Shown here piece by piece: positions 1 to 64,000 of a stretch of DNA of 64,000 bases. Every line of letters starts with the position of its first letter. Position 1 is the stretch's first letter. Under the pieces are notes generated by a model. That model was not told the DNA's origin. It made no database searches and saw only the letters and a program-made list of their open reading frames with translations. The position numbers and the translations under genes are program-made. This DNA comes from Bacteroidaceae bacterium (GTDB lineage Bacteria; Bacteroidota; Bacteroidia; Bacteroidales; Bacteroidaceae), in NCBI GenBank assembly GCA_017464815.1, contig JAFTYI010000027.1, forward strand, positions 19,232 to 83,231, in the 5' to 3' direction.

Positions 1-942
1 GCTATAGGAGCAATCGGCCAAAGCGGTGATGTGACCAATGCGCTTCAATTCGAGCTTTACCATAGCACCGCCATCGGTGTTGGGAGCCGACATGTTGGAA
101 ATGTAGTTTCCCAAAGAATAGACTACGAGATGACGGGCTGCGGTATATTCATCGGGACGAACTTCCATTGGTTGGAGCACATGGGGATGACCACCTATCA
201 CATGGTCAACACCGTTGGCTATGAGCCAATCGGCCATCTGACGTTCCTGATGCTCGGGAAGCAGGCGATACTCTACGCCCCAATGCATGCAGGCGATGAT
301 GACATCAGCTTTTAATTCGCGGGCTTTGGCTACGTCCTTCAATATCTGTTCTTTGTCGATGTAGTTGACCACGTTGGGTTCCTTCACTTGAATGCCGTTG
401 GTTGCATAGGTGTAGCTGAGAAGGGCTATACGGAATCCATTCTTCCGGATGATAAGCGGATAGAGGCTTTCGCGCGCGTTCTTATCTATATAAGTACCAG
501 CGTATGGAATTTGGAGAGAATCAAGCATGTGGATGGTGCGCTCAAGTCCACGTTTTCCACGGTCGAGACAATGGTTGTTAGCGGTGAGCAGGACATCAAA
601 GCCAGCCTCCTTGATGGCTTGAGCATAAGCATCGGGAGCACTGAACTGGGGATAACCACGATAAGGACGGCCGGCAAGGGTAACTTCGAGGTTAGCTATG
701 GCCACATCGGCCCGACTGACTTCGTCTTTGACATATTGAAAGCAGGGTGTGTAGTCATACGTTCCATCCGATTGGCGGGCAGCATCAATCTGTCCTTGAT
801 GTTGCATCAAGTCGCCGGCAAAAAGCAAGGTGATGCGCCCAAACTCTTGAGCAGAAAGAGCAATAGGGAAGAAAAAGAAAAGGGATAGAAAAAAGAAGAC
901 CCTCCCCTTTACCCCTCCCTCTATGGAGGGGAGTAGATACAT
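1..942 (-). CDS. CapA-family (PGA_cap) metallophosphatase-like secreted protein, partial
   Basis: The minus strand is open from the ATG at 942 to the left edge, so the C-terminus is missing. About 313 residues are visible. A hydrophobic leader rich in Phe and Leu ends at SAQ near residue 31. The body shows the CapA hallmarks in order: LLFAGDLMQH, VAIANLEVTL, LLTANNHCLDRG, IIACMHWGVEY and VIGGHPHVLQP, then VYSLGNYISN. This family is calcineurin-fold and named after poly-gamma-glutamate capsule protein CapA; in Bacteroidales its substrate is unknown. The ATG lies inside a CT-rich dispersed repeat and no other in-frame ATG precedes the conserved domain, so residues 1-16 are probably repeat-derived. 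Family assignment is firm, substrate is not. Confidence 0.85.
   Translation of the reverse strand, partial: MYLLPSIEGGVKGRVFFFLSLFFFFPIALSAQEFGRITLLFAGDLMQHQGQIDAARQSDGTYDYTPCFQYVKDEVSRADVAIANLEVTLAGRPYRGYPQFSAPDAYAQAIKEAGFDVLLTANNHCLDRGKRGLERTIHMLDSLQIPYAGTYIDKNARESLYPLIIRKNGFRIALLSYTYATNGIQVKEPNVVNYIDKEQILKDVAKARELKADVIIACMHWGVEYRLLPEHQERQMADWLIANGVDHVIGGHPHVLQPMEVRPDEYTAARHLVVYSLGNYISNMSAPNTDGGAMVKLELKRIGHITALADCSYS
898..940 (-). repeat. CT-rich dispersed repeat, copy 1
   Basis: About 40 bases with the pattern CTACTcCCCTCC, short spacer, GGGAGGGGTAAaGGGGAGGGTC on the minus strand. The two halves are self-complementary. Close copies in the opposite orientation lie at 997-1038 and 1995-2034. 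This copy contains the apparent start codon of the CapA-like gene. Confidence 0.75.
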
Positions 943-996
943 TTTGTCATAAACAAAAGAGATAAAGACTTTATACATAAAAGACACTTTATACAT

Positions 997-1038
997 TCTA
1001 CTTCCCTCCCATAAAGGAGGAGTAAGGGAGAGGGGGCC
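997..1038 (+). repeat. CT-rich dispersed repeat, copy 2
   Basis: The plus strand carries CTACTTCCCTCC, a spacer and GGAGGAGTAAGGGAGAGGGGG. With copy 1 it makes a long inverted repeat that fills most of the gap between folD and the CapA-like gene. Confidence 0.7.
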
Positions 1039-1044
1039 GTTGTT

Positions 1045-1926
1045 TTACTTATATATCTCCTTTTTGCCTGCAAGAAGCGTGTTCTTCATGAGCGAACAAA
1101 TGGTCATAGGACCTACGCCACCAGGCACAGGAGTGATGTAGCTGCACTTCTCGGCCACTTCATCAAAGAGCACGTCACCAGTGAGTTTGAAGCCACTCTT
1201 GCGTGTTGCATCAGGCACACGGGTTGTGCCTACGTCGATGATGACAGCTCCCTCCTTCACCATGTCGGCCTTCACGAAATTGGGTTGACCAAGGGCTGCA
1301 ATGATAATGTCTGCTTCGCGACACTCCTTAACAAGGTCTTTGCTACGGCTATGACACACGGTGACGGTGGCGTCGCCCGGATAAGCCTTCTGCATCATCA
1401 GGCTTGCCATAGGCTTACCCACGATGTTGCTGCGTCCGAGGACTACACACTTCTTTCCCTGTGTCTCGATGTTGTAGCGTTTCAGCAATTCAAGGATTCC
1501 GTTCGGTGTGGCTGAAATGTAGCAGGGAAGACCTATGCTCATGCGGCCCACGTTGATGGGATGGAAACCGTCGACATCCTTGCGATAGTCAATGGTTTCG
1601 ATAACCTTCTGTTCGCTGATGTGCTTGGGCAGGGGAAGTTGCACGATGAAACCGTCTACGTCGGCATCCTCGTTCAGTTCGCGCACCTTGGCAAGCAGTT
1701 CGTCCTCGGTGACATCGGCCTCATAGCGGATAAGGCTCGACTTGAATCCACACACTTCGCATGCCTTCACTTTGGCTGCTACATACGTTTCACTTCCTCC
1801 ATCGTGACCTACCAGGATGGCAGCCAAGTGAGGACGCTTGCCACCCTTGGCCACAATGTCGGCCACTTCGGCAGCTATCTCTTGCTTCACCTGTTCGGCG
1901 ATAGCTTTTCCGTCAATCAGTTGCAT
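1045..1926 (-). CDS. folD: Bifunctional methylenetetrahydrofolate dehydrogenase / methenyl-THF cyclohydrolase
   Basis: A cytosolic one-carbon enzyme that interconverts 5,10-methylene-THF, 5,10-methenyl-THF and 10-formyl-THF using NADP. The 293-residue product has the FolD signature [10 protein letters not shown] with the catalytic Lys near residue 52, the Rossmann motif [14 protein letters not shown] and the C-terminal [10 protein letters not shown]. The start chosen is ATG 1926 ([12 protein letters not shown]); the frame is open 39 bases further upstream but that part resembles repeat sequence. The length is normal for the family. It lies on the minus strand between a thioredoxin-family gene and the CapA-like gene, separated from both by repeats, so cotranscription is uncertain. 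Confidence 0.97.
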
Positions 1927-1994
1927 AATTCTATGGTTATCGGACCTCATCCCAACCTTCTCCAAGGGGAAGGAGCAGAATGATTAGCAAAGCT

Positions 1995-2034
1995 ATCTAC
2001 TTCCCTCACTTGGGAGGGGTAAGGGGGAGGGTCC
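1995..2034 (+). repeat. CT-rich dispersed repeat, copy 3
   Basis: The sequence is ATCTACTTCCCTCAC, TTGGGAGGGG and TAAGGGGGAGGGTCC, matching copies 1 and 2 in order and spacing. A second small palindrome (CTTCTCC AAG GGGAAGG) lies just beside it near 1957-1976. It sits between the thioredoxin-family gene and folD. Confidence 0.7.
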
Positions 2035-2044
2035 TTTTTTTTAT

Positions 2045-3112
2045 TTATTTTCCAAACATGAATTTCTCTACCGTGGGTTGCATGTTTGCTCCACGCAAGT
2101 TGGTGCGGTCGAGGATTGTACCATCGGGACCAATGAGCATGATGCAAGGAATACCCTGTACGCCATAGAGTTTGGTTGCCGTTTCGTTGGAGTCGATAAT
2201 CTGGGGCCAAGTAATCTTTTCGGTTTCCATGGCAGGTGCCAAGTTCTCCAGCTTGTCCCACACGTAGATGCCAAGCACGGTCAAGCCCTTGTTCTTATAG
2301 AGGTTATAGACGTTGGCCAAGTTGGGTATCTCGCGTTTGCAGGGGCCACACCAGCTTGCCCACATGTCAACGAGCACATAGTTGCCCTTGCCTACGTAAT
2401 CAGAGAGAGAGACGGGATTACCATTGATGTCGGTTCCTTTGATGTCAACATAAGGCTGGCCGACGGCGGTTGCTTTCTGAGTTTCAAGCGTGCTCTTTGT
2501 TTTTGACACACGTTGAGTAGCAAGCAAGCAGGGGCCAAAGCTGTTCATCAGCTCCAATTGCTCATCGGCATTCATGACGCTCATGAACTGGGTGAGGACA
2601 TAACCCACCACATCATTCTTGTGACCTTCGTAAGCATTCAGGACTTCTTGTTTGAAACGAGGTTTCCACTCGTTTTCATAGATGGCATTCCACTCTTCAC
2701 GGCCACCTTCAAAGGCCTCGTATGCCTTGTAATAGTCGGAATTCACACTATCTATCAAGGCTACGACGCGGGTAAGTTCATCGTTCAAAGGAGAACCCGA
2801 TGAATTGCCATCGTCAGCAATGACAATGTTGCCATTTTCCAATGCGAATACGACCTTGATTTTCTTGCCATCGAAGGAAACACCTGCTACGATAGCCGAG
2901 TCAGCCTTCCCTTCAAAAGTAAACGAAGCGCCATCAACGACTGTGCTATCCACTACCACGTTTTTGTCGACATCCATAATGTAAATGGTCTGTCCGTTCA
3001 TGGTTGAATCGGGCAATGCAGCCGTCACCGTGTAACTTGCCGGGGCTGAAGAACAAGCGACAAACATGGCCATCATGCCAAGTGCGCTCAATGTGAACAA
3101 ATTCTTTTTCAT
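2045..3112 (-). CDS. TlpA-like thioredoxin-family lipoprotein with DUF4369-type N-terminal domain
   Basis: A predicted periplasm-facing thiol:disulfide oxidoreductase of 355 residues. The N-terminus is a lipoprotein signal with Cys20 in FVACSS. Residues about 28-130 look like the DUF4369 beta domain common in Bacteroidetes (TVTAALPDSTMNGQTIYIMD). A linker of charged helices follows. Residues about 215-350 form a TlpA/ResA-type thioredoxin domain, with WASWCGPCKRE near residue 252 holding both redox cysteines, and a cis-Pro region GIPCIMLIGP. Such proteins reduce disulfides or help cytochrome and envelope protein maturation; the partner is unknown. It is downstream of ffh on the same strand. 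Confidence 0.88.
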   Translation of the reverse strand: MKKNLFTLSALGMMAMFVACSSAPASYTVTAALPDSTMNGQTIYIMDVDKNVVVDSTVVDGASFTFEGKADSAIVAGVSFDGKKIKVVFALENGNIVIADDGNSSGSPLNDELTRVVALIDSVNSDYYKAYEAFEGGREEWNAIYENEWKPRFKQEVLNAYEGHKNDVVGYVLTQFMSVMNADEQLELMNSFGPCLLATQRVSKTKSTLETQKATAVGQPYVDIKGTDINGNPVSLSDYVGKGNYVLVDMWASWCGPCKREIPNLANVYNLYKNKGLTVLGIYVWDKLENLAPAMETEKITWPQIIDSNETATKLYGVQGIPCIMLIGPDGTILDRTNLRGANMQPTVEKFMFGK

Positions 3113-3143
3113 AATCTTTGAGAGTTTATTGGATTTTTATTGA

Positions 3144-4514
3144 TTATCTTCTGAAACCACCCATACCGGGCATACCGGGCATTTTAGGCATTTTGCCCAT
3201 CATCTTGCTCATGTTGCTGCCGGTAATCATCTTCATCATCTTGCGCGTCTGGTCAAACTGCTTGATGAGGCGGTTCACCTCCTGGAGGTCCGTACCACTA
3301 CCCTTGGCAATGCGGTTACGACGGCTTCCGTTCAGGATTTCGGGGTTGGTGCGTTCCTTCGGAGTCATCGAGTAGATGATGGCTTCGATGCTCTTGAATG
3401 CATCGTCGTCGATGTCGATGTCCTTGATGGCTTTGCCCACACCGGGAATCATGGCTGCAAGGTCCTTGATGTTACCCATCTTCTTGATTTGCTGGATTTG
3501 TCCGAGGAAGTCGTTGAAGTCAAACTGGTTCTTCTGAATCTTCTTCTGAAGGCGCTTGGCCTCCTCTTCATCAAACTGCTCCTGGGCACGTTCAACAAGC
3601 GAAACGATGTCACCCATACCCAAAATGCGGTCGGCCATACGCGAAGGATGAAACTGGTCGATGGCTTCCATCTTCTCGCCCGTACCGACAAACTTGATGG
3701 GCTTGTTCACCACCGTGCGGATGCTGAGAGCCGCACCACCACGAGTGTCACCATCGAGCTTGGTGAGGACAACGCCATCAAAGTCGAGCCGTTCGTTGAA
3801 TTCCTTAGCAGTGTTCACGGCATCCTGACCCGTCATGGAGTCAACCACGAAAAGGGTCTCTGAAGGATTGATGGCCTCCTTGATAGCGGCAATCTCCTGC
3901 ATCATCTGCTCATCAATTGCCAATCGGCCGGCGGTGTCGACGATAACCACGTCGTATCCCTTCGCCTTGGCCTCGCGGATGGCATTTTGGGCAATCTCCA
4001 CCGGATTCTTGTTCTCCAGCTCCATATACACGGGCACACCAATCTGCTCGCCAAGCACACGCAACTGCTCGATAGCGGCCGGACGATAGACGTCGCACGC
4101 GGTCAACAGGGGGCGACGGTTCTTCTTCGTCTTCAGCATCAAGGCCAACTTGCCCGAGAAGGTAGTCTTACCCGAACCTTGAAGACCCGACATCAGGATG
4201 ACGGCCGGTTGACCCGTCTGTCCCTTCACATTGATTTCGGCCGTTTCACCACCCATCAACAGGGCCAGTTCATCGTGCACAATCTTCACCATCAACTGGC
4301 TGGGTTTCACGGCGGTGAGCACATTCTGACCCAAGGCTTTCTGCTTCACCGTGTCGGTAAAGGTCTTGGCCACCTTATAGTTGACGTCGGCATCAAGCAA
4401 TGCCTTGCGCACATCCTTCAAAGTTTCTGATACGTTGACTTCGGTGATTTTACCTTCACCCTTCAGGATTTTGAACGAGCGTTCGAGCCGTTCGCTAAGA
4501 TTTTCAAACAACAT
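3144..4514 (-). CDS. ffh: Signal recognition particle GTPase Ffh
   Basis: Ffh binds signal sequences and SRP RNA and, with FtsY, targets nascent membrane proteins. The 456-residue protein has the N-terminal helical domain, then GLQGSGKTTFSGKLA (P-loop), DTAGRLAIDEQ (G3), TKLDGDTRGGAALS (G4 region) and a Met-rich M domain from about residue 300. It ends in a tail with repeated PKMPGMPGMGG-like residues, as is usual. ATG 4514 is the only sensible start. A Bacteroidetes -7-like box (TACTTTTG) lies on the minus strand at 4598-4605. No SRP RNA gene was recognised nearby. Confidence 0.98.
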   Translation of the reverse strand: MLFENLSERLERSFKILKGEGKITEVNVSETLKDVRKALLDADVNYKVAKTFTDTVKQKALGQNVLTAVKPSQLMVKIVHDELALLMGGETAEINVKGQTGQPAVILMSGLQGSGKTTFSGKLALMLKTKKNRRPLLTACDVYRPAAIEQLRVLGEQIGVPVYMELENKNPVEIAQNAIREAKAKGYDVVIVDTAGRLAIDEQMMQEIAAIKEAINPSETLFVVDSMTGQDAVNTAKEFNERLDFDGVVLTKLDGDTRGGAALSIRTVVNKPIKFVGTGEKMEAIDQFHPSRMADRILGMGDIVSLVERAQEQFDEEEAKRLQKKIQKNQFDFNDFLGQIQQIKKMGNIKDLAAMIPGVGKAIKDIDIDDDAFKSIEAIIYSMTPKERTNPEILNGSRRNRIAKGSGTDLQEVNRLIKQFDQTRKMMKMITGSNMSKMMGKMPKMPGMPGMGGFRR

Positions 4515-4740
4515 ACTTGTGTCCTATCTAAAATAATCTGTTTATAAAATACTGCTTCATCGGCGGGCATCCCCACCTTATTATATATTTGAAGGTGCAA
4601 AAGTACAAAAAATCGTTGGAATAATCGACAGATTTCAAAAGAATAATGCGACGACCTCCATGAAAAGCCATAAAAGAAACGCACACGTGCCTTGTCCCCT
4701 CATCATTCACCCGTTCATGCCCATTGCACCACTGGGTCCC

Positions 4741-4894
4741 GTTCATCCCAAAGCTAAGCTTCGTTCATCCCAGGGCCAAGCTTCATTCATCCTTGGGATA
4801 AGCTTCGTTCACTCTAGGAATGTATCCCATTCATTCTAGGACTGTATCACGTTCATTCTAGGATTGTATCCCGTTCATTGCACGACTGAATGAA
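4741..4894 (+). repeat. Seven-unit 22-bp degenerate tandem repeat
   Basis: Seven consecutive 22-base units begin at 4741, 4763, 4785, 4807, 4829, 4851 and 4873. Nearly all start GTTCAT or ATTCAT. Units 1-3 end AAGCTTC or similar, while units 4-6 share CTAGGAnTGTATC. A related but longer unit precedes at 4713. The units are contiguous without spacers, which rules out a CRISPR. Confidence 0.9.
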
Positions 4895-4966
4895 GCGCCA
4901 AACACACAGGGTTGCACGAAAATCCGTCAGAATAAGATTGTCTCCTCAAAAAAAACTCCTCGTATC

Positions 4967-4998
4967 TTTGTCCAGATAAAAAATCTGTTGTACATTTG
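4967..4998 (+). promoter_or_regulatory. Bacteroidetes-type promoter for tRNA-Ser
   Basis: TTTG at 4967-4970, a 20-base spacer, then TACATTTG at 4991-4998 fit the Bacteroidetes -33/-7 consensus TTTG-N19-21-TAnnTTTG. The tRNA starts 17 bases downstream. Confidence 0.75.
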
Positions 4999-5014
4999 CA
5001 CCACCAAACGGAAA

Positions 5015-5101
5015 GGAAAGATGCCGGAGTGGTCGATCGGGCCGCACTCGAAATGCGGTGAACGGGCAACTGTTCCCAGGGTTCGAATCCCTGTCTTTCC
5101 G
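5015..5101 (+). tRNA. tRNA-Ser(CGA)
   Basis: An 87-base class II tRNA. The acceptor stem pairs GGAAAGA (5015-5021) with TCTTTCC (5094-5100), with discriminator G at 5101. The anticodon stem CCGCA/TGCGG holds the loop CTCGAAA, giving anticodon CGA, which reads UCG. A long variable arm (GAACGGGCAACTGTTCC) and the T arm GGGTTCGAATCCC are present. The 3' CCA is not encoded. Confidence 0.97.
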
Positions 5102-5116
5102 CTATTTCATTCTTGA

Positions 5117-5150
5117 TAGGCACGGATTGCACGGATTACACGGATTCATT
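5117..5150 (+). repeat. GCACGGATTACACGGATT dispersed repeat, single arm
   Basis: Tandem CACGGATT-like 9-mers just after the tRNA. The same family recurs at 33018, 33124, 40744 and 56782, often as paired inverted arms. Confidence 0.75.
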
Positions 5151-5204
5151 TTTTGCCATGTACATCAGCGGAATCGGTGCCTAACGTTTTTTATTTGCAA
5201 AAGC

Positions 5205-5669
5205 ATGGAGAAGAAGAAGATTCTGTTCATTTGCCTTGGAAACATCTGCCGCTCGTGCACGGCTGAGGAGATAATGCGCCAGCTGGTGATTCGCGAAGGA
5301 CGCGAAAGGGAGTTTGTGCTCGACTCGGCAGGCATACTGAGCTACCATCAGGGAGAACTGCCCGATAGCCGCATGAGGATGCATGCCGCCCGAAGAGGCT
5401 ACAACCTGACACACCGCTCGCGACCGGTCACGACGGAGGATTTCTATGAATTCGACCTGATTGTAGCCATGGACGAACGCAACGTGGATGACTTGCGCGA
5501 ACGTGCTCCTGGCTTGGAGGAAGAGAAGAAAATTGTGCGCATGACCGACTACCTGCAAAACCGTGTGGCCGACCATGTCCCCGACCCCTACTATGGCGGA
5601 GCTTCGGGCTTTGAAAATGTGCTTGACATTCTGGAAGATGCCTGCGAAGGGTTACTGAAGAGCCTTTAA
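5205..5669 (+). CDS. Low-molecular-weight protein-tyrosine phosphatase
   Basis: A cytosolic phosphatase of 154 residues. The P-loop is CLGNICRS at residues 10-17, a CX5R motif followed by Ser, and the general-acid loop is VPDPYYGG in the C-terminal third. ATG 5205 (MEKKK) is chosen; the frame continues upstream only through the tRNA and a repeat. Related enzymes dephosphorylate tyrosine kinases of capsule export, but no such kinase is beside it, so the substrate is unknown. Its last 18 bases overlap the convergent maf gene. Confidence 0.93.
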   Translation: MEKKKILFICLGNICRSCTAEEIMRQLVIREGREREFVLDSAGILSYHQGELPDSRMRMHAARRGYNLTHRSRPVTTEDFYEFDLIVAMDERNVDDLRERAPGLEEEKKIVRMTDYLQNRVADHVPDPYYGGASGFENVLDILEDACEGLLKSL

Positions 5670-6230
5670 CTCCCTGTAAAGTCTTTGTACGGGCAATCCC
5701 ATCACGTTGAAGTAGGAGCCTTCGATGCGCTCGACACCGATGAAGCCTATCCACTCCTGCACACCGTATGAACCTGCCTTATCCATAGGTCGGTAGTGGC
5801 TTACGTAATACTTTATCTCTTCCTCAGTAAGTGTTGCAAATGTCACTTGCGACACGGAAGCAAAACTTTTCTTAAAAGCAGTAGTGGCAAGGGTTACACC
5901 CGTAATCACTTGATGCGTATGCCCTGAAAGGTTGCGCAACATTTGACAGGCTTCCTCCTCATCAGCAGGTTTACCAAGTACCTGTCCGTCGAGCCACACG
6001 ATGGTGTCGGCCGTAATCAGCAACTCATTGTCTTTCAAAGCATCCAAATAAGCAGAAGCCTTTTTGGATGAAATATACACGGGGATTTCCTCGCCCTGCA
6101 ATGTTTCGGGATAGGATTCATCAATACCCGGCAAAGTGCGCACTTCGTAATCGAGGCCCAATCCGCTCAGCAACTCTCTCCGACGAGGCGAATTGCTGGC
6201 AAGGATGATATGATAATCAAGTTTCAGCAT
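5652..6230 (-). CDS. maf: Maf-family nucleotide pyrophosphatase
   Basis: A 192-residue cytosolic Maf/YhdE-type enzyme that hydrolyses dTTP, UTP or modified nucleotides to monophosphates. It shows LASNSPRRREL at residues 10-20, the KKASAY substrate segment, TADTIVWLDGQVLGKP with the catalytic Asp, and DKAGSYGVQEWIGFI near the C-terminus. The length is normal. It is the last gene of a minus-strand run (nitroreductase, DUF2520, KdsC-like, maf) with 37 bases between it and the KdsC-like gene. Its 3' end overlaps the phosphatase gene tail to tail. Confidence 0.95.
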   Translation of the reverse strand: MLKLDYHIILASNSPRRRELLSGLGLDYEVRTLPGIDESYPETLQGEEIPVYISSKKASAYLDALKDNELLITADTIVWLDGQVLGKPADEEEACQMLRNLSGHTHQVITGVTLATTAFKKSFASVSQVTFATLTEEEIKYYVSHYRPMDKAGSYGVQEWIGFIGVERIEGSYFNVMGLPVQRLYRELKALQ

Positions 6231-6267
6231 AAATAAAAAAAATTAAGGAGAGTGAGGGTCTTGGTTT

Positions 6268-6786
6268 TTACCAACCAAAGGCTTCGCGCCCATCCATCCA
6301 CTTGCCTTGTGCCTTCAGCACCTGTTCGATGACGTCGCGTCCACATCCGTTTCCACCCTTGCGATGGGAGATGTAGAGCGAGATGTCCTTTATCTCAGGA
6401 GCGGCATCGGCCGGACAGACGGGACATCCACAAAGGCGCATCACCTCGTAGTCGGGAATGTCGTCGCCCATGTACATCACCTCCTCGGGACGAAGGTTGT
6501 ACTTCTCCATCAGTTGGTCATACTCCTTCACCTTGATGGAGCATCCGAGAAAGACATCTTTCAAGCCAAGGCCTTCGTAGCGCACTCGGATGGCTTCGGT
6601 CTTTCCACCCGTTATAACGGCCACAATCAACCCCTTCTTTACCGCCAGTTGCAAGGCATAGCCATCCTTGATGTTAGCCGTGCGCATGGGGTCGCCATTG
6701 GAAGCAAGGGTTATCGTCTCGGCACTCAACACACCATCCACGTCGAAAATGATGGCACGTATCTTGGTCAGGTCATAGTTTATCAT
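6268..6786 (-). CDS. HAD-family phosphatase, KdsC-like (KDO-8-phosphate phosphatase)
   Basis: A 172-residue HAD hydrolase of the KdsC type, which removes phosphate from KDO-8-P in LPS core synthesis. Motif I is [10 protein letters not shown] with Asp15 and Asp17. Motif II is VITGG, and motif IV is [11 protein letters not shown]. It lacks a cap domain, which fits the small tetrameric C0 subclass. Start ATG 6786 ([11 protein letters not shown]) is preferred because the upstream 20 residues are basic and overlap the neighbouring gene. It lies 16 bases after the DUF2520 gene. No kdsA or kdsB is in view, so substrate is by family. Confidence 0.88.
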
Positions 6787-6802
6787 AAATTCGCGTACTC
6801 TC

Positions 6803-7603
6803 CTATCTGCATTTATTTCCGTTTGTCTTCTCATTAATCTCCGCATTGATTACCCGGCTCGTCAGTTCATACAATTGCTGATAGAGCGAATGCCCGTCGA
6901 GCATGGCCAAATGCTTGTCAATCACATTCCGGTCGTAGCGCACGGCAGGCCCCGTCTGTGCCTCAACAGGATGCAACACGTGTACCTTACGCGCCGTTTC
7001 GTCAATCAATGGAAGCATGACTTCAAAGGAAAGCCCATGCTCCTCCAACAAGCGGGCCGAAGCGTTGTACATCGCATTGGTAAAGTTGCAGGCAAAGACG
7101 GCCGACAGGTGCAAATAACGGCGTTGCTCGGAGTCGGCCTCATACACCCGATGGCTCACCGAAGAGGCTATATCGCGAAGGATATCCATCTCCATCTTAC
7201 CCGAAGCCTCAAGGAAGAAGGGAATCTCCGTGAAATCCACCTCACGCGCCTTGCTGAACGTCTGCATGGGATAAAGCACACCATAGTGCCGCAACCCATA
7301 GCCGGGCCAAATGCTCATGGGCACACTTCCAGCCGTGTGTACCCACAAAGCCTGACTACGCCCGTCGAGCAGAGTGGGAAGCACCTCGTCCAGTGCCGAA
7401 TCCTTCAACGCCACAATGTAGAGTTGGGCATCGGTCACCACCTCCTCAAGATGGCTCACTCCCCTACTCCCTAACCTTACGGCAAGGGCATCGGCCGACT
7501 CTTGCGTGCGGCTATAGACCTGGCACACCGTGTGTCCGGCCTTCACGAGAGCACCTCCTAAATTGGTGGCAAGGTTTCCGGCTCCGACTAATGCTATTCT
7601 CAT
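6803..7603 (-). CDS. Rossmann-fold DUF2520 oxidoreductase-like protein
   Basis: A 266-residue protein with an N-terminal NAD(P)-binding motif ([14 protein letters not shown]) and a helical C-terminal DUF2520 domain ([17 protein letters not shown]). It resembles F420/NADP oxidoreductase and pyrroline-5-carboxylate reductase folds, but its reaction is not known. Its ATG overlaps the stop of the upstream nitroreductase gene by four bases, indicating translational coupling. Confidence 0.85.
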
Positions 7604-8133
7604 GCTCTGTACTTATTGATATGCACCTTTTCCCATTGCAAGTTCTCTTCATCAAAGGGCTTGCGCTCTTGCCCCTTATGACCTACGGCAATGATGGAGA
7701 GCACTTGCAATTGCAGGGGGATGTCCAACAGTTCGTGCACCACTTCATTGGCCGAAATGCCATCGGCCGTATAGCGTTCGCGCACTTGAACCCAGCAGCT
7801 TCCCAACCCCAAGTCTTCGGCTTGAAGCTGAATCATAAGCGAGGCAACAGAGGCATCCTCAATCCACACGTCGCTCACCATCGGGTCGGCCATCACAACG
7901 ATTGCCAACGGTGCACCAGCAATCAATCCGGCACCAGCCTCCTTGCATTGCGACAGGCGCTGAAGCATCTCCTTGTCATCCACCACCACAAATTGCCATC
8001 CGTTCGAGCGCTTGCTCGAGGGCGACATCAAGGCTGCACGCAAAAGGAGTTCAACCTGTTCCTTAGTCAACTCTTCATCGGTAAACTTGCGCGTACTACG
8101 GCGCAATCGTATCAATTCACTGAAATTTTCCAT
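7600..8133 (-). CDS. Nitroreductase-family flavoprotein
   Basis: A 177-residue FMN-dependent oxidoreductase of the nitroreductase superfamily. It begins with the FMN-binding pattern LIRLRRSTRKFTDEEL, then LMSPSSKRSNGWQF, and has GLGSCWVQVRERY near the middle. The length is typical of the short subfamily. It is the first gene of the minus-strand group ending in maf. The natural electron acceptor is unknown. Confidence 0.92.
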   Translation of the reverse strand: MENFSELIRLRRSTRKFTDEELTKEQVELLLRAALMSPSSKRSNGWQFVVVDDKEMLQRLSQCKEAGAGLIAGAPLAIVVMADPMVSDVWIEDASVASLMIQLQAEDLGLGSCWVQVRERYTADGISANEVVHELLDIPLQLQVLSIIAVGHKGQERKPFDEENLQWEKVHINKYRA

Positions 8134-8170
8134 ACGATGTTTCTATAACTTATTTCTTCTTCGTAAAACT

Positions 8171-8204
8171 CCCAGACGCGAGAGTTTTTTCTTCCGCGTC
8201 TGGG
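8171..8204 (-). terminator. 10-bp-stem hairpin downstream of the DUF362 gene
   Basis: CCCAGACGCG (8171-8180) and CGCGTCTGGG (8195-8204) pair perfectly around a 14-base loop. It lies between the stop of the DUF362 gene and the nitroreductase start, both minus strand. A run of T does not follow closely on the minus strand, so it may be a repeat element rather than a terminator. Confidence 0.45.
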
Positions 8205-8224
8205 AAAAATATTTTTCAGGTAGG
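8196..8224. repeat. A-run/T-run palindromic motif, copy 1
   Basis: CGTCTGGGAAAAATATTTTT followed by CAGGTAGGG. It matches motifs at 18068-18095 and 36699-36727, each an A run meeting a T run with YAGGT after it. Confidence 0.55.
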
Positions 8225-8237
8225 GAAAAAATCCACC

Positions 8238-9347
8238 TTATTCATCAATACTCACCAACTCATACTTTTTCGAGCCAAGGCCTATCTTTTCGGCATGGTC
8301 GATAGTGTGTGTGCCATGGCGTTTCTTGATACGCTCGAGCAAAGGACCATTGTCGTTGCCCTCTTCAGGTTTCACCTGAGTCACAAGGTCGATGCAAGCC
8401 TGGTCGAGAGCCACAGGATCAACCGACGCCAAAATGCCGATATCCTTCAAGAGCGGTGCGGCAGGATAAGCGTTGCAATCACAATCGATGGACATGTTGT
8501 TCATCACATTGATGTAAAGGATGCGCTCGCCATTTCCAAAGTAATAATGAACGGATTGTGCAGCCGCAGCCATCGATTCAAGAAATCCCATCTGATTGCC
8601 GATGTGTCCCCACATTTCGTTCACATTATCAGTCACTCCAGCCGAGTGGATATAAGCCTTGCCGGACGCCGAAGCTACACCGATTGACTGGTTCTTCAAC
8701 ACACCGCCAAAGCCTCCCATCTCGTGTCCCTTGAAATGGGCGAGGTTAATCATGAAGTCGTAATTCTGAAGGTTGGCACCCACGATGTTATGCTTGATGT
8801 GAGTCGTATCCTTCACCGGGATAATCAAGTCGCCGGCCGAATCCATAATATCCACGTTGGCAATGTCGAAGAAGCCATGTTCACGGGCAGCCTCAAGGTG
8901 AGCATCCGTTGTGTTACGACGTCCTCCGTATGCGGCATTACACTCCACAATCGTGCCGTTCACCTTCTGCACCAAGTCCTTGATGAGCTCGGGCTTCAGA
9001 TAGTTACGTTTGTGGTCGGGAGCATGTTGAACCTCCGGCTTCTTGTCGCTCGCCTTCTTGCCTACGGCGGCAAGAGCCTTCTCCATCTCTTCGGCCGACA
9101 TCTGTGCCTGTCCCTTCTTACGACCAGGTTCACCAGTACTTATCTTCACGGCCACACGCCCCGTTGCCGGACGACCAAGCGCCTCGTACACCTTCACCAA
9201 CCCCTCGGGCGAAATATCAGTAGTCATGTACACTTTAGGAGTCTCCAACTCATCCTTGCCATTAGAGTACCCACACAAAATTCCAATCACAAAAGCAACA
9301 CAACCCAGTGCTGCAACAATAAATTTTCTCTTATTCATAGTTTCCAT
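8238..9347 (-). CDS. DUF362 domain-containing membrane-anchored protein
   Basis: A 369-residue protein with an N-terminal membrane helix or uncleaved signal (FIVAALGCVAFVIGILCGY). The DUF362 domain starts with a residue pattern RVAVKISTGEPG and continues through NYDFMINLAHFKGHEMGGFGG and DPVALDQACIDLV. The family is often linked to iron-sulfur proteins, but the usual C-terminal ferredoxin cysteines are not seen. The function is unknown. A second ATG nine bases in (9338) is an equally good start. A -7-like box TATCTTTG is on the minus strand at 9372-9379. Confidence 0.87.
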   Translation of the reverse strand: METMNKRKFIVAALGCVAFVIGILCGYSNGKDELETPKVYMTTDISPEGLVKVYEALGRPATGRVAVKISTGEPGRKKGQAQMSAEEMEKALAAVGKKASDKKPEVQHAPDHKRNYLKPELIKDLVQKVNGTIVECNAAYGGRRNTTDAHLEAAREHGFFDIANVDIMDSAGDLIIPVKDTTHIKHNIVGANLQNYDFMINLAHFKGHEMGGFGGVLKNQSIGVASASGKAYIHSAGVTDNVNEMWGHIGNQMGFLESMAAAAQSVHYYFGNGERILYINVMNNMSIDCDCNAYPAAPLLKDIGILASVDPVALDQACIDLVTQVKPEEGNDNGPLLERIKKRHGTHTIDHAEKIGLGSKKYELVSIDE

Positions 9348-9503
9348 ACTTTATCTTCTGTCTTTGAGCGGCAAAGATAGGGAAAAGTAATGAGAAACCC
9401 CACCTCTTCGTAACTTTTATTCATTTTTTCATCCCACAAACATACGTTTCGCCGATTTTCTCCGTTCTAATGGAGTTATAATTAAAGAAAAATAGAGAGA
9501 GGT

Positions 9504-11921
9504 ATGACCAATCTGCGTGCAACGCTTGCACTTATTCTATTCTATATATGCACCCTCGGAAGTTGGGCACAAGTGGCGGATGATGGCGGACAAAGAACGG
9601 CCGTCATCTACGGCACCATCACCGATGATGAGCACCAACCCATTGAGATTGCCAACGTGAAGGTGGAGGGACAGATGGCCGGCACGGTGAGCGACCTGGA
9701 GGGAAATTACTCGGTGACGGTGCAAAGCGAGGATAGCGTGGTGCTGACCTTCTCGATGATTGGATACCAGACACGCAAGCGCACACTGAAAAAGCCCCAA
9801 GGAAAAGTGCGACTGAACGTGGTGCTTCCCGCCTCGGACTATGCGCTCGAGGGGGTGACTATCAAGGAGATGCGCCGACAGACGGGACAGAACGTTTTCA
9901 TCCAAAGCGAGCAGGCCAAGCTGATGCCTACGGCCACGGGCAATGCAGTGGAAGAGCTGATTGCCACCCAAGCCGGCGTGAGCAGCCACAACGAACTGAG
10001 CTCGCAATACAACGTGCGCGGTGGCAGCTTCGACGAGAACAGCGTCTATGTCAACGGTGTCGAGATATACCGCCCCCTGCTTGTCCGCTCAGGACAACAG
10101 GAGGGACTCAGCTTCATCAACCCCGATATGGTGGAGAGCATCAACTTCTCCTCCGGCGGATTCGAAGCAAAGTACGGCGACAAGATGTCCTCCGTGCTCG
10201 ACATCCAATACAAGCGTCCCAAGAAGTTCGAGGCCACGGCACAAGCAAGTCTGTTAGGCGCAGGAGCCTACGTGGGATTCTCTACCAAGACGTTCAGCAT
10301 GATGAACAGCATCCGCTACAAGACAAACAAGGCACTCGTAGGCACCATGGACACCGAAGCAGAGTATGACCCCAGTTTCACCGATTACCAGACGGCCATC
10401 AGCTGGACACCAAACAAGCGGTGGGAGGTGGGATTTATCGGAAACTTTTCACAAAACAAATACCACTTCATTCCCCAAAACCGCGAGACAAAATTTGGCA
10501 CAATGAACGACGTACGCTCCTTCAAGGTCTACTTCGACGGACAGGAGCGCGACCTCTTCCGCACCTGGTTCGGAGCCTTGAGCGCAACGCGCCACATCAA
10601 TCCCCGAAACAGCATCAGTCTGCAAGCCTCGGCCTTCCACACTAAGGAAGAGGTGACCTTTGACATACAGGGCGAATACTGGCTGGATGCCGAAACGGAG
10701 AACGAAAGTCTGGGCGTCGGCACCTACATGGAGCATGCCCGCAACTACCTGAGCGGAAACATGCAGACATACGCCCTGAAAGGCAAACACGACCTGCTGA
10801 GCGGCCATCGCCTGACATGGGGAACGGAGCTTCGCAAGGAGGCGTTCAAAGAGCGTTCACGCGAATGGGAGATGCGCGACTCAGCCGGCTACTCTCTTCC
10901 CCATCAAAACGACAAGTTAGAACTCATCTACAGCCTCAACCATCCGGAGCAGGAAATCAGCAGTACCCGCATCTCTGCCTACCTGCAGGACACCTACCGC
11001 ATGACCTCTTCCCTTGGCCTGTGGACTCTCAACGCCGGCCTCCGTGCCGCCTGGTGGAGTTGGAATAAAGAGCTGATTGTCAATCCACGAGCCAGCCTCG
11101 GCCTCGTCCCCGCCTTCAACGACGACTTCACCTTCCGTTTCGCCACTGGGCTCTATTATCAAGCACCTTTTTATAAGGAATTCCGCGACACCACCACCGT
11201 CGACGGAGTGACCACCGTGACGTTGAACAAGGACATCAAGTCGCAGCGCTCCATCCACTTTGTCCTCGCTGGCGACTACAAGTTCCGCATGCTCGACCGC
11301 AACTTCAAGTTCACCGCCGAGGTATATTACAAACTGCTCTCCAACCTCGTCCCCTACAACGTCGACAACGTGCGCATCAGCTACTACGGCGAAAACCTCT
11401 CCCGCGGATACGCCACCGGTATCGACCTCAAACTCTTCGGCGAGTTTGTCCCTGGCACCGATTCGTGGATTACCTGCTCCATCATGCAGACCGAAGAGAA
11501 AATCCACGGCCAGTGGCTACCCCGCCCCACTGACCAACGACTGAACCTCTCGCTCTTCTTCACCGACTATTTTCCCAATACCGACCGTTGGAAGATGAGC
11601 CTGCGTGCCAACTATGCCGACGGACTCCCCTTCGGACCACCACATAGCGGACGCGAGTCGCACATCTTTCGCGCACCGGCCTACAAGCGGGTCGACATAG
11701 GTATGTCCTACCGCCTTCTCAACAACGAAGAGCGTGACCACCGCACCGGCCTCGCCCAACACTTCCGCAACATTTGGTTGGGCGTGGATGCACTCAACCT
11801 CTTCGATTTCAAGAACATCAACTCCTACTACTGGATTACCGACGTCAACGGCCACCAGTCAGCCATCCCCAACTACCTGACGGGACGCCAGTTTAACCTT
11901 CGCGTGCTGTGTGAGTTCTGA
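9504..11921 (+). CDS. TonB-dependent outer-membrane receptor
   Basis: An 805-residue outer-membrane beta-barrel. A signal peptide ends near residue 22 (GSWAQ). Residues about 32-115 are a carboxypeptidase-D regulatory-like domain (VIYGTITDDEHQPIEIANVKV). The plug domain follows, with NVFIQSEQAKLMPTATGNAVEELIATQ and YNVRGGSFDENSVYVNGVEIY. The barrel ends in the classic aromatic C-terminus (VLCEF). No SusD neighbour exists, so it is a stand-alone transporter rather than a polysaccharide-utilisation SusC. The ligand is unknown. It is convergent with the NusG-WG gene. Confidence 0.93.
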   Translation: MTNLRATLALILFYICTLGSWAQVADDGGQRTAVIYGTITDDEHQPIEIANVKVEGQMAGTVSDLEGNYSVTVQSEDSVVLTFSMIGYQTRKRTLKKPQGKVRLNVVLPASDYALEGVTIKEMRRQTGQNVFIQSEQAKLMPTATGNAVEELIATQAGVSSHNELSSQYNVRGGSFDENSVYVNGVEIYRPLLVRSGQQEGLSFINPDMVESINFSSGGFEAKYGDKMSSVLDIQYKRPKKFEATAQASLLGAGAYVGFSTKTFSMMNSIRYKTNKALVGTMDTEAEYDPSFTDYQTAISWTPNKRWEVGFIGNFSQNKYHFIPQNRETKFGTMNDVRSFKVYFDGQERDLFRTWFGALSATRHINPRNSISLQASAFHTKEEVTFDIQGEYWLDAETENESLGVGTYMEHARNYLSGNMQTYALKGKHDLLSGHRLTWGTELRKEAFKERSREWEMRDSAGYSLPHQNDKLELIYSLNHPEQEISSTRISAYLQDTYRMTSSLGLWTLNAGLRAAWWSWNKELIVNPRASLGLVPAFNDDFTFRFATGLYYQAPFYKEFRDTTTVDGVTTVTLNKDIKSQRSIHFVLAGDYKFRMLDRNFKFTAEVYYKLLSNLVPYNVDNVRISYYGENLSRGYATGIDLKLFGEFVPGTDSWITCSIMQTEEKIHGQWLPRPTDQRLNLSLFFTDYFPNTDRWKMSLRANYADGLPFGPPHSGRESHIFRAPAYKRVDIGMSYRLLNNEERDHRTGLAQHFRNIWLGVDALNLFDFKNINSYYWITDVNGHQSAIPNYLTGRQFNLRVLCEF

Positions 11922-11945
11922 TATGGTGACTTACCTAAAGTAGAA

Positions 11946-11974
11946 AAGCCACGAAGTATAACTCTTCGCAGCTT
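11946..11974. terminator. Possible bidirectional hairpin terminator
   Basis: AAGC-CA-CGAAG pairs with CTTCG-CA-GCTT across a seven-base loop, between two convergent genes. There is no strong T run, so this is tentative. Confidence 0.35.
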
Positions 11975-12004
11975 ATTCTAACATTACGATTGGCAAACTG
12001 AGTA

Positions 12005-13252
12005 CTAATTTACCCGTTTCCCTTTGCTATTAATGATTATCCCCTGAGGATGACACAAATACAAGTCTTTTGCCACAGCCTCAATCCATTCATAATCTGG
12101 CGGCGTAATGCGTCTACCACTTTTGTCCATCAAACCATAATAATCAGCATTGCCACACCTAACCATATACATCTGACAATCAGCCACGGCATGTATCATG
12201 CATTCATCAAAGCCATCATTCGATTCGTATGGACGCAACTCCATTGTCGGATAGCTCATAATCGATATTTCATCAATCACAAAATTAACAAGCACATTTC
12301 CGTCATAATCAAACCGCTTGGCCGTATGATTCTTGTAACAAACTTCTACGACATCTTCCGTCACAGCAATCTTTACCTTATCCGTAGCAAACAGAGTATC
12401 TAGCTCTGCCGAGAACAAACCGAAAGAATCCCCCTTCCGAACCTTCCACAAACCGTAGCAATTCCAAATCCAGTCATACTCAGGAAGAATCGCCCAATTA
12501 CCTTGCCGATCAATCAGTCCCACTTTTTCATCAGATGAATTTTTCACCTCACAATACCCATTCTTAAAAGCATATATTGGCTCTTCGCCCACCACTTCAA
12601 AATCCCTATCTATCACCACCTGTCCCGAATGGTCAATAAACAGCAATTCCCCATCCTTCTCCACCGCTGCAATCCTTTCCAAATTTATTTTCTCTACACT
12701 CACGCAAGCATATCCCAATCCTTCTATGCGGATAGCTACGACTGGTTTGTTCTCTTCTATTTGGCTCAACTCCCCTTCAAGGCCCTTCATGGGTCCCCTA
12801 ACGATACGGACCTTATCACCAATCTTCAGATTATTCACAATCGACACTTTTGCATCTGCATTATCCAAAAGAAATTTGAGCCTTTCAATCTGTTCATCAG
12901 GAATAGGCGTCGCCAACTCTTTTACCCCAGGATAGGTAACAAACTTATGAATAAAAGAGTGTCTACGAAAATCGTCCTCTTCAGTTTTAGCAAGCCGCAC
13001 AAATACAATCATTGGAATTACAACCCTCTCGATATTCTTTCTTCGGTCGCTCCATTGATGTACCTCCTTCTGGACTGGAACATAATTTTTAATTCCGAGT
13101 TTATCTAATTTGGCTGCTACCTTTTTCTCACAATTCATCTGAACAATGGCTGCCAACCAACGTTTTGGACACGCTTCGCGGTCGCTTGTCCCATTGACAA
13201 ACGATTTTTCAAGACTAGAATCAACTTCCATGCAATTGTTTTCCATGTCCAT
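12005..13252 (-). CDS. UpxY/NusG-like transcription antiterminator fused to WG repeats
   Basis: A 415-residue two-part protein. The first part has a NusG N-terminal (NGN) domain (KRWLAAIVQMNCEKKVAAKL, then GIKNYVPVQKEV and VVIPMIVFVRL) and a KOW domain (LKIGDKVRIVRGPMKGLEGEL), as in Bacteroides UpxY, RfaH and LoaP. The second half holds WG/KWG-type repeats (FKNGYCEVKNSSDEKVGLIDRQG; YGLWKVRKGDSFGLFS; YYGLMDKSGRRITPP). Known UpxY proteins are about 170-200 residues, so the WG half is an addition. ATG 13252 is chosen since an upstream extension would need TTG. It is not followed by capsule genes. A role as specialised elongation factor is inferred. Confidence 0.85.
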   Translation of the reverse strand: MDMENNCMEVDSSLEKSFVNGTSDREACPKRWLAAIVQMNCEKKVAAKLDKLGIKNYVPVQKEVHQWSDRRKNIERVVIPMIVFVRLAKTEEDDFRRHSFIHKFVTYPGVKELATPIPDEQIERLKFLLDNADAKVSIVNNLKIGDKVRIVRGPMKGLEGELSQIEENKPVVAIRIEGLGYACVSVEKINLERIAAVEKDGELLFIDHSGQVVIDRDFEVVGEEPIYAFKNGYCEVKNSSDEKVGLIDRQGNWAILPEYDWIWNCYGLWKVRKGDSFGLFSAELDTLFATDKVKIAVTEDVVEVCYKNHTAKRFDYDGNVLVNFVIDEISIMSYPTMELRPYESNDGFDECMIHAVADCQMYMVRCGNADYYGLMDKSGRRITPPDYEWIEAVAKDLYLCHPQGIIINSKGKRVN

Positions 13253-13389
13253 TTCTCTCTCACTCAAATGGGTACCCTGTCCCAATTTACGCGAATGATG
13301 CTCCAAAATTATTATTTTTAATTTAATACACCAAACATTTTTTAAGGAATTAATGGAAACATGTTATAAAACATAAAAATAGACACAAA

Positions 13390-13545
13390 CACCCTGTGAA
13401 GGGAGCATCCAGATGCACCCTTCACAGTATCTACGTGTGTATCAATGGATTAGCGAAGATCGGTGTGAAGGGTGCGAAGATTAGCCTTCACCGTATTTTG
13501 CTATGCGTCAGTGGATTGGAAGGGGTGTGAAGGCTGTGAAGGATG
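13390..13545 (-). repeat. CCTTCACAGCCTTCACA dispersed repeat, copy 1
   Basis: Read on the minus strand it starts CCTTCACAGCCTTCACA, then CCACTGAC, and later CACCCTTCACA more than once. The same order of blocks occurs on the plus strand at 38134-38222. Confidence 0.7.
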
Positions 13546-13731
13546 TTTTTAGAATAAGGATTAGAACTGTTAATTCGGTTTGGGGAAGTGTAAAGACTTC
13601 CAGTAGGAAGTCTAAAAGAAGTGTCTACCAATATCGTTAATGAAACAGAAAACGTCTACTGAAATCAGGAAAAGACACAGGAAAAGACACAAGGTTGTCG
13701 CATTCTCTTCAACCATACAACTTCAATGGGA

Positions 13732-13797
13732 AAGTATCTTAGGATAAATCAGCAAGTATCTTAGGATAAATCGGCAAGTATCTTAGGATACTTTGCC
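13732..13797 (+). repeat. 22-bp tandem repeat, three units
   Basis: Units start at 13732, 13754 and 13776. The first two differ by one base (AAGTATCTTAGGATAAATCRGC); the third diverges in its last third. The period equals that of the array at 4741. Confidence 0.9.
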
Positions 13798-13803
13798 TTT
13801 TAT

Positions 13804-13867
13804 CGTAAGATACGAACGATGAGTGCGAAAGATTTAAATCTTCAGCGCTCATCGTCCGTATCTTACG
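13804..13867. repeat. 64-base palindrome with 20-bp outer arms
   Basis: Outer arms 13804-13823 and 13848-13867 pair at 19 of 20 positions (CGTAAGATACGNACGATGAG). The centre AAAGATTTAAATCTT is itself palindromic. Related GAAGAT/CCGTATCTTC sequence lies at 37956-38046. Confidence 0.8.
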
Positions 13868-13961
13868 ACGCGATTGAATATACGACGTGAGACATAACAC
13901 TATAGAGGATTCTCATGCATACTATAGAGCTTCACGGCGTAAACTATATAGTATCACGGCA

Positions 13962-15254
13962 TCACTTCACCACCAGCGTGCCGCCCGTGCGGTTGTCGGT
14001 GCCTTTGACCACGAGGGGGGTGGCATCGGTGCTTGCCACGGTGAGGGTGATGGTGCCATCGGTCTGAGTGAAATCACGGTCGGCACGGATGCCTACGCAG
14101 TCGGTGCCGTCGGCGGCATAGGTCTTGCCGCTGATGTTCATGTCTACGGTTGTACCACGGAAATGGAGGAAACCGCCGTTGAGGACGGTGTCGGTGGTCT
14201 TGCTGCACCGCTTGGCACGGATGCCTTTGCATCCGTCGGCTTTGACATCCATCCGGATATGTCCGCCATCGAAATAGGCGGTGTGATTGGTGCGGATGCC
14301 TTCGCTGAGCGGACTGTTGACGGTGATGTTGACGTCACCATCGGTCATGTAGATGATGCTGTCGCACTTCAAGCCGGTGCCATCGGTGGCCGATACGTTG
14401 AGGTTGAGCACACCGCCCTTGATAATCATGCAACCGTAGTCGTCGGCATCAATGCAGTCGCTGCCGGCATTGTTCACGGTGATGATGCCGCCGTTTATCT
14501 GGAAGTGGCTGTTGTCGTCGTTCTGTTTTCCCTTGCCGCAATGGATGCCGTCGCTGACGGCTCCCAAGATGTTCACCACGCCGGTGGATTTCTTGAATTG
14601 CAGATACTCCTTGGCACAGATGGCATGCTTGGTGTTGCCGGTGACGTTGAGCGTGCCGCCACCCTCGAACTCGGGATGTCCCTCGGTGTAGAATGCGCCT
14701 TTGTGAGTGCCATTCTTTCCGTCGGCCAGGGTGTTGACCGTGCCCTCCTTGAGGATGACTCCGATGCGTTTGCCACACTCTACGTCGATGGCCGGCCCAT
14801 TGGGATTGGTCAGGGTGAGGCCTGCCAACTCCACAGTGAGTTTGTAGTCACCATTGATGATGAGCGAACCATTGTCAGAAGTTCCTGAAACGGAGTAGAG
14901 ATACTCCTCGGAGAGGGTGGTCGAGGTCAGTGTGACCACGGCTCCATTGATGCTGTAGGTCACTCCCTTGACATTGGCCGTCATGCTGACTGTGGCAGAG
15001 GTGCCATTGAACAGGATGTCAATGCGCGGAAACAGCGGTTCGGCAAAGGTGATGGAGTCGATGTCTTCCAACTCGTATGTCCTGTGGTTGCCTATGCTCA
15101 CTTCAAGACCGTCGGCAGAGAAGCGGATGTCGTCCGTAGAAGCGACTTCGTAGACATCGTAATCGAAACCTTCGCACACATAAATCTGCTGCTGTGCCTG
15201 AGCCATTGTGGCAAACAGGGCAAGCGAGAGGATAGAAAGTATCAGTTTTTTCAT
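13962..15254 (-). CDS. Secreted Cthe_2159-like carbohydrate-binding beta-helix protein
   Basis: A 430-residue secreted protein with a signal peptide ending MAQAQQQ. It resembles the Cthe_2159 family (carbohydrate-binding, polygalacturonate-binding beta-helix in the founding member). Repeated strand turns rich in Gly and Asp are visible: GGGTLNVTGNTKHAICAKEY, GVVNILGAVSDGIHCGKG, GGIITVNNAGSDCIDADDYG, DGTGLKCDSIIYMTDGDVNI, SEGIRTNHTAYFDGGHIRMD. It is the last gene of a five-gene minus-strand operon, seven bases after its neighbour. A surface matrix or polymer-binding role is inferred. Confidence 0.82.
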   Translation of the reverse strand: MKKLILSILSLALFATMAQAQQQIYVCEGFDYDVYEVASTDDIRFSADGLEVSIGNHRTYELEDIDSITFAEPLFPRIDILFNGTSATVSMTANVKGVTYSINGAVVTLTSTTLSEEYLYSVSGTSDNGSLIINGDYKLTVELAGLTLTNPNGPAIDVECGKRIGVILKEGTVNTLADGKNGTHKGAFYTEGHPEFEGGGTLNVTGNTKHAICAKEYLQFKKSTGVVNILGAVSDGIHCGKGKQNDDNSHFQINGGIITVNNAGSDCIDADDYGCMIIKGGVLNLNVSATDGTGLKCDSIIYMTDGDVNITVNSPLSEGIRTNHTAYFDGGHIRMDVKADGCKGIRAKRCSKTTDTVLNGGFLHFRGTTVDMNISGKTYAADGTDCVGIRADRDFTQTDGTITLTVASTDATPLVVKGTDNRTGGTLVVK

Positions 15255-15261
15255 ACAGCCG

Positions 15262-15732
15262 TCACTTTTTAATCACCTTAAACGTCAATCCATCAACATT
15301 CACCACATACAATCCGCTGCGAAGTCCGCCAAGGTCAACGGATGAACCGACAAGCTGCCCCTGCATCACCATTGCTCCGGTGGCGTTGTAAACACGCACG
15401 AGGGCGTCCTGTGGTGCATCAAGCTGCAACACCTCGCCCACCCACTTGTAAGAGGGAAGGCTGACATCCGCCGGATTGATGCCGGCAGCCACGGTGGGCG
15501 TGCAGATGTACATCCGGTCGACCGTAGCAATAGGGATATAGGCCGTGGTGCCATCCTTCTTGGTCAGCACCACCTGACCGTTCTGAAATGTCATTTTCTG
15601 CAACGTGGGCACACTCCATGAGAGGGTTTCGCCCGCAGCAGGTTGCACGTACAGGTGGTTGTCTTCGGCCTTCGCCACCATTTGTGTGATGGCCAGTGCC
15701 ATGGAAAGTAACAGTATCTTTTTCATCGTCAT
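15262..15732 (-). CDS. Small secreted protein with C-terminal sorting-like tail
   Basis: A 156-residue protein with a signal peptide (ILLLSMALAITQMVAKAE). The C-terminal 70 residues (VRVYNATGAMVMQGQLVG, LRSGLYVVNVDG, FKVIKK) look like a type IX secretion C-terminal sorting domain. No catalytic motif is seen. It sits in the VTC operon, nine bases from the DUF2490 gene and seven from the beta-helix gene. It may be a surface partner of the beta-helix protein, which itself lacks such a tail. A second ATG six bases downstream is possible. Confidence 0.75.
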   Translation of the reverse strand: MTMKKILLLSMALAITQMVAKAEDNHLYVQPAAGETLSWSVPTLQKMTFQNGQVVLTKKDGTTAYIPIATVDRMYICTPTVAAGINPADVSLPSYKWVGEVLQLDAPQDALVRVYNATGAMVMQGQLVGSSVDLGGLRSGLYVVNVDGLTFKVIKK

Positions 15733-15741
15733 TTGCTCTGG

Positions 15742-16602
15742 TTAGAACTTTATTTTATACCCCATTCCCAGCATGTGACCATTGGGTTCGTCATCGTCGT
15801 CCTCGGTCTGGAAGCGGTAATAAAGGGTGAACTTATGCTTCTTGTTGATGGTGTAGTCGGCTCCCACGGTGTATTTCCATTTGTTGGCCGTGTAGTTGAG
15901 TCCACACCCGTAGTCAACGGCTGCAAAGGGGTTGAGGGGAATGCCCTTGACATTATACTCGACAGTAAACTTCGAACGGAGGACGAAGCGGTCCTTCGCG
16001 TCGACGGACTTCAAGTCGTTTTTCACCTTGTAGTGGCTTCCCTCGACGTCGTCGTCCTCATCATAGCGATACTCCAACTGATTGATTGAATCCTCGCTGC
16101 AATAGTGGTTGTACTGCACTGTTTCCTTCAGTTGGAACGACCAACGCTTTGAGGGGGAATACTCGGCAGAGAGGCCCAACGAAGTGCGGTGGCGATTGCG
16201 CCAATAGCGTTCGTTGACGTTGTATTCGTCGATGCTGATTGTCCCCAGATTCGGATCATTCCAATCAACCGCTTCCACCGTTCCTTTGTACTTCGTCTCC
16301 TCCATCTTCTGATTCCACATATACTCGTAGCCGGCGCTCACTTTCATGTCGAACTTCTTCGTATTGAAGAACTTGTAGGAGAGCTCGCCTCCGAGGACGT
16401 AGCGCTCGATGCGCTGCGAATTATCCTGCGTGCGCAAGTTGCCTTCAACGCTCAATTCCAACTCGGGCAGCAGTTCCTTCTCTGCACCCAGTGAGATGTC
16501 GAGACCAAAGTCGTCGTCCACATCAAAACTTTGTGCCACAGCCACCGCAGAGGTACACACGACGGCCAGTGCCAACATGGTTATTTTCTTTATCATACGC
16601 AT
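15742..16602 (-). CDS. DUF2490 outer-membrane beta-barrel protein
   Basis: A 286-residue predicted outer-membrane barrel. The signal peptide ends SAVAVAQ. Alternating hydrophobic strands rich in Tyr run through the whole sequence and it ends in HMLGMGYKIKF, a barrel-like aromatic end. It matches the DUF2490 family, whose function is unknown. Position in the operon, between a DUF4956 membrane protein and secreted proteins, suggests it helps export or anchor a surface product. Confidence 0.82.
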   Translation of the reverse strand: MRMIKKITMLALAVVCTSAVAVAQSFDVDDDFGLDISLGAEKELLPELELSVEGNLRTQDNSQRIERYVLGGELSYKFFNTKKFDMKVSAGYEYMWNQKMEETKYKGTVEAVDWNDPNLGTISIDEYNVNERYWRNRHRTSLGLSAEYSPSKRWSFQLKETVQYNHYCSEDSINQLEYRYDEDDDVEGSHYKVKNDLKSVDAKDRFVLRSKFTVEYNVKGIPLNPFAAVDYGCGLNYTANKWKYTVGADYTINKKHKFTLYYRFQTEDDDDEPNGHMLGMGYKIKF

Positions 16603-16610
16603 TCCTTATA

Positions 16611-17267
16611 TTATCTACCCGGTTTCGGGAAGTTGAACAAGCCGTTGACAGAGTTCCCTCGGTCGCCCTCGTAGAAGACCTTCACCATGGCGATGTCCTT
16701 CAAAAAGTCCACAGCTCCCACCTCGAAGCGGATGATGGGGAATCCCAAGCGCTTCTCCAAGTCGGCCTTCATTTCGTCGTAATGGTCGGGCGTAATCAGC
16801 TCTATGCGGTCATACTTGACCAATTTCTCTGACACATGCTTGATCCAGGGGATGTCCTCAAACAACCAGATGAAGCAGATGAAGAGACAGTTAGTGAGAA
16901 TCAGCTCGGCATAGGTCAGCGTGACGGCCAAGGCATTGATGACCGACACGGCAATGAGGATGAACAGGTAGGTCATCTCACGCACGGGCATCTGCTCCGT
17001 CCGGTAACGGATAATGCCGAAGATGGCAAAAAGTCCCAAGGCGAAGCCGACCTTAATCTTCACACTTCCCAGCAGGAATATCATGAAGAAGATGCTCAAG
17101 CTGATGAGGGCAAAGGTGAAGTAATAGTCGCGACGCTGGCTCTTGGGATAATAGAGCTTGTGAATGATGAATCCACAGAAAATCAAGTTGATAGCAAGGT
17201 GCAGCAACAACTGTCCCATGCTGGCGGCATCAACCATCGGAGTGTCAAAGAGTTCAAGTTCTTCCAT
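16611..17267 (-). CDS. DUF4956 inner-membrane protein
   Basis: A 218-residue membrane protein with about four or five helices between residues 18 and 140 (LLLHLAINLIFCGFIIH; YYFTFALISLSIFFMIFLLG; FILIAVSVINALAVTL). The conserved family segment FGLFAIFGIIRYRTEQMPVREMTYLF is nearly intact. A cytosolic alpha/beta tail follows. DUF4956 proteins are known to be encoded beside VTC-domain proteins in many phyla. The function is unknown. It lies 35 bases after the VTC gene and eight before DUF2490. Confidence 0.87.
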   Translation of the reverse strand: MEELELFDTPMVDAASMGQLLLHLAINLIFCGFIIHKLYYPKSQRRDYYFTFALISLSIFFMIFLLGSVKIKVGFALGLFAIFGIIRYRTEQMPVREMTYLFILIAVSVINALAVTLTYAELILTNCLFICFIWLFEDIPWIKHVSEKLVKYDRIELITPDHYDEMKADLEKRLGFPIIRFEVGAVDFLKDIAMVKVFYEGDRGNSVNGLFNFPKPGR

Positions 17268-17302
17268 AGGAATTATTTAATTATGAATTATTAATTATCT
17301 GT

Positions 17303-18067
17303 TTATGAGTTTTTGAATGGTACATCGTAATCGACGCGACACATTTTGTTAATCATCCGCAGGCGGGGCTTGAAGCGGTTTTGTTTCAATCCGCCATCGG
17401 TCAGGGCCATACCCATGCAATATTTGCTGAATCCCGAGGGCTGTATGCGCAACTGGCGAAGCAGCTCCAGGATGGGCGAAAAGGTCTGTCCGTCGCGCTT
17501 CAGTTCGATGATGACAAGGCCTTCCAGGCAACACACCTGATTGGTGGTGAAGTTGTGGAAGCGCAGATTGGTGTCAATCGTCAGCCGCTCGGTCATGTTG
17601 CGGTTGACCAAGGTGATACGCGTAAATCGGTTCTCAATGCGGTTCATCAGCCGGTCAGGAGCATAATGCAGGTGCGAAGCGATGAAGTCGGTGTGTCCGT
17701 CCTTCTCGCCCACGGCACACTCCACCCGCTTCTTGGCGGTGCGTCCCTTGTTGTTCTTGTTCTTCACCTCCAGGAAAGAGACTCCCGAATGCTCGTAGGC
17801 ACGGATGCGGATCTTCTGCCGCGTCTTTCGCCCACGCAGATGCTCCAGATACATGTCGTACCGGTCGGTGTCGTAATAAAGTGTGTAGTAGGGCATGTTG
17901 CGCCGTCCGTCAATCTCCTGCACCCAATATTGCTCACGCGCCATCTCCAACAGGCGGACGAGCTTGGGCAACGTTGTCACATACTTCGTGTCAATGCGAT
18001 TCATCAGACGCACTGCCTTCATCTGTTCCAACGAAACGGGTGTATAAGACTGCAATATTTTTTCCAT
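17303..18067 (-). CDS. VTC-domain (polyphosphate polymerase-like) protein
   Basis: A 254-residue soluble VTC/CYTH-like tunnel-fold protein. Typical residues are visible: RIDTKYVTTL, YYDTDRYDMYLEHLRGRKTRQKIRIRAY, FLEVKNKNNKGRTAKKRVE, ENRFTRITLVN, LEGLVIIELKRDG and FSKYCMG. In yeast Vtc4 this domain makes polyphosphate from ATP; bacterial VTC proteins beside DUF4956 are unproven. ATG 18067 is chosen because the longer reading would need TTG. It is the first gene of the five-gene operon. Confidence 0.88.
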   Translation of the reverse strand: MEKILQSYTPVSLEQMKAVRLMNRIDTKYVTTLPKLVRLLEMAREQYWVQEIDGRRNMPYYTLYYDTDRYDMYLEHLRGRKTRQKIRIRAYEHSGVSFLEVKNKNNKGRTAKKRVECAVGEKDGHTDFIASHLHYAPDRLMNRIENRFTRITLVNRNMTERLTIDTNLRFHNFTTNQVCCLEGLVIIELKRDGQTFSPILELLRQLRIQPSGFSKYCMGMALTDGGLKQNRFKPRLRMINKMCRVDYDVPFKNS

Positions 18068-18095
18068 GGTAGGCAAAAAAGTTTTTTCAGGTTAC
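18068..18095. repeat. A-run/T-run palindromic motif, copy 2
   Basis: GGTAGGCAAAAAAGTTTTTT followed by CAGGTTAC, directly upstream of the VTC start codon. Compare 8196-8224 and 36699-36727. Confidence 0.55.
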
Positions 18096-18198
18096 AAAGA
18101 AAAAGAAAAAAGATTAAATAGAAAAATTTATTCCGTAAATATTACGTCTTTCTCTACTAAATAGACAAATATTCAAAGAAATGAGACATTTCCCTACC

Positions 18199-20028
18199 CT
18201 ATCCCCACACTTTCATCTGGCAATGGCGGCAATCAAACTCCAAACGGAAACGGCGACCGTCGGCGGAAACAATATAATAAGGTTCGCGGAAAGGCGACGT
18301 CTTCCGATGGTGCAGGGGGCACCACCCCATGCTGTAACGGAGGCAGTGGCGACAGGTCATCACCACCTGTTCGCCCTCGGGCTTGCGGGCTTCAAAGGCC
18401 GGTTGGATGTCCGTCACCCCATGGGCGCGGTAAAAGGCTTCGGCTTCGCGATTCATCACATTACCCATATAAGTCAAGCGGTGTGTGGGGAAAGGATGAT
18501 TCTCCTTCCCTACCCTTACGGGCAGACGGCGGTGATTGATGCGGCGGGCACTGAGGAGCAACTCCACCACCCGACGGCGCCACTCGGCCACCACCGATGA
18601 GGGGATAAACCAATTGTCCGTCCATTCAATCTTCAAATCAACCAATTCAAACGGGGTATTTCCTAATTTGCCAAGTTGCGTGCGCAGGTTTTCGGTTTGC
18701 GATGTGCGGGCCGTCTCCTTTTTATACTCTACAGCCATGCTCACGGCAATATCGTCCTCATCCGTCAGCGTCAGCGAGAAGCCGAAGGGAGTTTCGCCCA
18801 ACAGCGCCTCCACACGGATGCGGCGCTCGGCCGACTTGCGCGAAAGCTGTTGTTCAAACTTCTGGTCGAAATTGCGGAAAATCTTCGTGCGGGGCATCAG
18901 TCGCGGCGGCATCTCCTGCGGAAAGAGGCGGTTGCCATCCACCCGATTGACGCGGAAACCCTGCAGACGCCCCACGTTGTCGATGTAACAAAGGCCATCG
19001 CCATTGTTGAAGGGCTTGATGCCCGCCACGGTGAAACTGTTTCCTCGCACCTCCTTCACGGTGCCCATTGCCTCGCCCAACGACTTGGGGGTGTCGAACG
19101 AAAAGATGTCCGGCGTGCGTCCCTCCAAGAAGTAGTGGGTAAATCCGCGATTGAAACTCTTGTCCGGCTGAGGAGTGAACTCCAAAGCCACCCGTCCCGA
19201 CGAAGCCCGGCGATACTCCTTCCGACGCTTGATAACCGCATCGAGTTGCCTGCGATAATAGGCCACCACATTCTTCACATAGGTCACATCCTTCAGCCGC
19301 CCCTCAATCTTCAGCGACGAGGCTCCGGCGTCCAGCAACTGCTCCAGGCGGTCACTCTGATTCAGGTCTTTCAGCGAAAGCAGGTGTTTGTCGCGCGCTA
19401 TCACCCGCCCTTCGGCATCCTCCATCGTGAAGGCCAGCCGACAGAACTGGGCACACTCACCACGATTGGCACTGCGCCCATAGCAGGCTTCGGAGACATA
19501 GCACTGTCCGCTATAGCTCACGCAAAGGGCACCGTGGACAAACACTTCCAGCGGTGTCTGCGGCACAGCTTGATGAATCTTAGAAATTTCTTCGAGCGAC
19601 AATTCGCGGGCAAGCACCACCTGGGTGAATCCCGCCTCGGAGAGGAACTGTACCTTCTCCACCGAACGGTTGTCCATCTGCGTACTGGCATGCAGGGCGA
19701 TGGGCGGCAAGTTCATGCGGGCGATGGCCATGTCCTGCACGATGAGGGCATCCACCCCTGCGTCGTAGAGTTGCCATATCATCCGCTCCGTCTCGTCCAG
19801 TTCATCATTGCGCAAGATGGTGTTCACCGTCACATAGACACGTGCGCCAAACAGGTGGGCATAGTCGGCCAGTGTCCGTATATCATTCACCGAGTTTCCT
19901 GCCGACGCACGCGCACCGAATCGCGGCGCACCAATATAGACAGCATCAGCACCGTGGTCGATGGCCGCGATGCCACACTCCAAGTTCTTGGCCGGAGCAA
20001 GCAGTTCGATAGGACGTTGGTGAAGCAT
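18199..20028 (-). CDS. Peptidase U32-family protein (tRNA hydroxylation TrhP-like)
   Basis: A 609-residue cytosolic protein. The N-terminal U32 domain has IELLAPAKNLECGIAAIDHGADAVYIG, LARELSLEEI and the family signature VFVHGALCVSYSGQC, followed by the Cys-bearing ANRGECAQFCR. A middle domain (GRVALEFTPQPDKSFNRGFTH) matches the collagenase-like second domain. The C-terminus holds CRHCLRYSMGWCPLHH and CRHCQ, a likely metal-binding patch. Escherichia coli relatives TrhP/YegQ act in prephenate-dependent tRNA hydroxylation. No protease evidence is seen here. Confidence 0.9.
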   Translation of the reverse strand: MLHQRPIELLAPAKNLECGIAAIDHGADAVYIGAPRFGARASAGNSVNDIRTLADYAHLFGARVYVTVNTILRNDELDETERMIWQLYDAGVDALIVQDMAIARMNLPPIALHASTQMDNRSVEKVQFLSEAGFTQVVLARELSLEEISKIHQAVPQTPLEVFVHGALCVSYSGQCYVSEACYGRSANRGECAQFCRLAFTMEDAEGRVIARDKHLLSLKDLNQSDRLEQLLDAGASSLKIEGRLKDVTYVKNVVAYYRRQLDAVIKRRKEYRRASSGRVALEFTPQPDKSFNRGFTHYFLEGRTPDIFSFDTPKSLGEAMGTVKEVRGNSFTVAGIKPFNNGDGLCYIDNVGRLQGFRVNRVDGNRLFPQEMPPRLMPRTKIFRNFDQKFEQQLSRKSAERRIRVEALLGETPFGFSLTLTDEDDIAVSMAVEYKKETARTSQTENLRTQLGKLGNTPFELVDLKIEWTDNWFIPSSVVAEWRRRVVELLLSARRINHRRLPVRVGKENHPFPTHRLTYMGNVMNREAEAFYRAHGVTDIQPAFEARKPEGEQVVMTCRHCLRYSMGWCPLHHRKTSPFREPYYIVSADGRRFRLEFDCRHCQMKVWG

Positions 20029-20036
20029 ATCTTTTC

Positions 20037-20213
20037 AATAAGGAGTTAAAGGAGTTAGAGGGGTTAGAGGAGTTAGAGGAGCTACCAGCCCTGCAGGCTT
20101 AGGAGTTAAAGCCAATAGTCCGTACTTTGAAACTGCACATTTGGCTTAGCAGGCCAAAGCCTGCGATAACTCCTTTAACTCCTAACGAAGTGATAACTCC
20201 TTTAACTCCTTAT
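20037..20213. repeat. GGAGTTAAA 9-mer repeat with inverted partner
   Basis: Tandem GGAGTTAAA/GGAGTTAGA units fill 20037-20111 with a gap. Their complement (AACTCCTTTAACTCCT) occurs twice at 20167-20213. The two sides can form a long hairpin between metA and the U32 gene. The same 9-mer forms an array at 31341-31403. Confidence 0.85.
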
Positions 20214-20222
20214 TAAATCCCA

Positions 20223-21140
20223 TTATTTAATCTCATTAATATCAAACGGAGTCTCCTGATACACATAGTAGTTCAACCAATTCTGGAAGAACAGATTGGC
20301 ATGGGCACGCCAGCGCACCAAGGGACCCTTCGCGGGGTCATTGTCGCGGTAGTAGTTCACAGGCATTTCGATGGGCAGCCCCTTATCGAGGTCGCGACGG
20401 TACTCCGTGTCGAGCGTCAGAGGCGAATACTCCGAATGGCCGGTGACGAAGATTTCCCTTCCGCCACGTGCCATCACCATGTACACGCCCGACTCGTCCG
20501 ACTCCGAAATCAAGTCCAACTCCTTCACCTTCAGGATATCCTCGCGATGCACCTCGGTGTGGCGGCTATGCGGCACGTAGAACACATCGTCGAACCCACG
20601 GAAGATGGGCAACAGAGGATTGTTCGTGTGGTGGGCAAAGATGCCGAACATCTTCTTGTCCAGCTTATACTTGGGCACACCGTAGTGGTAGTAAAGCCCC
20701 GCCTGCGCCGCCCAACATATATATAAGGTGGAGGTCACATGCGTGCGTGCCCAGCGGAAGATGTCCGAGATTTCGTCCCAATAGGCCACCTCCTCAAAGT
20801 CCATGTGCTCCACGGGCGCACCAGTGATAATCATGCCGTCGAACTTCTCGTCGCGCATCAGTTCAAAGTCGCGATAAAACGCCTTCATGTGCTCCACGGG
20901 CGTATTCTTCGACGTGTGGCTCTTCACCTTCATGAACGAGATTTCCAGCTGCAACGGTGTGTTCGACAGCAGGCGGATGAGGTCCGTCTCCGTCGTAATC
21001 TTCAGCGGCATCAGGTTCAGCACCACGATGCGCAACGGACGGATGTCCTGCTGCGTGGCACGCGAGTTGTCAATCACAAAGATATTTTCCTGCTTCAGCA
21101 GTTCAATCGCTGGCAGTTTATCAGGCAAATTCAGTGGCAT
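20223..21140 (-). CDS. metAA: Homoserine O-acetyltransferase, MetA type
   Basis: A 305-residue cytosolic enzyme that acylates homoserine at the start of methionine synthesis. The catalytic Cys is in LYICWAAQAG, the His is in VPHSRHTE, and the Glu is in GHSEYSPLTLD. The acyl-specificity segment reads ITGAPVEHMDFEEV; a Glu here (where E. coli MetA has Gly) is known to favour acetyl-CoA over succinyl-CoA. Start ATG 21140 (MPLNLPDKLPA) is chosen over an upstream extension. No cognate downstream methionine gene is adjacent. Confidence 0.94.
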   Translation of the reverse strand: MPLNLPDKLPAIELLKQENIFVIDNSRATQQDIRPLRIVVLNLMPLKITTETDLIRLLSNTPLQLEISFMKVKSHTSKNTPVEHMKAFYRDFELMRDEKFDGMIITGAPVEHMDFEEVAYWDEISDIFRWARTHVTSTLYICWAAQAGLYYHYGVPKYKLDKKMFGIFAHHTNNPLLPIFRGFDDVFYVPHSRHTEVHREDILKVKELDLISESDESGVYMVMARGGREIFVTGHSEYSPLTLDTEYRRDLDKGLPIEMPVNYYRDNDPAKGPLVRWRAHANLFFQNWLNYYVYQETPFDINEIK

Positions 21141-21447
21141 GTGTTTTCTCCTTTTTAGTAAACCGTGGGAATTTATAGAACCCACCTTTATTCAGTTGGC
21201 GAAGGTAGTACAAACTTAGCGGAATACAAAATAAAAACGGAATTATTTTAGGGAAACACACCTTTTCGAGCAACTAACAACATTACCTGTCGGTGTGATT
21301 TGAGATGATTCGCACAACAAACGGTATTTTTTTGAGGTCATTTCGACAAAAAAAGGCTTTTTTACTTTGTTTGTTAAATGGTAATTTATAATTTTGTCCC
21401 GTTTTGTAAGATCTCACTTAACAAACCACCCAAAATAACAAACCAAT
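21141..21447. other. Divergent intergenic region between metAA and an AAA ATPase
   Basis: It contains promoter signals for the ATPase (21366-21396) and a -7-like TAAGTTTG for metAA on the minus strand at 21211-21218. A short 5-bp hairpin lies upstream of metAA. No gene is seen. Confidence 0.6.
21366..21396 (+). promoter_or_regulatory. Bacteroidetes-type promoter for AAA ATPase
   Basis: TTTG at 21366-21369, a 19-base spacer and TAATTTTG at 21389-21396 match the Bacteroidetes consensus. The start codon is about 52 bases downstream. Confidence 0.65.
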
Positions 21448-22728
21448 ATGGCCATATCAAGAAATGTACTACGACAAGTCATGCTCGACAATCAGAAAGA
21501 CATTGAGCAATATGAAATCTTCTATAGGGATTTTGATTTGGATTCTTTCCCCCTACAGGTCTTTGTCGGTGTACGCCGATCGGGTAAATCATATCTCCTT
21601 TTCCAAAAAATCCACAAAATGCTCAATGAAGGACATGATTGGTCGGATATGCTATACATTGATTTTGAAGATACACGCCTTGATGGTTTCACGGCAGAAG
21701 ACTTCAATCTTATTCTTGAATGCCACCAAGAGATATACGGCAAACGGCCCATGTTGTTCCTTGACGAAATACAGAATATAGAGGGTTGGCAGAAGTTTGC
21801 CCGCAACCTTGCTGATAAAAAGTACAGTGTATTCATCACAGGCAGCAATGCTAAAATGCTTTCCCGCGAAATCATGTCAGATTTGGGAGGAAGGTATCTT
21901 CCTGTCGAGGTTTATCCTCTGAGTTTCAAGGAATACCTCTCCTATACCCAAGTGCCATTCGATGAATTGTCGTTAACAGCCACGGAATCAAAGGCTCTGT
22001 TTATGAACGCTTATCAGAAGTATATGCTTTGGGGTGGATTACCAGAATCAGTCAATCTGTCTGTCAGAAGGGCTTACCTGTCAAGTGTGTATCAGAAGAT
22101 ATATCTTGGCGACATTGTACAACGTAACGGAATATCCAATCCCAAATTGCTCCAATTGCTGATAAAAAAGATGGCAGAGAGCGTAATGCAACCCATTTCT
22201 TACACCCGTCTGTCAAAAATACTGTCCAGCGTTGCCGGGCGAATCAGCGTCCCCACCGTATCAAACTATGTAGGACATGCCGAGGACGCCTGGCTGGTGT
22301 TGCGTTTGAGAAATATCGCATCCGCCTTTACTGAAAAAGAGAGTGTCTGCAAATACTATTTCATCGACAACGGTCTATTGACCCTTCAATTGCTGAATGC
22401 CGATACTATCCTTTTGGAAAATATTGTTGCACTGTCACTGTTCCGTAAATACGGACACGATTTGGACAATGAACGCGTATATTTCTATAATGCCAATGTT
22501 GAGATTGACTTCTATGTGCCGGAAGAGGAACTTGCCATACAGGCTACCTATTCCATTACTGACGAACAAACTAAAATTCGTGAAGTCGGTGCACTTACAA
22601 AATTACCCAATGTCTATCCGTGTCGTCGGCGCATGATAATTACTTATGACGAAGAAGGCATTATAACAGATGCACATGGAAGTATTGAAATCATTCCATG
22701 TTGGAAGTGGTTGTTGAGCTGCATATAA
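21448..22728 (+). CDS. AAA-family ATPase with DUF4143 domain, first copy
   Basis: A 426-residue cytosolic protein. The P-loop is VGVRRSGKSYLLF near residue 41, Walker B is MLFLDEIQNIEGW, and the sensor region is VFITGSNAKMLSRE, all typical of the AAA_14 family. A DUF4143 domain follows, with a restriction-endonuclease-like C-terminus (VYFYNANVEIDFYVPEEELAIQATYS). These ATPases are very common in Bacteroidales and their function is unsettled. Its G+C content appears lower than that of neighbouring metabolic genes. A second, diverged member lies at 29270. Confidence 0.9.
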   Translation: MAISRNVLRQVMLDNQKDIEQYEIFYRDFDLDSFPLQVFVGVRRSGKSYLLFQKIHKMLNEGHDWSDMLYIDFEDTRLDGFTAEDFNLILECHQEIYGKRPMLFLDEIQNIEGWQKFARNLADKKYSVFITGSNAKMLSREIMSDLGGRYLPVEVYPLSFKEYLSYTQVPFDELSLTATESKALFMNAYQKYMLWGGLPESVNLSVRRAYLSSVYQKIYLGDIVQRNGISNPKLLQLLIKKMAESVMQPISYTRLSKILSSVAGRISVPTVSNYVGHAEDAWLVLRLRNIASAFTEKESVCKYYFIDNGLLTLQLLNADTILLENIVALSLFRKYGHDLDNERVYFYNANVEIDFYVPEEELAIQATYSITDEQTKIREVGALTKLPNVYPCRRRMIITYDEEGIITDAHGSIEIIPCWKWLLSCI

Positions 22729-22776
22729 CCAAATCCGTAGTCAAAAAAAACAACCATTTCGAATATCAAAGGAAAA

Positions 22777-22813
22777 CGGGCAACCTTTGCACTTAGGATG
22801 CATCGGTTGCCCG
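22777..22813. terminator. 9-bp-stem hairpin between convergent genes
   Basis: CGGGCAACC (22777-22785) pairs with GGTTGCCCG (22805-22813) over a 19-base loop, downstream of the ATPase and of the Big_2 protein gene. Confidence 0.5.
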
Positions 22814-22848
22814 CCGTCTCATGCTTATGAAGACTTATTTATATCCAT

Positions 22849-25800
22849 TTACTTTACGAGAACCTTTCTTCCCTGTATCAGATAGATGCCCTTCTGCAAA
22901 CCTTCAAGCGAGGTGGCAGCCTGCTTCACCTGTCGGCCGGTGAGGTCGTAAATGTCGGCTGGCCATTGAGTCATGTCTGCCTCGACATCTTCAATGCCAT
23001 CGGCCTTGCACACAACCCGGCAAGTCGCGGTCACTCCACTGCCATCGTTGGCTGTGGCTGTAATGATGGCTACTCCACCCTTCACAGCTGTCACCATTCC
23101 ATTGGCATCCACCGTTATGGAACTTTCGTTCGATGACGACCAAGTGACACTGCGGTTCTCTGCATTGTAGGGCACTGCATAAGCTGTCAGTTCCAATGTG
23201 TTACCCACTTCAAGAATAGCAGACTTTTCATTGAGAATAATGGATGTCACCAGAATCGGTTTCAACGTGTAATCGGTTCCCAAGTAGTAGAGTTCAAAGT
23301 TGTCGAAGATGGTCCAATCCTGATGAGATGCAACCTCTTTCTTCACACCCAAGCGCAAGGTACCGTCGGTCACCTTCACCACCAATTCGTTGTGATACAG
23401 CCCTTCGCTGAAGAATGCCGATGCACCATCCATACCTTGCGGTACGTAGCCGATAGAGGTTGTCGTATAGTTTCCTTCCGGTGCTTCACCGCTCTTGGCA
23501 TCAGCCACGATAGACTTCAGCGGAGTGGCAGCATCGTTACCATACAGGTAAGCATTCAACTCCGGCGTACCGGCAGCATACTGCTCGGCTGCAACAGAGG
23601 CATCATTTCCATCACTGCCTATGCGGTAATATCCCTGTGCGCTCAATCTGTAATAGCCGTTAGGCAAGTTTGTCACTTCCTGATATACATCAAAGGGAGC
23701 TTCATTCCATTTTTCGGCATTCTTGTTTGAATCCCATCCACCGATAGCAGGTCCACCTTGCCAACCACCGATATTGGGGTCATTACGGCTGAAATCTGCC
23801 GCCTGGATGTAGAAGGTAGCATCCACGGGATTGCTTTCCGTAGCTCCAGTCAGTGCCGCTTCCATCTCTGCACGGGTTACCAACTGCCACTGTGCATTGG
23901 GTTGTGTGGCATCAGTAAGCGTACCGGTCAGGATGGTGGAAACGCCGTCGTATCCCCAGTAGTTAGCGCCGTCGAGAGACATGGCATAGACACCCTCGGC
24001 TGATTCTGTTATAATCCATTCGGCAGCCTCTGCATCCACGTAACCGTTGCTACCCAAATAGTGGTTGGTTTCACTATTAGCAATGTGTGTATCGATGAGG
24101 AACTTTCCATTCTCCGTATTGTAAAGAGTCACCTTTATACCATGCTTGCCCAACGAAGCACGTGTACCCCAATCGTTGGCTCCCACGAGGAATTTTCCGC
24201 TGGCCACGTTCTTCATGTAATAGTCACCCTCGGAGATGGACACTTTGGGTTGCTCCTTAGCTGTAACCTTTGCAATCACGTCAGCCAACTCCACACGCGT
24301 GCCAGCAGCAGTAGAGAACATAATGTTCTTCAACGTAATCTCATATTCTCCAATGAAATCTTCGGCAGCACTCACAGTAAAATGGATAAAGTCTCCACTT
24401 TTACCCGAGAAACAAGCATTGGTCAACGATGCACTCAACAAGCGAAGTGAGCCGTCATCTTGCACAGCTGACGAAAATGTGTGGTCATCCACGCGTTCTT
24501 CATTGAATGTGAAGTTTGGCTTTCCCTTCTTTTGTTCAATGGTCAATCCTGCGGGTACGGTAATATCGAATTGAAAAGCAACATAATTGTCTGCCACTTC
24601 ACTTTCAAACTGAATGGCGAGTTCCTTGGTTTCACCTGCCACAATCTCAAAGTCGCTCAAGTAGAATTTATCGTTGGTTACAACTTCTTTGGCCTTAACG
24701 GTCACAGCGCAAATGGCGCTCTTGTCGCCTGCCTTGGCGGTGATGGTAGCAGAACCTGCCTTTACGGCGGTAACGACTCCATTAGTCACGGTTGCCACAG
24801 AGGCATCAGAGGTTGTCCATGTCACCGTCTTGTCTGTTGCGTTGTCGGGAGCGACAGTTGCTACAAGAGTAACAGTTTCTCCTTCGGTCAGCTCGGCTGT
24901 AGTCTTGTCGAGAGTAATGCCTGTAACGGAAATTACCTTGGCGCTCACGGCGATGGTGCAAGTAGCACTCTTGTCGCCTGCCTTGGCGGTGATGGTAGCA
25001 TTACCTGCCTTTACGGCGGTAACGACTCCATTAGTCACGGTTGCAACAGAGGCATCAGAGGTTGTCCATGTCACCGTCTTGTCCGTTGCGTTGTCGGGAG
25101 CGACAGTGGCTACAAGGGTAACAGTTTCTCCTTCGGTCAGCACGGCTGTAGTCTTGTCAAGGGTGATGCCTGTAACGGAAATAACTTTGGCGTTCACGGC
25201 GATGGTGCAAGTAGCACTCTTGTCGCCTGCCTTGGCGGTGATGGTAGCATTACCTGCCTTTACGGCGGTAACCACTCCATTAGTCACGGTTGCCACAGAG
25301 GCATCAGAGGTTGTCCATGTCACCGTCTTGTCCGTTGCGTTGTCAGGAGCAACGGTGGCTACAAGGGTCACACTTTCTCCTTCGGTCAGTTCGGCAGTTG
25401 ATTTGTCCAAAGTGATACCGGTGACGGCTACAGTCGGGTCTTCTGCAGCTGGTCCTGTAACCTTTGTTGTTACGTCAGCCAACTCCGTGCGTGAGCCATC
25501 GGCGGTGGAGAACATAATGTTCTTGAACGCCAGTTCGTGATTGCCGGTGAAATCTTCTGCAGCAGTTACCGAAAAGAGGATGAAGTCACCCGTTTTCTCC
25601 CAAAAACTAGCATTAGTCAACGAAGCACTCAACACACGCAGAGCACCATCGGCTTGGGTAGCCGACGAGAAAGTATGATCGTCCATGCGGTCAGCATTGA
25701 AGGTGAAGTTGGGCTTCCCCTTCTTCTGTACGATGGTCAACCCTTCGGGCACATAGAGGTCAAACTGGAACGCCACATAGTTCAGTTGCGACGGGTCAGC

Positions 25801-25977
25801 ACTGTTCACATTGTCCGTCTCGAACTGGATGGCAAGCTGTTTTGTCTCACCTGCAGCAATCTCAAAGTCCGACAGATAAAACTTATCCTCGGCATTCACA
25901 TGTGTTGCCACACCTAGCAGGGCGGCAATCATGGCCGCTCTTACGAGCAGCCACGATTTTATTCGATTAGTCTTCAT
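22849..25977 (-). CDS. Large secreted protein with cohesin-like, Big_2 and C-terminal sorting modules
   Basis: A 1042-residue surface or secreted protein. The order is: signal peptide (to about 29), cohesin-like beta domain (30-173), three nearly identical 83-residue Ig-like Big_2 repeats (about 183-434), a second cohesin-like domain resembling the first (about 440-575), a RICIN-like or lectin-like region (580-720), a carbohydrate-binding-like domain (NPVDATFYIQAADFSRNDPN onward, to about 905), a fourth Big_2 (910-995) and a tail YDLTGRQV ... GIYLIQGRKVLVK. The tail fits a type IX-like sorting domain. No catalytic domain is visible; adhesion or glycan binding is inferred. Confidence 0.82.
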   Translation of the reverse strand: MKTNRIKSWLLVRAAMIAALLGVATHVNAEDKFYLSDFEIAAGETKQLAIQFETDNVNSADPSQLNYVAFQFDLYVPEGLTIVQKKGKPNFTFNADRMDDHTFSSATQADGALRVLSASLTNASFWEKTGDFILFSVTAAEDFTGNHELAFKNIMFSTADGSRTELADVTTKVTGPAAEDPTVAVTGITLDKSTAELTEGESVTLVATVAPDNATDKTVTWTTSDASVATVTNGVVTAVKAGNATITAKAGDKSATCTIAVNAKVISVTGITLDKTTAVLTEGETVTLVATVAPDNATDKTVTWTTSDASVATVTNGVVTAVKAGNATITAKAGDKSATCTIAVSAKVISVTGITLDKTTAELTEGETVTLVATVAPDNATDKTVTWTTSDASVATVTNGVVTAVKAGSATITAKAGDKSAICAVTVKAKEVVTNDKFYLSDFEIVAGETKELAIQFESEVADNYVAFQFDITVPAGLTIEQKKGKPNFTFNEERVDDHTFSSAVQDDGSLRLLSASLTNACFSGKSGDFIHFTVSAAEDFIGEYEITLKNIMFSTAAGTRVELADVIAKVTAKEQPKVSISEGDYYMKNVASGKFLVGANDWGTRASLGKHGIKVTLYNTENGKFLIDTHIANSETNHYLGSNGYVDAEAAEWIITESAEGVYAMSLDGANYWGYDGVSTILTGTLTDATQPNAQWQLVTRAEMEAALTGATESNPVDATFYIQAADFSRNDPNIGGWQGGPAIGGWDSNKNAEKWNEAPFDVYQEVTNLPNGYYRLSAQGYYRIGSDGNDASVAAEQYAAGTPELNAYLYGNDAATPLKSIVADAKSGEAPEGNYTTTSIGYVPQGMDGASAFFSEGLYHNELVVKVTDGTLRLGVKKEVASHQDWTIFDNFELYYLGTDYTLKPILVTSIILNEKSAILEVGNTLELTAYAVPYNAENRSVTWSSSNESSITVDANGMVTAVKGGVAIITATANDGSGVTATCRVVCKADGIEDVEADMTQWPADIYDLTGRQVKQAATSLEGLQKGIYLIQGRKVLVK
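24690..25436 (-). repeat. Three 249-bp direct repeats encoding Ig-like domains
   Basis: The block containing GCCTTGGCGGTGATGGTAGC recurs exactly 249 bases apart (24731, 24980, 25229). The units are nearly identical in DNA, so the copy number could change by recombination without shifting the frame. Confidence 0.9.
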
Positions 25978-26009
25978 ATCGTATACCTTATAATTATATA
26001 TGTACTACA

Positions 26010-27431
26010 TTACTTCACTACCACCTTCTTGCCATTCATCAGATAAATGCCCTTTTGCAAGCCTTCAGTAGAGGTTACATTCTCTCTCACCAAACGGCCA
26101 CAGAGGTCGTAGATATTGGTAGAAGTTGCATTTTTCTCAATTCCGTGGATACCTGTAGCACCAGTGCGAGTGATTTCGGCATCGGCCACGCTCACCAATG
26201 CACCACCGCGAGTTACCACACAGGCATTGGTCAGGTTGATAGTGGCGGCCTCATCGGCAGAGACGCTCACGCTCAACAGTTGGTCACCCTGGAAGAGTTC
26301 GTTGGTCAACGATGTCACAATGACGCGCACCACACCGTCGTCCATCAAGCGGAAGGCCACTGCATGGTTGCTTTCAGCTGTCACTTGGATGTCGTCGAGG
26401 CTTACGCCCTCGGGCAAAGTCATGTCGAACTGCATAGCCACATAGTTGGCAGCATTTGTCACGTTCATGTTGAAGCCTGCTTCAGTATCGGCAACATTCA
26501 GAGACTCCTGCATCATGTTGCGAGTGGTCAACACATTGGCCGTACTGATACCCAGTACTGAATTGATGACCTGCACCACATCGTCAACCAATATCTGTCC
26601 GTCGGCATTCATGTCGGCTGCGGCAAACAGGAAGTTGTCGGCTGTAATGCCCAAAGCTCCGTTGATGGTCAGCACCACGTCGTCCACGGCTATCAATCCG
26701 TCGTTGTTCACGTCGGCAGGGGTGTATCCAGGTTTCACAGTCACCATGCAAGTGTCACTCTTGCCTCCAGCCTCAACAACTATGTCAACCACGCCTTCCG
26801 CTATAGCTGTCACAAGACCATTACTGTCCACTGTAGCAATGTTCTTATCGCTGCTGCTCCATGTTCGCTCTTGGTTGGTAGCACCTTTAGGTAATGCTAT
26901 GCTAGTGAGAGTCAATGTGTCGCCAACAGCGAGTGTGGCGGTCTCTTGCGTTACAACTATATTTCTGACGGGCAATGCAGTCATGGGAACAACAACATTA
27001 TTGCACATTTGGCTGACAGCATCCACCGACGAAGTGCGTATGGTGTGCAGGCGCATTTCACCATCCTGAGCTCCATCAGCAACGGTTAAGGGGAAAGACA
27101 ACAAGGTTCCATTCGAGAGTGTCGTCTGTCCTAGACTGTAGAATATAATAAGGTAGTCGCCCGAAGCGAGCGGATTCACACTCATTTCATGGTAGGTGGT
27201 TGCCCCCCCCCGTTCAATACCATAATCACCACTATTCTCTTTAAGAGTAAATCCTTCGGGTAGAGAAAGGTTCATCTGAAGAGCTGTTATATCCTTAGCA
27301 TCTTCTATACTGACTATAACCCTGTTTGTACCTACAAAGGTCCCGTAATAATCAACCGTAATAGACTGTGCTGTTGCGACAATCGTAATCAACGATAAAG
27401 CAACAATAATACTTAATATTCTTTGTTTCAT
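26010..27431 (-). CDS. Secreted cohesin-like / Big_2 / dockerin-like protein
   Basis: A 473-residue protein. A signal peptide (to about 21) precedes a cohesin-like beta domain, a Big_2 domain (ALPVRNIVVTQETATLAVGD to about 232), and a dockerin-type pair of calcium-binding loops: DVNNDGLIAVDDVVLTINGALG near residue 239 and DMNADGQILVDDVVQVINSV near 271. A second cohesin-like domain and a tail ending GIYLMNGKKVVVK follow. The tail and cohesin-like domains resemble those of the next gene at 22849. The gene lies in a minus-strand run. Ligand is unknown. Confidence 0.82.
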   Translation of the reverse strand: MKQRILSIIVALSLITIVATAQSITVDYYGTFVGTNRVIVSIEDAKDITALQMNLSLPEGFTLKENSGDYGIERGGATTYHEMSVNPLASGDYLIIFYSLGQTTLSNGTLLSFPLTVADGAQDGEMRLHTIRTSSVDAVSQMCNNVVVPMTALPVRNIVVTQETATLAVGDTLTLTSIALPKGATNQERTWSSSDKNIATVDSNGLVTAIAEGVVDIVVEAGGKSDTCMVTVKPGYTPADVNNDGLIAVDDVVLTINGALGITADNFLFAAADMNADGQILVDDVVQVINSVLGISTANVLTTRNMMQESLNVADTEAGFNMNVTNAANYVAMQFDMTLPEGVSLDDIQVTAESNHAVAFRLMDDGVVRVIVTSLTNELFQGDQLLSVSVSADEAATINLTNACVVTRGGALVSVADAEITRTGATGIHGIEKNATSTNIYDLCGRLVRENVTSTEGLQKGIYLMNGKKVVVK

Positions 27432-27472
27432 ATTTTTTCGTCTCTTAATTAATAGATATTATCATCTAAATA

Positions 27473-28396
27473 TTATTCTTCTGTTTCATCATACCCAAAT
27501 TCAAAAACTCCAAAACCACTACTAAATGGATTTTGAGATTTATATACATAATGACCTGGTATTGATTCATCTACAACCTCAAATGACATTGTGCTATATG
27601 CATTTAAATTAAGGTCTCTTACTTTTATAGACTTTACACTATTGGGGACTAACAAGTACGCCCATCCTTTTTCCATCTTTTCCGGTGTCAATGAATTCAT
27701 CAATTCATAGACAGGTGGTGCAAGTGTTGTATAATTGTCAGGAGTTATTTTAGGGTCTGTTGGATTAGCGAGTGTTCCTCCATTTTCTGTATAATAATAA
27801 TAGTATTCAGCAGGTCCAACGCTTCCATTGTCGGTCATTATCTTGATTACCGAAGCAATGTCAGCCACATCCACCACTTCATCACCGTTGACATCGCCTT
27901 TCAATGATGATGCTATTGGAGTATTATATTCAAATTCGAGTAATAGGGGCGCATTTGCGCCACAATTACCTGTTGTTTTATATACTGTATGTCCAGGAAT
28001 TGATATTGAATTTTCTATTTGATATGAATCTTCTGACCAAAATCCCAATCCAGGCTGTTGTATTTTCATAGATGTAACAGCGTCGGGGACTAATATGTAC
28101 ATATAGCCAAATCTTTCAGTCTTATATTCTTTTGATGCCAACAAAGTATCAGACGTTTCTGCTAATGATTCATAATTATCAGCTGTAATTGCAGTTTGAC
28201 CAGTATAGTAATAGTAGAGTCCGTCAATGCCTCCGGCCTCTTGCATAATTCCAATGATGGACTCAATGTCCTGCTCATTCACCACGCCATCTTCGTTCAC
28301 GTCGCCATTGGTTTGCGCATAACCGACTGCACAAAACAGCAGCGTAAAGGCAGCTAATAAAGTAACAATTCTTGTTTTCATTTTTTTCATTTTCAT
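27473..28396 (-). CDS. Secreted protein with two dockerin-type EF-hand/unknown-domain repeats
   Basis: A 307-residue protein with a signal peptide (to about 28). Two copies of one design follow. Each begins with a dockerin-like calcium loop (GDVNEDGVVNEQDIESIIGIM near residue 31; GDVNGDEVVDVADIASVIKIM near 166), then a Tyr-rich run (YYYY), ITADNY or ITPDNY, a segment YxYLVPDAV/YLLVPNSV, and PGHxVYK. I do not recognise the domain after the EF-hand. No sorting tail is present. It is the first gene of the three-gene secreted group. A -7-like box TATATTTG is on the minus strand at 28441-28448. Confidence 0.78.
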   Translation of the reverse strand: MKMKKMKTRIVTLLAAFTLLFCAVGYAQTNGDVNEDGVVNEQDIESIIGIMQEAGGIDGLYYYYTGQTAITADNYESLAETSDTLLASKEYKTERFGYMYILVPDAVTSMKIQQPGLGFWSEDSYQIENSISIPGHTVYKTTGNCGANAPLLLEFEYNTPIASSLKGDVNGDEVVDVADIASVIKIMTDNGSVGPAEYYYYYTENGGTLANPTDPKITPDNYTTLAPPVYELMNSLTPEKMEKGWAYLLVPNSVKSIKVRDLNLNAYSTMSFEVVDESIPGHYVYKSQNPFSSGFGVFEFGYDETEE

Positions 28397-28606
28397 ACAA
28401 TAATTTATTAAGGTTCAATATTATTCCTCCTTTTTGCCTGCAAATATATCCCTTTATACGGACATCTTATTGGTCCATTTTAGTCCATTTTAAGAGAGAG
28501 GCGCAATTTGTTTGCAAATATAGGGAATTAAAGGGACACTTTTACCCCCCCCTGTTAAAAATCGTTAAATAAATAGTAATTAATGCATCATCAACCATGC
28601 ATAGGT

Positions 28607-28690
28607 CTGCAGTATGGAAGTACAGGCATGGAGTATGGAAGCGTAGACATGGAGTATGGAAGCGTAGACATGGAGTATGGAAGCGTAGAC
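28607..28690 (+). repeat. 21-bp tandem repeat, about four units
   Basis: Units of ATGGAGTATGGAAGCGTAGAC start at 28628, 28649 and 28670 and are identical; a diverged unit precedes them. Reversed, the core CTTCCATACTCCA also appears near 56608-56620. Confidence 0.9.
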
Positions 28691-28947
28691 GTACGGAATG
28701 AATCCTGTGTGAAGACTTTCATGAAAGAGTTGTCAACATTCCTTTATCCGCTTTGTAAACAAACAGAAAAACGGCACTCCTCTCCCACCCTTAGCCTTGG
28801 GATAAGGTGGGCTTAGCCTTGGGATGATGTCACCTCAACCCAAGGCTGAGTATCAACCATTTATGGCGCGATTGAAATTTTGCTCGTTTTTCGGGCGAAA
28901 GAAAACTTGTGTGCATACAGGCGATTCTCGCGCGGTCGGTTTTTGCA

Positions 28948-28974
28948 TAAATATACACCCGCTGTATATTTATA
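28948..28974. repeat. 10-bp-stem palindrome
   Basis: ATAAATATAC and GTATATTTAT pair around the loop ACCCGCT. It could be an operator or terminator; nothing decides. Confidence 0.5.
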
Positions 28975-29047
28975 CATTTTCCGGTCGGGAAAATCAAGCA
29001 AAAACCTCCTTTTCCCTACCCTTTAGCCGCTAAGGTGTCGAGAGGTC

Positions 29048-29133
29048 AGCCGCTGACCACTTGAGAGGACACGGGCTAACCGCCGGACACCTTAGCCGCT
29101 GACCACTTGAGAGGAGACGGGCTGACCACTTTG
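29048..29133 (+). repeat. 46-bp direct repeat
   Basis: AGCCGCTGACCACTTGAGAG recurs at 29048 and 29094, with GGACACGGGCTAACC versus GGAGACGGGCTGACC after it. A third partial AGCCGCT lies just upstream. Confidence 0.8.
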
Positions 29134-29269
29134 CGCCTTACCTCGCCCCCTCACCTTCATATTGTATATATATGCAATTATGCGCCCCTCATGAGGGTGT
29201 CCCTTTCAACAAAATAGGGATGAAATAGAGGTGCGGGATTTGTTACCGCCTGACGTCAATGATTTTTTC

Positions 29270-30517
29270 CTACTCCTCAAGCATCCATTTCCAAACGGGC
29301 TTGACGCATATCTGAATGCCGTCAATGGTCAATTCGCTTTCTTCATCAAGAGTAAGAATGTTGTTCACCGTTTGATGCACCTTAGCCACTTCCAACAGAC
29401 CTGCAATTTCGCGATTCTTTGTCTCCTCCCTATCCATTTCCAATGTCACTTGATAGGCTTCAGTCAGTGTTGTGCCTTGGCGTACAACAAAGTCGCATTC
29501 TCCATTTTCTGCATAATAAAAGACATTTTTCCCTCGCCGTTTCAGTTCTATAAACACGATGTTCTCAAGCAATATACCAAGATTCATGGTCGGATTAAAA
29601 CCGATTTTGTTGATGATAGCATTGTCTATCAAATAAATCTTCTTTGGAGTAGCCGACTGTGTCTTCAACGAAGGTGCATAACGGGCTATCTGAAACAACA
29701 AATACGTAGCTTCGACACATTGAAGGTAGTTCTTGACTGTCTCTGGATGTTTGACCCCGATAATTCTACCGATGGAGGTATAAGAATGTCGCTTGGAGGC
29801 ATTACTCGCCAAATAGTGCATCATTTCAAGAATTTCACGTTCACTGACCAAGCGGTTGCGTTGCAACACATCCCTATAGATGATGCTGTCATAAAGAGCT
29901 GAAAGATATTCCATCGATTTGTTTTGCAAATAAGCCGGAAATCCTCCATCGGACATATAGGTATTGAAATGGGCCAACAGTTCCGAATGACCAACAGTGG
30001 AAAACATCTTGCGATTATCAAGTTCGTATCCGATGAGGCTCAAATATTCACGGAAAGAAAAAGGATAGAGTTCTACTTGTATATAACGGCCTGTCAGATG
30101 AGTTCCCAATTCACGACTGAGCATATTGGCATTTGAACCGGTAATAAAAATCTTGTTACCAGCATCATACAGACGACGGACGAAACGTTCCCATCCTACG
30201 ACATTCTGTATCTCATCAAAATAGTAAGTGTGCTGCACGCCAAACAATTCAATAAAGCACTCTTGCAAAATCTGAAAATCATCGACCGAGAAATTAATCA
30301 GACGCTCGTCGTCGAAATTAAAAAAATAGTCACGCTCAACCATCTTTTCCCTAAACTGCTGCAACAACACGGATTTGCCACATCTTCTAACACCAGAAAC
30401 AACTACGATTTCCTTCATCGACAACCATTTGTCGTCAATCTTCCGCAGGACATCCATTTGCGGACGAATTTCCTGTTGATCAACGATTACCTTTTTTATT
30501 AAAGTCTTTGAAACCAT
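29270..30517 (-). CDS. AAA-family ATPase with DUF4143 domain, second copy
   Basis: A 415-residue cytosolic ATPase. It has VVVSGVRRCGKSVLLQQ (P-loop), HTYYFDEIQNVVGW (Walker B), and IFITGSNANMLSRELG, then the DUF4143 region and a nuclease-like end (VFYYAENGECDFVVRQGTTLTEAYQV). The start is ATG 30517 (MVSKTLIKKV); upstream codons are not conserved in type. It is clearly diverged from the copy at 21448 yet has the same architecture. A -7-like box TATCTTTG lies on the minus strand at 30553-30560. Function is unsettled for the family. Confidence 0.9.
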   Translation of the reverse strand: MVSKTLIKKVIVDQQEIRPQMDVLRKIDDKWLSMKEIVVVSGVRRCGKSVLLQQFREKMVERDYFFNFDDERLINFSVDDFQILQECFIELFGVQHTYYFDEIQNVVGWERFVRRLYDAGNKIFITGSNANMLSRELGTHLTGRYIQVELYPFSFREYLSLIGYELDNRKMFSTVGHSELLAHFNTYMSDGGFPAYLQNKSMEYLSALYDSIIYRDVLQRNRLVSEREILEMMHYLASNASKRHSYTSIGRIIGVKHPETVKNYLQCVEATYLLFQIARYAPSLKTQSATPKKIYLIDNAIINKIGFNPTMNLGILLENIVFIELKRRGKNVFYYAENGECDFVVRQGTTLTEAYQVTLEMDREETKNREIAGLLEVAKVHQTVNNILTLDEESELTIDGIQICVKPVWKWMLEE

Positions 30518-30741
30518 AACAAATGCTTTAGTCACTAATCTGATAAACGGTGCAAAGATAGGAAAAACTTTCATTCCCAATGAATATTTTTACAGAAAAT
30601 CTTCATTACGAATGAATATTTTCCCAAAAATCATTCATCAGCAATGAAGTATGCGGCTATAATTCAAGCAAACGCATTGGTCCTTTTTAGTCCATTTTCG
30701 CATTTTAGCGGTGCAAGCATCGTTTATCGGCAAATAAGTGT

Positions 30742-30749
30742 TATCTTTG
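30742..30749 (+). promoter_or_regulatory. -7-like box for HTH-like gene
   Basis: TATCTTTG fits the Bacteroidetes -7 element, 23 bases before the start codon at 30773. A clear -33 element is not seen. Confidence 0.5.
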
Positions 30750-30772
30750 CCCGACAATTCAGAAAAGAAACA

Positions 30773-31330
30773 ATGGAAGAGAAACTGGAACTTTTGCGCG
30801 CCAAGGTGGAAAAGAGCGTGGGACGAACGATGAAGACACCGCGCGACTTTGACTTCTTGGTGGCACGCGCGTATGCCCTGACCAAGGTACACATCAGCCC
30901 GACAACGCTGAAGCGCCTATGGGGCTACCTGAAGAGCGAACAGGGACACACACCGCAGGTACACACCCTCAACATCCTGGCGCAAGTGGCGGGACACAAG
31001 GACTGGGCAACCTTTGCACAGGCTGCGGAGATGCACGCCGAAAGCGACTTCATCAACAACGAGTGCCTGAGTGCCTCGGCGCTTATCAAGGGCGACCGGG
31101 TGCGTCTGCTGTGGGCACCCGACAGGGATGTGACCATCCGCTACGAGGGGCTGGACATGTTCACCGTCGTGGAGTCGGTGAACAGCAAGCTGAGCCAGGG
31201 CGACACCTTCCATTGCAACCATTTCATCAGTGGCGAGCCGCTGCATCTGCATTGCTTGGTACACGAGGGGGGAAGCCCCACCAACTATGTGTGTGGGCGC
31301 ATCAATGGCGTTACGTTCAGGAAGATATAG
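30773..31330 (+). CDS. Hypothetical protein with helix-turn-helix-like N-terminus
   Basis: A 185-residue protein of unknown function. Residues about 1-80 are helical and basic (LLRAKVEKSVGRTMKTPRDF, FLVARAYALTKVHISPTTLKRLWGY) and look like a DNA-binding HTH variant. Residues about 95-185 form a predicted beta-rich domain (GDRVRLLWAPDRDVTIRYEG; SKLSQGDTFHCNHFISGEPL). ATG 30773 is chosen from its position after a -7 box. It precedes the kinase-LRR gene by 79 bases on the same strand, so a regulatory link is plausible but unproven. Confidence 0.7.
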   Translation: MEEKLELLRAKVEKSVGRTMKTPRDFDFLVARAYALTKVHISPTTLKRLWGYLKSEQGHTPQVHTLNILAQVAGHKDWATFAQAAEMHAESDFINNECLSASALIKGDRVRLLWAPDRDVTIRYEGLDMFTVVESVNSKLSQGDTFHCNHFISGEPLHLHCLVHEGGSPTNYVCGRINGVTFRKI

Positions 31331-31340
31331 TTTGATGTGA

Positions 31341-31403
31341 GGAGTTAAAGGAGTTAAAGGAGTTAAAGGAGTTAGAGAAGTTAGAGAAGTTAAAGGAGTT
31401 AAA
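31341..31403 (+). repeat. Seven-unit GGAGTTAAA 9-bp array before kinase start
   Basis: Seven exact-length 9-mers: four GGAGTTAAA-type, one GAAGTTAGA and so on, covering 63 bases. The kinase ATG is seven bases further on. Each unit contains an AGGAG or AAAGGAG-like core resembling a Shine-Dalgarno sequence. Confidence 0.9.
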
Positions 31404-31409
31404 TAGATT

Positions 31410-33008
31410 ATGGAAGAAGCATCCGTAGTTGCCCCCATAGGCAACGAAGAGGTGTTTGACCGCATCGAGCCGCTGGACAACCATGGCGGCACGTCGAACT
31501 CCTACCTCGTGTGCATCAACGGGCAGCAGTTCTTCATGAAGCAGCTGAAGGCTGAATACGTGAACAACCCGCGCTACCGCGTGATGTTCATGAAAGAGTT
31601 CTGCAAGGGAGAGGAAATCAACCATCCCCACATCGTCAGCTACAAGGAGACGGGCGTGAATGCCGACGGCCCCTACATACTGATGGAATACCTGACGGGC
31701 GACACCGTGGCAAAGAGGTTGGAGGAGAATCCGGCCTACTTCTGCAACAAGGCAAACTTGGACAGGTTCTTCACCCAACTGTTGCAGGGATTGAAGTGTC
31801 TGCACGAAAACCACATCGTCTATTGCGACCTGAAGCCTGAGAACATCATGCTCACCCGCATCAACAACGATGTGAAGATTCTCGACCTCGGTTTCTGCGA
31901 AACGGACGACTATGCCTTCACGGCCGGAATGACCAAGAGTTTCTCGGCTCCCGAACAACAACAGAAGGAGCGAAACGAGCTGGACGAGCGCACCGACATC
32001 TATGCCGTGGGACGCCTGATGGAGCACATCGAGGAGAAGACGGGCAAGCACCTTCCCTACCCCTACCGTCACGTGATGAAGCGTTGCATAGAGAAGGAGA
32101 AAACAAAACGCTACAAGAGTGCAGAAGAGGTAGCCAAGGCACTGAAGCGCGACAGGAGGATTGTGTGGACACTGATAGCAGCCCTCGTGATAGCAACATG
32201 TGGATGGCTGTACGTGGAAGACCAGAATGACTTGACTGGCAAGACCTTCACGTTAAACGGATTGCACTACACCATCATCTCGGAAGACAGTGCCACCTGC
32301 ATGGTGACAGGCAGAGACCCCAACATGGCCCGCGATGACCAAACGGGAGACATCAACCTCTACATAATGGAATACATAGAAGTCAAGGGCAGAACCTTTC
32401 GGACCATTGAAATTGCCGACGGAGCTTTTTACGAAGATGGCGAAGTGGCCAGTGTCTATCTGCCCACCACGTTGAAGAAGATTGGAGAGAATGCCTTCTT
32501 CCGCGACACGTTGCTGGCCTCAGTGAATCTGCCGGAGGGATTGACCGAGTTGGAAAGCAAATGTTTCTTCCAGACAGGCATCCAAAGTGTGAAACTACCC
32601 AAAAGCCTAAAAAGCATGGGCGGTTCCCCCTTTGCCATCTGCCGGAATCTGAAGAGCATCATCATCCCCGAGGGTATCAAAGAGCTGAACCTCGACTGCT
32701 TTGCCCGATGTGAAAATTTGGAGAGCATCAAACTGCCCTCCACACTGGAAGCCATCAAACGAGGTGCATTTTGGGAATGCCGAAGTCTGAAGGAGATAAC
32801 CATCCCCGCCACGGTCCACACCATCGGTGAATATGTCTTCTACTATTGCGACAGCCTGAAGCACGTCTATAACCATGCCCCCGAGCCGCAACCGCTGTCT
32901 GTCATCTTCAACCGTCGGGACGTCACCATCCACGTGCCCGCCGCCTCGGTGGAGAAGTACCGCGAAGCCGAGCATTGGCGCAACTTCACCATCGTGGGGG
33001 ATTTGTAG
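31410..33008 (+). CDS. Hanks-type Ser/Thr kinase fused to BspA-type leucine-rich repeats
   Basis: A 532-residue membrane kinase. Residues 15-250 form the kinase: Gly-rich loop DNHGGTSNSYLV, ATP-binding Lys44 (FFMKQL), catalytic loop YCDLKPEN with Asp near 140 (HRD replaced by YCD), and DLG in place of DFG near 159. One membrane helix follows (WTLIAALVIATCGWLYV, about 253-270). The outside part, about 330-515, has LRR_5/BspA-type repeats (SVYLPTTLKKIGENAFF; SVNLPEGLTELESKCFF; SIIIPEGIKELNLDCFA; EITIPATVHTIGEYVFY). The repeats suggest ligand or protein sensing; this is inference. Confidence 0.9.
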   Translation: MEEASVVAPIGNEEVFDRIEPLDNHGGTSNSYLVCINGQQFFMKQLKAEYVNNPRYRVMFMKEFCKGEEINHPHIVSYKETGVNADGPYILMEYLTGDTVAKRLEENPAYFCNKANLDRFFTQLLQGLKCLHENHIVYCDLKPENIMLTRINNDVKILDLGFCETDDYAFTAGMTKSFSAPEQQQKERNELDERTDIYAVGRLMEHIEEKTGKHLPYPYRHVMKRCIEKEKTKRYKSAEEVAKALKRDRRIVWTLIAALVIATCGWLYVEDQNDLTGKTFTLNGLHYTIISEDSATCMVTGRDPNMARDDQTGDINLYIMEYIEVKGRTFRTIEIADGAFYEDGEVASVYLPTTLKKIGENAFFRDTLLASVNLPEGLTELESKCFFQTGIQSVKLPKSLKSMGGSPFAICRNLKSIIIPEGIKELNLDCFARCENLESIKLPSTLEAIKRGAFWECRSLKEITIPATVHTIGEYVFYYCDSLKHVYNHAPEPQPLSVIFNRRDVTIHVPAASVEKYREAEHWRNFTIVGDL

Positions 33009-33123
33009 AGAGTTTTTTAGGCACGGATTACACGGATAAATTGGCTATGGCTAAGTTCAACCCTATTCTATCAAGTGTTCGATAAAAGGGGAGGTATATC
33101 AAAATGCTCTCTTTTCATTTTTC

Positions 33124-33248
33124 AGACGCGGATGACGCGGATAACGCAGATAAATTAACTATGCCGACTCGCTTCGCTACTATGGCTATGGCCATCGCCA
33201 ACAGCCATCGTTTATAAAAAATCCGCGTCATCCGCGTTATCTGCGTCT
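33124..33248. repeat. CGGAT-family inverted repeat pair
   Basis: The left arm 33124-33151 (AGACGCGGATGACGCGG...) and right arm 33221-33248 are near-complements. The same family is at 40744-40837 and 56782-56855. Confidence 0.85.
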
Positions 33249-33320
33249 AAAAAGTTAGTTATGACACACCCTACTGAACCCGATTAATCTCGAATTCACG
33301 TTAAAATATTCCCGTTTTTC

Positions 33321-33352
33321 CTTGGAAAAGTGGCAAAAGCACGTTACTTTTG
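33321..33352 (+). promoter_or_regulatory. Bacteroidetes-type promoter for the beta-helix gene
   Basis: CTTG (33321-33324), a 20-base spacer and TACTTTTG (33345-33352). It lies about 43 bases before the start codon. Confidence 0.55.
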
Positions 33353-33395
33353 CACGAAAATGGTTTTTGCCCCATTAACAAGAAAAAACTAAGAC

Positions 33396-35924
33396 ATGAA
33401 GAGACAGATTACTCTCGCGTTGTTGGCGGTTGCGTCTGCATTGGCAACCGTGGCGCAAACGACATTCCGATACAGTGACAAGCAGTTGAAGAGCGACTCG
33501 CACACGTGGCTGGTGAACCCGCGGGCGACAAAGGCCGAGGTACAGAGCGGCACGGTGTTCCGCACGGTGCGGGAGGCCATGCTGGCCGCGGACAGCATCC
33601 AGCTGACGGTGTTCGACGAGGTGTTCACCCAGGAGCGTCCGCTCCACATCTACATCACCCCGTGGGTCTATTGGATGGACGACCCCGACGACCCGGCCGA
33701 GCGACGGCCGAAGCAGGGCGACAATGTGCCCTTCGGACTGAAGGTGGAGATGAGCCACACGCGCCTTATCGGCCTGAGCGACAACGCCGCCCACACCATC
33801 CTTGCCTGTAACCGCGGACAGACGCAGGGGGCGGTGGGAAACTTCACCATGCTGCACCTGACGGGCGAAAACATCACGTTTGAGAACCTTACCCTCGGAA
33901 ACTATTGCAACGTCGACCTGGTCTATGAGCCGGACACGACGCTGAACCGCAAGCGACGGGCCGATGCCATCGTGCAAGCCCAGCTGGCTTTCTGCCACGG
34001 CGACCGCGTGGTGGCGCGCAACTGCCGATTCATCAGCCGCCTGAACACCTGCCCTCTGGTGGGCGCACGGCGCACATTCTTCGAGAACTGCTACTTCGAG
34101 TGTACCGACGATGCTTTGTGCGGCACGGGTGTACACCTCAACTGCCGCTTCACGCTCTTCAGCGGAAAGCCCTTCTACAGCACACAGAGCACGGGTGCCG
34201 TCTTCCTGAACTGCGACCTCCACGCCCTGACCGAGGGTCCGCAATACCTGACAAAGGTGGGCAGCCCCGTGACGATGGTCGATTGTCGCTGGACAAGCAG
34301 TCAGCCCGACCTGCAGATAAACTGGACACCCACGCCCACCGACGACCTGCGCTGTTACCAGCATAACCTGACACTGAACGGCGCCCCTCTGCTCATCGAC
34401 TCCGGGCGGCCCCATTTGGGCATCGGCCTGACGGGAAAGCCCCTGCTGGAGGCCTTCCGCCTGACCCTGCCCAAGAGCCTGTTCACCATGGGTGCCACGG
34501 GCGACACGGTGGTCTACAACCTGCGCAACCTGTTGGGCGGCACGGACGACTGGAACCCCGCCCGTCAGCCGGACTTCCTGAAAAGTTGCGGCGGAAAGGC
34601 GGTGGGGTTGACAATGAACCTGCGCAGGGCCAACATCGAGACGGGGAAAGAGCCGCTGACCCTGAAGGCTTCGCGCATGGCTTTCGGTGAACGCCCCGAC
34701 TTCGACCTCCCCGCGAAAGGGCTGCATTGGCAGGTGGTTGGCGAAAATCCCGCCTGTGTGAAGCTGGACACTTTGCCCGACGGCTGCCTGCAAGTGACTC
34801 CCGACAACCAAGGCGAGGAGCCGCTGAAGGCCACCATCGTGGCCACCGACCCGACAGGGCTGGAGGCGGCCTGTGTGCTGACTGTGCATCCTAGCGAACT
34901 GCCACCGCCCGACTTCATCCGCCAACCCACGCTGGTGCGGGAAGGGGACACGCTGCGGGTGGACTACGAACTGGACCTTCAAGGCCGCGCCGACCACTCC
35001 CTCATCACCTGGCACCGCTGTACGGGGCCTAATGGCGAGGGAGACATACAGGTGGCCACATCGCACTACCCCGACCGTCCGATGCGCACCTATCCGCTGA
35101 CGGCCGCCGACAATGGCTACTACCTGCGCGCCGTCGTTGCCCCCAAGAATCCGAGAAGCCCCGTGGGAACCATCACGGCACTGGGCTTCGGCGAGCCTGT
35201 GCAGACTAACCAGGCGCGTATCAACCGCATCCATACCCACTTCGAAGACATCCCCACCACACGCCAGACGGCTATCCATCCGGGATTCTGGACAGTGGAT
35301 GCCCACAAGCCTGCCGACACCGAGGAGTACGACTGGGCACCCTCGCCCTTCGGCGACCCGTGGTTCTTTGGCGAAGGGGTGGACGGTGCCGCCGGCTTCT
35401 ACGGGCTAATGCAGGGCACACGCGGAGCACGCCTGCTCTACACTCCCCTGCCCCGCGAATACGGCAACATGCGGCTGACCCTCGACGTGGTGCCCTGCAA
35501 GCCAGCCGGACAGGGCTTCGGCAGTGCCACGGGGCAGTACATGGATGTCTACATCAAGATGGACACCCGCACCCTGACGGGCTATGCCCTGCGCATCGTC
35601 CGCACCACCCGCCACGACCGCGCCGTGGAGTTCATGCTGATGAAGTATACCGACGGAGTGGCCACCGCCATCACCCCCTCCGTTGCCTCGAACTGCTACC
35701 GCAAGGGATGCGTCATCCGCATGAGAGTGGAGGGCGACACCCTCAGCGCCACGGTGAAAAACGTGCTGCCCCTGCCCAAGCCGACCCAGCCCGACGTGGT
35801 GCGCGAGGTGAACCTGTCGGCCGTCATCGAGGCCAACACCTTCGGCGGCATCGGCGTGCAACACACGGGATCGACGGGAGCCAGTGCCACGATGCTGAGG
35901 GGGCTGAAAGTGGATTGGGAATGA
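33396..35924 (+). CDS. Pectinesterase-like right-handed beta-helix protein
   Basis: An 842-residue secreted protein. After a signal peptide (ALATVAQ), residues about 30-320 resemble pectin methylesterase CE8: DAIVQAQLAFCHGDRVVARN, FFENCYFECTDDALCG. The family QDTL motif reads RLNT here, so the usual catalytic Asp there is Asn; the second Asp region is DDALCG. Middle Ig-like segments are followed by a LamG-like C-terminus (VDGAAGFYGLMQGTRGARLLY to the end). Catalysis is uncertain. Its bases are GC-rich compared with its neighbours. Confidence 0.78.
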   Translation: MKRQITLALLAVASALATVAQTTFRYSDKQLKSDSHTWLVNPRATKAEVQSGTVFRTVREAMLAADSIQLTVFDEVFTQERPLHIYITPWVYWMDDPDDPAERRPKQGDNVPFGLKVEMSHTRLIGLSDNAAHTILACNRGQTQGAVGNFTMLHLTGENITFENLTLGNYCNVDLVYEPDTTLNRKRRADAIVQAQLAFCHGDRVVARNCRFISRLNTCPLVGARRTFFENCYFECTDDALCGTGVHLNCRFTLFSGKPFYSTQSTGAVFLNCDLHALTEGPQYLTKVGSPVTMVDCRWTSSQPDLQINWTPTPTDDLRCYQHNLTLNGAPLLIDSGRPHLGIGLTGKPLLEAFRLTLPKSLFTMGATGDTVVYNLRNLLGGTDDWNPARQPDFLKSCGGKAVGLTMNLRRANIETGKEPLTLKASRMAFGERPDFDLPAKGLHWQVVGENPACVKLDTLPDGCLQVTPDNQGEEPLKATIVATDPTGLEAACVLTVHPSELPPPDFIRQPTLVREGDTLRVDYELDLQGRADHSLITWHRCTGPNGEGDIQVATSHYPDRPMRTYPLTAADNGYYLRAVVAPKNPRSPVGTITALGFGEPVQTNQARINRIHTHFEDIPTTRQTAIHPGFWTVDAHKPADTEEYDWAPSPFGDPWFFGEGVDGAAGFYGLMQGTRGARLLYTPLPREYGNMRLTLDVVPCKPAGQGFGSATGQYMDVYIKMDTRTLTGYALRIVRTTRHDRAVEFMLMKYTDGVATAITPSVASNCYRKGCVIRMRVEGDTLSATVKNVLPLPKPTQPDVVREVNLSAVIEANTFGGIGVQHTGSTGASATMLRGLKVDWE

Positions 35925-35964
35925 AGGTAGGCTGCACCTCGAAATAAAAAATAAATGAATTTAT

Positions 35965-35995
35965 TTTGTTCTTCTCTCGGTTTGCACTACCTTTG
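35965..35995 (+). promoter_or_regulatory. Bacteroidetes-type promoter for LuxR-type gene
   Basis: TTTG at 35965-35968, a 19-base spacer and TACCTTTG at 35988-35995. The start codon is 26 bases downstream. Confidence 0.7.
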
Positions 35996-36020
35996 CCCCA
36001 CATATTGAAAAGATGAACTG

Positions 36021-36611
36021 ATGACTAAGACGAACCACCAGCCTGAATTTGCCATCATCGACCCCAACACGTTCAGTCAAATGGGGTTGAAGGAACTGCT
36101 GACAAGCCTCATCCCACAGGTGACGGTGCGCTGCTTCAACACATTCGCCCAGCTGATGGACGACACGCCGGAGATGTTTGCCCACTACTTTGTGGCCGCC
36201 CCCATCGTGTTGGAGCACACGGCCTTTTTTCTCGAACGCAAAAGGCGGAGCATCGTGTTGGTGAATGGCGGCAGCAACACGTTCAACGCCTTTCACACCC
36301 TGGACACGTCGCTCCCCGAAAAGGAACTGGTGCGTGCCCTGCTGAATCTGCACGAGGGCGGACATGCCCACAGCCCCCACCCCGATGCAAAGGCGGCTGA
36401 CAACTTCCGCCTGTCGCCCCGCGAAGTGGAGGTGTTGGTGCTCATCGTGCGCGGATACATCAACAAGGAGATTGCCGAACAACTCAACATCAGCCTCACC
36501 ACGGTCATTACCCACCGGAAAAACATTACCGAGAAACTGGGCATACGCTCCGTGTCGGGCCTCACCGTGTATGCTGTAATGAACGGGCTTGTGGAGGCGA
36601 ATCAGATTTAG
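36021..36611 (+). CDS. LuxR-type regulator with degenerate receiver-like domain
   Basis: A 196-residue regulator. The C-terminal HTH is clear: LSPREVEVLVLIVRGYINKEIAEQLNISLTTVITHRKNI. The N-terminal 110 residues start EFAIIDPNTFSQMGLKELL like a receiver, but no phospho-acceptor Asp is seen at the expected strand (YFVAAPIVLEH). This suggests phosphorylation-independent control. The next gene, a clostripain-like lipoprotein, is 46 bases away and may be its target or operon partner. Confidence 0.85.
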   Translation: MTKTNHQPEFAIIDPNTFSQMGLKELLTSLIPQVTVRCFNTFAQLMDDTPEMFAHYFVAAPIVLEHTAFFLERKRRSIVLVNGGSNTFNAFHTLDTSLPEKELVRALLNLHEGGHAHSPHPDAKAADNFRLSPREVEVLVLIVRGYINKEIAEQLNISLTTVITHRKNITEKLGIRSVSGLTVYAVMNGLVEANQI

Positions 36612-36657
36612 GAAAAAGCCATCAACCATCGCTCCCCCATAAATATAAGAAAATGAA

Positions 36658-37923
36658 ATGAAGAATAAGAACAGAAAACATAGCAATAATTTTTTCCCCG
36701 TCTGGAAAAAAGTTTTTTTAGGTCTGGCAATAATTTTGTCGGGTGTAATGGCATCTTGTGGCGACGACGACAGGATAAAGCAGCCACAGCCCCTCGTGCC
36801 CCCTACACCTCCACCCACGCAGACACTGCTGATGTACATGCCGTGGTCGACCAACCTGACCAGCTACTTCAAGATAAACATTGCCGACATGGAAGAGGCC
36901 GTGGCCGAGGGCATCCTCGAGCATGAACGGGTGGTGGTGTTTCTGGCCACAAGCCCCACGAAAGCATCGATGTTTGAACTGACCTACGACGCTGCCAACG
37001 GAGCCTGCGTGCGCCAGACACTGAAGGAGTATGAAAACCACCCATGCACCACGGCCGAGGGCATCGCCGCCATCCTAAGCGACATGAAAACCTTTGCCCC
37101 TGCCGACATCTATTCGATGACCATTGGCGGACACGGCTTGGGATGGTTGCCCGTGCAGAAGGCCACCACCGCGTCGGCCAAGGCATCGGCCCCATCGTCG
37201 TCGGCCCCCACTTACCATTGGGAAGTGCCGGGCGAACACCTGACACGCTACTTCGGCGGCACCACTGCCAACCACCAGACCGACATCGTCACACTGGCCG
37301 AAGCCATTGAAAGCGTGGGCATCGTGATGGAGTACATCCTCTTCGACGACTGCTACATGTCCAACGTCGAAGTGGCCTACGACCTGCGCCACGTCACCCG
37401 TCACCTCATCGCCTCCACCTGCGAAGTGATGGCCTACGGAATGCCCTACCACCCCATGGCCAAGCACCTGTTAGGAGAAATCAACTACGACAGCATCGGC
37501 CAGACATTCCACCGCTTCTACATGGACTACTCCATGCCCTGTGGCACCATCGCCACCACAGTGACCTCCGAACTGGACAGCCTGGCAACGCTGATGCGCG
37601 AAATCAACACCCGCCACACGTGGTCTCCCCTGATGAACGACTCGTTGCAACACCTCGACGGCTACTCGCCCCACCTCTTCTACGACCTGGCTGACTACAC
37701 GTCGCGCCTCTGCACCGACACCCTTCTCTCCGCCCGCTTCACCCAACAACTGGAGCGTGCCGTGCCGGCCACATCCCGCACCCACACCCCCACCTTCTAT
37801 TCGATGTACACCGGTAGGGAGATGCCCATCAACACCTTCTGTGGCCTCACCATCAGCGACCCCAGCACCCACAGGCTGGCCACCCCAAAGAGCGAAACAA
37901 ACTGGTATAAGGCGACGCATTAA
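36658..37923 (+). CDS. Clostripain-family (C11) cysteine peptidase lipoprotein
   Basis: A 421-residue lipoprotein. The lipobox SGVMASCGD places the acylated Cys near 36. The peptidase domain has the clan CD pattern SMTIGGHGLGW (catalytic His) and ILFDDCYMSNVE (catalytic Cys). A Pro-rich linker follows the lipobox. Relatives include secreted gut Bacteroidales C11 peptidases such as fragipain. Start ATG 36658 is used because the ATG five bases upstream runs at once into a stop. Self-processing is likely for the family, not shown here. Confidence 0.88.
   Translation: MKNKNRKHSNNFFPVWKKVFLGLAIILSGVMASCGDDDRIKQPQPLVPPTPPPTQTLLMYMPWSTNLTSYFKINIADMEEAVAEGILEHERVVVFLATSPTKASMFELTYDAANGACVRQTLKEYENHPCTTAEGIAAILSDMKTFAPADIYSMTIGGHGLGWLPVQKATTASAKASAPSSSAPTYHWEVPGEHLTRYFGGTTANHQTDIVTLAEAIESVGIVMEYILFDDCYMSNVEVAYDLRHVTRHLIASTCEVMAYGMPYHPMAKHLLGEINYDSIGQTFHRFYMDYSMPCGTIATTVTSELDSLATLMREINTRHTWSPLMNDSLQHLDGYSPHLFYDLADYTSRLCTDTLLSARFTQQLERAVPATSRTHTPTFYSMYTGREMPINTFCGLTISDPSTHRLATPKSETNWYKATH
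36699..36727. repeat. A-run/T-run palindromic motif, copy 3
   Basis: CGTCTGGAAAAAAGTTTTTT followed by TAGGTCTGG. Here it lies inside the clostripain-like coding sequence, within the signal-peptide part. Confidence 0.55.
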
Positions 37924-38133
37924 GGAGTGCGTATAGTGTGACACCTCATCGTGTATAAGATATGCCCGAAAGATACTAATGTTAAGCGCTGAAGATCCGT
38001 ATCTTCCGGCCTTAACATCCGTATCTTCAAGCCTCATCGACCGTATGTCAAACAGCTATCGCCAACAGCCATAGCCAACAGCCATAGCCCCAAAACCACC
38101 TCCCTACACCCTACACCATAATCCCAAAAACAC

Positions 38134-38222
38134 CCTTCACAGCCTTCACAGCCTCGTAACCCACTGACCCCCAACCGCTTTCTGTGAAGGCACGCCCATT
38201 CACGACCCTTCACAGGCTTCTA
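38134..38222 (+). repeat. CCTTCACAGCCTTCACA dispersed repeat, copy 2
   Basis: It starts CCTTCACAGCCTTCACAG, then CCACTGAC, TGTGAAGGCACG and CGACCCTTCACAGG. The order matches the minus-strand copy at 13390-13545. Confidence 0.7.
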
Positions 38223-38435
38223 CAATGCCCCAACACAGCGAAAATCCACCCCCTACTACCATCAAAAGCTGTAATCATATCCGGGAGGTTACAACTACAA
38301 AGAAAACACTTACCTATGTGGTTATCAACACTTTGCAAACCCCATTCCATTCCAATAAAAGGACGGGACAAAATAGAGGAAAGCTTTTTTAACTATTTAT
38401 TATCACGTCTCTATATGTTGAGAACCTATATCTTC

Positions 38436-38563
38436 CTTGCCGCCGAGCCGCTTATATACGCGAAAAGGTTGTAACGAGTGCGCATGCATAGGTTAAATGA
38501 TTTTAACTTATGCGTGCGCACGTGTTACTGCCTATTTCACGCGATAGGCGGCTCGGCGGCAAG
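38436..38563. repeat. 128-base compound palindrome
   Basis: The outer arms 38436-38451 (CTTGCCGCCGAGCCGC) and 38548-38563 pair perfectly over 16 bases. The inner arms 38471-38498 and 38501-38528 pair over 28 bases with five mismatches, centred on GA at 38499-38500. Inner arms include GTGCGCAnGCATA and GTTAAA. The intervening bases pair partly. Confidence 0.9.
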
Positions 38564-38725
38564 CGGTGAGGGAGGACTCCCAAAAAAACGGTTGCTAACA
38601 CACGAAGTTTATGGTAAAACGAGAATATTACACCATAAATCACTTATAATCGGGATTATTTTCGTATCTTTGCGCGGATTTATGCAAAAGCACGAAACAA
38701 ATAATTAAATCACATAACAAAGTAA

Positions 38726-40738
38726 ATGAAAAGAACGATTGTTTTGACGTACTTGTTTGCGCTCATCGGCCTACTGCCCATGGTGGCGCAAATGCAGGAA
38801 CCCATCAAGTTCCAGACTGAGCTGAAAAAGATCTCCGACACGGAGGCTGAACTGGTGTTCAACGCCACCATCGATGCCGGATGGCATCTCTATTCGACCG
38901 AGCTGCCCGAGGACGGCCCTGTGTCGGCCACCATCAACTTCGACAAGTTGGAGGGTGCCGAACTGGTGGGCAAACTGACCCCGCAAGGAAAGGTGGTGGA
39001 GCACTTCGACAACATGTTTGAGATGACCCTGCGCTACTTTGAAGGGAAAGGAGCCTTCGTGCAGAAGGTGAAGTTCACCGGTGGTGCATACACGCTGAAG
39101 GGCTACCTGCAATATGGTGCCTGCAACGATGAGAACTGCCTGCCCCCGACTGACGTGGAGTTCAGCTACACGGGTGCCGTGGAAGGTGCCGCATCGGTGC
39201 CTGCCACCAAGGTAAAGCCTGCTGCACAAGTTGACGAACAGCCCGCCATTGAAGAAGTTGTCACAGAGGCACCGGCCACCAACGAAGTGGCTGCCAACGC
39301 CCTGTGGACACCGGTCATCGACGAACTGGCCGCCTACGGAGAAGCCGAGGAGAGCAGTCCGGCCAACCAATCGCTGTGGGTCATCTTCATCACGGGACTG
39401 GTAGGCGGATTGGTAGCCCTGTTCACTCCCTGCGTGTGGCCCATCATCCCTATGACGGTGAGCTTCTTCCTGAAGCGTTCGAAGGACGACAAGAAGAAGG
39501 GAATCCGCGACGCATGGCTCTATGGCGCCTCTATTGTGGTTATCTATGTGATTCTGGGATTGGCCGTAACACTCATCTTCGGAGCCAGTGCACTGAATGC
39601 CCTTTCAACCAATGCCGTGTTCAACATCCTGTTCTTCCTGATGTTGGTGGTGTTTGCCGCATCGTTCTTCGGTGCGTTTGAAATCACCCTGCCCTCTTCG
39701 TGGAGCAATGCAGTTGACAACAAGGCAGAACAGACAACCGGCTTGCTCAGCATCTTCCTGATGGCTTTCACGCTGACACTGGTGTCATTCTCATGCACGG
39801 GTCCCATCATCGGTTTCCTGCTGGTGGAGGTTTCCACCTCGGGCAACATCATTGGCCCCGCCATCGGCATGTTGGGCTTTGCCATTGCTTTGGCTCTGCC
39901 CTTCACCCTGTTCGCCATGTTCCCCTCGTGGTTGAAGTCGATGCCCAAGAGCGGCAACTGGATGAATGTCATCAAGGTGACACTCGGTTTCCTTGAACTG
40001 GCCTTTGCGCTGAAGTTCCTCTCGGTGGCCGACCTGGCCTACGGCTGGCACATTCTCGACCGTGAAACCTTCCTGGCCTTGTGGATTGTCATCTTCGCCC
40101 TGCTGGGCTTCTACCTGTTGGGCAAAATCAAGTTCCCGCACGATGAGGAGGAAGACGACAAAGTGGGTGTCACCCGCTTCTTCCTGGCCATGATTTCATT
40201 GGCCTTCGCCGTGTACATGGTACCTGGCCTGTGGGGTGCTCCCTTGCGTGCCATCAGCGCCTTTGCACCGCCTGCCCACACGCAAGACTTCGTGCTGAAC
40301 AAGAACGAGATGCAGACCCACTTCCTCGACTACGAAGAGGGTATGGCATACGCCAAGAAGGCAGGCAAGCCCGTGTTGCTGGACTTCACCGGACACGGAT
40401 GCGTGAACTGCCGCAAGATGGAGAATGCCGTATGGATTGACCAGAATGTGAAACAGATTATCGACAACGACTACGTGTTGATTTCACTCTACGTGGATGA
40501 AAAGGCTCCCCTGCCCGAACACATCACTGTGACGGAGAATGGCAAGGAGCGCACCCTGCGTACTGTGGGCGACAAGTGGAGCTATCTGCAACGCGTGAAG
40601 TTCGGTGCCAACGCACAACCGTTCTACGTCCTGGTGGACAACGAGGGTAATCCCTTGAACAAGTCCTACTCCTACGACGAGGATGTGGCCAAATACATCG
40701 ACTTCCTGAAGACCGGATTGAAGAATTATAAGAAGTAA
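38726..40738 (+). CDS. dsbD: Thiol:disulfide interchange protein DsbD
   Basis: A 670-residue inner-membrane protein that carries electrons from cytosolic thioredoxin to periplasmic thiol proteins. The order is: signal peptide, N-terminal immunoglobulin-like domain with YGACNDENCLPP (residues about 130-142), a spacer, an eight-helix membrane core starting VIFITGLVGGLVALFTPCVWP with a second Cys in VSFSCTGPIIG, and a C-terminal thioredoxin-like domain with DFTGHGCVNCRKME. All three Cys pairs or motifs needed for relay are present. It likely serves TlpA-like proteins such as that at 2045. A -7-like box lies at 38665-38672. Confidence 0.95.
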   Translation: MKRTIVLTYLFALIGLLPMVAQMQEPIKFQTELKKISDTEAELVFNATIDAGWHLYSTELPEDGPVSATINFDKLEGAELVGKLTPQGKVVEHFDNMFEMTLRYFEGKGAFVQKVKFTGGAYTLKGYLQYGACNDENCLPPTDVEFSYTGAVEGAASVPATKVKPAAQVDEQPAIEEVVTEAPATNEVAANALWTPVIDELAAYGEAEESSPANQSLWVIFITGLVGGLVALFTPCVWPIIPMTVSFFLKRSKDDKKKGIRDAWLYGASIVVIYVILGLAVTLIFGASALNALSTNAVFNILFFLMLVVFAASFFGAFEITLPSSWSNAVDNKAEQTTGLLSIFLMAFTLTLVSFSCTGPIIGFLLVEVSTSGNIIGPAIGMLGFAIALALPFTLFAMFPSWLKSMPKSGNWMNVIKVTLGFLELAFALKFLSVADLAYGWHILDRETFLALWIVIFALLGFYLLGKIKFPHDEEEDDKVGVTRFFLAMISLAFAVYMVPGLWGAPLRAISAFAPPAHTQDFVLNKNEMQTHFLDYEEGMAYAKKAGKPVLLDFTGHGCVNCRKMENAVWIDQNVKQIIDNDYVLISLYVDEKAPLPEHITVTENGKERTLRTVGDKWSYLQRVKFGANAQPFYVLVDNEGNPLNKSYSYDEDVAKYIDFLKTGLKNYKK

Positions 40739-40743
40739 TTATT

Positions 40744-40837
40744 TAGGCGCGGATGACGCGGATTACACGGAATTATCAGATAATTTAGAAGCATTGATAA
40801 AAAAAAGGATCCGTGTCATCCGTGTAATCCGTGCCTA
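40744..40837. repeat. CGGAT-family inverted repeat pair
   Basis: The left arm 40744-40771 (TAGGCGCGGATGACGCGG...) and right arm 40810-40837 (...AATCCGTGCCTA) are near-perfect complements around a 38-base loop. It may end dsbD transcription. Confidence 0.85.
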
Positions 40838-40853
40838 AAATTTTGAAACAACC

Positions 40854-42155
40854 ATGCTGACAAAAGACGAACGCCAACGCATCGTATCCCTGATGAAGCG
40901 CGAGGTAGTGCCTGCCATCGGATGCACCGAACCTATTGCTGTAGCCTTGTGTGTGGCACGTGCCACCGAGCTGTTGGGATGCACTCCCGAGAAGATTTCC
41001 TTGCAACTGAGTGCCAACATCCTGAAGAATGCGATGGGTGTGGGCATACCGGGCACAGGCATGATAGGCCTGCCTATCGCCATAGCCTTAGGCGCCCTCA
41101 TCGGCAAGTCGGAATACCAACTGGAGGTACTACGCGACTGCACGCCCGAGGCGGTGGAGCGCGGCAAGCGCTTCATGGACGAGGGACGCATTGCCGTGGC
41201 ATTGAAGGAGGGCATCAGCGAGAAGCTCTACATCGAGGTGCTTTGCGAAGCTGATGGGCACGAAGCCGAAGCCATCATCGCCACGGGACATACCCATTTC
41301 GTGTACCTGCGTAGTGGCGAGGAGGTGCTACTCGACAACCGCCAACCCAGCACCAGCGAACAAGGCGACGAGGAGCAGGATGTCCCCCTGACCCTGCGCA
41401 AGGTGTTCGACTTTGCCACCACTGCTCCTCTTGAAGAGATTGATTTCATCCTTGAAGCCCGCCGGCTGAACAAGGCGGCCGCCGAAGAGTCGTTTAAGAT
41501 GGACTATGGTCACGGATTGGGACGCGCCATCCGCGAACCAATGGACACTCCTGTTGTGGGTGACAGCATCTTTGCACACATACTGGCTTACACCAGCGGT
41601 GCCTGCGACGCCCGCATGGCCGGTGCCATGATTCCCGTGATGAGCAACTCAGGAAGCGGCAACCAGGGCATCAGTGCCACCATGCCGGTAGTCATCTATG
41701 CCGAAGACACCCACAAGAGCGAGGAGCAAATGGTGCGTGCACTCATCTTGAGCCATCTCACCGTCATCTACATCAAGCAGAGTCTGGGACGCCTTTCGGC
41801 CCTTTGTGGATGCGTGGTGGCAGCCACGGGAAGCAGTTGTGGCATCACCTACCTGATGGGAGGCACCTATGAACAGGTGGCCCACGCGGTGAAGAACATG
41901 ATTGCCAACATCACCGGCATGATATGCGACGGTGCCAAGCCCAGTTGCGCCATGAAGGTGACGAGCGGCGTGGCTACGGCCGTCTTCTCGGCCCTGCTGG
42001 CCATGCAAAAAAAGTGCGTGACTGCTTTTGAAGGCATCATCGACGAGGATGTGGACCAGTGCATACGCAACCTTACCCGCATCGGCTCGCAAGGCATGAA
42101 TGAAACCGACCGGCTGGTGCTGGACATCATGACGCACAAGACGGGAAGATGTTGA
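40854..42155 (+). CDS. cyuA: L-cysteine desulfidase (CyuA/YhaM, UPF0597) family protein
   Basis: A 433-residue cytosolic enzyme of the CyuA family that degrades cysteine to sulfide, ammonia and pyruvate. Cys residues fitting iron-sulfur ligation are in IGCTEP, LCGCVVAATGSSCG and ICDGAKPSCAMK. The segment PVMSNSGSGNQGISATMPV is highly conserved in the family. The length is normal. It follows dsbD and precedes the queuosine-precursor transporter on the same strand. The precise substrate is by family only. Confidence 0.9.
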   Translation: MLTKDERQRIVSLMKREVVPAIGCTEPIAVALCVARATELLGCTPEKISLQLSANILKNAMGVGIPGTGMIGLPIAIALGALIGKSEYQLEVLRDCTPEAVERGKRFMDEGRIAVALKEGISEKLYIEVLCEADGHEAEAIIATGHTHFVYLRSGEEVLLDNRQPSTSEQGDEEQDVPLTLRKVFDFATTAPLEEIDFILEARRLNKAAAEESFKMDYGHGLGRAIREPMDTPVVGDSIFAHILAYTSGACDARMAGAMIPVMSNSGSGNQGISATMPVVIYAEDTHKSEEQMVRALILSHLTVIYIKQSLGRLSALCGCVVAATGSSCGITYLMGGTYEQVAHAVKNMIANITGMICDGAKPSCAMKVTSGVATAVFSALLAMQKKCVTAFEGIIDEDVDQCIRNLTRIGSQGMNETDRLVLDIMTHKTGRC

Positions 42156-42175
42156 ATTAAATAAATAAAAATCAC

Positions 42176-42850
42176 ATGAACAAGGTATCGGAAAACCCTT
42201 TCAAAAACCGAACAGGCAACGGAACAAGCGACACGTTGCTAATGGTAGTCACAGCACTGTTTGTAACACTGTATCTCACCTCCAACATCATGGCCGTCAA
42301 GGTCATTGGTCTGGCAGGACTTTTCTATTTTGATGCAGGTACCATCACATTCCCTTTTGCCTACATGTTAGGAGACGTAATCACCGAACTATGGGGCTTC
42401 CGCACTGCCAAACGTGTCATCTGGCTCACCTTCTTCTGCAACATCCTGCTGGTGGTCTGCACGCAAGTAGGTGTGTGGCTCCCCTCGCCCGAGTATCTGG
42501 GAGAGACGGCCGCAGCCTACAACCACATCTTCAGCTACGTGCCGCGCATTGTGGTGGCTTCGTTGGTGGGTTTCCTCTTGGGCGAATTGAGCAATGCCTG
42601 GCTGATGGAGCGCATCAAGCAATGGACACGAGGACGCCGCTTGTGGGTACGCACCATCGGCAGTTCGGCCATTGCCTACCTGTTTGACACCGTACCCTTC
42701 GTGCTTATCGCATTTTTGGGGACCATCACAACTGAGGAATTGCTTCTGATGCTGGCCTTCCAATACTTTTCGAAGCTATTGATAGAAAGCGTATTCGGCA
42801 CCCCCATGGCATATGCCGTGATTCGCGGAATTAACAGGTGGCTGAGATAA
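42176..42850 (+). CDS. Queuosine-precursor transporter, YhhQ/DUF165 family
   Basis: A 224-residue inner-membrane protein with about six helices. Typical motifs are NIMAVKVIGL, FDAGTITFPFAYMLGDVITELWG and GSSAIAYLFDTVPFVLIAFLG. Members import preQ0, preQ1 or queuine for tRNA modification. It lies 20 bases after cyuA. Substrate among queuosine precursors is not decided. Confidence 0.92.
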   Translation: MNKVSENPFKNRTGNGTSDTLLMVVTALFVTLYLTSNIMAVKVIGLAGLFYFDAGTITFPFAYMLGDVITELWGFRTAKRVIWLTFFCNILLVVCTQVGVWLPSPEYLGETAAAYNHIFSYVPRIVVASLVGFLLGELSNAWLMERIKQWTRGRRLWVRTIGSSAIAYLFDTVPFVLIAFLGTITTEELLLMLAFQYFSKLLIESVFGTPMAYAVIRGINRWLR

Positions 42851-42888
42851 AAAAGGTGAAACAACATGCTTAATTGCCATTTATTCCT

Positions 42889-42896
42889 TATATTTG
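42889..42896 (+). promoter_or_regulatory. -7-like box for GH43 gene
   Basis: TATATTTG, 21 bases before the GH43 start codon. The -33 element is weak. Confidence 0.45.
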
Positions 42897-42917
42897 CAGA
42901 AAAATAGAATTTAAATC

Positions 42918-45449
42918 ATGAAAAAGAATCTTCTTCTGTTGTTTTTTGCGTTGTTATCCGTCACAGCGTCTGCGTATAATCTGAAACGTGTCAGTGTACA
43001 TGATCCTAGCATCGTTTGGGATTCATTGTCCAGCACCTACTACATATTCGGCACTCACCGTGGAGCAGCCAAGACGACCGACCTGATGAGTTGGACATCG
43101 TTCCGCGCTCCGTGGAAAACAGCAAGCAGCAACAATGCTGCCAGCAGTCTGGCCTTCAAGACCCACGAGACAAAGACCGTCACCATCGGGGGAGAAGAGG
43201 TGGTGTTCGGAAACTTTGACGCACATGCATGGTCGGCCGCATACGGCGACTACAGCATCGACGGTAACCTGTGGGCACCCGACGTCATCTATAACAAGAA
43301 GATGCAGAAGTGGTGTATGTACATGAGTGTCAACGGACCGACGTGGAACTCGTCCATCGTGTTGTTGACGGCCGATAAAATCGAAGGGCCATACACCTAC
43401 CAAGGACCTGTCATTTTCAGCGGATTCTTCAACACCGACAATGCCACCATCACCTACAAGAATACCGACCTTGAACTGGTGTTGGGCACACTGGAAAGCC
43501 TGCCAAGCAGATACAACCACGGCAAGAACACGGCGTGGGGAGAGACTTGGGGAGACTATATGCCCCACTGCATCGACCCCTGTGTGTTCTACGATGAAGA
43601 GGGGCAATTGTGGATGTCATACGGCTCATGGAGCGGAGGCATCTGGATGCTGAAACTCAACGAGGAGAACGGACTTCGCGACTACGACGAGACTTATACA
43701 CTGACCGGCTCGGGCAAAAACATCACCATCGACCCTTACTTCGGCAAGAAGATAGCAGGTGGATGCTACGTGTCGGGCGAAGGTTCTTACATTGAATATG
43801 TCAACGGATACTACTTCCTGTTTGTCACCAATGGCGGACTCAGTGCGGCCGAAGGGTATCAGATGCGCATGTTCCGCTCAGAGAAGCCCGATGGTCCCTA
43901 TGTGGATGCGAAAGGGACCAAAGCCATCTACACCAGCTACAAGCTGAACTATGGCCCCAACAGCGACACCCGAGGCGTGAATGTGTTCGGAGCCTACGGC
44001 GAATGGGGATATACAGCCAAGGGAAACCTGTCGGAACGTGCCCAAGGGCACAACTCCATCATCGCCGCTGAAGACGGACGCACCTATCTGGTCTATCACA
44101 CCCGTTTCCAAAATTGGAACGAGTCACATCAGGTGCGTGTCCACCAAGTGTTCCAAAACGAGGACAAATGGCTCGTTGTCGCCCCCTTTGAATACACGGG
44201 CGAACAGGTGAAGAGCGCCGACATTGACTCTACACAACAGATTGCAACGGAAGAAATTCCCGGTTCGTACAAGGTGCTGATACACCGCTATGGACTGGAC
44301 CATGCCAACAAGAAACTGGGCACTCCCACAGATATCACCTTGAACAAAGACGGCACCATCACTGGTGCATACAGCGGCACGTGGAGCATCACCGAAGGCA
44401 CCTCGTACGCAACCTTCACCCTGGGAGGCATCCAATACAAGGGTGTGTTAGTGGAGCAGACGATGGAACCCACTGATGAAACGTGTGTGGCCTTCACGGC
44501 CCTATCCAAAGCGGGCATCACCATCTGGGGGTACAAGTATGAAGAAGAGGCGCCCGTGGAGGGAGATTTCCTGACTGGCATAAAGGGCTACTACCACTTC
44601 GACGAAACACCCGTCACGAACCAATACAACGAGTACCAGAAAGCCACCCTCGTGAAAGAGGGAAGCAACACGGTGCCCTCCCTGATGACAGATGCCGCCC
44701 GCAAGGGAAAGGTGCTGCACACCAACTTTGGTGCCAGCGGAAATACCAGTCATGCAAAATTCACCAACCCCCTGTACAACGATGCGCTGACGGACGGTGC
44801 CACCATCGCCTTTTGGGTGAAGATGGCCGACGAGAACCTGTGGGATGCCCTCTTTGCATTCTACAACACACAGAATAGCAGCCGCCTGTACATGACCGGC
44901 AACACCTACGTGGGATACAACAGCATGATAAACAACAACAACACCATCACGTGGCTCGACCTCAACCACCCCAACGGATTCAGTGCGGGAAACATCAACT
45001 TCGGTTCGTGGAATTTCATCACACTCACCATGTCGGCCACTGAGGGCATCAAGCTGTACGTTGACGGAAACTACCGACCGTTCCAAAGGTGCAGCGGAAG
45101 CGTCAACAGCAGTGCCATTGCTGGAGAGAGCGATTTCAACTACAACTACATCATCAACCACCTGCGCAGCTGCATGAACTTCTACCTCGGCTATGGCTCC
45201 TTCTGGGGCTCGGCAAATGCCTCGTATGACGAATTGCTCTTCTACAACCGTGCATTGACGGAGGATGATGTCAAGGCACTGTATCAGGCCGAAACGGAAA
45301 ATGACTTTGCCACAACCGGCATTCTGGAGATTGAGCAGGACAAGCAGCCTGCCGATGAACGGATATATGACTTGCAAGGACGTCCCGTTGAAAACCCCAC
45401 TTCGAAGGGTATATACATAAGGAACGGAAGCAAATATATTGTCAAGTAA
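42918..45449 (+). CDS. GH43-family arabinanase-like enzyme with LamG and sorting tail
   Basis: An 843-residue secreted enzyme. After the signal peptide, a five-blade GH43 domain runs to about 430: RVSVHDPSIVWD (catalytic base Asp), NLWAPDVIYN (pKa-modulating Asp) and a Glu in the CYVSGEGSYIEYV segment. An Ig-like or LIPOCALIN-like segment (about 435-545) and a LamG-like domain (about 555-790) follow. The tail IYDLQGRPV ... GIYIRNGSKYIVK looks like a sorting tail. Arabinan is the likely substrate because a GH127 gene is nearby. Endo versus exo action is not decided. Confidence 0.87.
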   Translation: MKKNLLLLFFALLSVTASAYNLKRVSVHDPSIVWDSLSSTYYIFGTHRGAAKTTDLMSWTSFRAPWKTASSNNAASSLAFKTHETKTVTIGGEEVVFGNFDAHAWSAAYGDYSIDGNLWAPDVIYNKKMQKWCMYMSVNGPTWNSSIVLLTADKIEGPYTYQGPVIFSGFFNTDNATITYKNTDLELVLGTLESLPSRYNHGKNTAWGETWGDYMPHCIDPCVFYDEEGQLWMSYGSWSGGIWMLKLNEENGLRDYDETYTLTGSGKNITIDPYFGKKIAGGCYVSGEGSYIEYVNGYYFLFVTNGGLSAAEGYQMRMFRSEKPDGPYVDAKGTKAIYTSYKLNYGPNSDTRGVNVFGAYGEWGYTAKGNLSERAQGHNSIIAAEDGRTYLVYHTRFQNWNESHQVRVHQVFQNEDKWLVVAPFEYTGEQVKSADIDSTQQIATEEIPGSYKVLIHRYGLDHANKKLGTPTDITLNKDGTITGAYSGTWSITEGTSYATFTLGGIQYKGVLVEQTMEPTDETCVAFTALSKAGITIWGYKYEEEAPVEGDFLTGIKGYYHFDETPVTNQYNEYQKATLVKEGSNTVPSLMTDAARKGKVLHTNFGASGNTSHAKFTNPLYNDALTDGATIAFWVKMADENLWDALFAFYNTQNSSRLYMTGNTYVGYNSMINNNNTITWLDLNHPNGFSAGNINFGSWNFITLTMSATEGIKLYVDGNYRPFQRCSGSVNSSAIAGESDFNYNYIINHLRSCMNFYLGYGSFWGSANASYDELLFYNRALTEDDVKALYQAETENDFATTGILEIEQDKQPADERIYDLQGRPVENPTSKGIYIRNGSKYIVK

Positions 45450-45476
45450 TCTATTTGCACGAGCTTTACAGGAAAA

Positions 45477-46160
45477 ATGGAACGATACTCGCTTATACAC
45501 ACAAAGATGCCACGCGAATTCGTGTTACTCCAAGGTACGGGGTGCCGATGGGGCAAGTGCATTTTTTGTGATTACCACACCGATACCGGTCCACACCCTT
45601 TTGATGTAAATCGTCCTGTGCTTGAGCAGGTAACCGGCAAGTATGGAGTTCTGGACGTCATCAATTCCGGCTCAGCTATGGAGATGGACGAAGCCACCTT
45701 GCAACTGATTGCCAGCATCGTTGTGGAGAAAAAGATTCATACCTTGTGGTTTGAAGCACATTACATGTATCGCAACCAATTAAGGGATTTTGCGGCCCGC
45801 TTTGCACCAGCCACCGTCAAATTCCGGTGCGGGGTGGAGAGTTTCTCTCCCACTCTGCGCGCCCAATGGCGCAAAGGAATCCCAGCCACCGCCACTTCCC
45901 AAGAGATTGCCCGCTATTTTCAGGGTGTATGCCTGCTCGTCGGGACAGAAGGCGATTCCCGCGAACGTATCTTGAATGATATAGAGACGGCTCGCCGACA
46001 TTTCGAATATTTCAGTGTCAATCTGTTCTGTCACAACAGCACCTCTGTCCGCCGCGACAAAGAGCTGGCTCATTGGTTCATCCACGAAGTAGCCCCTCTG
46101 CTACAAGAAATTCCTCATGCAGAGGTGTTGATAGACAACACAGATTTAGGAGTGGGATGA
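45477..46160 (+). CDS. Radical-SAM-like iron-sulfur protein, short
   Basis: A 227-residue protein. It begins FVLLQGTGCRWGKCIFCDYHTD, a cluster motif of CX4CX2C rather than the common CX3CX2C. Conserved-looking later segments are DVINSGSAMEMDEATLQ, FEAHYMYRN, FRCGVESFSP and LLVGTEGDSRERI. The protein is short for a full radical-SAM barrel but the order of elements fits. It resembles the Elp3/archaeosine-type subgroup. Its substrate is unknown. It lies between two glycosidase genes and downstream of the queuosine transporter. Confidence 0.75.
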   Translation: MERYSLIHTKMPREFVLLQGTGCRWGKCIFCDYHTDTGPHPFDVNRPVLEQVTGKYGVLDVINSGSAMEMDEATLQLIASIVVEKKIHTLWFEAHYMYRNQLRDFAARFAPATVKFRCGVESFSPTLRAQWRKGIPATATSQEIARYFQGVCLLVGTEGDSRERILNDIETARRHFEYFSVNLFCHNSTSVRRDKELAHWFIHEVAPLLQEIPHAEVLIDNTDLGVG

Positions 46161-46201
46161 TTTCGCCCCACATAAACCATTTTAGAGATTTCCAACCTAT
46201 C

Positions 46202-49108
46202 ATGAATAAATCTACACTACACCAAGTTTACGCTTTCTTGTTTTCACTTCTGTGCATCCAACCTATTGCTTATGCACAAGAGAATCAGACACGTTCCATC
46301 CTCAGTACCTCCCCCATACAGATAGAATCACCCGTCGGCACTGTGCCACGCCTCCCCTACCTGGTGTGGGTGAACTACACGGACAACACAGGTGAATACC
46401 GACAAGTGCGTTGGACAAATGCTGCCCTGGCCACCGAGCATGAGATGGCCGACAAGGAACTTTACCCCGCAGGAAAGGAGTACCGGATAAAGGGCTTCGT
46501 CATTGGCGACCACACAACGGATGAGGGTTTCCCATTGGAAGCAGCCATCAAGGTAACGGACAAGCCTTATGCCACCCCAAAAAGGGCGATTGCCGAACCT
46601 TTGCCCCTTGACAATGTGACCGTGGATGGGAACAACCGCCTGACATCGAACCGCGACTTGGCCATACGCACGATTCTCAGTTGGGACGTGAGCCAACAAC
46701 TTTACAATTACCGCGACACGTATGGCTTGCCTACAGATGGATATACCGTAGCCGACGGATGGGATTCGCCCACCACCAAATTGAAGGGACATGGCTCGGG
46801 GCACTACATGTCGGCTCTTGCCTTTGCCTTTGCCAGTGCCGGCGATGCCTCTACCAAAGAGGCTCTGCGTAGCCGCATCCGACGCATGGTCAACGAGTTG
46901 AGAGAATGCCAAGAGCGCACCTTCGTGTGGAGTGATTCCTTAGGACGCTATTGGGAAGCACGCGATTTTGCCCCTGAAGCTGAGTTGCGCCAGATGAAAG
47001 GTACGTGGGAAGCCTTTGACCAACATAAGAAAGAGTATGCAAAGTATGGCTACGGCTACCTGAACGCCATTCCTGCCCACCACGCCGTCCTCATTGAGAT
47101 GTATCGCCCCTATAACAACAACGACTGGGTGTGGGCGCCCTACTACTCCATCCACAAGCAATTGGCCGGACTTATTGACATTGCCACTTATGTGGATGAT
47201 GAAGAGATTGCCGACAAGGCTCTTCTGATAGCCAAAGATATGGGTTTGTGGATTTGGAACCGCCTGCACTATCGCACCTTTGTAGAGACAGAAGGTACGC
47301 GCGAAGAGCGACGGGCCAAGCCGGGCAACCGCTACGAAATGTGGAACATGTACATTGCCGGTGAAGACGGGGGTACGGGTGAATCGCTCTCGCGCCTGTC
47401 TGAGATGGTGAAAGACAAGAAGGACAAAGCTCGTCTGCTGGAGGCCGCCTCATTCTTTGACAGTCCGGCCTTCTACGAACCGTTGTCAAAGAACATCGAC
47501 GACATCCGCACCCGCCACGCCAACCAACACATCCCAAAGATTACCAGTGCCTTGCGGAGCTATCGGGGAAACGAGAATCCCTACTACTACAACCTGGCAC
47601 TCAACTTCTGGCAGATGATTCAAGGCCGTTATGCCTACTCTACCGGCGGCGTGGGTAATGGGGAGATGTTCCGCCAGCCCTATACACAGATGCTGAGCAT
47701 GAACACCAATGTGACCACTGACCACCATGGACAGATCCGCCCCAATCCGACACTGAATGAAACCTGTTGTGCCTACAATCTGGCAAAACTGACCAAGGAC
47801 CTCAATAGTTTTGACCCCGACAATGCCGCCTACATGGATTACTACGAACGGGTTCTCTATAACCAGATTGTAGGTTCGTTGCATCCCACTCATTACCTGA
47901 CTACCTATCACTATGCCGTGGGAATGAATGCTTCCAAACCTTGGGGTAACCGCACTCCGCAAGAGTCATGTTGTGGAGGTACTGGTTCTGAGAATCATGT
48001 GAAATATCAGGAAGCCACATACTTTACCGCGAAGAACACGTTGTGGGTTGGCCTCTATATGCCCACCACCGCCACGTGGGAAGAAAAAGGTATCACCCTC
48101 CGTCAAGAATGCCGCTGGCCGGCCGAACGTTCGGTGTTGCGCATAGTAGAGGGAAAAGCCAAGTTTGCAATGAAATTGCGCGTGCCTTATTGGGCAACCA
48201 AGGGGTTCGACGTGAAGCTGAACGGTCAATCCATCGCTACACGCTATCAACCTTCGAGCTACGTGGAGATACCTTCGCGCAAGTGGAAGAAGGGCGATGT
48301 GGTGGAAGTGATTATGCCTTTCACAAAGCATATCCACTATGGCCCCGACAAGATGCAGACGACAGTTGCAAGTTCAGGAAAGACCGAAGCTACCCCATCG
48401 GCATGGATGGGTACACTGATGTATGGTCCTCTTGCCATGGCAACCACCGGAATAGACGACTATTTGCAAGGAGAGGTCTCTGTGGACTCTCATCTTAACA
48501 GGATAAAAGCCAATACACCGACCTCTGAAGAAGGTACACACGGCAACCTCTATACACTTACCCTTGACGACCGCACTTTCGTGCCCGACTATTATGCCGA
48601 CCGCAACTCCACCCACTATCTGCGCATCCGCATGACAGATAACAGACACGAATATGAGTCGATTGCCGACAAGCAGGCTTTTGCCGAACTCATCGAAGTG
48701 GCCGAGGAGCGCCAAAGGGCACAAGAAGCATGGATGGAAATGGATGTGAAAGTGCCTGACCATGCACCTTGGGCACCTCGCGGATATGCAAACCTGATGA
48801 CGGTGTTGGCTCAAGCAAAGGCTTTGCAAGCCGACAAATCTGCTAAGGCCAAGGATATAAACGACGTGGCAGCCTCACTCAATGCAGCCATCAACACCAT
48901 GCGACCGGGTAACTTGGCCGAGTTGGAGGACCTGAACGAACTGCTCGACATCATGAAAAAGGCGAGAGAAACAGCCACTTCACATCCGACCAATGCCTTG
49001 ACTGAAGCCATCGACTATGCCGACATGGTGATAAAATATGTGTCAGACGGTAGTGGCACATTGGACATGATAAAGGTAGCGATGGAGAAGATAAAGGCAG
49101 CCTTTTAG
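46202..49108 (+). CDS. GH127-family beta-L-arabinofuranosidase-like enzyme
   Basis: A 968-residue secreted enzyme. The signal peptide ends CIQPIAYAQ. A bacterial Ig-like (Big_4) domain covers about 40-120. The GH127 (formerly DUF1680) domain spans about 140-700, with LKGHGSGHYMSALAFAFASAGD, the metal-Cys motif NETCCAYN near 518, and the ESCCGGTGSENH motif near 587, which matches the catalytic Cys pair of the founding enzyme HypBA1. A helical C-terminus ends it. Start ATG 46202 is set by the signal peptide; the open frame upstream overlaps the radical-SAM gene. Confidence 0.92.
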   Translation: MNKSTLHQVYAFLFSLLCIQPIAYAQENQTRSILSTSPIQIESPVGTVPRLPYLVWVNYTDNTGEYRQVRWTNAALATEHEMADKELYPAGKEYRIKGFVIGDHTTDEGFPLEAAIKVTDKPYATPKRAIAEPLPLDNVTVDGNNRLTSNRDLAIRTILSWDVSQQLYNYRDTYGLPTDGYTVADGWDSPTTKLKGHGSGHYMSALAFAFASAGDASTKEALRSRIRRMVNELRECQERTFVWSDSLGRYWEARDFAPEAELRQMKGTWEAFDQHKKEYAKYGYGYLNAIPAHHAVLIEMYRPYNNNDWVWAPYYSIHKQLAGLIDIATYVDDEEIADKALLIAKDMGLWIWNRLHYRTFVETEGTREERRAKPGNRYEMWNMYIAGEDGGTGESLSRLSEMVKDKKDKARLLEAASFFDSPAFYEPLSKNIDDIRTRHANQHIPKITSALRSYRGNENPYYYNLALNFWQMIQGRYAYSTGGVGNGEMFRQPYTQMLSMNTNVTTDHHGQIRPNPTLNETCCAYNLAKLTKDLNSFDPDNAAYMDYYERVLYNQIVGSLHPTHYLTTYHYAVGMNASKPWGNRTPQESCCGGTGSENHVKYQEATYFTAKNTLWVGLYMPTTATWEEKGITLRQECRWPAERSVLRIVEGKAKFAMKLRVPYWATKGFDVKLNGQSIATRYQPSSYVEIPSRKWKKGDVVEVIMPFTKHIHYGPDKMQTTVASSGKTEATPSAWMGTLMYGPLAMATTGIDDYLQGEVSVDSHLNRIKANTPTSEEGTHGNLYTLTLDDRTFVPDYYADRNSTHYLRIRMTDNRHEYESIADKQAFAELIEVAEERQRAQEAWMEMDVKVPDHAPWAPRGYANLMTVLAQAKALQADKSAKAKDINDVAASLNAAINTMRPGNLAELEDLNELLDIMKKARETATSHPTNALTEAIDYADMVIKYVSDGSGTLDMIKVAMEKIKAAF

Positions 49109-49139
49109 GAATACGAAGATGAGGAATCTCATCAAAAAA

Positions 49140-49185
49140 GGTAAAAAATAAGCCCTTTAAGCACCAAAAGGGCTTATTTTTTACC
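49140..49185 (+). terminator. Strong rho-independent-type terminator
   Basis: GGTAAAAAATAAGCCCTTT and its complement enclose a short loop AAGCACC, giving a stem of about 19 bp with an A run on one side and T run on the other. It closes the GH127 gene and works in either direction. Confidence 0.85.
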
Positions 49186-49214
49186 AAAACAACAAACTAT
49201 TTGCTACAATATTC

Positions 49215-49243
49215 TTTGTTTTCGTAATAATTTGCTATCTTTG
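49215..49243 (+). promoter_or_regulatory. Bacteroidetes-type promoter for purU-his region
   Basis: TTTG at 49215-49218, a 17-base spacer (slightly short) and TATCTTTG at 49236-49243, 45 bases before purU. Confidence 0.6.
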
Positions 49244-49287
49244 CCCGCTCAAAATTCAACAAGAATAACAAAAACAAAGAAAAGCGA

Positions 49288-50145
49288 ATGAATACGACCG
49301 CGAAATTGTTGCTTCATTGCCCCGACCGACCAGGTATTTTGGCCGAAATAACCAACTTCATCACCATCAACGGGGGAAACATCGTCTACATCGACCAGTT
49401 TGTGGATCGCATGGAGAATGTCTTCTTCGGCCGCATCGAGTGGGAGTTGGAGGGCTTCATGATTCCGCGCGACAAGATATTGGATTACTTCAACACGCTG
49501 TACGTCAAGAAGTACAACATGGACTTGCGCCTCTACTTCAGCGACGCCAAGCCACGCATGGCCATCTTTGTCAGCAAAATGAGCCATTGTCTCTACGACA
49601 TGCTTGCCCGCTACACCGCCGGCGAATGGGACGTGGAGATACCTATTATAATAAGCAATCATCCCGACATGCAACCGGCGGCCGAGCGATTCGGCATCCC
49701 CTACCGCGTGTTCCCCATCACGAAGGAGAACAAGCTGGAGCAGGAAAAGGCCGAAATGGAGCTGTTGCGCGAGCTGAACGTCGACTTCATCGTGTTGGCA
49801 CGCTACATGCAGGTCATCTCGGAGCGCATGATTGAGGAATATCCCAACCGCATCATCAACATCCACCACTCATTCCTCCCTGCCTTTGTGGGCGCAAAGC
49901 CTTATCATCAGGCATTCGAGCGTGGTGTGAAGATTATCGGCGCTACCAGCCACTATGTGACCAACGAACTGGACGCAGGCCCCATCATCGAGCAGGATGT
50001 GGTGCGCATCACTCACAAGGATACGCCACAGGACCTGGTGAACAAGGGTAAGGACCTGGAGAAAATCGTTCTCTCGCGCGCCGTGCAGAAGCACATCGAG
50101 CGCAAGGTGTTGGCTTACAAGAACAAAACCGTACTTTTCAACTAA
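49288..50145 (+). CDS. purU: Formyltetrahydrofolate deformylase
   Basis: A 285-residue cytosolic enzyme that hydrolyses 10-formyl-THF to THF and formate. Residues 1-85 form an ACT domain (LLLHCPDRPGILAEITNFI). The formyltransferase-like domain has the catalytic segment NIHHSFLPAFVGAKPYHQA and DAGPIIEQD. Length and order are normal. It leads a plus-strand run with hisH 15 bases downstream. Confidence 0.96.
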   Translation: MNTTAKLLLHCPDRPGILAEITNFITINGGNIVYIDQFVDRMENVFFGRIEWELEGFMIPRDKILDYFNTLYVKKYNMDLRLYFSDAKPRMAIFVSKMSHCLYDMLARYTAGEWDVEIPIIISNHPDMQPAAERFGIPYRVFPITKENKLEQEKAEMELLRELNVDFIVLARYMQVISERMIEEYPNRIINIHHSFLPAFVGAKPYHQAFERGVKIIGATSHYVTNELDAGPIIEQDVVRITHKDTPQDLVNKGKDLEKIVLSRAVQKHIERKVLAYKNKTVLFN

Positions 50146-50160
50146 CCTCTTCCCCACCCG

Positions 50161-50757
50161 ATGGACGTAGCAATCGTAAAATACAATGCAGGCAACATCT
50201 GCTCGGTGGTGAACGCCATGCGCCGGTTGGGCGTAGAGCCGCTGGTGACCGATGACCCCGAACGACTGATGGCAGCCGACCGCGTCATCTTCCCCGGCCA
50301 AGGCGAAGCCAGCAGCACCATGAGCTACCTGCGCGAGCGGGGATTGGACGAGGTCATCCGTTCGCTCCGCCAACCCGTGTTGGGCATCTGCATCGGTATG
50401 CAACTGATGTGTCGCCACTCCGAGGAGGGCGACACCGAGTGTCTGGGCATCTTCGACGCCGATGTGAGGCGCTTCTGCCCCTCGCGCCACGAGGATAAAG
50501 TGCCACAGATGGGATGGAACACCATCGTTGACACCCGTAGCCAGCTGTTCAAGGGATTTCACCACCCGGAGTTCGTCTACTTCGTACACAGCTACTACGT
50601 GCCCATGAACGAACACACGGCGGCTTGCACCGAATACACCCGCCCCTATAGTTCGGCCCTTCACAAGGAGAACTTCTATGCCACCCAATTCCATCCCGAA
50701 AAGAGTGGTCCGGTGGGCGAACGCATTTTGCGGAACTTCCTCGACCTCGAGCCATAG
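50161..50757 (+). CDS. hisH: Imidazole glycerol phosphate synthase glutaminase subunit
   Basis: A 198-residue class I glutamine amidotransferase that supplies ammonia to HisF. The nucleophile is Cys in LGICIGMQLM, and the His-Glu pair is in ATQFHPEKSG. It is complete. hisA follows after 104 bases that contain a hairpin. Confidence 0.97.
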   Translation: MDVAIVKYNAGNICSVVNAMRRLGVEPLVTDDPERLMAADRVIFPGQGEASSTMSYLRERGLDEVIRSLRQPVLGICIGMQLMCRHSEEGDTECLGIFDADVRRFCPSRHEDKVPQMGWNTIVDTRSQLFKGFHHPEFVYFVHSYYVPMNEHTAACTEYTRPYSSALHKENFYATQFHPEKSGPVGERILRNFLDLEP

Positions 50758-50771
50758 GTGACACCAGCCTT

Positions 50772-50792
50772 GGGTTAAGGCAACCTTAACCC
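50772..50792 (+). repeat. 9-bp perfect hairpin between hisH and hisA
   Basis: GGGTTAAGG, loop CAA, CCTTAACCC. The flanking CCTTGGG/CTAAGG bases resemble the CTTAGCCTTGGGAT repeats near 28791. It may be a repeat or attenuator; nothing decides. Confidence 0.6.
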
Positions 50793-50861
50793 TGGGCTAA
50801 GGTTGGGAAAATAATAAGAGGGACAGGATTCCCCCACTCATAAAAGAAAACGAAAGATTAT

Positions 50862-51590
50862 ATGATAGAACTGATACCCGCCATAGACATCATCGACGGC
50901 AAGTGCGTGCGCTTGACCAAGGGCGACTATGCCACCTCCAAAGTCTACAACGAAGACCCCTTGGAAGTGGCATTGGAGGTGGAGGCACATGGTCTCCAGC
51001 GCCTTCACATCGTTGACCTCGACGGAGCCAAGTCGAAGCATGTGGTGAACCACCGCATCCTGCATCGCATAGCCAGCCGCACCTCGCTGAAAATCGACTT
51101 CGGAGGAGGCATCAAGAGCGACGAAGACTTGGTCATCGCCTTCGAAAACGGTGCACAGATGGTGACCGTGGGAAGCGTGGCCAGCCAGAAACCAGAGCTG
51201 TTCTTGAAATGGATGGAGCAATACGGTGGCAAAAAGATGATACTGGGCGCCGATACCCGCGACGGACTCATCTCTGTCAACGGATGGCAGGAGGAGAGCC
51301 GACAGGAGCTGCTCCCCTACCTTGGCGAATACATCCGCCACGGAGTGAGGAACGTGCTCTGCACCGACATCCACAAGGACGGCATGTTGCAAGGCCCATC
51401 CATCAACCTCTATAAGGAGATTATGGCCGCCTACCCCACCCTGCACCTGATAGCCAGCGGCGGAGTCAGCTCATTGGACGACATACGCCAACTCAACGAA
51501 GCAGGCATCCCCGCCGTCGTCTTCGGCAAAGCCCTCTACGAAGGGCGCTTCACGCTGAAGGAGTTGAGCGACTTCATCATTCATAATTAG
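50862..51590 (+). CDS. hisA: Phosphoribosylformimino-AICAR ribotide isomerase
   Basis: A 242-residue TIM-barrel isomerase of histidine synthesis. It shows ELIPAIDIIDGKCVRL (catalytic Asp), DFGGGIKSDED, LGADTRDGLISVNGW and IASGGVSSLDD. The length is normal. The next gene hisF starts after a short AT-rich spacer holding CATAATTCATAATTA. Confidence 0.97.
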   Translation: MIELIPAIDIIDGKCVRLTKGDYATSKVYNEDPLEVALEVEAHGLQRLHIVDLDGAKSKHVVNHRILHRIASRTSLKIDFGGGIKSDEDLVIAFENGAQMVTVGSVASQKPELFLKWMEQYGGKKMILGADTRDGLISVNGWQEESRQELLPYLGEYIRHGVRNVLCTDIHKDGMLQGPSINLYKEIMAAYPTLHLIASGGVSSLDDIRQLNEAGIPAVVFGKALYEGRFTLKELSDFIIHN

Positions 51591-51642
51591 TTCGAGCGCA
51601 GCTCTCATCAGCTTCGCAGTCATAATTCATAATTAAGATAGT

Positions 51643-52398
51643 GTGTTAGCAAAAAGAATAGTCCCCTGTCTGGACATCAAAGACGGACAAACGGTGAAAG
51701 GCACCAACTTCGTGAACCTGCGCCAAGCGGGCGACCCCGTTGAGCTTGGCCAAGCCTATAGCCAGCAAGGAGCCGACGAACTGGTGTACCTCGACATCAC
51801 CGCCAGCCACGAAGGACGCAAGACCTTCACCGACCTGGTGCGCCGCATAGCCGCCACCATCAACATCCCCTTCACCGTGGGTGGAGGCATCAACGAGCTG
51901 AGCGACGTCGACCGCCTGCTGAATGCCGGTGCCGATAAGGTAAGCATCAACTCGGCCGCCCTGCGCCGACCGGAGCTGATTGACGAAATCGCCCGCCACT
52001 TCGGTAGCCAAGTGTGCGTGGTGGCCATCGACGCCAAAGAGACCGAGGAGGGATGGCACTGCTACCTCAATGGCGGACGCATACCCGCCGGACGAGGACT
52101 CTTTGACTGGGCACGCGAGGCCAACGACCGAGGAGCAGGCGAAATACTCTTCACCAGCATGAATCACGACGGAGTGAAGACGGGATTCGCCAACGAAGCC
52201 TTGGCTCGATTGGCCGACGAGGTATCCATCCCCGTCATCGCCTCGGGCGGAGCGGGCACTATGGAGCACTTCCGCGACGCTTTTCTCCAAGGAAAAGCTG
52301 ACGCCGCACTGGCCGCCAGCGTTTTTCACTTCGGAGAGATAGGTATTCCCGAATTAAAGTCGTACCTTTGCACCCAAGGAATCAACGTGAGGAAATAA
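51643..52398 (+). CDS. hisF: Imidazole glycerol phosphate synthase cyclase subunit, GTG start
   Basis: A 251-residue TIM-barrel cyclase that works with HisH. Diagnostic motifs are [18 protein letters not shown] (catalytic Asp), [23 protein letters not shown] and [13 protein letters not shown]. The start codon is GTG at 51643, giving fMet-LAKRI; no nearby ATG would keep the conserved AKRIVPCLD. The hisH-hisA-hisF order is usual for Bacteroidetes. Confidence 0.97.
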
Positions 52399-52430
52399 TA
52401 GACGAAATAACAAACTTAATATAGCAGATT

Positions 52431-53027
52431 ATGAATTTGGACTTTGACAAAATGGGAGGCCTCGTGCCCGCCATCATTCAAGATAACTGCACCAAGAAGG
52501 TGCTGATGCTGGGTTTCATGAATCAGGAAGCTCTTGACAAAACCATCGAGACGGGTAAAGTGACCTTCTTCAGCCGCACCAAGAACCGCCTGTGGACAAA
52601 GGGTGAAGAGAGTGGAAACTTCCTCAACGTGGTGTCCATCAAAGAGGACTGCGATAAGGACACGTTGCTCATCATGGTGAACCCCGTAGGCCCCGTATGC
52701 CACACAGGCACAGACACTTGTTGGGGCGAGACAAACGACGAGCCCATCATGTTCCTCAGCTACCTGCAAGACTTCATCGCCAAGCGCTACGCCGAAATGC
52801 CCGAGGGGTCATACACCACCTCGCTCTTCAAAGCAGGCATCAACCGCATGGCACAGAAGGTGGGCGAAGAGGCCGTTGAAACCGTTATCGAAGCCACCAA
52901 CGGCACCGATGACCGACTCATCTACGAAGCCTCGGATATGATCTACCACCTCATCGTACTGCTCACCAGCAAAGGCATGCGCATCGAAGATTTGGCAACG
53001 GAATTGAAGAAAAGACACAAAGTGTGA
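52431..53027 (+). CDS. hisIE: Bifunctional phosphoribosyl-AMP cyclohydrolase / phosphoribosyl-ATP pyrophosphohydrolase
   Basis: A 198-residue fusion enzyme. The N-terminal cyclohydrolase has KVLMLGFMNQEAL and the Zn-binding CHTGTDTCWGE. The C-terminal pyrophosphohydrolase has QKVGEEAVETVIEA. It acts early in histidine synthesis. Its stop is one base from the ftsE start. Confidence 0.97.
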   Translation: MNLDFDKMGGLVPAIIQDNCTKKVLMLGFMNQEALDKTIETGKVTFFSRTKNRLWTKGEESGNFLNVVSIKEDCDKDTLLIMVNPVGPVCHTGTDTCWGETNDEPIMFLSYLQDFIAKRYAEMPEGSYTTSLFKAGINRMAQKVGEEAVETVIEATNGTDDRLIYEASDMIYHLIVLLTSKGMRIEDLATELKKRHKV

Positions 53028-53028
53028 A

Positions 53029-53781
53029 ATGAGCGAACACTTGATAGACTATCGCCACGTAACGGTGAACCAACAGGAACTCTGCATCTTGGATGGAATT
53101 GACTTCCACCTCGATGCAGGAGAATTCGTCTACCTCATCGGCAAAGTAGGCTCGGGCAAAACATCACTGCTGAAAACCTTCTATGCCGAATTGGAAATGC
53201 AGGAAGGCGAAGCAAAAGTGTTGGGTTACGACATGCGCACAATCAAGCGTAAGCACATACCCGCCTTACGCCGCAAGTTGGGCATCGTCTTTCAAGACTT
53301 CCAATTGCTCATCGACCGCACGGTGACAGAGAACCTCGACTTTGTGCTTCGTGCCACCGGGTGGAAAAACAAGCAAGCCCGAGTGAACCGCATCAATGAA
53401 GTGCTCGACATGGTGGGTATGTCAACCAAGGGATACAAACTGCCCCACCAGCTCTCAGGCGGCGAGCAGCAACGCATCGTCATCGCCCGTGCCATCCTCA
53501 ACAATCCCCAAATCATCCTGGCCGATGAACCAACGGGAAACCTCGACACCGAGACGGGCAGACACATCGTGGAGTTGTTGCGCGACATCTCCTCACGAGG
53601 TGCAGCCGTGGTGATGACCACCCACAACCAACAACTGTTGCATGAGTATCCGGGCATCGTCTACCGTTGCGAAGGGCGCAAAATCGAAGACATCACCCAT
53701 GAATACAACAGATTCCCGAAATTGGAAGGGAACAGAGAAGAAGAACAAAATAATAACAACATAAATAAAGAAGAAGAATGA
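53029..53781 (+). CDS. ftsE: Cell-division ABC ATPase FtsE
   Basis: A 250-residue cytosolic ABC ATPase that pairs with FtsX at the division site. It has the Walker A GKVGSGKTSLLK, signature LSGGEQQRIVIARA, and Walker B ILADEPTGNLD. The C-terminal 25 residues are unusually rich in Asn and Glu. No ftsX is visible here, so the partner is elsewhere. It overlaps the lysC start by four bases. Confidence 0.92.
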   Translation: MSEHLIDYRHVTVNQQELCILDGIDFHLDAGEFVYLIGKVGSGKTSLLKTFYAELEMQEGEAKVLGYDMRTIKRKHIPALRRKLGIVFQDFQLLIDRTVTENLDFVLRATGWKNKQARVNRINEVLDMVGMSTKGYKLPHQLSGGEQQRIVIARAILNNPQIILADEPTGNLDTETGRHIVELLRDISSRGAAVVMTTHNQQLLHEYPGIVYRCEGRKIEDITHEYNRFPKLEGNREEEQNNNNINKEEE

Positions 53782-55097
53782 AAGTTTTAAAGTTTGGAGG
53801 AACCTCCGTAGGCTCTGCCGAGCGAATGAAGAGCGTAGCCAAGTTGATTACCGACGGTGAAAAGAAGATTGTAGTCCTTTCAGCCATGTCGGGCACCACA
53901 AACTCGTTGGTGGAAATCTCTGACTACCTGTACAAGAAAAACCCCGACGGGGCAAACGACATCATCAACAAACTGGAGCAGAAATACAAACAGCACCTGA
54001 ATGAATTGTTTGCCACCGACGAATACCGTCAGAAGACTCAAGAAGTGCTCGACGGTGTGTTTGCTTCCATCCGCGCCTACACAAAAGACCTCTTTACTTT
54101 GTTCGAAGAAAAAGTGATATTGGCACAAGGCGAACTGATGTCCACCAACATGGTGACCAACTATCTGCAGGAGCAGGGAGTGAATGCCGTGCTTCTTCCC
54201 GCATTGGAGTTCATGCGCACCGACAAGAATGCCGAGCCCGACCCCGTGTACATCCGCGAGAAACTGGCTGTCCAACTCCAAAAGCATCCCGATGCCGACA
54301 TCTACATCACCCAAGGCTTCATCTGCCGCAATGCATACGGCGAAATTGACAACCTCCAACGCGGAGGCAGCGACTACACCGCTTCACTCATCGGAGCCGC
54401 CACCGATGCCAAGGAAATACAGATATGGACCGACATCGACGGCATGCACGACAACGACCCGCGTGTGGTTGACCACACCTCACCCGTGCGTCAGCTCAAC
54501 TTCGACGAAGCTGCCGAGTTGGCCTACTTTGGTGCCAAGATTCTGCACCCCACCTGCATCCAACCGGCCAAGTACGCCAACATCCCCGTGCGCCTTCTCA
54601 ACACCATGGACCCCACCGCGCCCGGCACCATGATTTCCAACAACACCGAGTATGGGAAAATCAAAGCCGTAGCCGCCAAGGAGAACATCACCGCCATCAA
54701 AATCAAGTCGAGCCGCATGCTCCTCGCTCACGGATTCCTCCGCAAGGTCTTCGAAATCTTCGAAAGCTATCAGACATCCATCGACATGGTGTGTACCTCC
54801 GAAGTGGGCGTCAGCATGTCCATCGACAACACCAAGCATCTGAGCGAAATCATTGCCGACCTGAAGAAGTATGGCACCGTCACAGTAGATAAGGACATGT
54901 GCATCATCTGCGTAGTGGGCGACCTCACTTGGGAGAACATCGGCTTCGAAACCCTCGCCATGAAGGCGATGAAGGACATCCCCGTCCGCATGGTGTCTTA
55001 CGGAGGAAGCAACTACAACATCTCCTTCCTCATCCGCGAAGCAGACAAGAAACGTGCCCTCCAAAGTCTGAGCGACACATTGTTTAACAATAAGTAG
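53778..55097 (+). CDS. lysC: Aspartate kinase, monofunctional
   Basis: A 439-residue cytosolic enzyme that makes aspartyl phosphate for lysine, threonine and methionine. The kinase signature VLKFGGTSVGSAERM starts it, with RGGSDYTASLIGAA in the middle. Two ACT-type domains follow (MVCTSEVGVSMSID; CIICVVGDLTWENIG), the site of feedback control in the family. There is no homoserine dehydrogenase part. ftsE overlaps upstream by four bases and lysA follows. Confidence 0.96.
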   Translation: MKVLKFGGTSVGSAERMKSVAKLITDGEKKIVVLSAMSGTTNSLVEISDYLYKKNPDGANDIINKLEQKYKQHLNELFATDEYRQKTQEVLDGVFASIRAYTKDLFTLFEEKVILAQGELMSTNMVTNYLQEQGVNAVLLPALEFMRTDKNAEPDPVYIREKLAVQLQKHPDADIYITQGFICRNAYGEIDNLQRGGSDYTASLIGAATDAKEIQIWTDIDGMHDNDPRVVDHTSPVRQLNFDEAAELAYFGAKILHPTCIQPAKYANIPVRLLNTMDPTAPGTMISNNTEYGKIKAVAAKENITAIKIKSSRMLLAHGFLRKVFEIFESYQTSIDMVCTSEVGVSMSIDNTKHLSEIIADLKKYGTVTVDKDMCIICVVGDLTWENIGFETLAMKAMKDIPVRMVSYGGSNYNISFLIREADKKRALQSLSDTLFNNK

Positions 55098-55202
55098 ACA
55101 AAAAGCATATCTTTTTCTCAAGATTTAAGAACAAAAGAACAGAAGAAATAAAAACTTATGTTCTTTTGTTCTTGTGTCAAATAAAAGATACTTTGTCTAA
55201 AG
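55094..55202. repeat. Long imperfect hairpin between lysC and lysA
   Basis: The core arms AAGAACAAAAGAACA and TGTTCTTTTGTTCTT pair perfectly around a loop. Outer parts TAGACAAAAAGCATATCTTTT and its partner near 55179-55200 also pair with gaps. It could attenuate lysA or be a repeat element. Confidence 0.7.
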
Positions 55203-55223
55203 GACAATTGGTCAACTAAAAAA

Positions 55224-56381
55224 ATGAAAGGAACATTCCCTTTAGAACGGTTCCAATCCCTGCGCACACCGTTCTACTATTACGATACAACCCTGCTCCG
55301 CCAGACACTTGACACCATTCGGCAAGAAGCAGGACGTTATCCCAACTTCTGTGTCCACTACGCCGTCAAGGCCAATGCCAACCCTAAGGTCCTCCGCATC
55401 ATAAAAGAGAGCGGCTTGGGAGCCGATTGCGTAAGCGGTGGCGAAGTGCGCGAAGCACTGAAAGCCGGTTTTCCCGCCAACAAGGTTGTGTACGCCGGCG
55501 TAGGCAAAAGCGATTGGGAGATTCAATTGGGATTGGACAACGACATCTTCTGCTTCAACGTCGAATCCATCCCCGAACTGGAAATCATCAACTCACTGGC
55601 CGCCACCAGTGGCAAAGTAGCCCGCGTGGCCTTTCGCATCAACCCCAACGTAGGAGCACACACCCACGCCAACATCACCACCGGATTAGCCGAAAACAAG
55701 TTCGGCATAGCGATGGAAGATATGGATCGCGTGATAGATTTGGCACAGACGATGGAGCATGTGAAGTTCGTCGGACTCCACTTCCACATCGGAAGCCAGA
55801 TACTCGACATGGGCGACTTCGTAGCCCTGTGCAACCGTGTGAACGAATTGCAAGAGCATCTAGTGCAACGCCACATCATCGTAGAGCACATCAACGTCGG
55901 CGGTGGATTGGGTATCGACTATCAGCATCCCAACCGACAAGCCATCCCCAACTTTGCCGAATATTTTGCCACCTATCACAAGCACTTGAAGCTGCATCCC
56001 GGACAAACCCTCCACTTCGAATTGGGCCGTGCCGTAGTGGGTCAGTGCGGTTCGCTCATCACCCGCGTGCTCTACGTCAAACAAGGAGCACACAAGCAAT
56101 TTGCCATCGTCGATGCCGGAATGACCGACCTCATCCGCCCAGCCCTCTACCAAGCTTATCACAAGATAGAGAACATCAGTAGCGAAGCCCCCGTGGAAGC
56201 CTACGACGTAGTAGGTCCCATCTGCGAATCGTCCGACGTGTTCGGCAAATCCATCGACCTCAACCGTTGCCAGCGTGGCGACCTCATCGCCCTCCGCTCT
56301 GCCGGAGCCTACGGCGAAATCATGGCCTCAGGCTACAATTGCCGTGAACTACCCCAAGGATACTTGTCTGAGGATATGTGA
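55224..56381 (+). CDS. lysA: Diaminopimelate decarboxylase
   Basis: A 385-residue PLP enzyme that makes lysine from meso-diaminopimelate. The PLP Lys is in VHYAVKANANP. GADCVSGGE, HFHIGSQI, NVGGGLGIDY and GPICESSDVFG are typical for the family. The protein is a little short but complete at both ends. Transcription likely continues from lysC through a hairpin region. Confidence 0.96.
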   Translation: MKGTFPLERFQSLRTPFYYYDTTLLRQTLDTIRQEAGRYPNFCVHYAVKANANPKVLRIIKESGLGADCVSGGEVREALKAGFPANKVVYAGVGKSDWEIQLGLDNDIFCFNVESIPELEIINSLAATSGKVARVAFRINPNVGAHTHANITTGLAENKFGIAMEDMDRVIDLAQTMEHVKFVGLHFHIGSQILDMGDFVALCNRVNELQEHLVQRHIIVEHINVGGGLGIDYQHPNRQAIPNFAEYFATYHKHLKLHPGQTLHFELGRAVVGQCGSLITRVLYVKQGAHKQFAIVDAGMTDLIRPALYQAYHKIENISSEAPVEAYDVVGPICESSDVFGKSIDLNRCQRGDLIALRSAGAYGEIMASGYNCRELPQGYLSEDM

Positions 56382-56405
56382 TGAGGTACTTCATAGAACA
56401 CCCTA

Positions 56406-56469
56406 AGACACGGAGACACAGAGAATATCTTTCCAACATTCAGGATTGAAACTCTGTGTCTCCGTGTCT
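56406..56469. repeat. 18-bp perfect inverted repeat
   Basis: AGACACGGAGACACAGAG (56406-56423) pairs with its exact complement at 56452-56469 around a 28-base loop, just after lysA. Confidence 0.9.
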
Positions 56470-56781
56470 CTGTATTCCCCCCAAACGATACAGATCAAAT
56501 GGATACTCAAGATTTAAGGTTCTATACCTCCTTATCACTCCTGCACGCTACACCTCACTTCTGCACTTCCATAATCCACGCTTGGGCTTTCATACTGCAG
56601 ATGTGGACTTCCATACTCCACTGTATTTATCTTGTATCATAATCTTCAGCTGAACAAAATTAACTCCGTTCGCTTACCGTATTTGTTCGGTTCGGGAACG
56701 GAGTTACTAGTGCAGGCATTTGTAACTTCTGACCTATAGCTCATTTCACAGTTCTTATATATCGGGCTCACATTATAAGAT

Positions 56782-56855
56782 TAGGCGCGGATTGCACGGA
56801 TTAACACGGTATTTAAGAAAAAGTTCTTATCCGTGTCACTCCGCGTAATCCGCGC
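56782..56855. repeat. CGGAT-family inverted repeat pair
   Basis: The left arm 56782-56809 (TAGGCGCGGATTGCACGG...) and right arm 56831-56855 (CCGTGTCACTCCGCGTAATC...) are near-complements. Confidence 0.8.
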
Positions 56856-56862
56856 TTGATAT

Positions 56863-56893
56863 AACTACTTCACCGTTCACGGGTGAAGTAGTT
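56863..56893. terminator. 12-bp-stem bidirectional terminator
   Basis: AACTACTTCACC (56863-56874) and GGTGAAGTAGTT (56882-56893) pair perfectly around a 7-base loop. It lies between lysA and the convergent lipoprotein gene. Confidence 0.7.
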
Positions 56894-56909
56894 TGACTTA
56901 TTGAACCGA

Positions 56910-57809
56910 TTAATCCAGTTCGCCCACAAAGGTGGCAACACCACGACCTTCGGAATATTCAATAGATATCATACCGTTGGTGAAGGTGTAGACTTCGAAG
57001 CCCTCTTCGTCGGTGCCAGTCAGTGTGCAGGTGTAACCTTCCTCGGTGTAATAAGAGATGATGTCTTCAGTTGTGAGGTCTTCGTTGTAGAGAAGAATCA
57101 CTGAATCAACAAAGCCGTCAACAGCAGTGAAGGCAACGCCCATCAAATAGGGATTCTCTTCCATGAAAGTCATGTACATGCCGTTCAGCTGGCTGAATAC
57201 ATCGGGATACTCCTCCTCGATTGTGGCTACTTCACCAAGCAGGAATGAGGCTACGGCCGTGATGGGGTCAATCTCTTCCAATGAGCTGCCACCACCTGAT
57301 TCCACGGGAACGTTCATGGGATTTATGTAAGTGACACTTGTGTTCCCGGTGAGAGTGATGAGCAGAGTGGCCTCGGCTTGGTCCTCGGTATTTCCATAAT
57401 TATAGGTATTGGTGGTTCCTACCACGTTGCCATCTTCGTCGTAATTATCCATTGATTCTACGCCATAGAAGTTGAACTTGCTCTTGAAATAGGCATCAAT
57501 GTCAGCCTCCTTGTAAGCATCGGCCTTCAACATTTCCATTACCAGATAAACGGATTGGCTCTCGGGATTGATGGCAATGGTCAGTCCCTCAACATTAGGT
57601 GTGAGGTTCTCGTAGGCATAGAAATCACCAAACGCCATAACAGGCTCGGGATACTGACGTATCATCTCGGAATAACTGGCACCAACAAGCGTGGAGTAGT
57701 CTTCGAAACTGATGGTGGAGGGAGCCTTGGGCTTGTCATCATCATCGTCACTGCAAGCTGCGAAAAGGGCGGCAGCCAACATCAAGAATAAATACATTTT
57801 CTGTTTCAT
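56910..57809 (-). CDS. Lipoprotein of the SusC/SusD locus, two-lobed, function unknown
   Basis: A 299-residue lipoprotein with lipobox FAACSDDDDD. I do not recognise a named family. Two halves look alike: MIRQYPEPVMAFGDFY ... ISYY-like strands near residues 50-160 and IEEEYPDVFSQLNGMY ... YTCTLTGTDEEGFEVYTF near 195-295, suggesting an internal duplication. It is encoded 39 bases after susD on the same strand, in the position of a SusE/SusF-type surface glycan-binding protein. Role is inferred from place. Confidence 0.75.
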   Translation of the reverse strand: MKQKMYLFLMLAAALFAACSDDDDDKPKAPSTISFEDYSTLVGASYSEMIRQYPEPVMAFGDFYAYENLTPNVEGLTIAINPESQSVYLVMEMLKADAYKEADIDAYFKSKFNFYGVESMDNYDEDGNVVGTTNTYNYGNTEDQAEATLLITLTGNTSVTYINPMNVPVESGGGSSLEEIDPITAVASFLLGEVATIEEEYPDVFSQLNGMYMTFMEENPYLMGVAFTAVDGFVDSVILLYNEDLTTEDIISYYTEEGYTCTLTGTDEEGFEVYTFTNGMISIEYSEGRGVATFVGELD

Positions 57810-57848
57810 AATAATTTTGTTTTTAATTAGTTAATAAAATAAATATAA

Positions 57849-59261
57849 TCAATAATTCTGAGTCAGCGTGGGATTGTAGCGGACGGTATTCACGGGGAAT
57901 GGCATTACCCACAGGGGGGAATGGGGCTTCAGTGTGAAAGTACCCAATGAGCCTAAGCGATGGACGACGTCCTTGCGATAGTCCTGCTCGGTGTTCCATC
58001 GTTTGCGGTCGAAGAAGTTGAAGGGGGTGCCAAACTGCTCTACGAACTTGGCTTGCTGAAGCAGTGACATTGCCTCCTGCTCTGACCGGGCAGAGAAGGG
58101 CTGGCAGTTTTCCACACGGAACTGGCGCACGGCGTTGACAAGGGCCATTCCCTCATCAATCCGTTTGGTGCGGATAAGGCACTCGGCAGCCACGTAATGA
58201 AGTTGCTCGGATGTCAAGCCATAGACATTGCAACAGGTGCCCCACCCCATGAACATGCGCACGCCTTCAAGGCCTGAAAACATTTTTCCATAGTCGAGGC
58301 TCCAACCAACGGATTCGTAGTTGATAACGTAGTCTCCGGCCTCGAACATATTGCCTGCCTCTACGGAGAGCATGGTCATTGTGGGACAAACGCGAGCAGT
58401 TCCACCGATATAAAGGAAATTGTTGGCCGACTCGGCGCCCTGTATCCATTCACCCGTCTCCTTAATGACGGAGCGATCGAAGATGTGAGGACGCAGGCGG
58501 ATGGCCTCTTCGGCATAAGGCAACGCTTCAGCATAACGCTTCATCTGGAAGAGCACCATGGCTCTGACGGCATTGCCCCAAGCACGGTCGCCACGCATGA
58601 ATTGGTCGCCACGGTCTTGTGGCAAAAGTGCTATGACTTGGTCGTTGCAATCATCGAGAATCATCTGATAGGTTGCAGCAAGGGAGAGTTTACTCTTCTG
58701 CTCGGCGACATCGACACTCGTCACATAGGCCACACCACCATCCGTGGCGGCAGTGGAAGCATCGTACTGGGGAGCATGGATAACGGTGGCCAAGAAATGG
58801 AGCCAAGCCCTCATGATCCGCGCCTCGGCCACTAACGTGGTCTTCTTGTACTCATCGCCTGTTGCCTGTTCCATTTTGGAAATGACGGTGTTCATGTAGT
58901 TCACATACTTATAGATGTTGTTGTAGCGCTCGTCAACAGTGGTCAAAGTGGCCCTGTCAACCTGTTCGTCAAAGGCCAACAGAGCATATTTGACGGTATT
59001 CTTCTGAGAGAGCACAGCTGCAACCTGGTCAAAGGTCCCCACACTTTCGCCCGAAAGGATGCCAACGTTGTCCGCAGGCAAGTCGCCCAACAGGTACTCT
59101 TGATTCAACAGCAACTCCAATTCATTGACGGTTGAAAGTGTCACCTTGCCTTTAGGGGTGATATCAAGTTTGTCCTCGCACGACGTGAGTGAGAAGGTCC
59201 CCATTAAGAAGGTCGCGACGAACAGGACCGCACAGTATCGTTTGTTTATATTGCCAATCAT
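57849..59261 (-). CDS. RagB/SusD-family nutrient-binding lipoprotein
   Basis: A 470-residue outer-membrane lipoprotein (lipobox SLTSCED). SusD-family TPR-like helices and motifs are seen: EARIMRAWLHFLATVIH, YVTSVDVAEQKSKLSLAATYQMILDD, GNAVRAMVLFQMKRYAEALPYAEEAI and FDRKRWNTEQDYRK. It caps the SusC barrel and holds the ligand. It starts six bases after the susC stop. The ligand is not given by sequence. No glycosidase is in the locus as seen. Confidence 0.92.
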   Translation of the reverse strand: MIGNINKRYCAVLFVATFLMGTFSLTSCEDKLDITPKGKVTLSTVNELELLLNQEYLLGDLPADNVGILSGESVGTFDQVAAVLSQKNTVKYALLAFDEQVDRATLTTVDERYNNIYKYVNYMNTVISKMEQATGDEYKKTTLVAEARIMRAWLHFLATVIHAPQYDASTAATDGGVAYVTSVDVAEQKSKLSLAATYQMILDDCNDQVIALLPQDRGDQFMRGDRAWGNAVRAMVLFQMKRYAEALPYAEEAIRLRPHIFDRSVIKETGEWIQGAESANNFLYIGGTARVCPTMTMLSVEAGNMFEAGDYVINYESVGWSLDYGKMFSGLEGVRMFMGWGTCCNVYGLTSEQLHYVAAECLIRTKRIDEGMALVNAVRQFRVENCQPFSARSEQEAMSLLQQAKFVEQFGTPFNFFDRKRWNTEQDYRKDVVHRLGSLGTFTLKPHSPLWVMPFPVNTVRYNPTLTQNY

Positions 59262-59267
59262 AATGCA

Positions 59268-62200
59268 TTAAAAGTTTACGTTCAGACTCATGGTGTAACT
59301 TCGCGGAGCCTTCAGGCCTATTTCACCTCCTGTCGGAGTACACGATTCGGGGTCTACCCCAAGGTCGTTCCGTGTCCATGTCAACAGGTTATTGGCCTGA
59401 ATGCGCAATCGCAGACTTTGCAGACTCAATTGCCGACAAATGCTCTGGGGGAAGTCGTAACCAAGCACAAGGTTACGCAACTTGATGTAGTCGGCAGGGA
59501 CAACATTGGCATCAATGTAGCGCGAGTTGCCCACCACATTCGTGGAACCGGCATAGCCATTGGCCGGGTGTTGGTTGCCTGCAGAAGTCCAATAGTTGAG
59601 GTAACTTCTGGGAACAGCCTCAATCTCGCTCAAGGAATTGTACCCATAGGGAGAGCCTTCGTAAGTCCAATCATCAACACGAGCACGCATCACATGGCCG
59701 CCATAGAAGGCGAACATGGCAGAGAGAGTAAAACCTTGCCACGACAACTGCGGAACAAGTGAAGCCGTCACTTTCGGGTCAAGCGAACCGCTATACACGG
59801 CATCAGCAGGGGTGAATTCTTCAGTGTTGATGTCGGCATAGTGAACCTTGTCATTCGCATCGTACCAGCCAAAGTACTGTATTCCATCTATCTCCTTCAT
59901 GCCGGCAAAGCGATAGGAGAAGAGGGAGTGCACGGGATAACCTTTGTGAAGAGTGTACACGGCTAAAGCCTCGGCTCCTGTGGCAATTTCGTGGTTGACG
60001 CTTGTCACTTCGTTGTGGTTGTATGCAATGTTGAAATCAACATTCAGCCCCAGCTGCTTGGTGTTGCCCGGACGTATGATTTCGCCATTCAATTGCAATT
60101 CAACGCCACGGTTTATCATCTTACCGTTATTGATTGTAAGCATCGACCATCCCGTAGTGGGGTCGAGGTCGGTGGTAGTGAGCAAGTCAGAGCCTGCCTT
60201 GCGATAGTAGTCCAAGGCTCCTGTTACCCTTCCACCAAACAGGGCGAAATCGGTTCCTATGTTAAACGAGGCCGTCTTTTCCCATCGCAACTGCTCGTTA
60301 GGCGGTGTGTCAAGTTGCGCCACACGCACACCATTCAGTTCGTTCACTCCGACTGTTGCCGTAAGATAGGAAGAGAAATCTTGAGCAATGTTACCGGTCA
60401 ATCCATAACTGGCACGCAGTTTCAGCGCATCAATCCATTCAATTCCCTTCATAAAAGACTCGTTATGCATATTCCATCCCGCACCTATCGACCACAAGGG
60501 ACGGCCTCGGAATTTAGGGTCGGCACCGAAGAGGTCGGCCTTATCTACCCGATAGGAGACGGATGCGGAATAGCGACTGTCGTACGTGTAGTTACCATTG
60601 AAATAGACGGAATAGAAACGATGGAGCACGTCACTCGTGGTGTAGTCAGCGCCAGTGGGTGCGCCAAACATGGAGTGGAAAGGGCCGAGTGCAGAAGTGC
60701 TGCCCTCCAAAGCCATCAATTGGCCGATATTGACCGTTCCCATGTTGTTGGTCTGAGATTGTTCATCGTACCCCATGAGAAGGGTATTATGGGAATTGAA
60801 CTGTGACTGGCGGAACTCAAATCCGGCAATCGCCTCAACCAAATGGCGTTGGGCAAACGTGCGGGTGAAATCGGTCTGGGCACGGAACGTGTAATAAGCA
60901 CCTTCACCTGTGCGGGTCGTCAGTTCACCACCATCAGGAAGATTGTGAGTTCCATCAGGTGAGGTATAAAGGTTGTAGAGGTGGCGCATGTCGTAACTTT
61001 CAGCCTCGCGGTAAGCGTTGCTTTTTTCATAAATATCCTCGTACTGGAACATACCGCCCACTGTCCAACCTTCCAAGAGTGTGGCTTTGGCATGTATAAA
61101 GGAGCGGATGTTGGTGTGACGACCATTCGTGAAATTGCGGTTCACTTCATCATTCAGGTTGTATGCCTCCGACTTCAAGCCATACGCATTGTTGAGCAAT
61201 GATGGCTCATTGAGCCAAGCTCCTGCTTCCATGCCAGCCAAACTGCCATCGGCATTGTACATCGACTGATAGGGAGCAAAGGAGTTGATGGAGTTCCATT
61301 CCGAGGAGATGTGGCGCTTAGAGCGCTGATTGACAACATTGGCTCCAAACTCCAAAGCCAACCATTCAGCAGGATTCATGTCACCACGATAGCTGAAGGT
61401 CAAGGTGCGGTCATGCTCTTTCACAACTCCCTGATTATCATTCTTGAAATTGATGACAAGGCTGGAATTGATGTATTTGCCCCGATTACGCAATGCAAGG
61501 TTATATTGCTGAATCACTTGCAGGCGCTCCCAGACATCTTGCCATTCTTTGCGATAGTCGTTACGCGAAAGCTGCTCCAACTGGCTATTGAGCGCTTCGG
61601 TTGTCAGTTGTCCCAACTCCTTGGCTGCCAACAAGCGCACAATGGAGCTAAGGGCATACGGGTTATCAGCGTAGTAGTTCTGAATGTTCTGCCAAGCTGA
61701 TTGTGAGGGGTTGTTTTTAACAAAATTGAAGTTATAACGCTCCAATTTGATAAGTTCTTCAGCATTGGCCCACTTCAGGTAGTCATAATCGTTTTTCTCC
61801 GAGATGGTGAGGTCGGCACTGAAGCCCACTTCCAGTTTGTCGCTTTTAGCCCGCTTGGTTGTGATGACAATGACTCCATTGGAAGCACGAGCACCATAAA
61901 TGCTGGCAGCTGCAGCATCTTTCAGCACAGTGATGTTCTCGATGTTGTAGGGATTGACACTCTCCAATCCGCCTTCAATGGGTAAGCCGTCGACTACCAC
62001 AAGCGGATTGGTGGTGGCATTGAACGAACCTGTGCCACGGATGGTTAATGCACTCTCGCCACCATCGTTGAAACCATTGTTGTAACGCACCAGCCCCGGC
62101 ACCATGCCTTCCAGGTTGGACACGACATCGCCCGTATAGCGTCTGTCGAGGTCTTGAGCTGAAATCAGCTGGTAGCTACCCGTTGCATTCTCGCGCTTGA

Positions 62201-62765
62201 TGTTTTGGTAACCGGTGACAATGATATCTTCCAACAGCTTGGTGTCAGCCTCCAGCTTCACATACACTTTCTTTGTCGTGCGCGAAGAGAGGCGTACCCT
62301 CTGAGTCTTCATTCCCACATAACTGATTTTCAATGTGGGCATACTCCCCTCCACCGTGAGGGAGAACATTCCCTCCAAATCTGTGATGACACCAGTGGAT
62401 GTGCCTTCAACTTGAACAGCAGCACCAGGAAGCGGTTCGTCATTCACATCGGTGACTACACCAATGATGATACGCTTGAAATAGGGACGATTGCCGGTCG
62501 CTTTTTTTAAGACAATTGCACCATTGACGATTTCATAGTCGAGTCCGGCTTCTTCATAAAAGATACGGTCAAGCAACTGTTCCAGTGTTGCTTTTCTGTA
62601 GCTACATGTAATAAGGGGGACATTTTCCAATGTCTCTTTCTTGTAGACAAATTGGAATCCGGTACGTTTGCGTAAGTCCTTAATAATTTGCTCTATCGTC
62701 TGCTCATTGTAGTCAATGTCGTACTCTTGCGCTGAAACGTTCAGACTGACAAAACAGAGACACAG
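59268..62765 (-). pseudogene. SusC/RagA TonB-dependent transporter, 5' end cut by an IS110 element
   Basis: The 3' part of a SusC gene with 1165 codons here. From the IS junction the frame reads LCLCFVSLNVSAQ, the end of a signal peptide. An STN domain follows (DIDYNEQTIEQIIKDLRKRT), then a carboxypeptidase-regulatory domain, a plug (NPLVVVDGLPIEGG; ASIYGARASNGVIVIT) and a barrel ending TMSLNVNF. No in-frame ATG remains; a TTG at 62630 would drop the signal peptide. Bases 63995-64000 beyond the IS restore codons GTC ATT in frame. It was intact until the insertion, so the locus is likely off in this cell. Confidence 0.88.
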
Positions 62766-62788
62766 AATGAACTGTGTTAAAAACCAAA

Positions 62789-63760
62789 TTAAATAGCATA
62801 AATTTCACTATACGCCTGATTATTTTTCACGATGGCAAAAATTTGCTTCAAAAGTTTGTTCGCAACCGCAATCATTGCCACTTTTACCGGTTTCCCTTTT
62901 TCACGTAGGCGTTCAAACAAATCCACGCACGCTTTATTGCATCTGATAGCCGAAATGGAGCACATATACAATAGTTTCCTTATCCAGCCCATTCCCATCT
63001 TACAGATATGTGCCTTCCCATGAACGGATTTCCCCGAGTCGTAAATTCTGGGGCATAGTCCGAAATAGGAACTCACCTGCTTGTAATTTTTGAATCCATG
63101 CATCCCTTTAGTCGCGGTAAGCAATGCTATGGCCGTTTTCTTTCCGACACCAGGAATGGAACTGATATTGTCAATGGCACGGCCGTCCTCTTGTCCGATA
63201 AGCGTTTCTAACTGCTTCTGTAGGTTTTCAATTCGTCTCTGCAACTGTCTGACGTGCTTACGCAGCGTGACAATCAGCGTGCTGTCATAAATGGGAGAAT
63301 GCAGGATGGCTTCAATCTGGTTCTCTGCCTGCTGGATATTCTGCTGGAACATTTCAATGCTACGGTACAGCTGCTGGATACGGATGTAGTTGCTGGGGGT
63401 GGGTTCCCATATTGTAATCTCCATTCTCCTTGCATATTCGACAAGCAGTCGGGCGTCAGCCTTGTCTGTCTTCGTACGGCACATGACTGCACGTGAGAAG
63501 TTCTTTACCGACAACGGATTCACGATTGAGACGGACACCCCCCGATCATAAAGGGCATATGCCAGTCTGAGGTGGTAAACACCTGTTGCTTCCATGACGC
63601 AAATACAGTCGTCTTGTACTTCTTTCAGAAACAGTCTGATTCCCTTTTCGTCGTATGAATAGCTGTCCTGAACACTCTTTTCATCTTCATTGAATGAAAA
63701 ACATGCATCAAATTTCTCTTTGGAGATGTCGATTCCAATAATTTTGCTTACCTTTGCCAT
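62789..63760 (-). CDS. IS110-family DEDD transposase (bridge recombinase)
   Basis: A 323-residue recombinase. The N-terminal RuvC-like DEDD domain has IIGIDISKEKFDA, VMEATGVYH and KTDKADARLLV. A coiled linker follows (about 130-190). The C-terminal Transposase_20 domain has ISSIPGVGKKTAIALL and YFGLCPRIYDSGKS, with a Ser as likely nucleophile. ATG 63760 (MAKVSKIIGID) is chosen; two extra codons would need TTG. In IS110 relatives this protein binds the bridge RNA to join donor and target DNA. It is read in the same direction as susC. Confidence 0.95.
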   Translation of the reverse strand: MAKVSKIIGIDISKEKFDACFSFNEDEKSVQDSYSYDEKGIRLFLKEVQDDCICVMEATGVYHLRLAYALYDRGVSVSIVNPLSVKNFSRAVMCRTKTDKADARLLVEYARRMEITIWEPTPSNYIRIQQLYRSIEMFQQNIQQAENQIEAILHSPIYDSTLIVTLRKHVRQLQRRIENLQKQLETLIGQEDGRAIDNISSIPGVGKKTAIALLTATKGMHGFKNYKQVSSYFGLCPRIYDSGKSVHGKAHICKMGMGWIRKLLYMCSISAIRCNKACVDLFERLREKGKPVKVAMIAVANKLLKQIFAIVKNNQAYSEIYAI

Positions 63761-63784
63761 TGACAATTATTTTTTTAAAGTTTC

Positions 63785-63980
63785 AGAAGACTCTTTGTGT
63801 GTTTCATCGATTCTACATACAGGCTCTAACGCCTAATGAACTGTTCGAAATCTACAAAGAGGGTAAAGGGGACTAACATTCTGAACGGTGTCGTATGCAC
63901 CAATGACAGTTAATAATCTTCGTCCTTTACCTCTTCTGTTTTCTTTGCGAAGATAGCGAAAAATTCGCTATCTTCGTTTT
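63785..63980 (-). ncRNA. Predicted IS110 bridge RNA with target and donor guide loops
   Basis: The minus strand upstream of the transposase folds as an IS110 bridge RNA. First is a 13-bp perfect hairpin (63948-63976). The target loop has stem AAGAGG..TAAAGG against CCTTTA..CCTCTT and top stem GGTG/CACC, with left guide AACTGTCATT (63902-63911) and right guide GTTCAG (63881-63886). The donor loop has GATT/AATC and AGGC/GCCT stems, with left guide ACAGTTCATT (63835-63844) and right guide GTATGTAG (63813-63820). ACAGTTCATT is identical to the right end of the element at 62766-62775. The RNA ends are approximate. Confidence 0.78.
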
Positions 63981-63985
63981 TTCTG

Positions 63986-63993
63986 CAAATATA
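63986..63993 (-). promoter_or_regulatory. -7 element at IS left end
   Basis: The minus strand reads TATATTTG at 63993-63986, a perfect TAnnTTTG. A -33 element in place would lie outside the window. In a circular IS the right end supplies TTTG (62785-62788) with a 20-base spacer. Confidence 0.7.
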
Positions 63994-64000
63994 GAATGAC

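Follow-up and report, generated by a model that had tools for sequence, protein, structure and literature searches.

A very likely IS110 bridge RNA in a Bacteroidaceae genome, with guides that fit a REP-like repeat and a core taken as AT

Bridge RNAs of the IS110 family are a known kind of guide RNA, and the closest described system is IS621. According to the passages of PMC11208158 on its core, IS621 has a CT core whose T is almost invariant and whose first base (C) is less conserved, and it tolerates an AT core; the promoter that is rebuilt in IS621 is described in the corresponding part of PMC11208160 as sigma70-like. The main sigma factor of Bacteroides is associated, in the relevant part of PMC7366714, with TAnnTTTG at -7 and TTTG near -33. 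Here we describe an element of the IS110 group in a 64,000-nucleotide stretch of a Bacteroidaceae genome (the whole stretch analysed, hereafter the window), which belongs to a draft assembly of 2.63 Mb in 58 contigs (G000). We consider it highly probable that this element carries a bridge RNA with guide loops in its left end, a promoter formed at the circle junction, a REP-like repeat as its target and an exchange of strands at AT. The features are listed in Table 1.

Table 1. Positions of the element, its predicted RNA and the neighboring features in the window.
Feature	Position	Strand	Remark
IS110-family element	62767..63995	-	1229 bp, counted with one AT core (the right one)
IS110 recombinase, 325 aa	62789..63766	-	DEDD_Tnp_IS110 and Transposase_20 (Pfam)
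Predicted bridge RNA, about 200 nt	63781..63980	-	Fold z -6.7; start inferred from promoter box
5' stem-loop of bridge RNA	63948..63976	-	
Left target guide AACTGTCAT	63903..63911	-	Follows left flanks among relatives
Right target guide CGTTCAGAAT	63878..63887	-	Exact complement of ATTCTGAACG
Left donor guide ACAGTTCAT	63836..63844	-	Equals right end 62767-62775
Right donor guide GTATGTAGAAT	63810..63820	-	Pairs with ATTCTA of left end
Right end (left donor) ACAGTTCAT, including AT core	62767..62775	-	
-7 box TATATTTG of putative Bacteroidota-type promoter, in left end	63986..63993	-	
-33 box TTTG, in right end	62785..62788	-	20 nt from -7 box after ends are joined
Left flank GTCAT, including left core	63996..64000	-	Contig and window end here
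Interrupted TonB-dependent receptor gene (SusC-like)	59268..62766	-	Pfam; frame closes across joined flanks

The recombinase starts at TTG, with an in-frame ATG two codons on. Both a RuvC-like DEDD domain and a Transposase_20 domain are present, as in the IS110 group, and in an alignment with IS621 the protein retains D, E, D, D and S, which we take to be the catalytic residues. It is homologous to the recombinases of IS621 (8wt6, E 2.1e-31) and ISCro4 (PDB 9t56, E 4.8e-30). The IS621-type design with a target and a donor loop, which the original prediction had proposed from the letters of the window, is supported. The nearest named relative, 95% identical in its recombinase, is in a Bacteroidaceae MAG from sheep rectum, and the left end is conserved among relatives with 67-95% recombinase identity. 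A protein search of 393 genomes of the order (E up to 1e-55) added five other recombinases at 35-40% identity, and 93 records of a plasmid collection held relatives, all below 60% identity. A truncated relative, G165 (L084/L074), has one core base of its left donor guide altered (TTCGTT) as well as the left end CATCC, and has probably decayed.

The 176-nt leader upstream of the recombinase folded with a minimum free energy of -45.6 (z -3.5), and the 200 nt from 63980, which include the 5' hairpin, reached -64.6 kcal/mol (z -6.7), with both loops folding as originally described. The strings quoted by the original prediction, AACTGTCATT, CGTTCAGAATG, ACAGTTCATT and GTATGTAGAAT, are all contained in the minus-strand leader at the places given for them, ACAGTTCATT being the complement of 62766-62775. 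With a covariance model built from six close leaders (R1), we scanned 393 genomes of the order and obtained matches in 6 genomes, the element's own included. The model matched directly upstream of all five more distant recombinases (35-40% identity): the leaders of G497, G538 and G703 were found in the genome scan, and those of G002 and G033, missed there, were matched by direct locus search at 41.8 and 48.1 bits. The match in G471 is a leader before a truncated gene, with only the first codons of an IS110-like gene, and that in G475 (L093) is partial, at 32 bits, with no recombinase identified; no leader was in view at loci L071, L073 and L087. Two-sided changes were seen in 31 of 43 pairs of a 12-row alignment, compared with 15.6 in shuffles, none of 500 reaching 31, and 95.6% of its cells pair, dropping to 36-46% in slid versions, although the rows were fitted to the model and thus lean to it, six of them having built it. 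We also compared 60001-64000 with Rfam (E up to 1), a kind of check that had been suggested, and obtained 0 matches. Read on the plus strand, the 5' stem-loop also resembles an outward terminator, a likeness that is no evidence alone as the scan found 2 terminator-like sites against 1.3 expected. Judged from its sequence, the leader is very likely an IS110 bridge RNA.

The ends of the element are common to 8 left-end contigs and 6 right-end sequences of the draft assembly, the window included, and its boundary was set from relatives, in which the two junctions carry different bases after CAT. From the coordinates, the left end measures 229 bp and the right end 22 bp, which agrees with the IS110 group, where a long left end upstream of the gene contains the RNA and the right end is short. 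All visible ends (8 left and 6 right, with the window's among the latter) stand at or next to contig ends, the pattern left when assemblers break on a multi-copy element. As base 64000 is the last base of its contig (C1), the left flank of the window copy lies outside the window and was therefore sought on other contigs; three left-end contigs (C46, C13 and C37) extend over the two target guides, with no difference from the window in that part.

We took the core to be AT from the junctions of relatives and because all four guides of the window element cover AT. With a slash marking the end of CAT, relative G123 reads GTCAT/TCTATA at its left and TTCAT/GCTGAG at its right junction, and G214 and G373 read TTCAT/CCTGAG at the right. 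The base after CAT in these three is T at the left junction and G or C at the right. The right-hand base finds a pairing partner both in the right target guide (GAATG, GCATG and GGATG) and across the hairpin of its own flank, and we read it as target-derived. On the same junctions we rejected a CT core, and with it the CATT or CT of the original prediction; a TT core was likewise rejected, as G123 has TG and G214 and G373 have TC at that place. The distant relative G538 has a left core GT together with a GT guide. When the target-repeat sites of whole genomes were inspected, the position following CAT was mixed in G373 and G227 among the matches listed; the case for the core is built on the flanks of the elements.

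The left donor guide agrees with the right end of the element at 9 of 9 bases, and the left target guide matches CTGTCAT. To gauge chance agreement, we used 2000 shuffled leaders, taking as target the consensus of the other copies and not the gene site. Matches anchored on the core arose in 17 shuffles for the left target guide, 0 for the right target guide, 1 for the left donor guide and 219 for the right donor guide, and neither the two target guides nor the two donor guides were matched together in any of the 2000. Without anchoring, the counts were 183, 1, 29 and 1200. By itself the left target guide is therefore weak, and the right donor guide weaker still; the claim that the donor guides match the element's own ends stands, most firmly on the left. 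For the target loop, the original prediction had named GTCATT as the match of the left guide: the last six bases of the window do read so on the minus strand, but with CATT the guide was ended one base too late.

We then compared guides and flanks among 12 elements in a fixed register, permuting the pairings. The left guides (11 elements) gave 56 matches compared with 37.8 in shuffled pairings, with 0 of 20000 as high, and the right guides (10 elements) 57 compared with 36.9, with 2 of 20000 as high; these counts are not strict probabilities because the elements share descent and we chose the registers manually, guided by the model alignment and the hairpin. Reduced sets of 9 left and 8 right elements, which omit G214, G227 and G165, gave 2 and 0 of 20000. 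In the full set, G214 lacks a full left flank and G165 and G471 a right flank, the row of G227 was assembled from two contigs and need not be one copy, and L093/G475 was left out; the left flank of G000 is the consensus of its repeat copies, and its gene copy on C46 would by eye score 4 of 7 instead of 5. The fit varies among elements: G703 and G033, whose targets are unlike the rest, still matched 7 of 7 left non-core bases, whereas the right target guide of G033 matched only 4 of 8 and G002 fitted poorly on both sides (3 of 7 left, 4 of 8 right). The core T is mismatched by the left guide of G703 and by the left donor guide of G033. The comparison shows, at the level of sequence, that the target-loop guides change with the flanks among relatives, as had been anticipated.

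As cognate target we identify a REP-like hairpin with the sequence GTCAT/TCTGAACG. In the draft assembly, GTCATTCTGARCG was found at 109 sites with up to 1 mismatch compared with 1 for the reversed control, and it occurs in inverted pairs within a larger MITE-like repeat, whose arms include GGTCAGTCCGAAAA and TTTTTGGACTGTCCC; 30 loci gave 11 distinct paired copies. Target repeats hold 12 of the 14 element ends (7 of 8 left-end contigs and 5 of 6 right ends). Apart from C46, six left flanks end in TCTCTGTCAT and that of C13 in TCTGTGTCAT; the long shared repeat arm is present on six left flanks, and C37 has only its last ten bases. On the other side, the right flanks on C10, C20 and C5 read TCTGAACG and those on C54 and C51 TCTGAGCG, the right target guide matching 10 of 10 bases in three of these five and 9 of 10 in the other two. 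REP sequences are characteristically extragenic and linked to a Y1 (RAYT) transposase, and the same assembly holds a weak Y1_Tnp match (C11:13136-13387, 27.5 bits with a cut-off of 23, in a 347-aa frame), which could be linked to REP-like repeats. Among the distant relatives, the right flank of G497 (L097) adjoins a hairpin repeat (GTCATTCCGTCC...GAGGAATCCCC), and repeat targeting may therefore be common in the clade.

The window copy itself stands in a gene. Contig C46 carries a FecR gene (Pfam) followed by ATGAGCAAAGTAAAATTCCTATTAGTCAT; the first codons of the interrupted TonB-dependent receptor gene lie on this contig behind the FecR gene, and joining C46 to the right flank in the window gives MSKVKFLLVILCLCFVSLNVSAQ, in frame with the TonB receptor. 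We infer that C46 is the partner of the window copy because of this reading frame and the FecR/TonB gene order. Elements of the IS110 group insert without duplicating the target site; here the joined flanks restore the frame without extra bases, but TCAT is present at both ends. The guides fit this place poorly: the left flank on C46 reads CCTATTAGTCATT, matching 6 of 9 bases of the left target guide, and the right flank, ATTCTG, matches 6 of 10, so that the gene site fits GTCAT plus TCTG only. The window copy would thus be a low-complementarity insertion in the signal-peptide region of the TonB receptor, breaking the gene. At 62738-62750, 16 bp past the insertion point, the interrupted gene contains GTCAGTCTGAACG, 1 mismatch from the repeat target, which may be coincidence.

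Joining the two ends would, by sequence, build a Bacteroidota-type promoter across the circle junction. The joined ends give TTTG-N20-TAnnTTTG in 9 of 10 elements, several of the nine being close relatives, and G033 lacks the circle promoter. In integrated left flanks, TTTG at 19-21 nt was seen in 0 of the 8 left-end contigs of G000, and at 17-23 nt in none of the 8 full flanks of other elements; shuffles of six right ends place TTTG there at 0.4-2.3%. A scan for sigma70-type promoters was uninformative, with 3 found and 2.5 expected. The junction boxes would put the start of the RNA just before the hairpin at 63948-63976, which would then be its 5' stem-loop. On the model that we propose, excision would close a circle whose junction is expected to read ACAGTTCAT/TCTATATTTG, bringing TTTG of the right end 20 nt upstream of TATATTTG of the left end. 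The joined promoter would switch on the bridge RNA and the recombinase, the RNA would pair both to the circle junction and to one arm of the REP-like hairpin, and the recombinase would exchange strands at AT.

Two other accounts of the leader were weighed against this bridge-RNA model. The leader lies directly upstream of the recombinase gene, and one of its hairpins is terminator-like on the opposite strand, if not beyond the chance count; it might accordingly be a structured untranslated region that regulates translation or transcription of the recombinase, the guide matches being remnants of targets and ends. We regard this as highly improbable, for the loops follow the flanks even in elements with unlike targets (G703, TTTATACA; G033, TGTTTCCAT) and the stems are retained by two-sided changes. 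The other account is that of the original prediction, in which the guides address the TonB-receptor gene with a core of CATT or CT and would fit an empty gene site AACTGTCATTCT. It can point to GTCATTCTG, which the gene site has in common with the repeat, and to the CT core of IS621. The AGTT that it placed beyond base 64000 is absent, however: the C46 flank reads ATTAGTCAT, without AACT. As the base after CAT also differs between the junctions of G123, G214 and G373 and pairs with the right target guide there, and as the guides fit the REP-like repeat rather than the interrupted gene, we find this account scarcely credible.

The draft assembly also contains two identical 77-bp palindromes, at C42:213724-213800 (L029) and C23:31574-31650 (L030). 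Counted from GTCAT, each is exactly bases 1-53 of the left end plus the reverse complement of bases 1-24, with no right end. They replace the inside of two target repeats, where 113 and 89 bp stand in intact ones, and in a comparison with 30 fetched loci their arms were about 95% identical to two different intact target repeats. Left-end-only fragments, probably decayed, are present at L019 (C56:25429-25470 of G000), beside part of the same repeat arm, and at L085 (C20:16441-16467 of G151). The palindromes are unlikely to be mobile miniature copies as they have no right end.

Perhaps the palindromes are deletion scars: two insertions facing each other may have been followed by loss of sequence through the left-end hairpin, or fold-back copying may have formed them. 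Our tentative account, possible but somewhat doubtful, starts from the two sites that face each other in the target repeat: the element would enter both arms (or fold back at the 5' stem-loop), and recombination through the 29-bp left-end hairpin would delete what lies between, leaving the 77 bp as a solo scar and possible two-way terminator. A double insertion was not seen, the opposite arm being free of insertion in 5 of 5 right flanks that lie in the repeat (slightly changed on C5), which would favor an independent repeat of greater age as the source of the element's left end. We think such an origin unlikely: the left end is conserved in the relatives with 67-95% recombinase identity, each palindrome consists of exactly two left-end pieces in place of the 113 and 89 bp, and a search of the 14 other genomes of the genus reported none in full length. 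If the scar account were true, an RNA-guided element would be rewriting a genome's repeat family, and confirmed scars would show how such elements remodel repeats.

While bridge RNAs of this kind are known, we recognised no paper on the element, its repeat or the palindromes in open-access full-text literature, which is no proof of absence. As far as this literature goes, the new aspects are the member itself and the target that it has, the combination of an AT core with a long right guide, a junction promoter of Bacteroidota type, and the palindromes. The element offers a worked bridge-RNA example related to gut Bacteroidales: its core is putatively a natural AT, its right target guide has 10 nt, the junction promoter boxes are of the host type, and the multi-copy target is clear. 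The 12-element set gives proposed, testable guide registers. As in the parts of PMC11208160 and PMC11208158 describing IS621, a DEDD plus serine recombinase is combined with a left-end RNA that has a 5' stem-loop and a target followed by a donor loop, the guides overlap on the core, the circle would rebuild a promoter and insertion is into REP sequences. In contrast to the CT core of IS621 (PMC11208158, same passages), the core here is taken as AT; the right target guide has 10 nt, compared with 4-7 nt in IS621 and more in some orthologues, and the boxes are Bacteroidota-type instead of sigma70-like and the target is a different one (sections of PMC11208160 on guides and promoter). Compared by eye with the IS621 handshake, the target-loop G can pair with the donor C, but the donor-loop C (63809, 3' of the right donor guide) cannot pair with the target C before the core. 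ISEc21, with the seekRNA of the IS110/IS1111 families, is similar in that an upstream non-coding region matches both target strands and a promoter forms at the circle junction; its site is in IS3-family genes and a 74-nt RNA has been found, as stated in the pertinent passages of PMC11187229, whereas the present element is known from sequence alone. IS110 copies in repeated palindromes are also described for ISPa11, ISPpu9 and ISPpu10, whose hosts are Pseudomonas and for which the passages on them in PMC1525189 contain no guide RNA. ISCro4, a sequence homologue, is likened here by its recombinase only. The IS1111 group, which has subterminal inverted repeats of 7-17 bp, carries its bridge RNA in the right end; in the present element the predicted RNA lies in the left end, and the right end has 22 bp.
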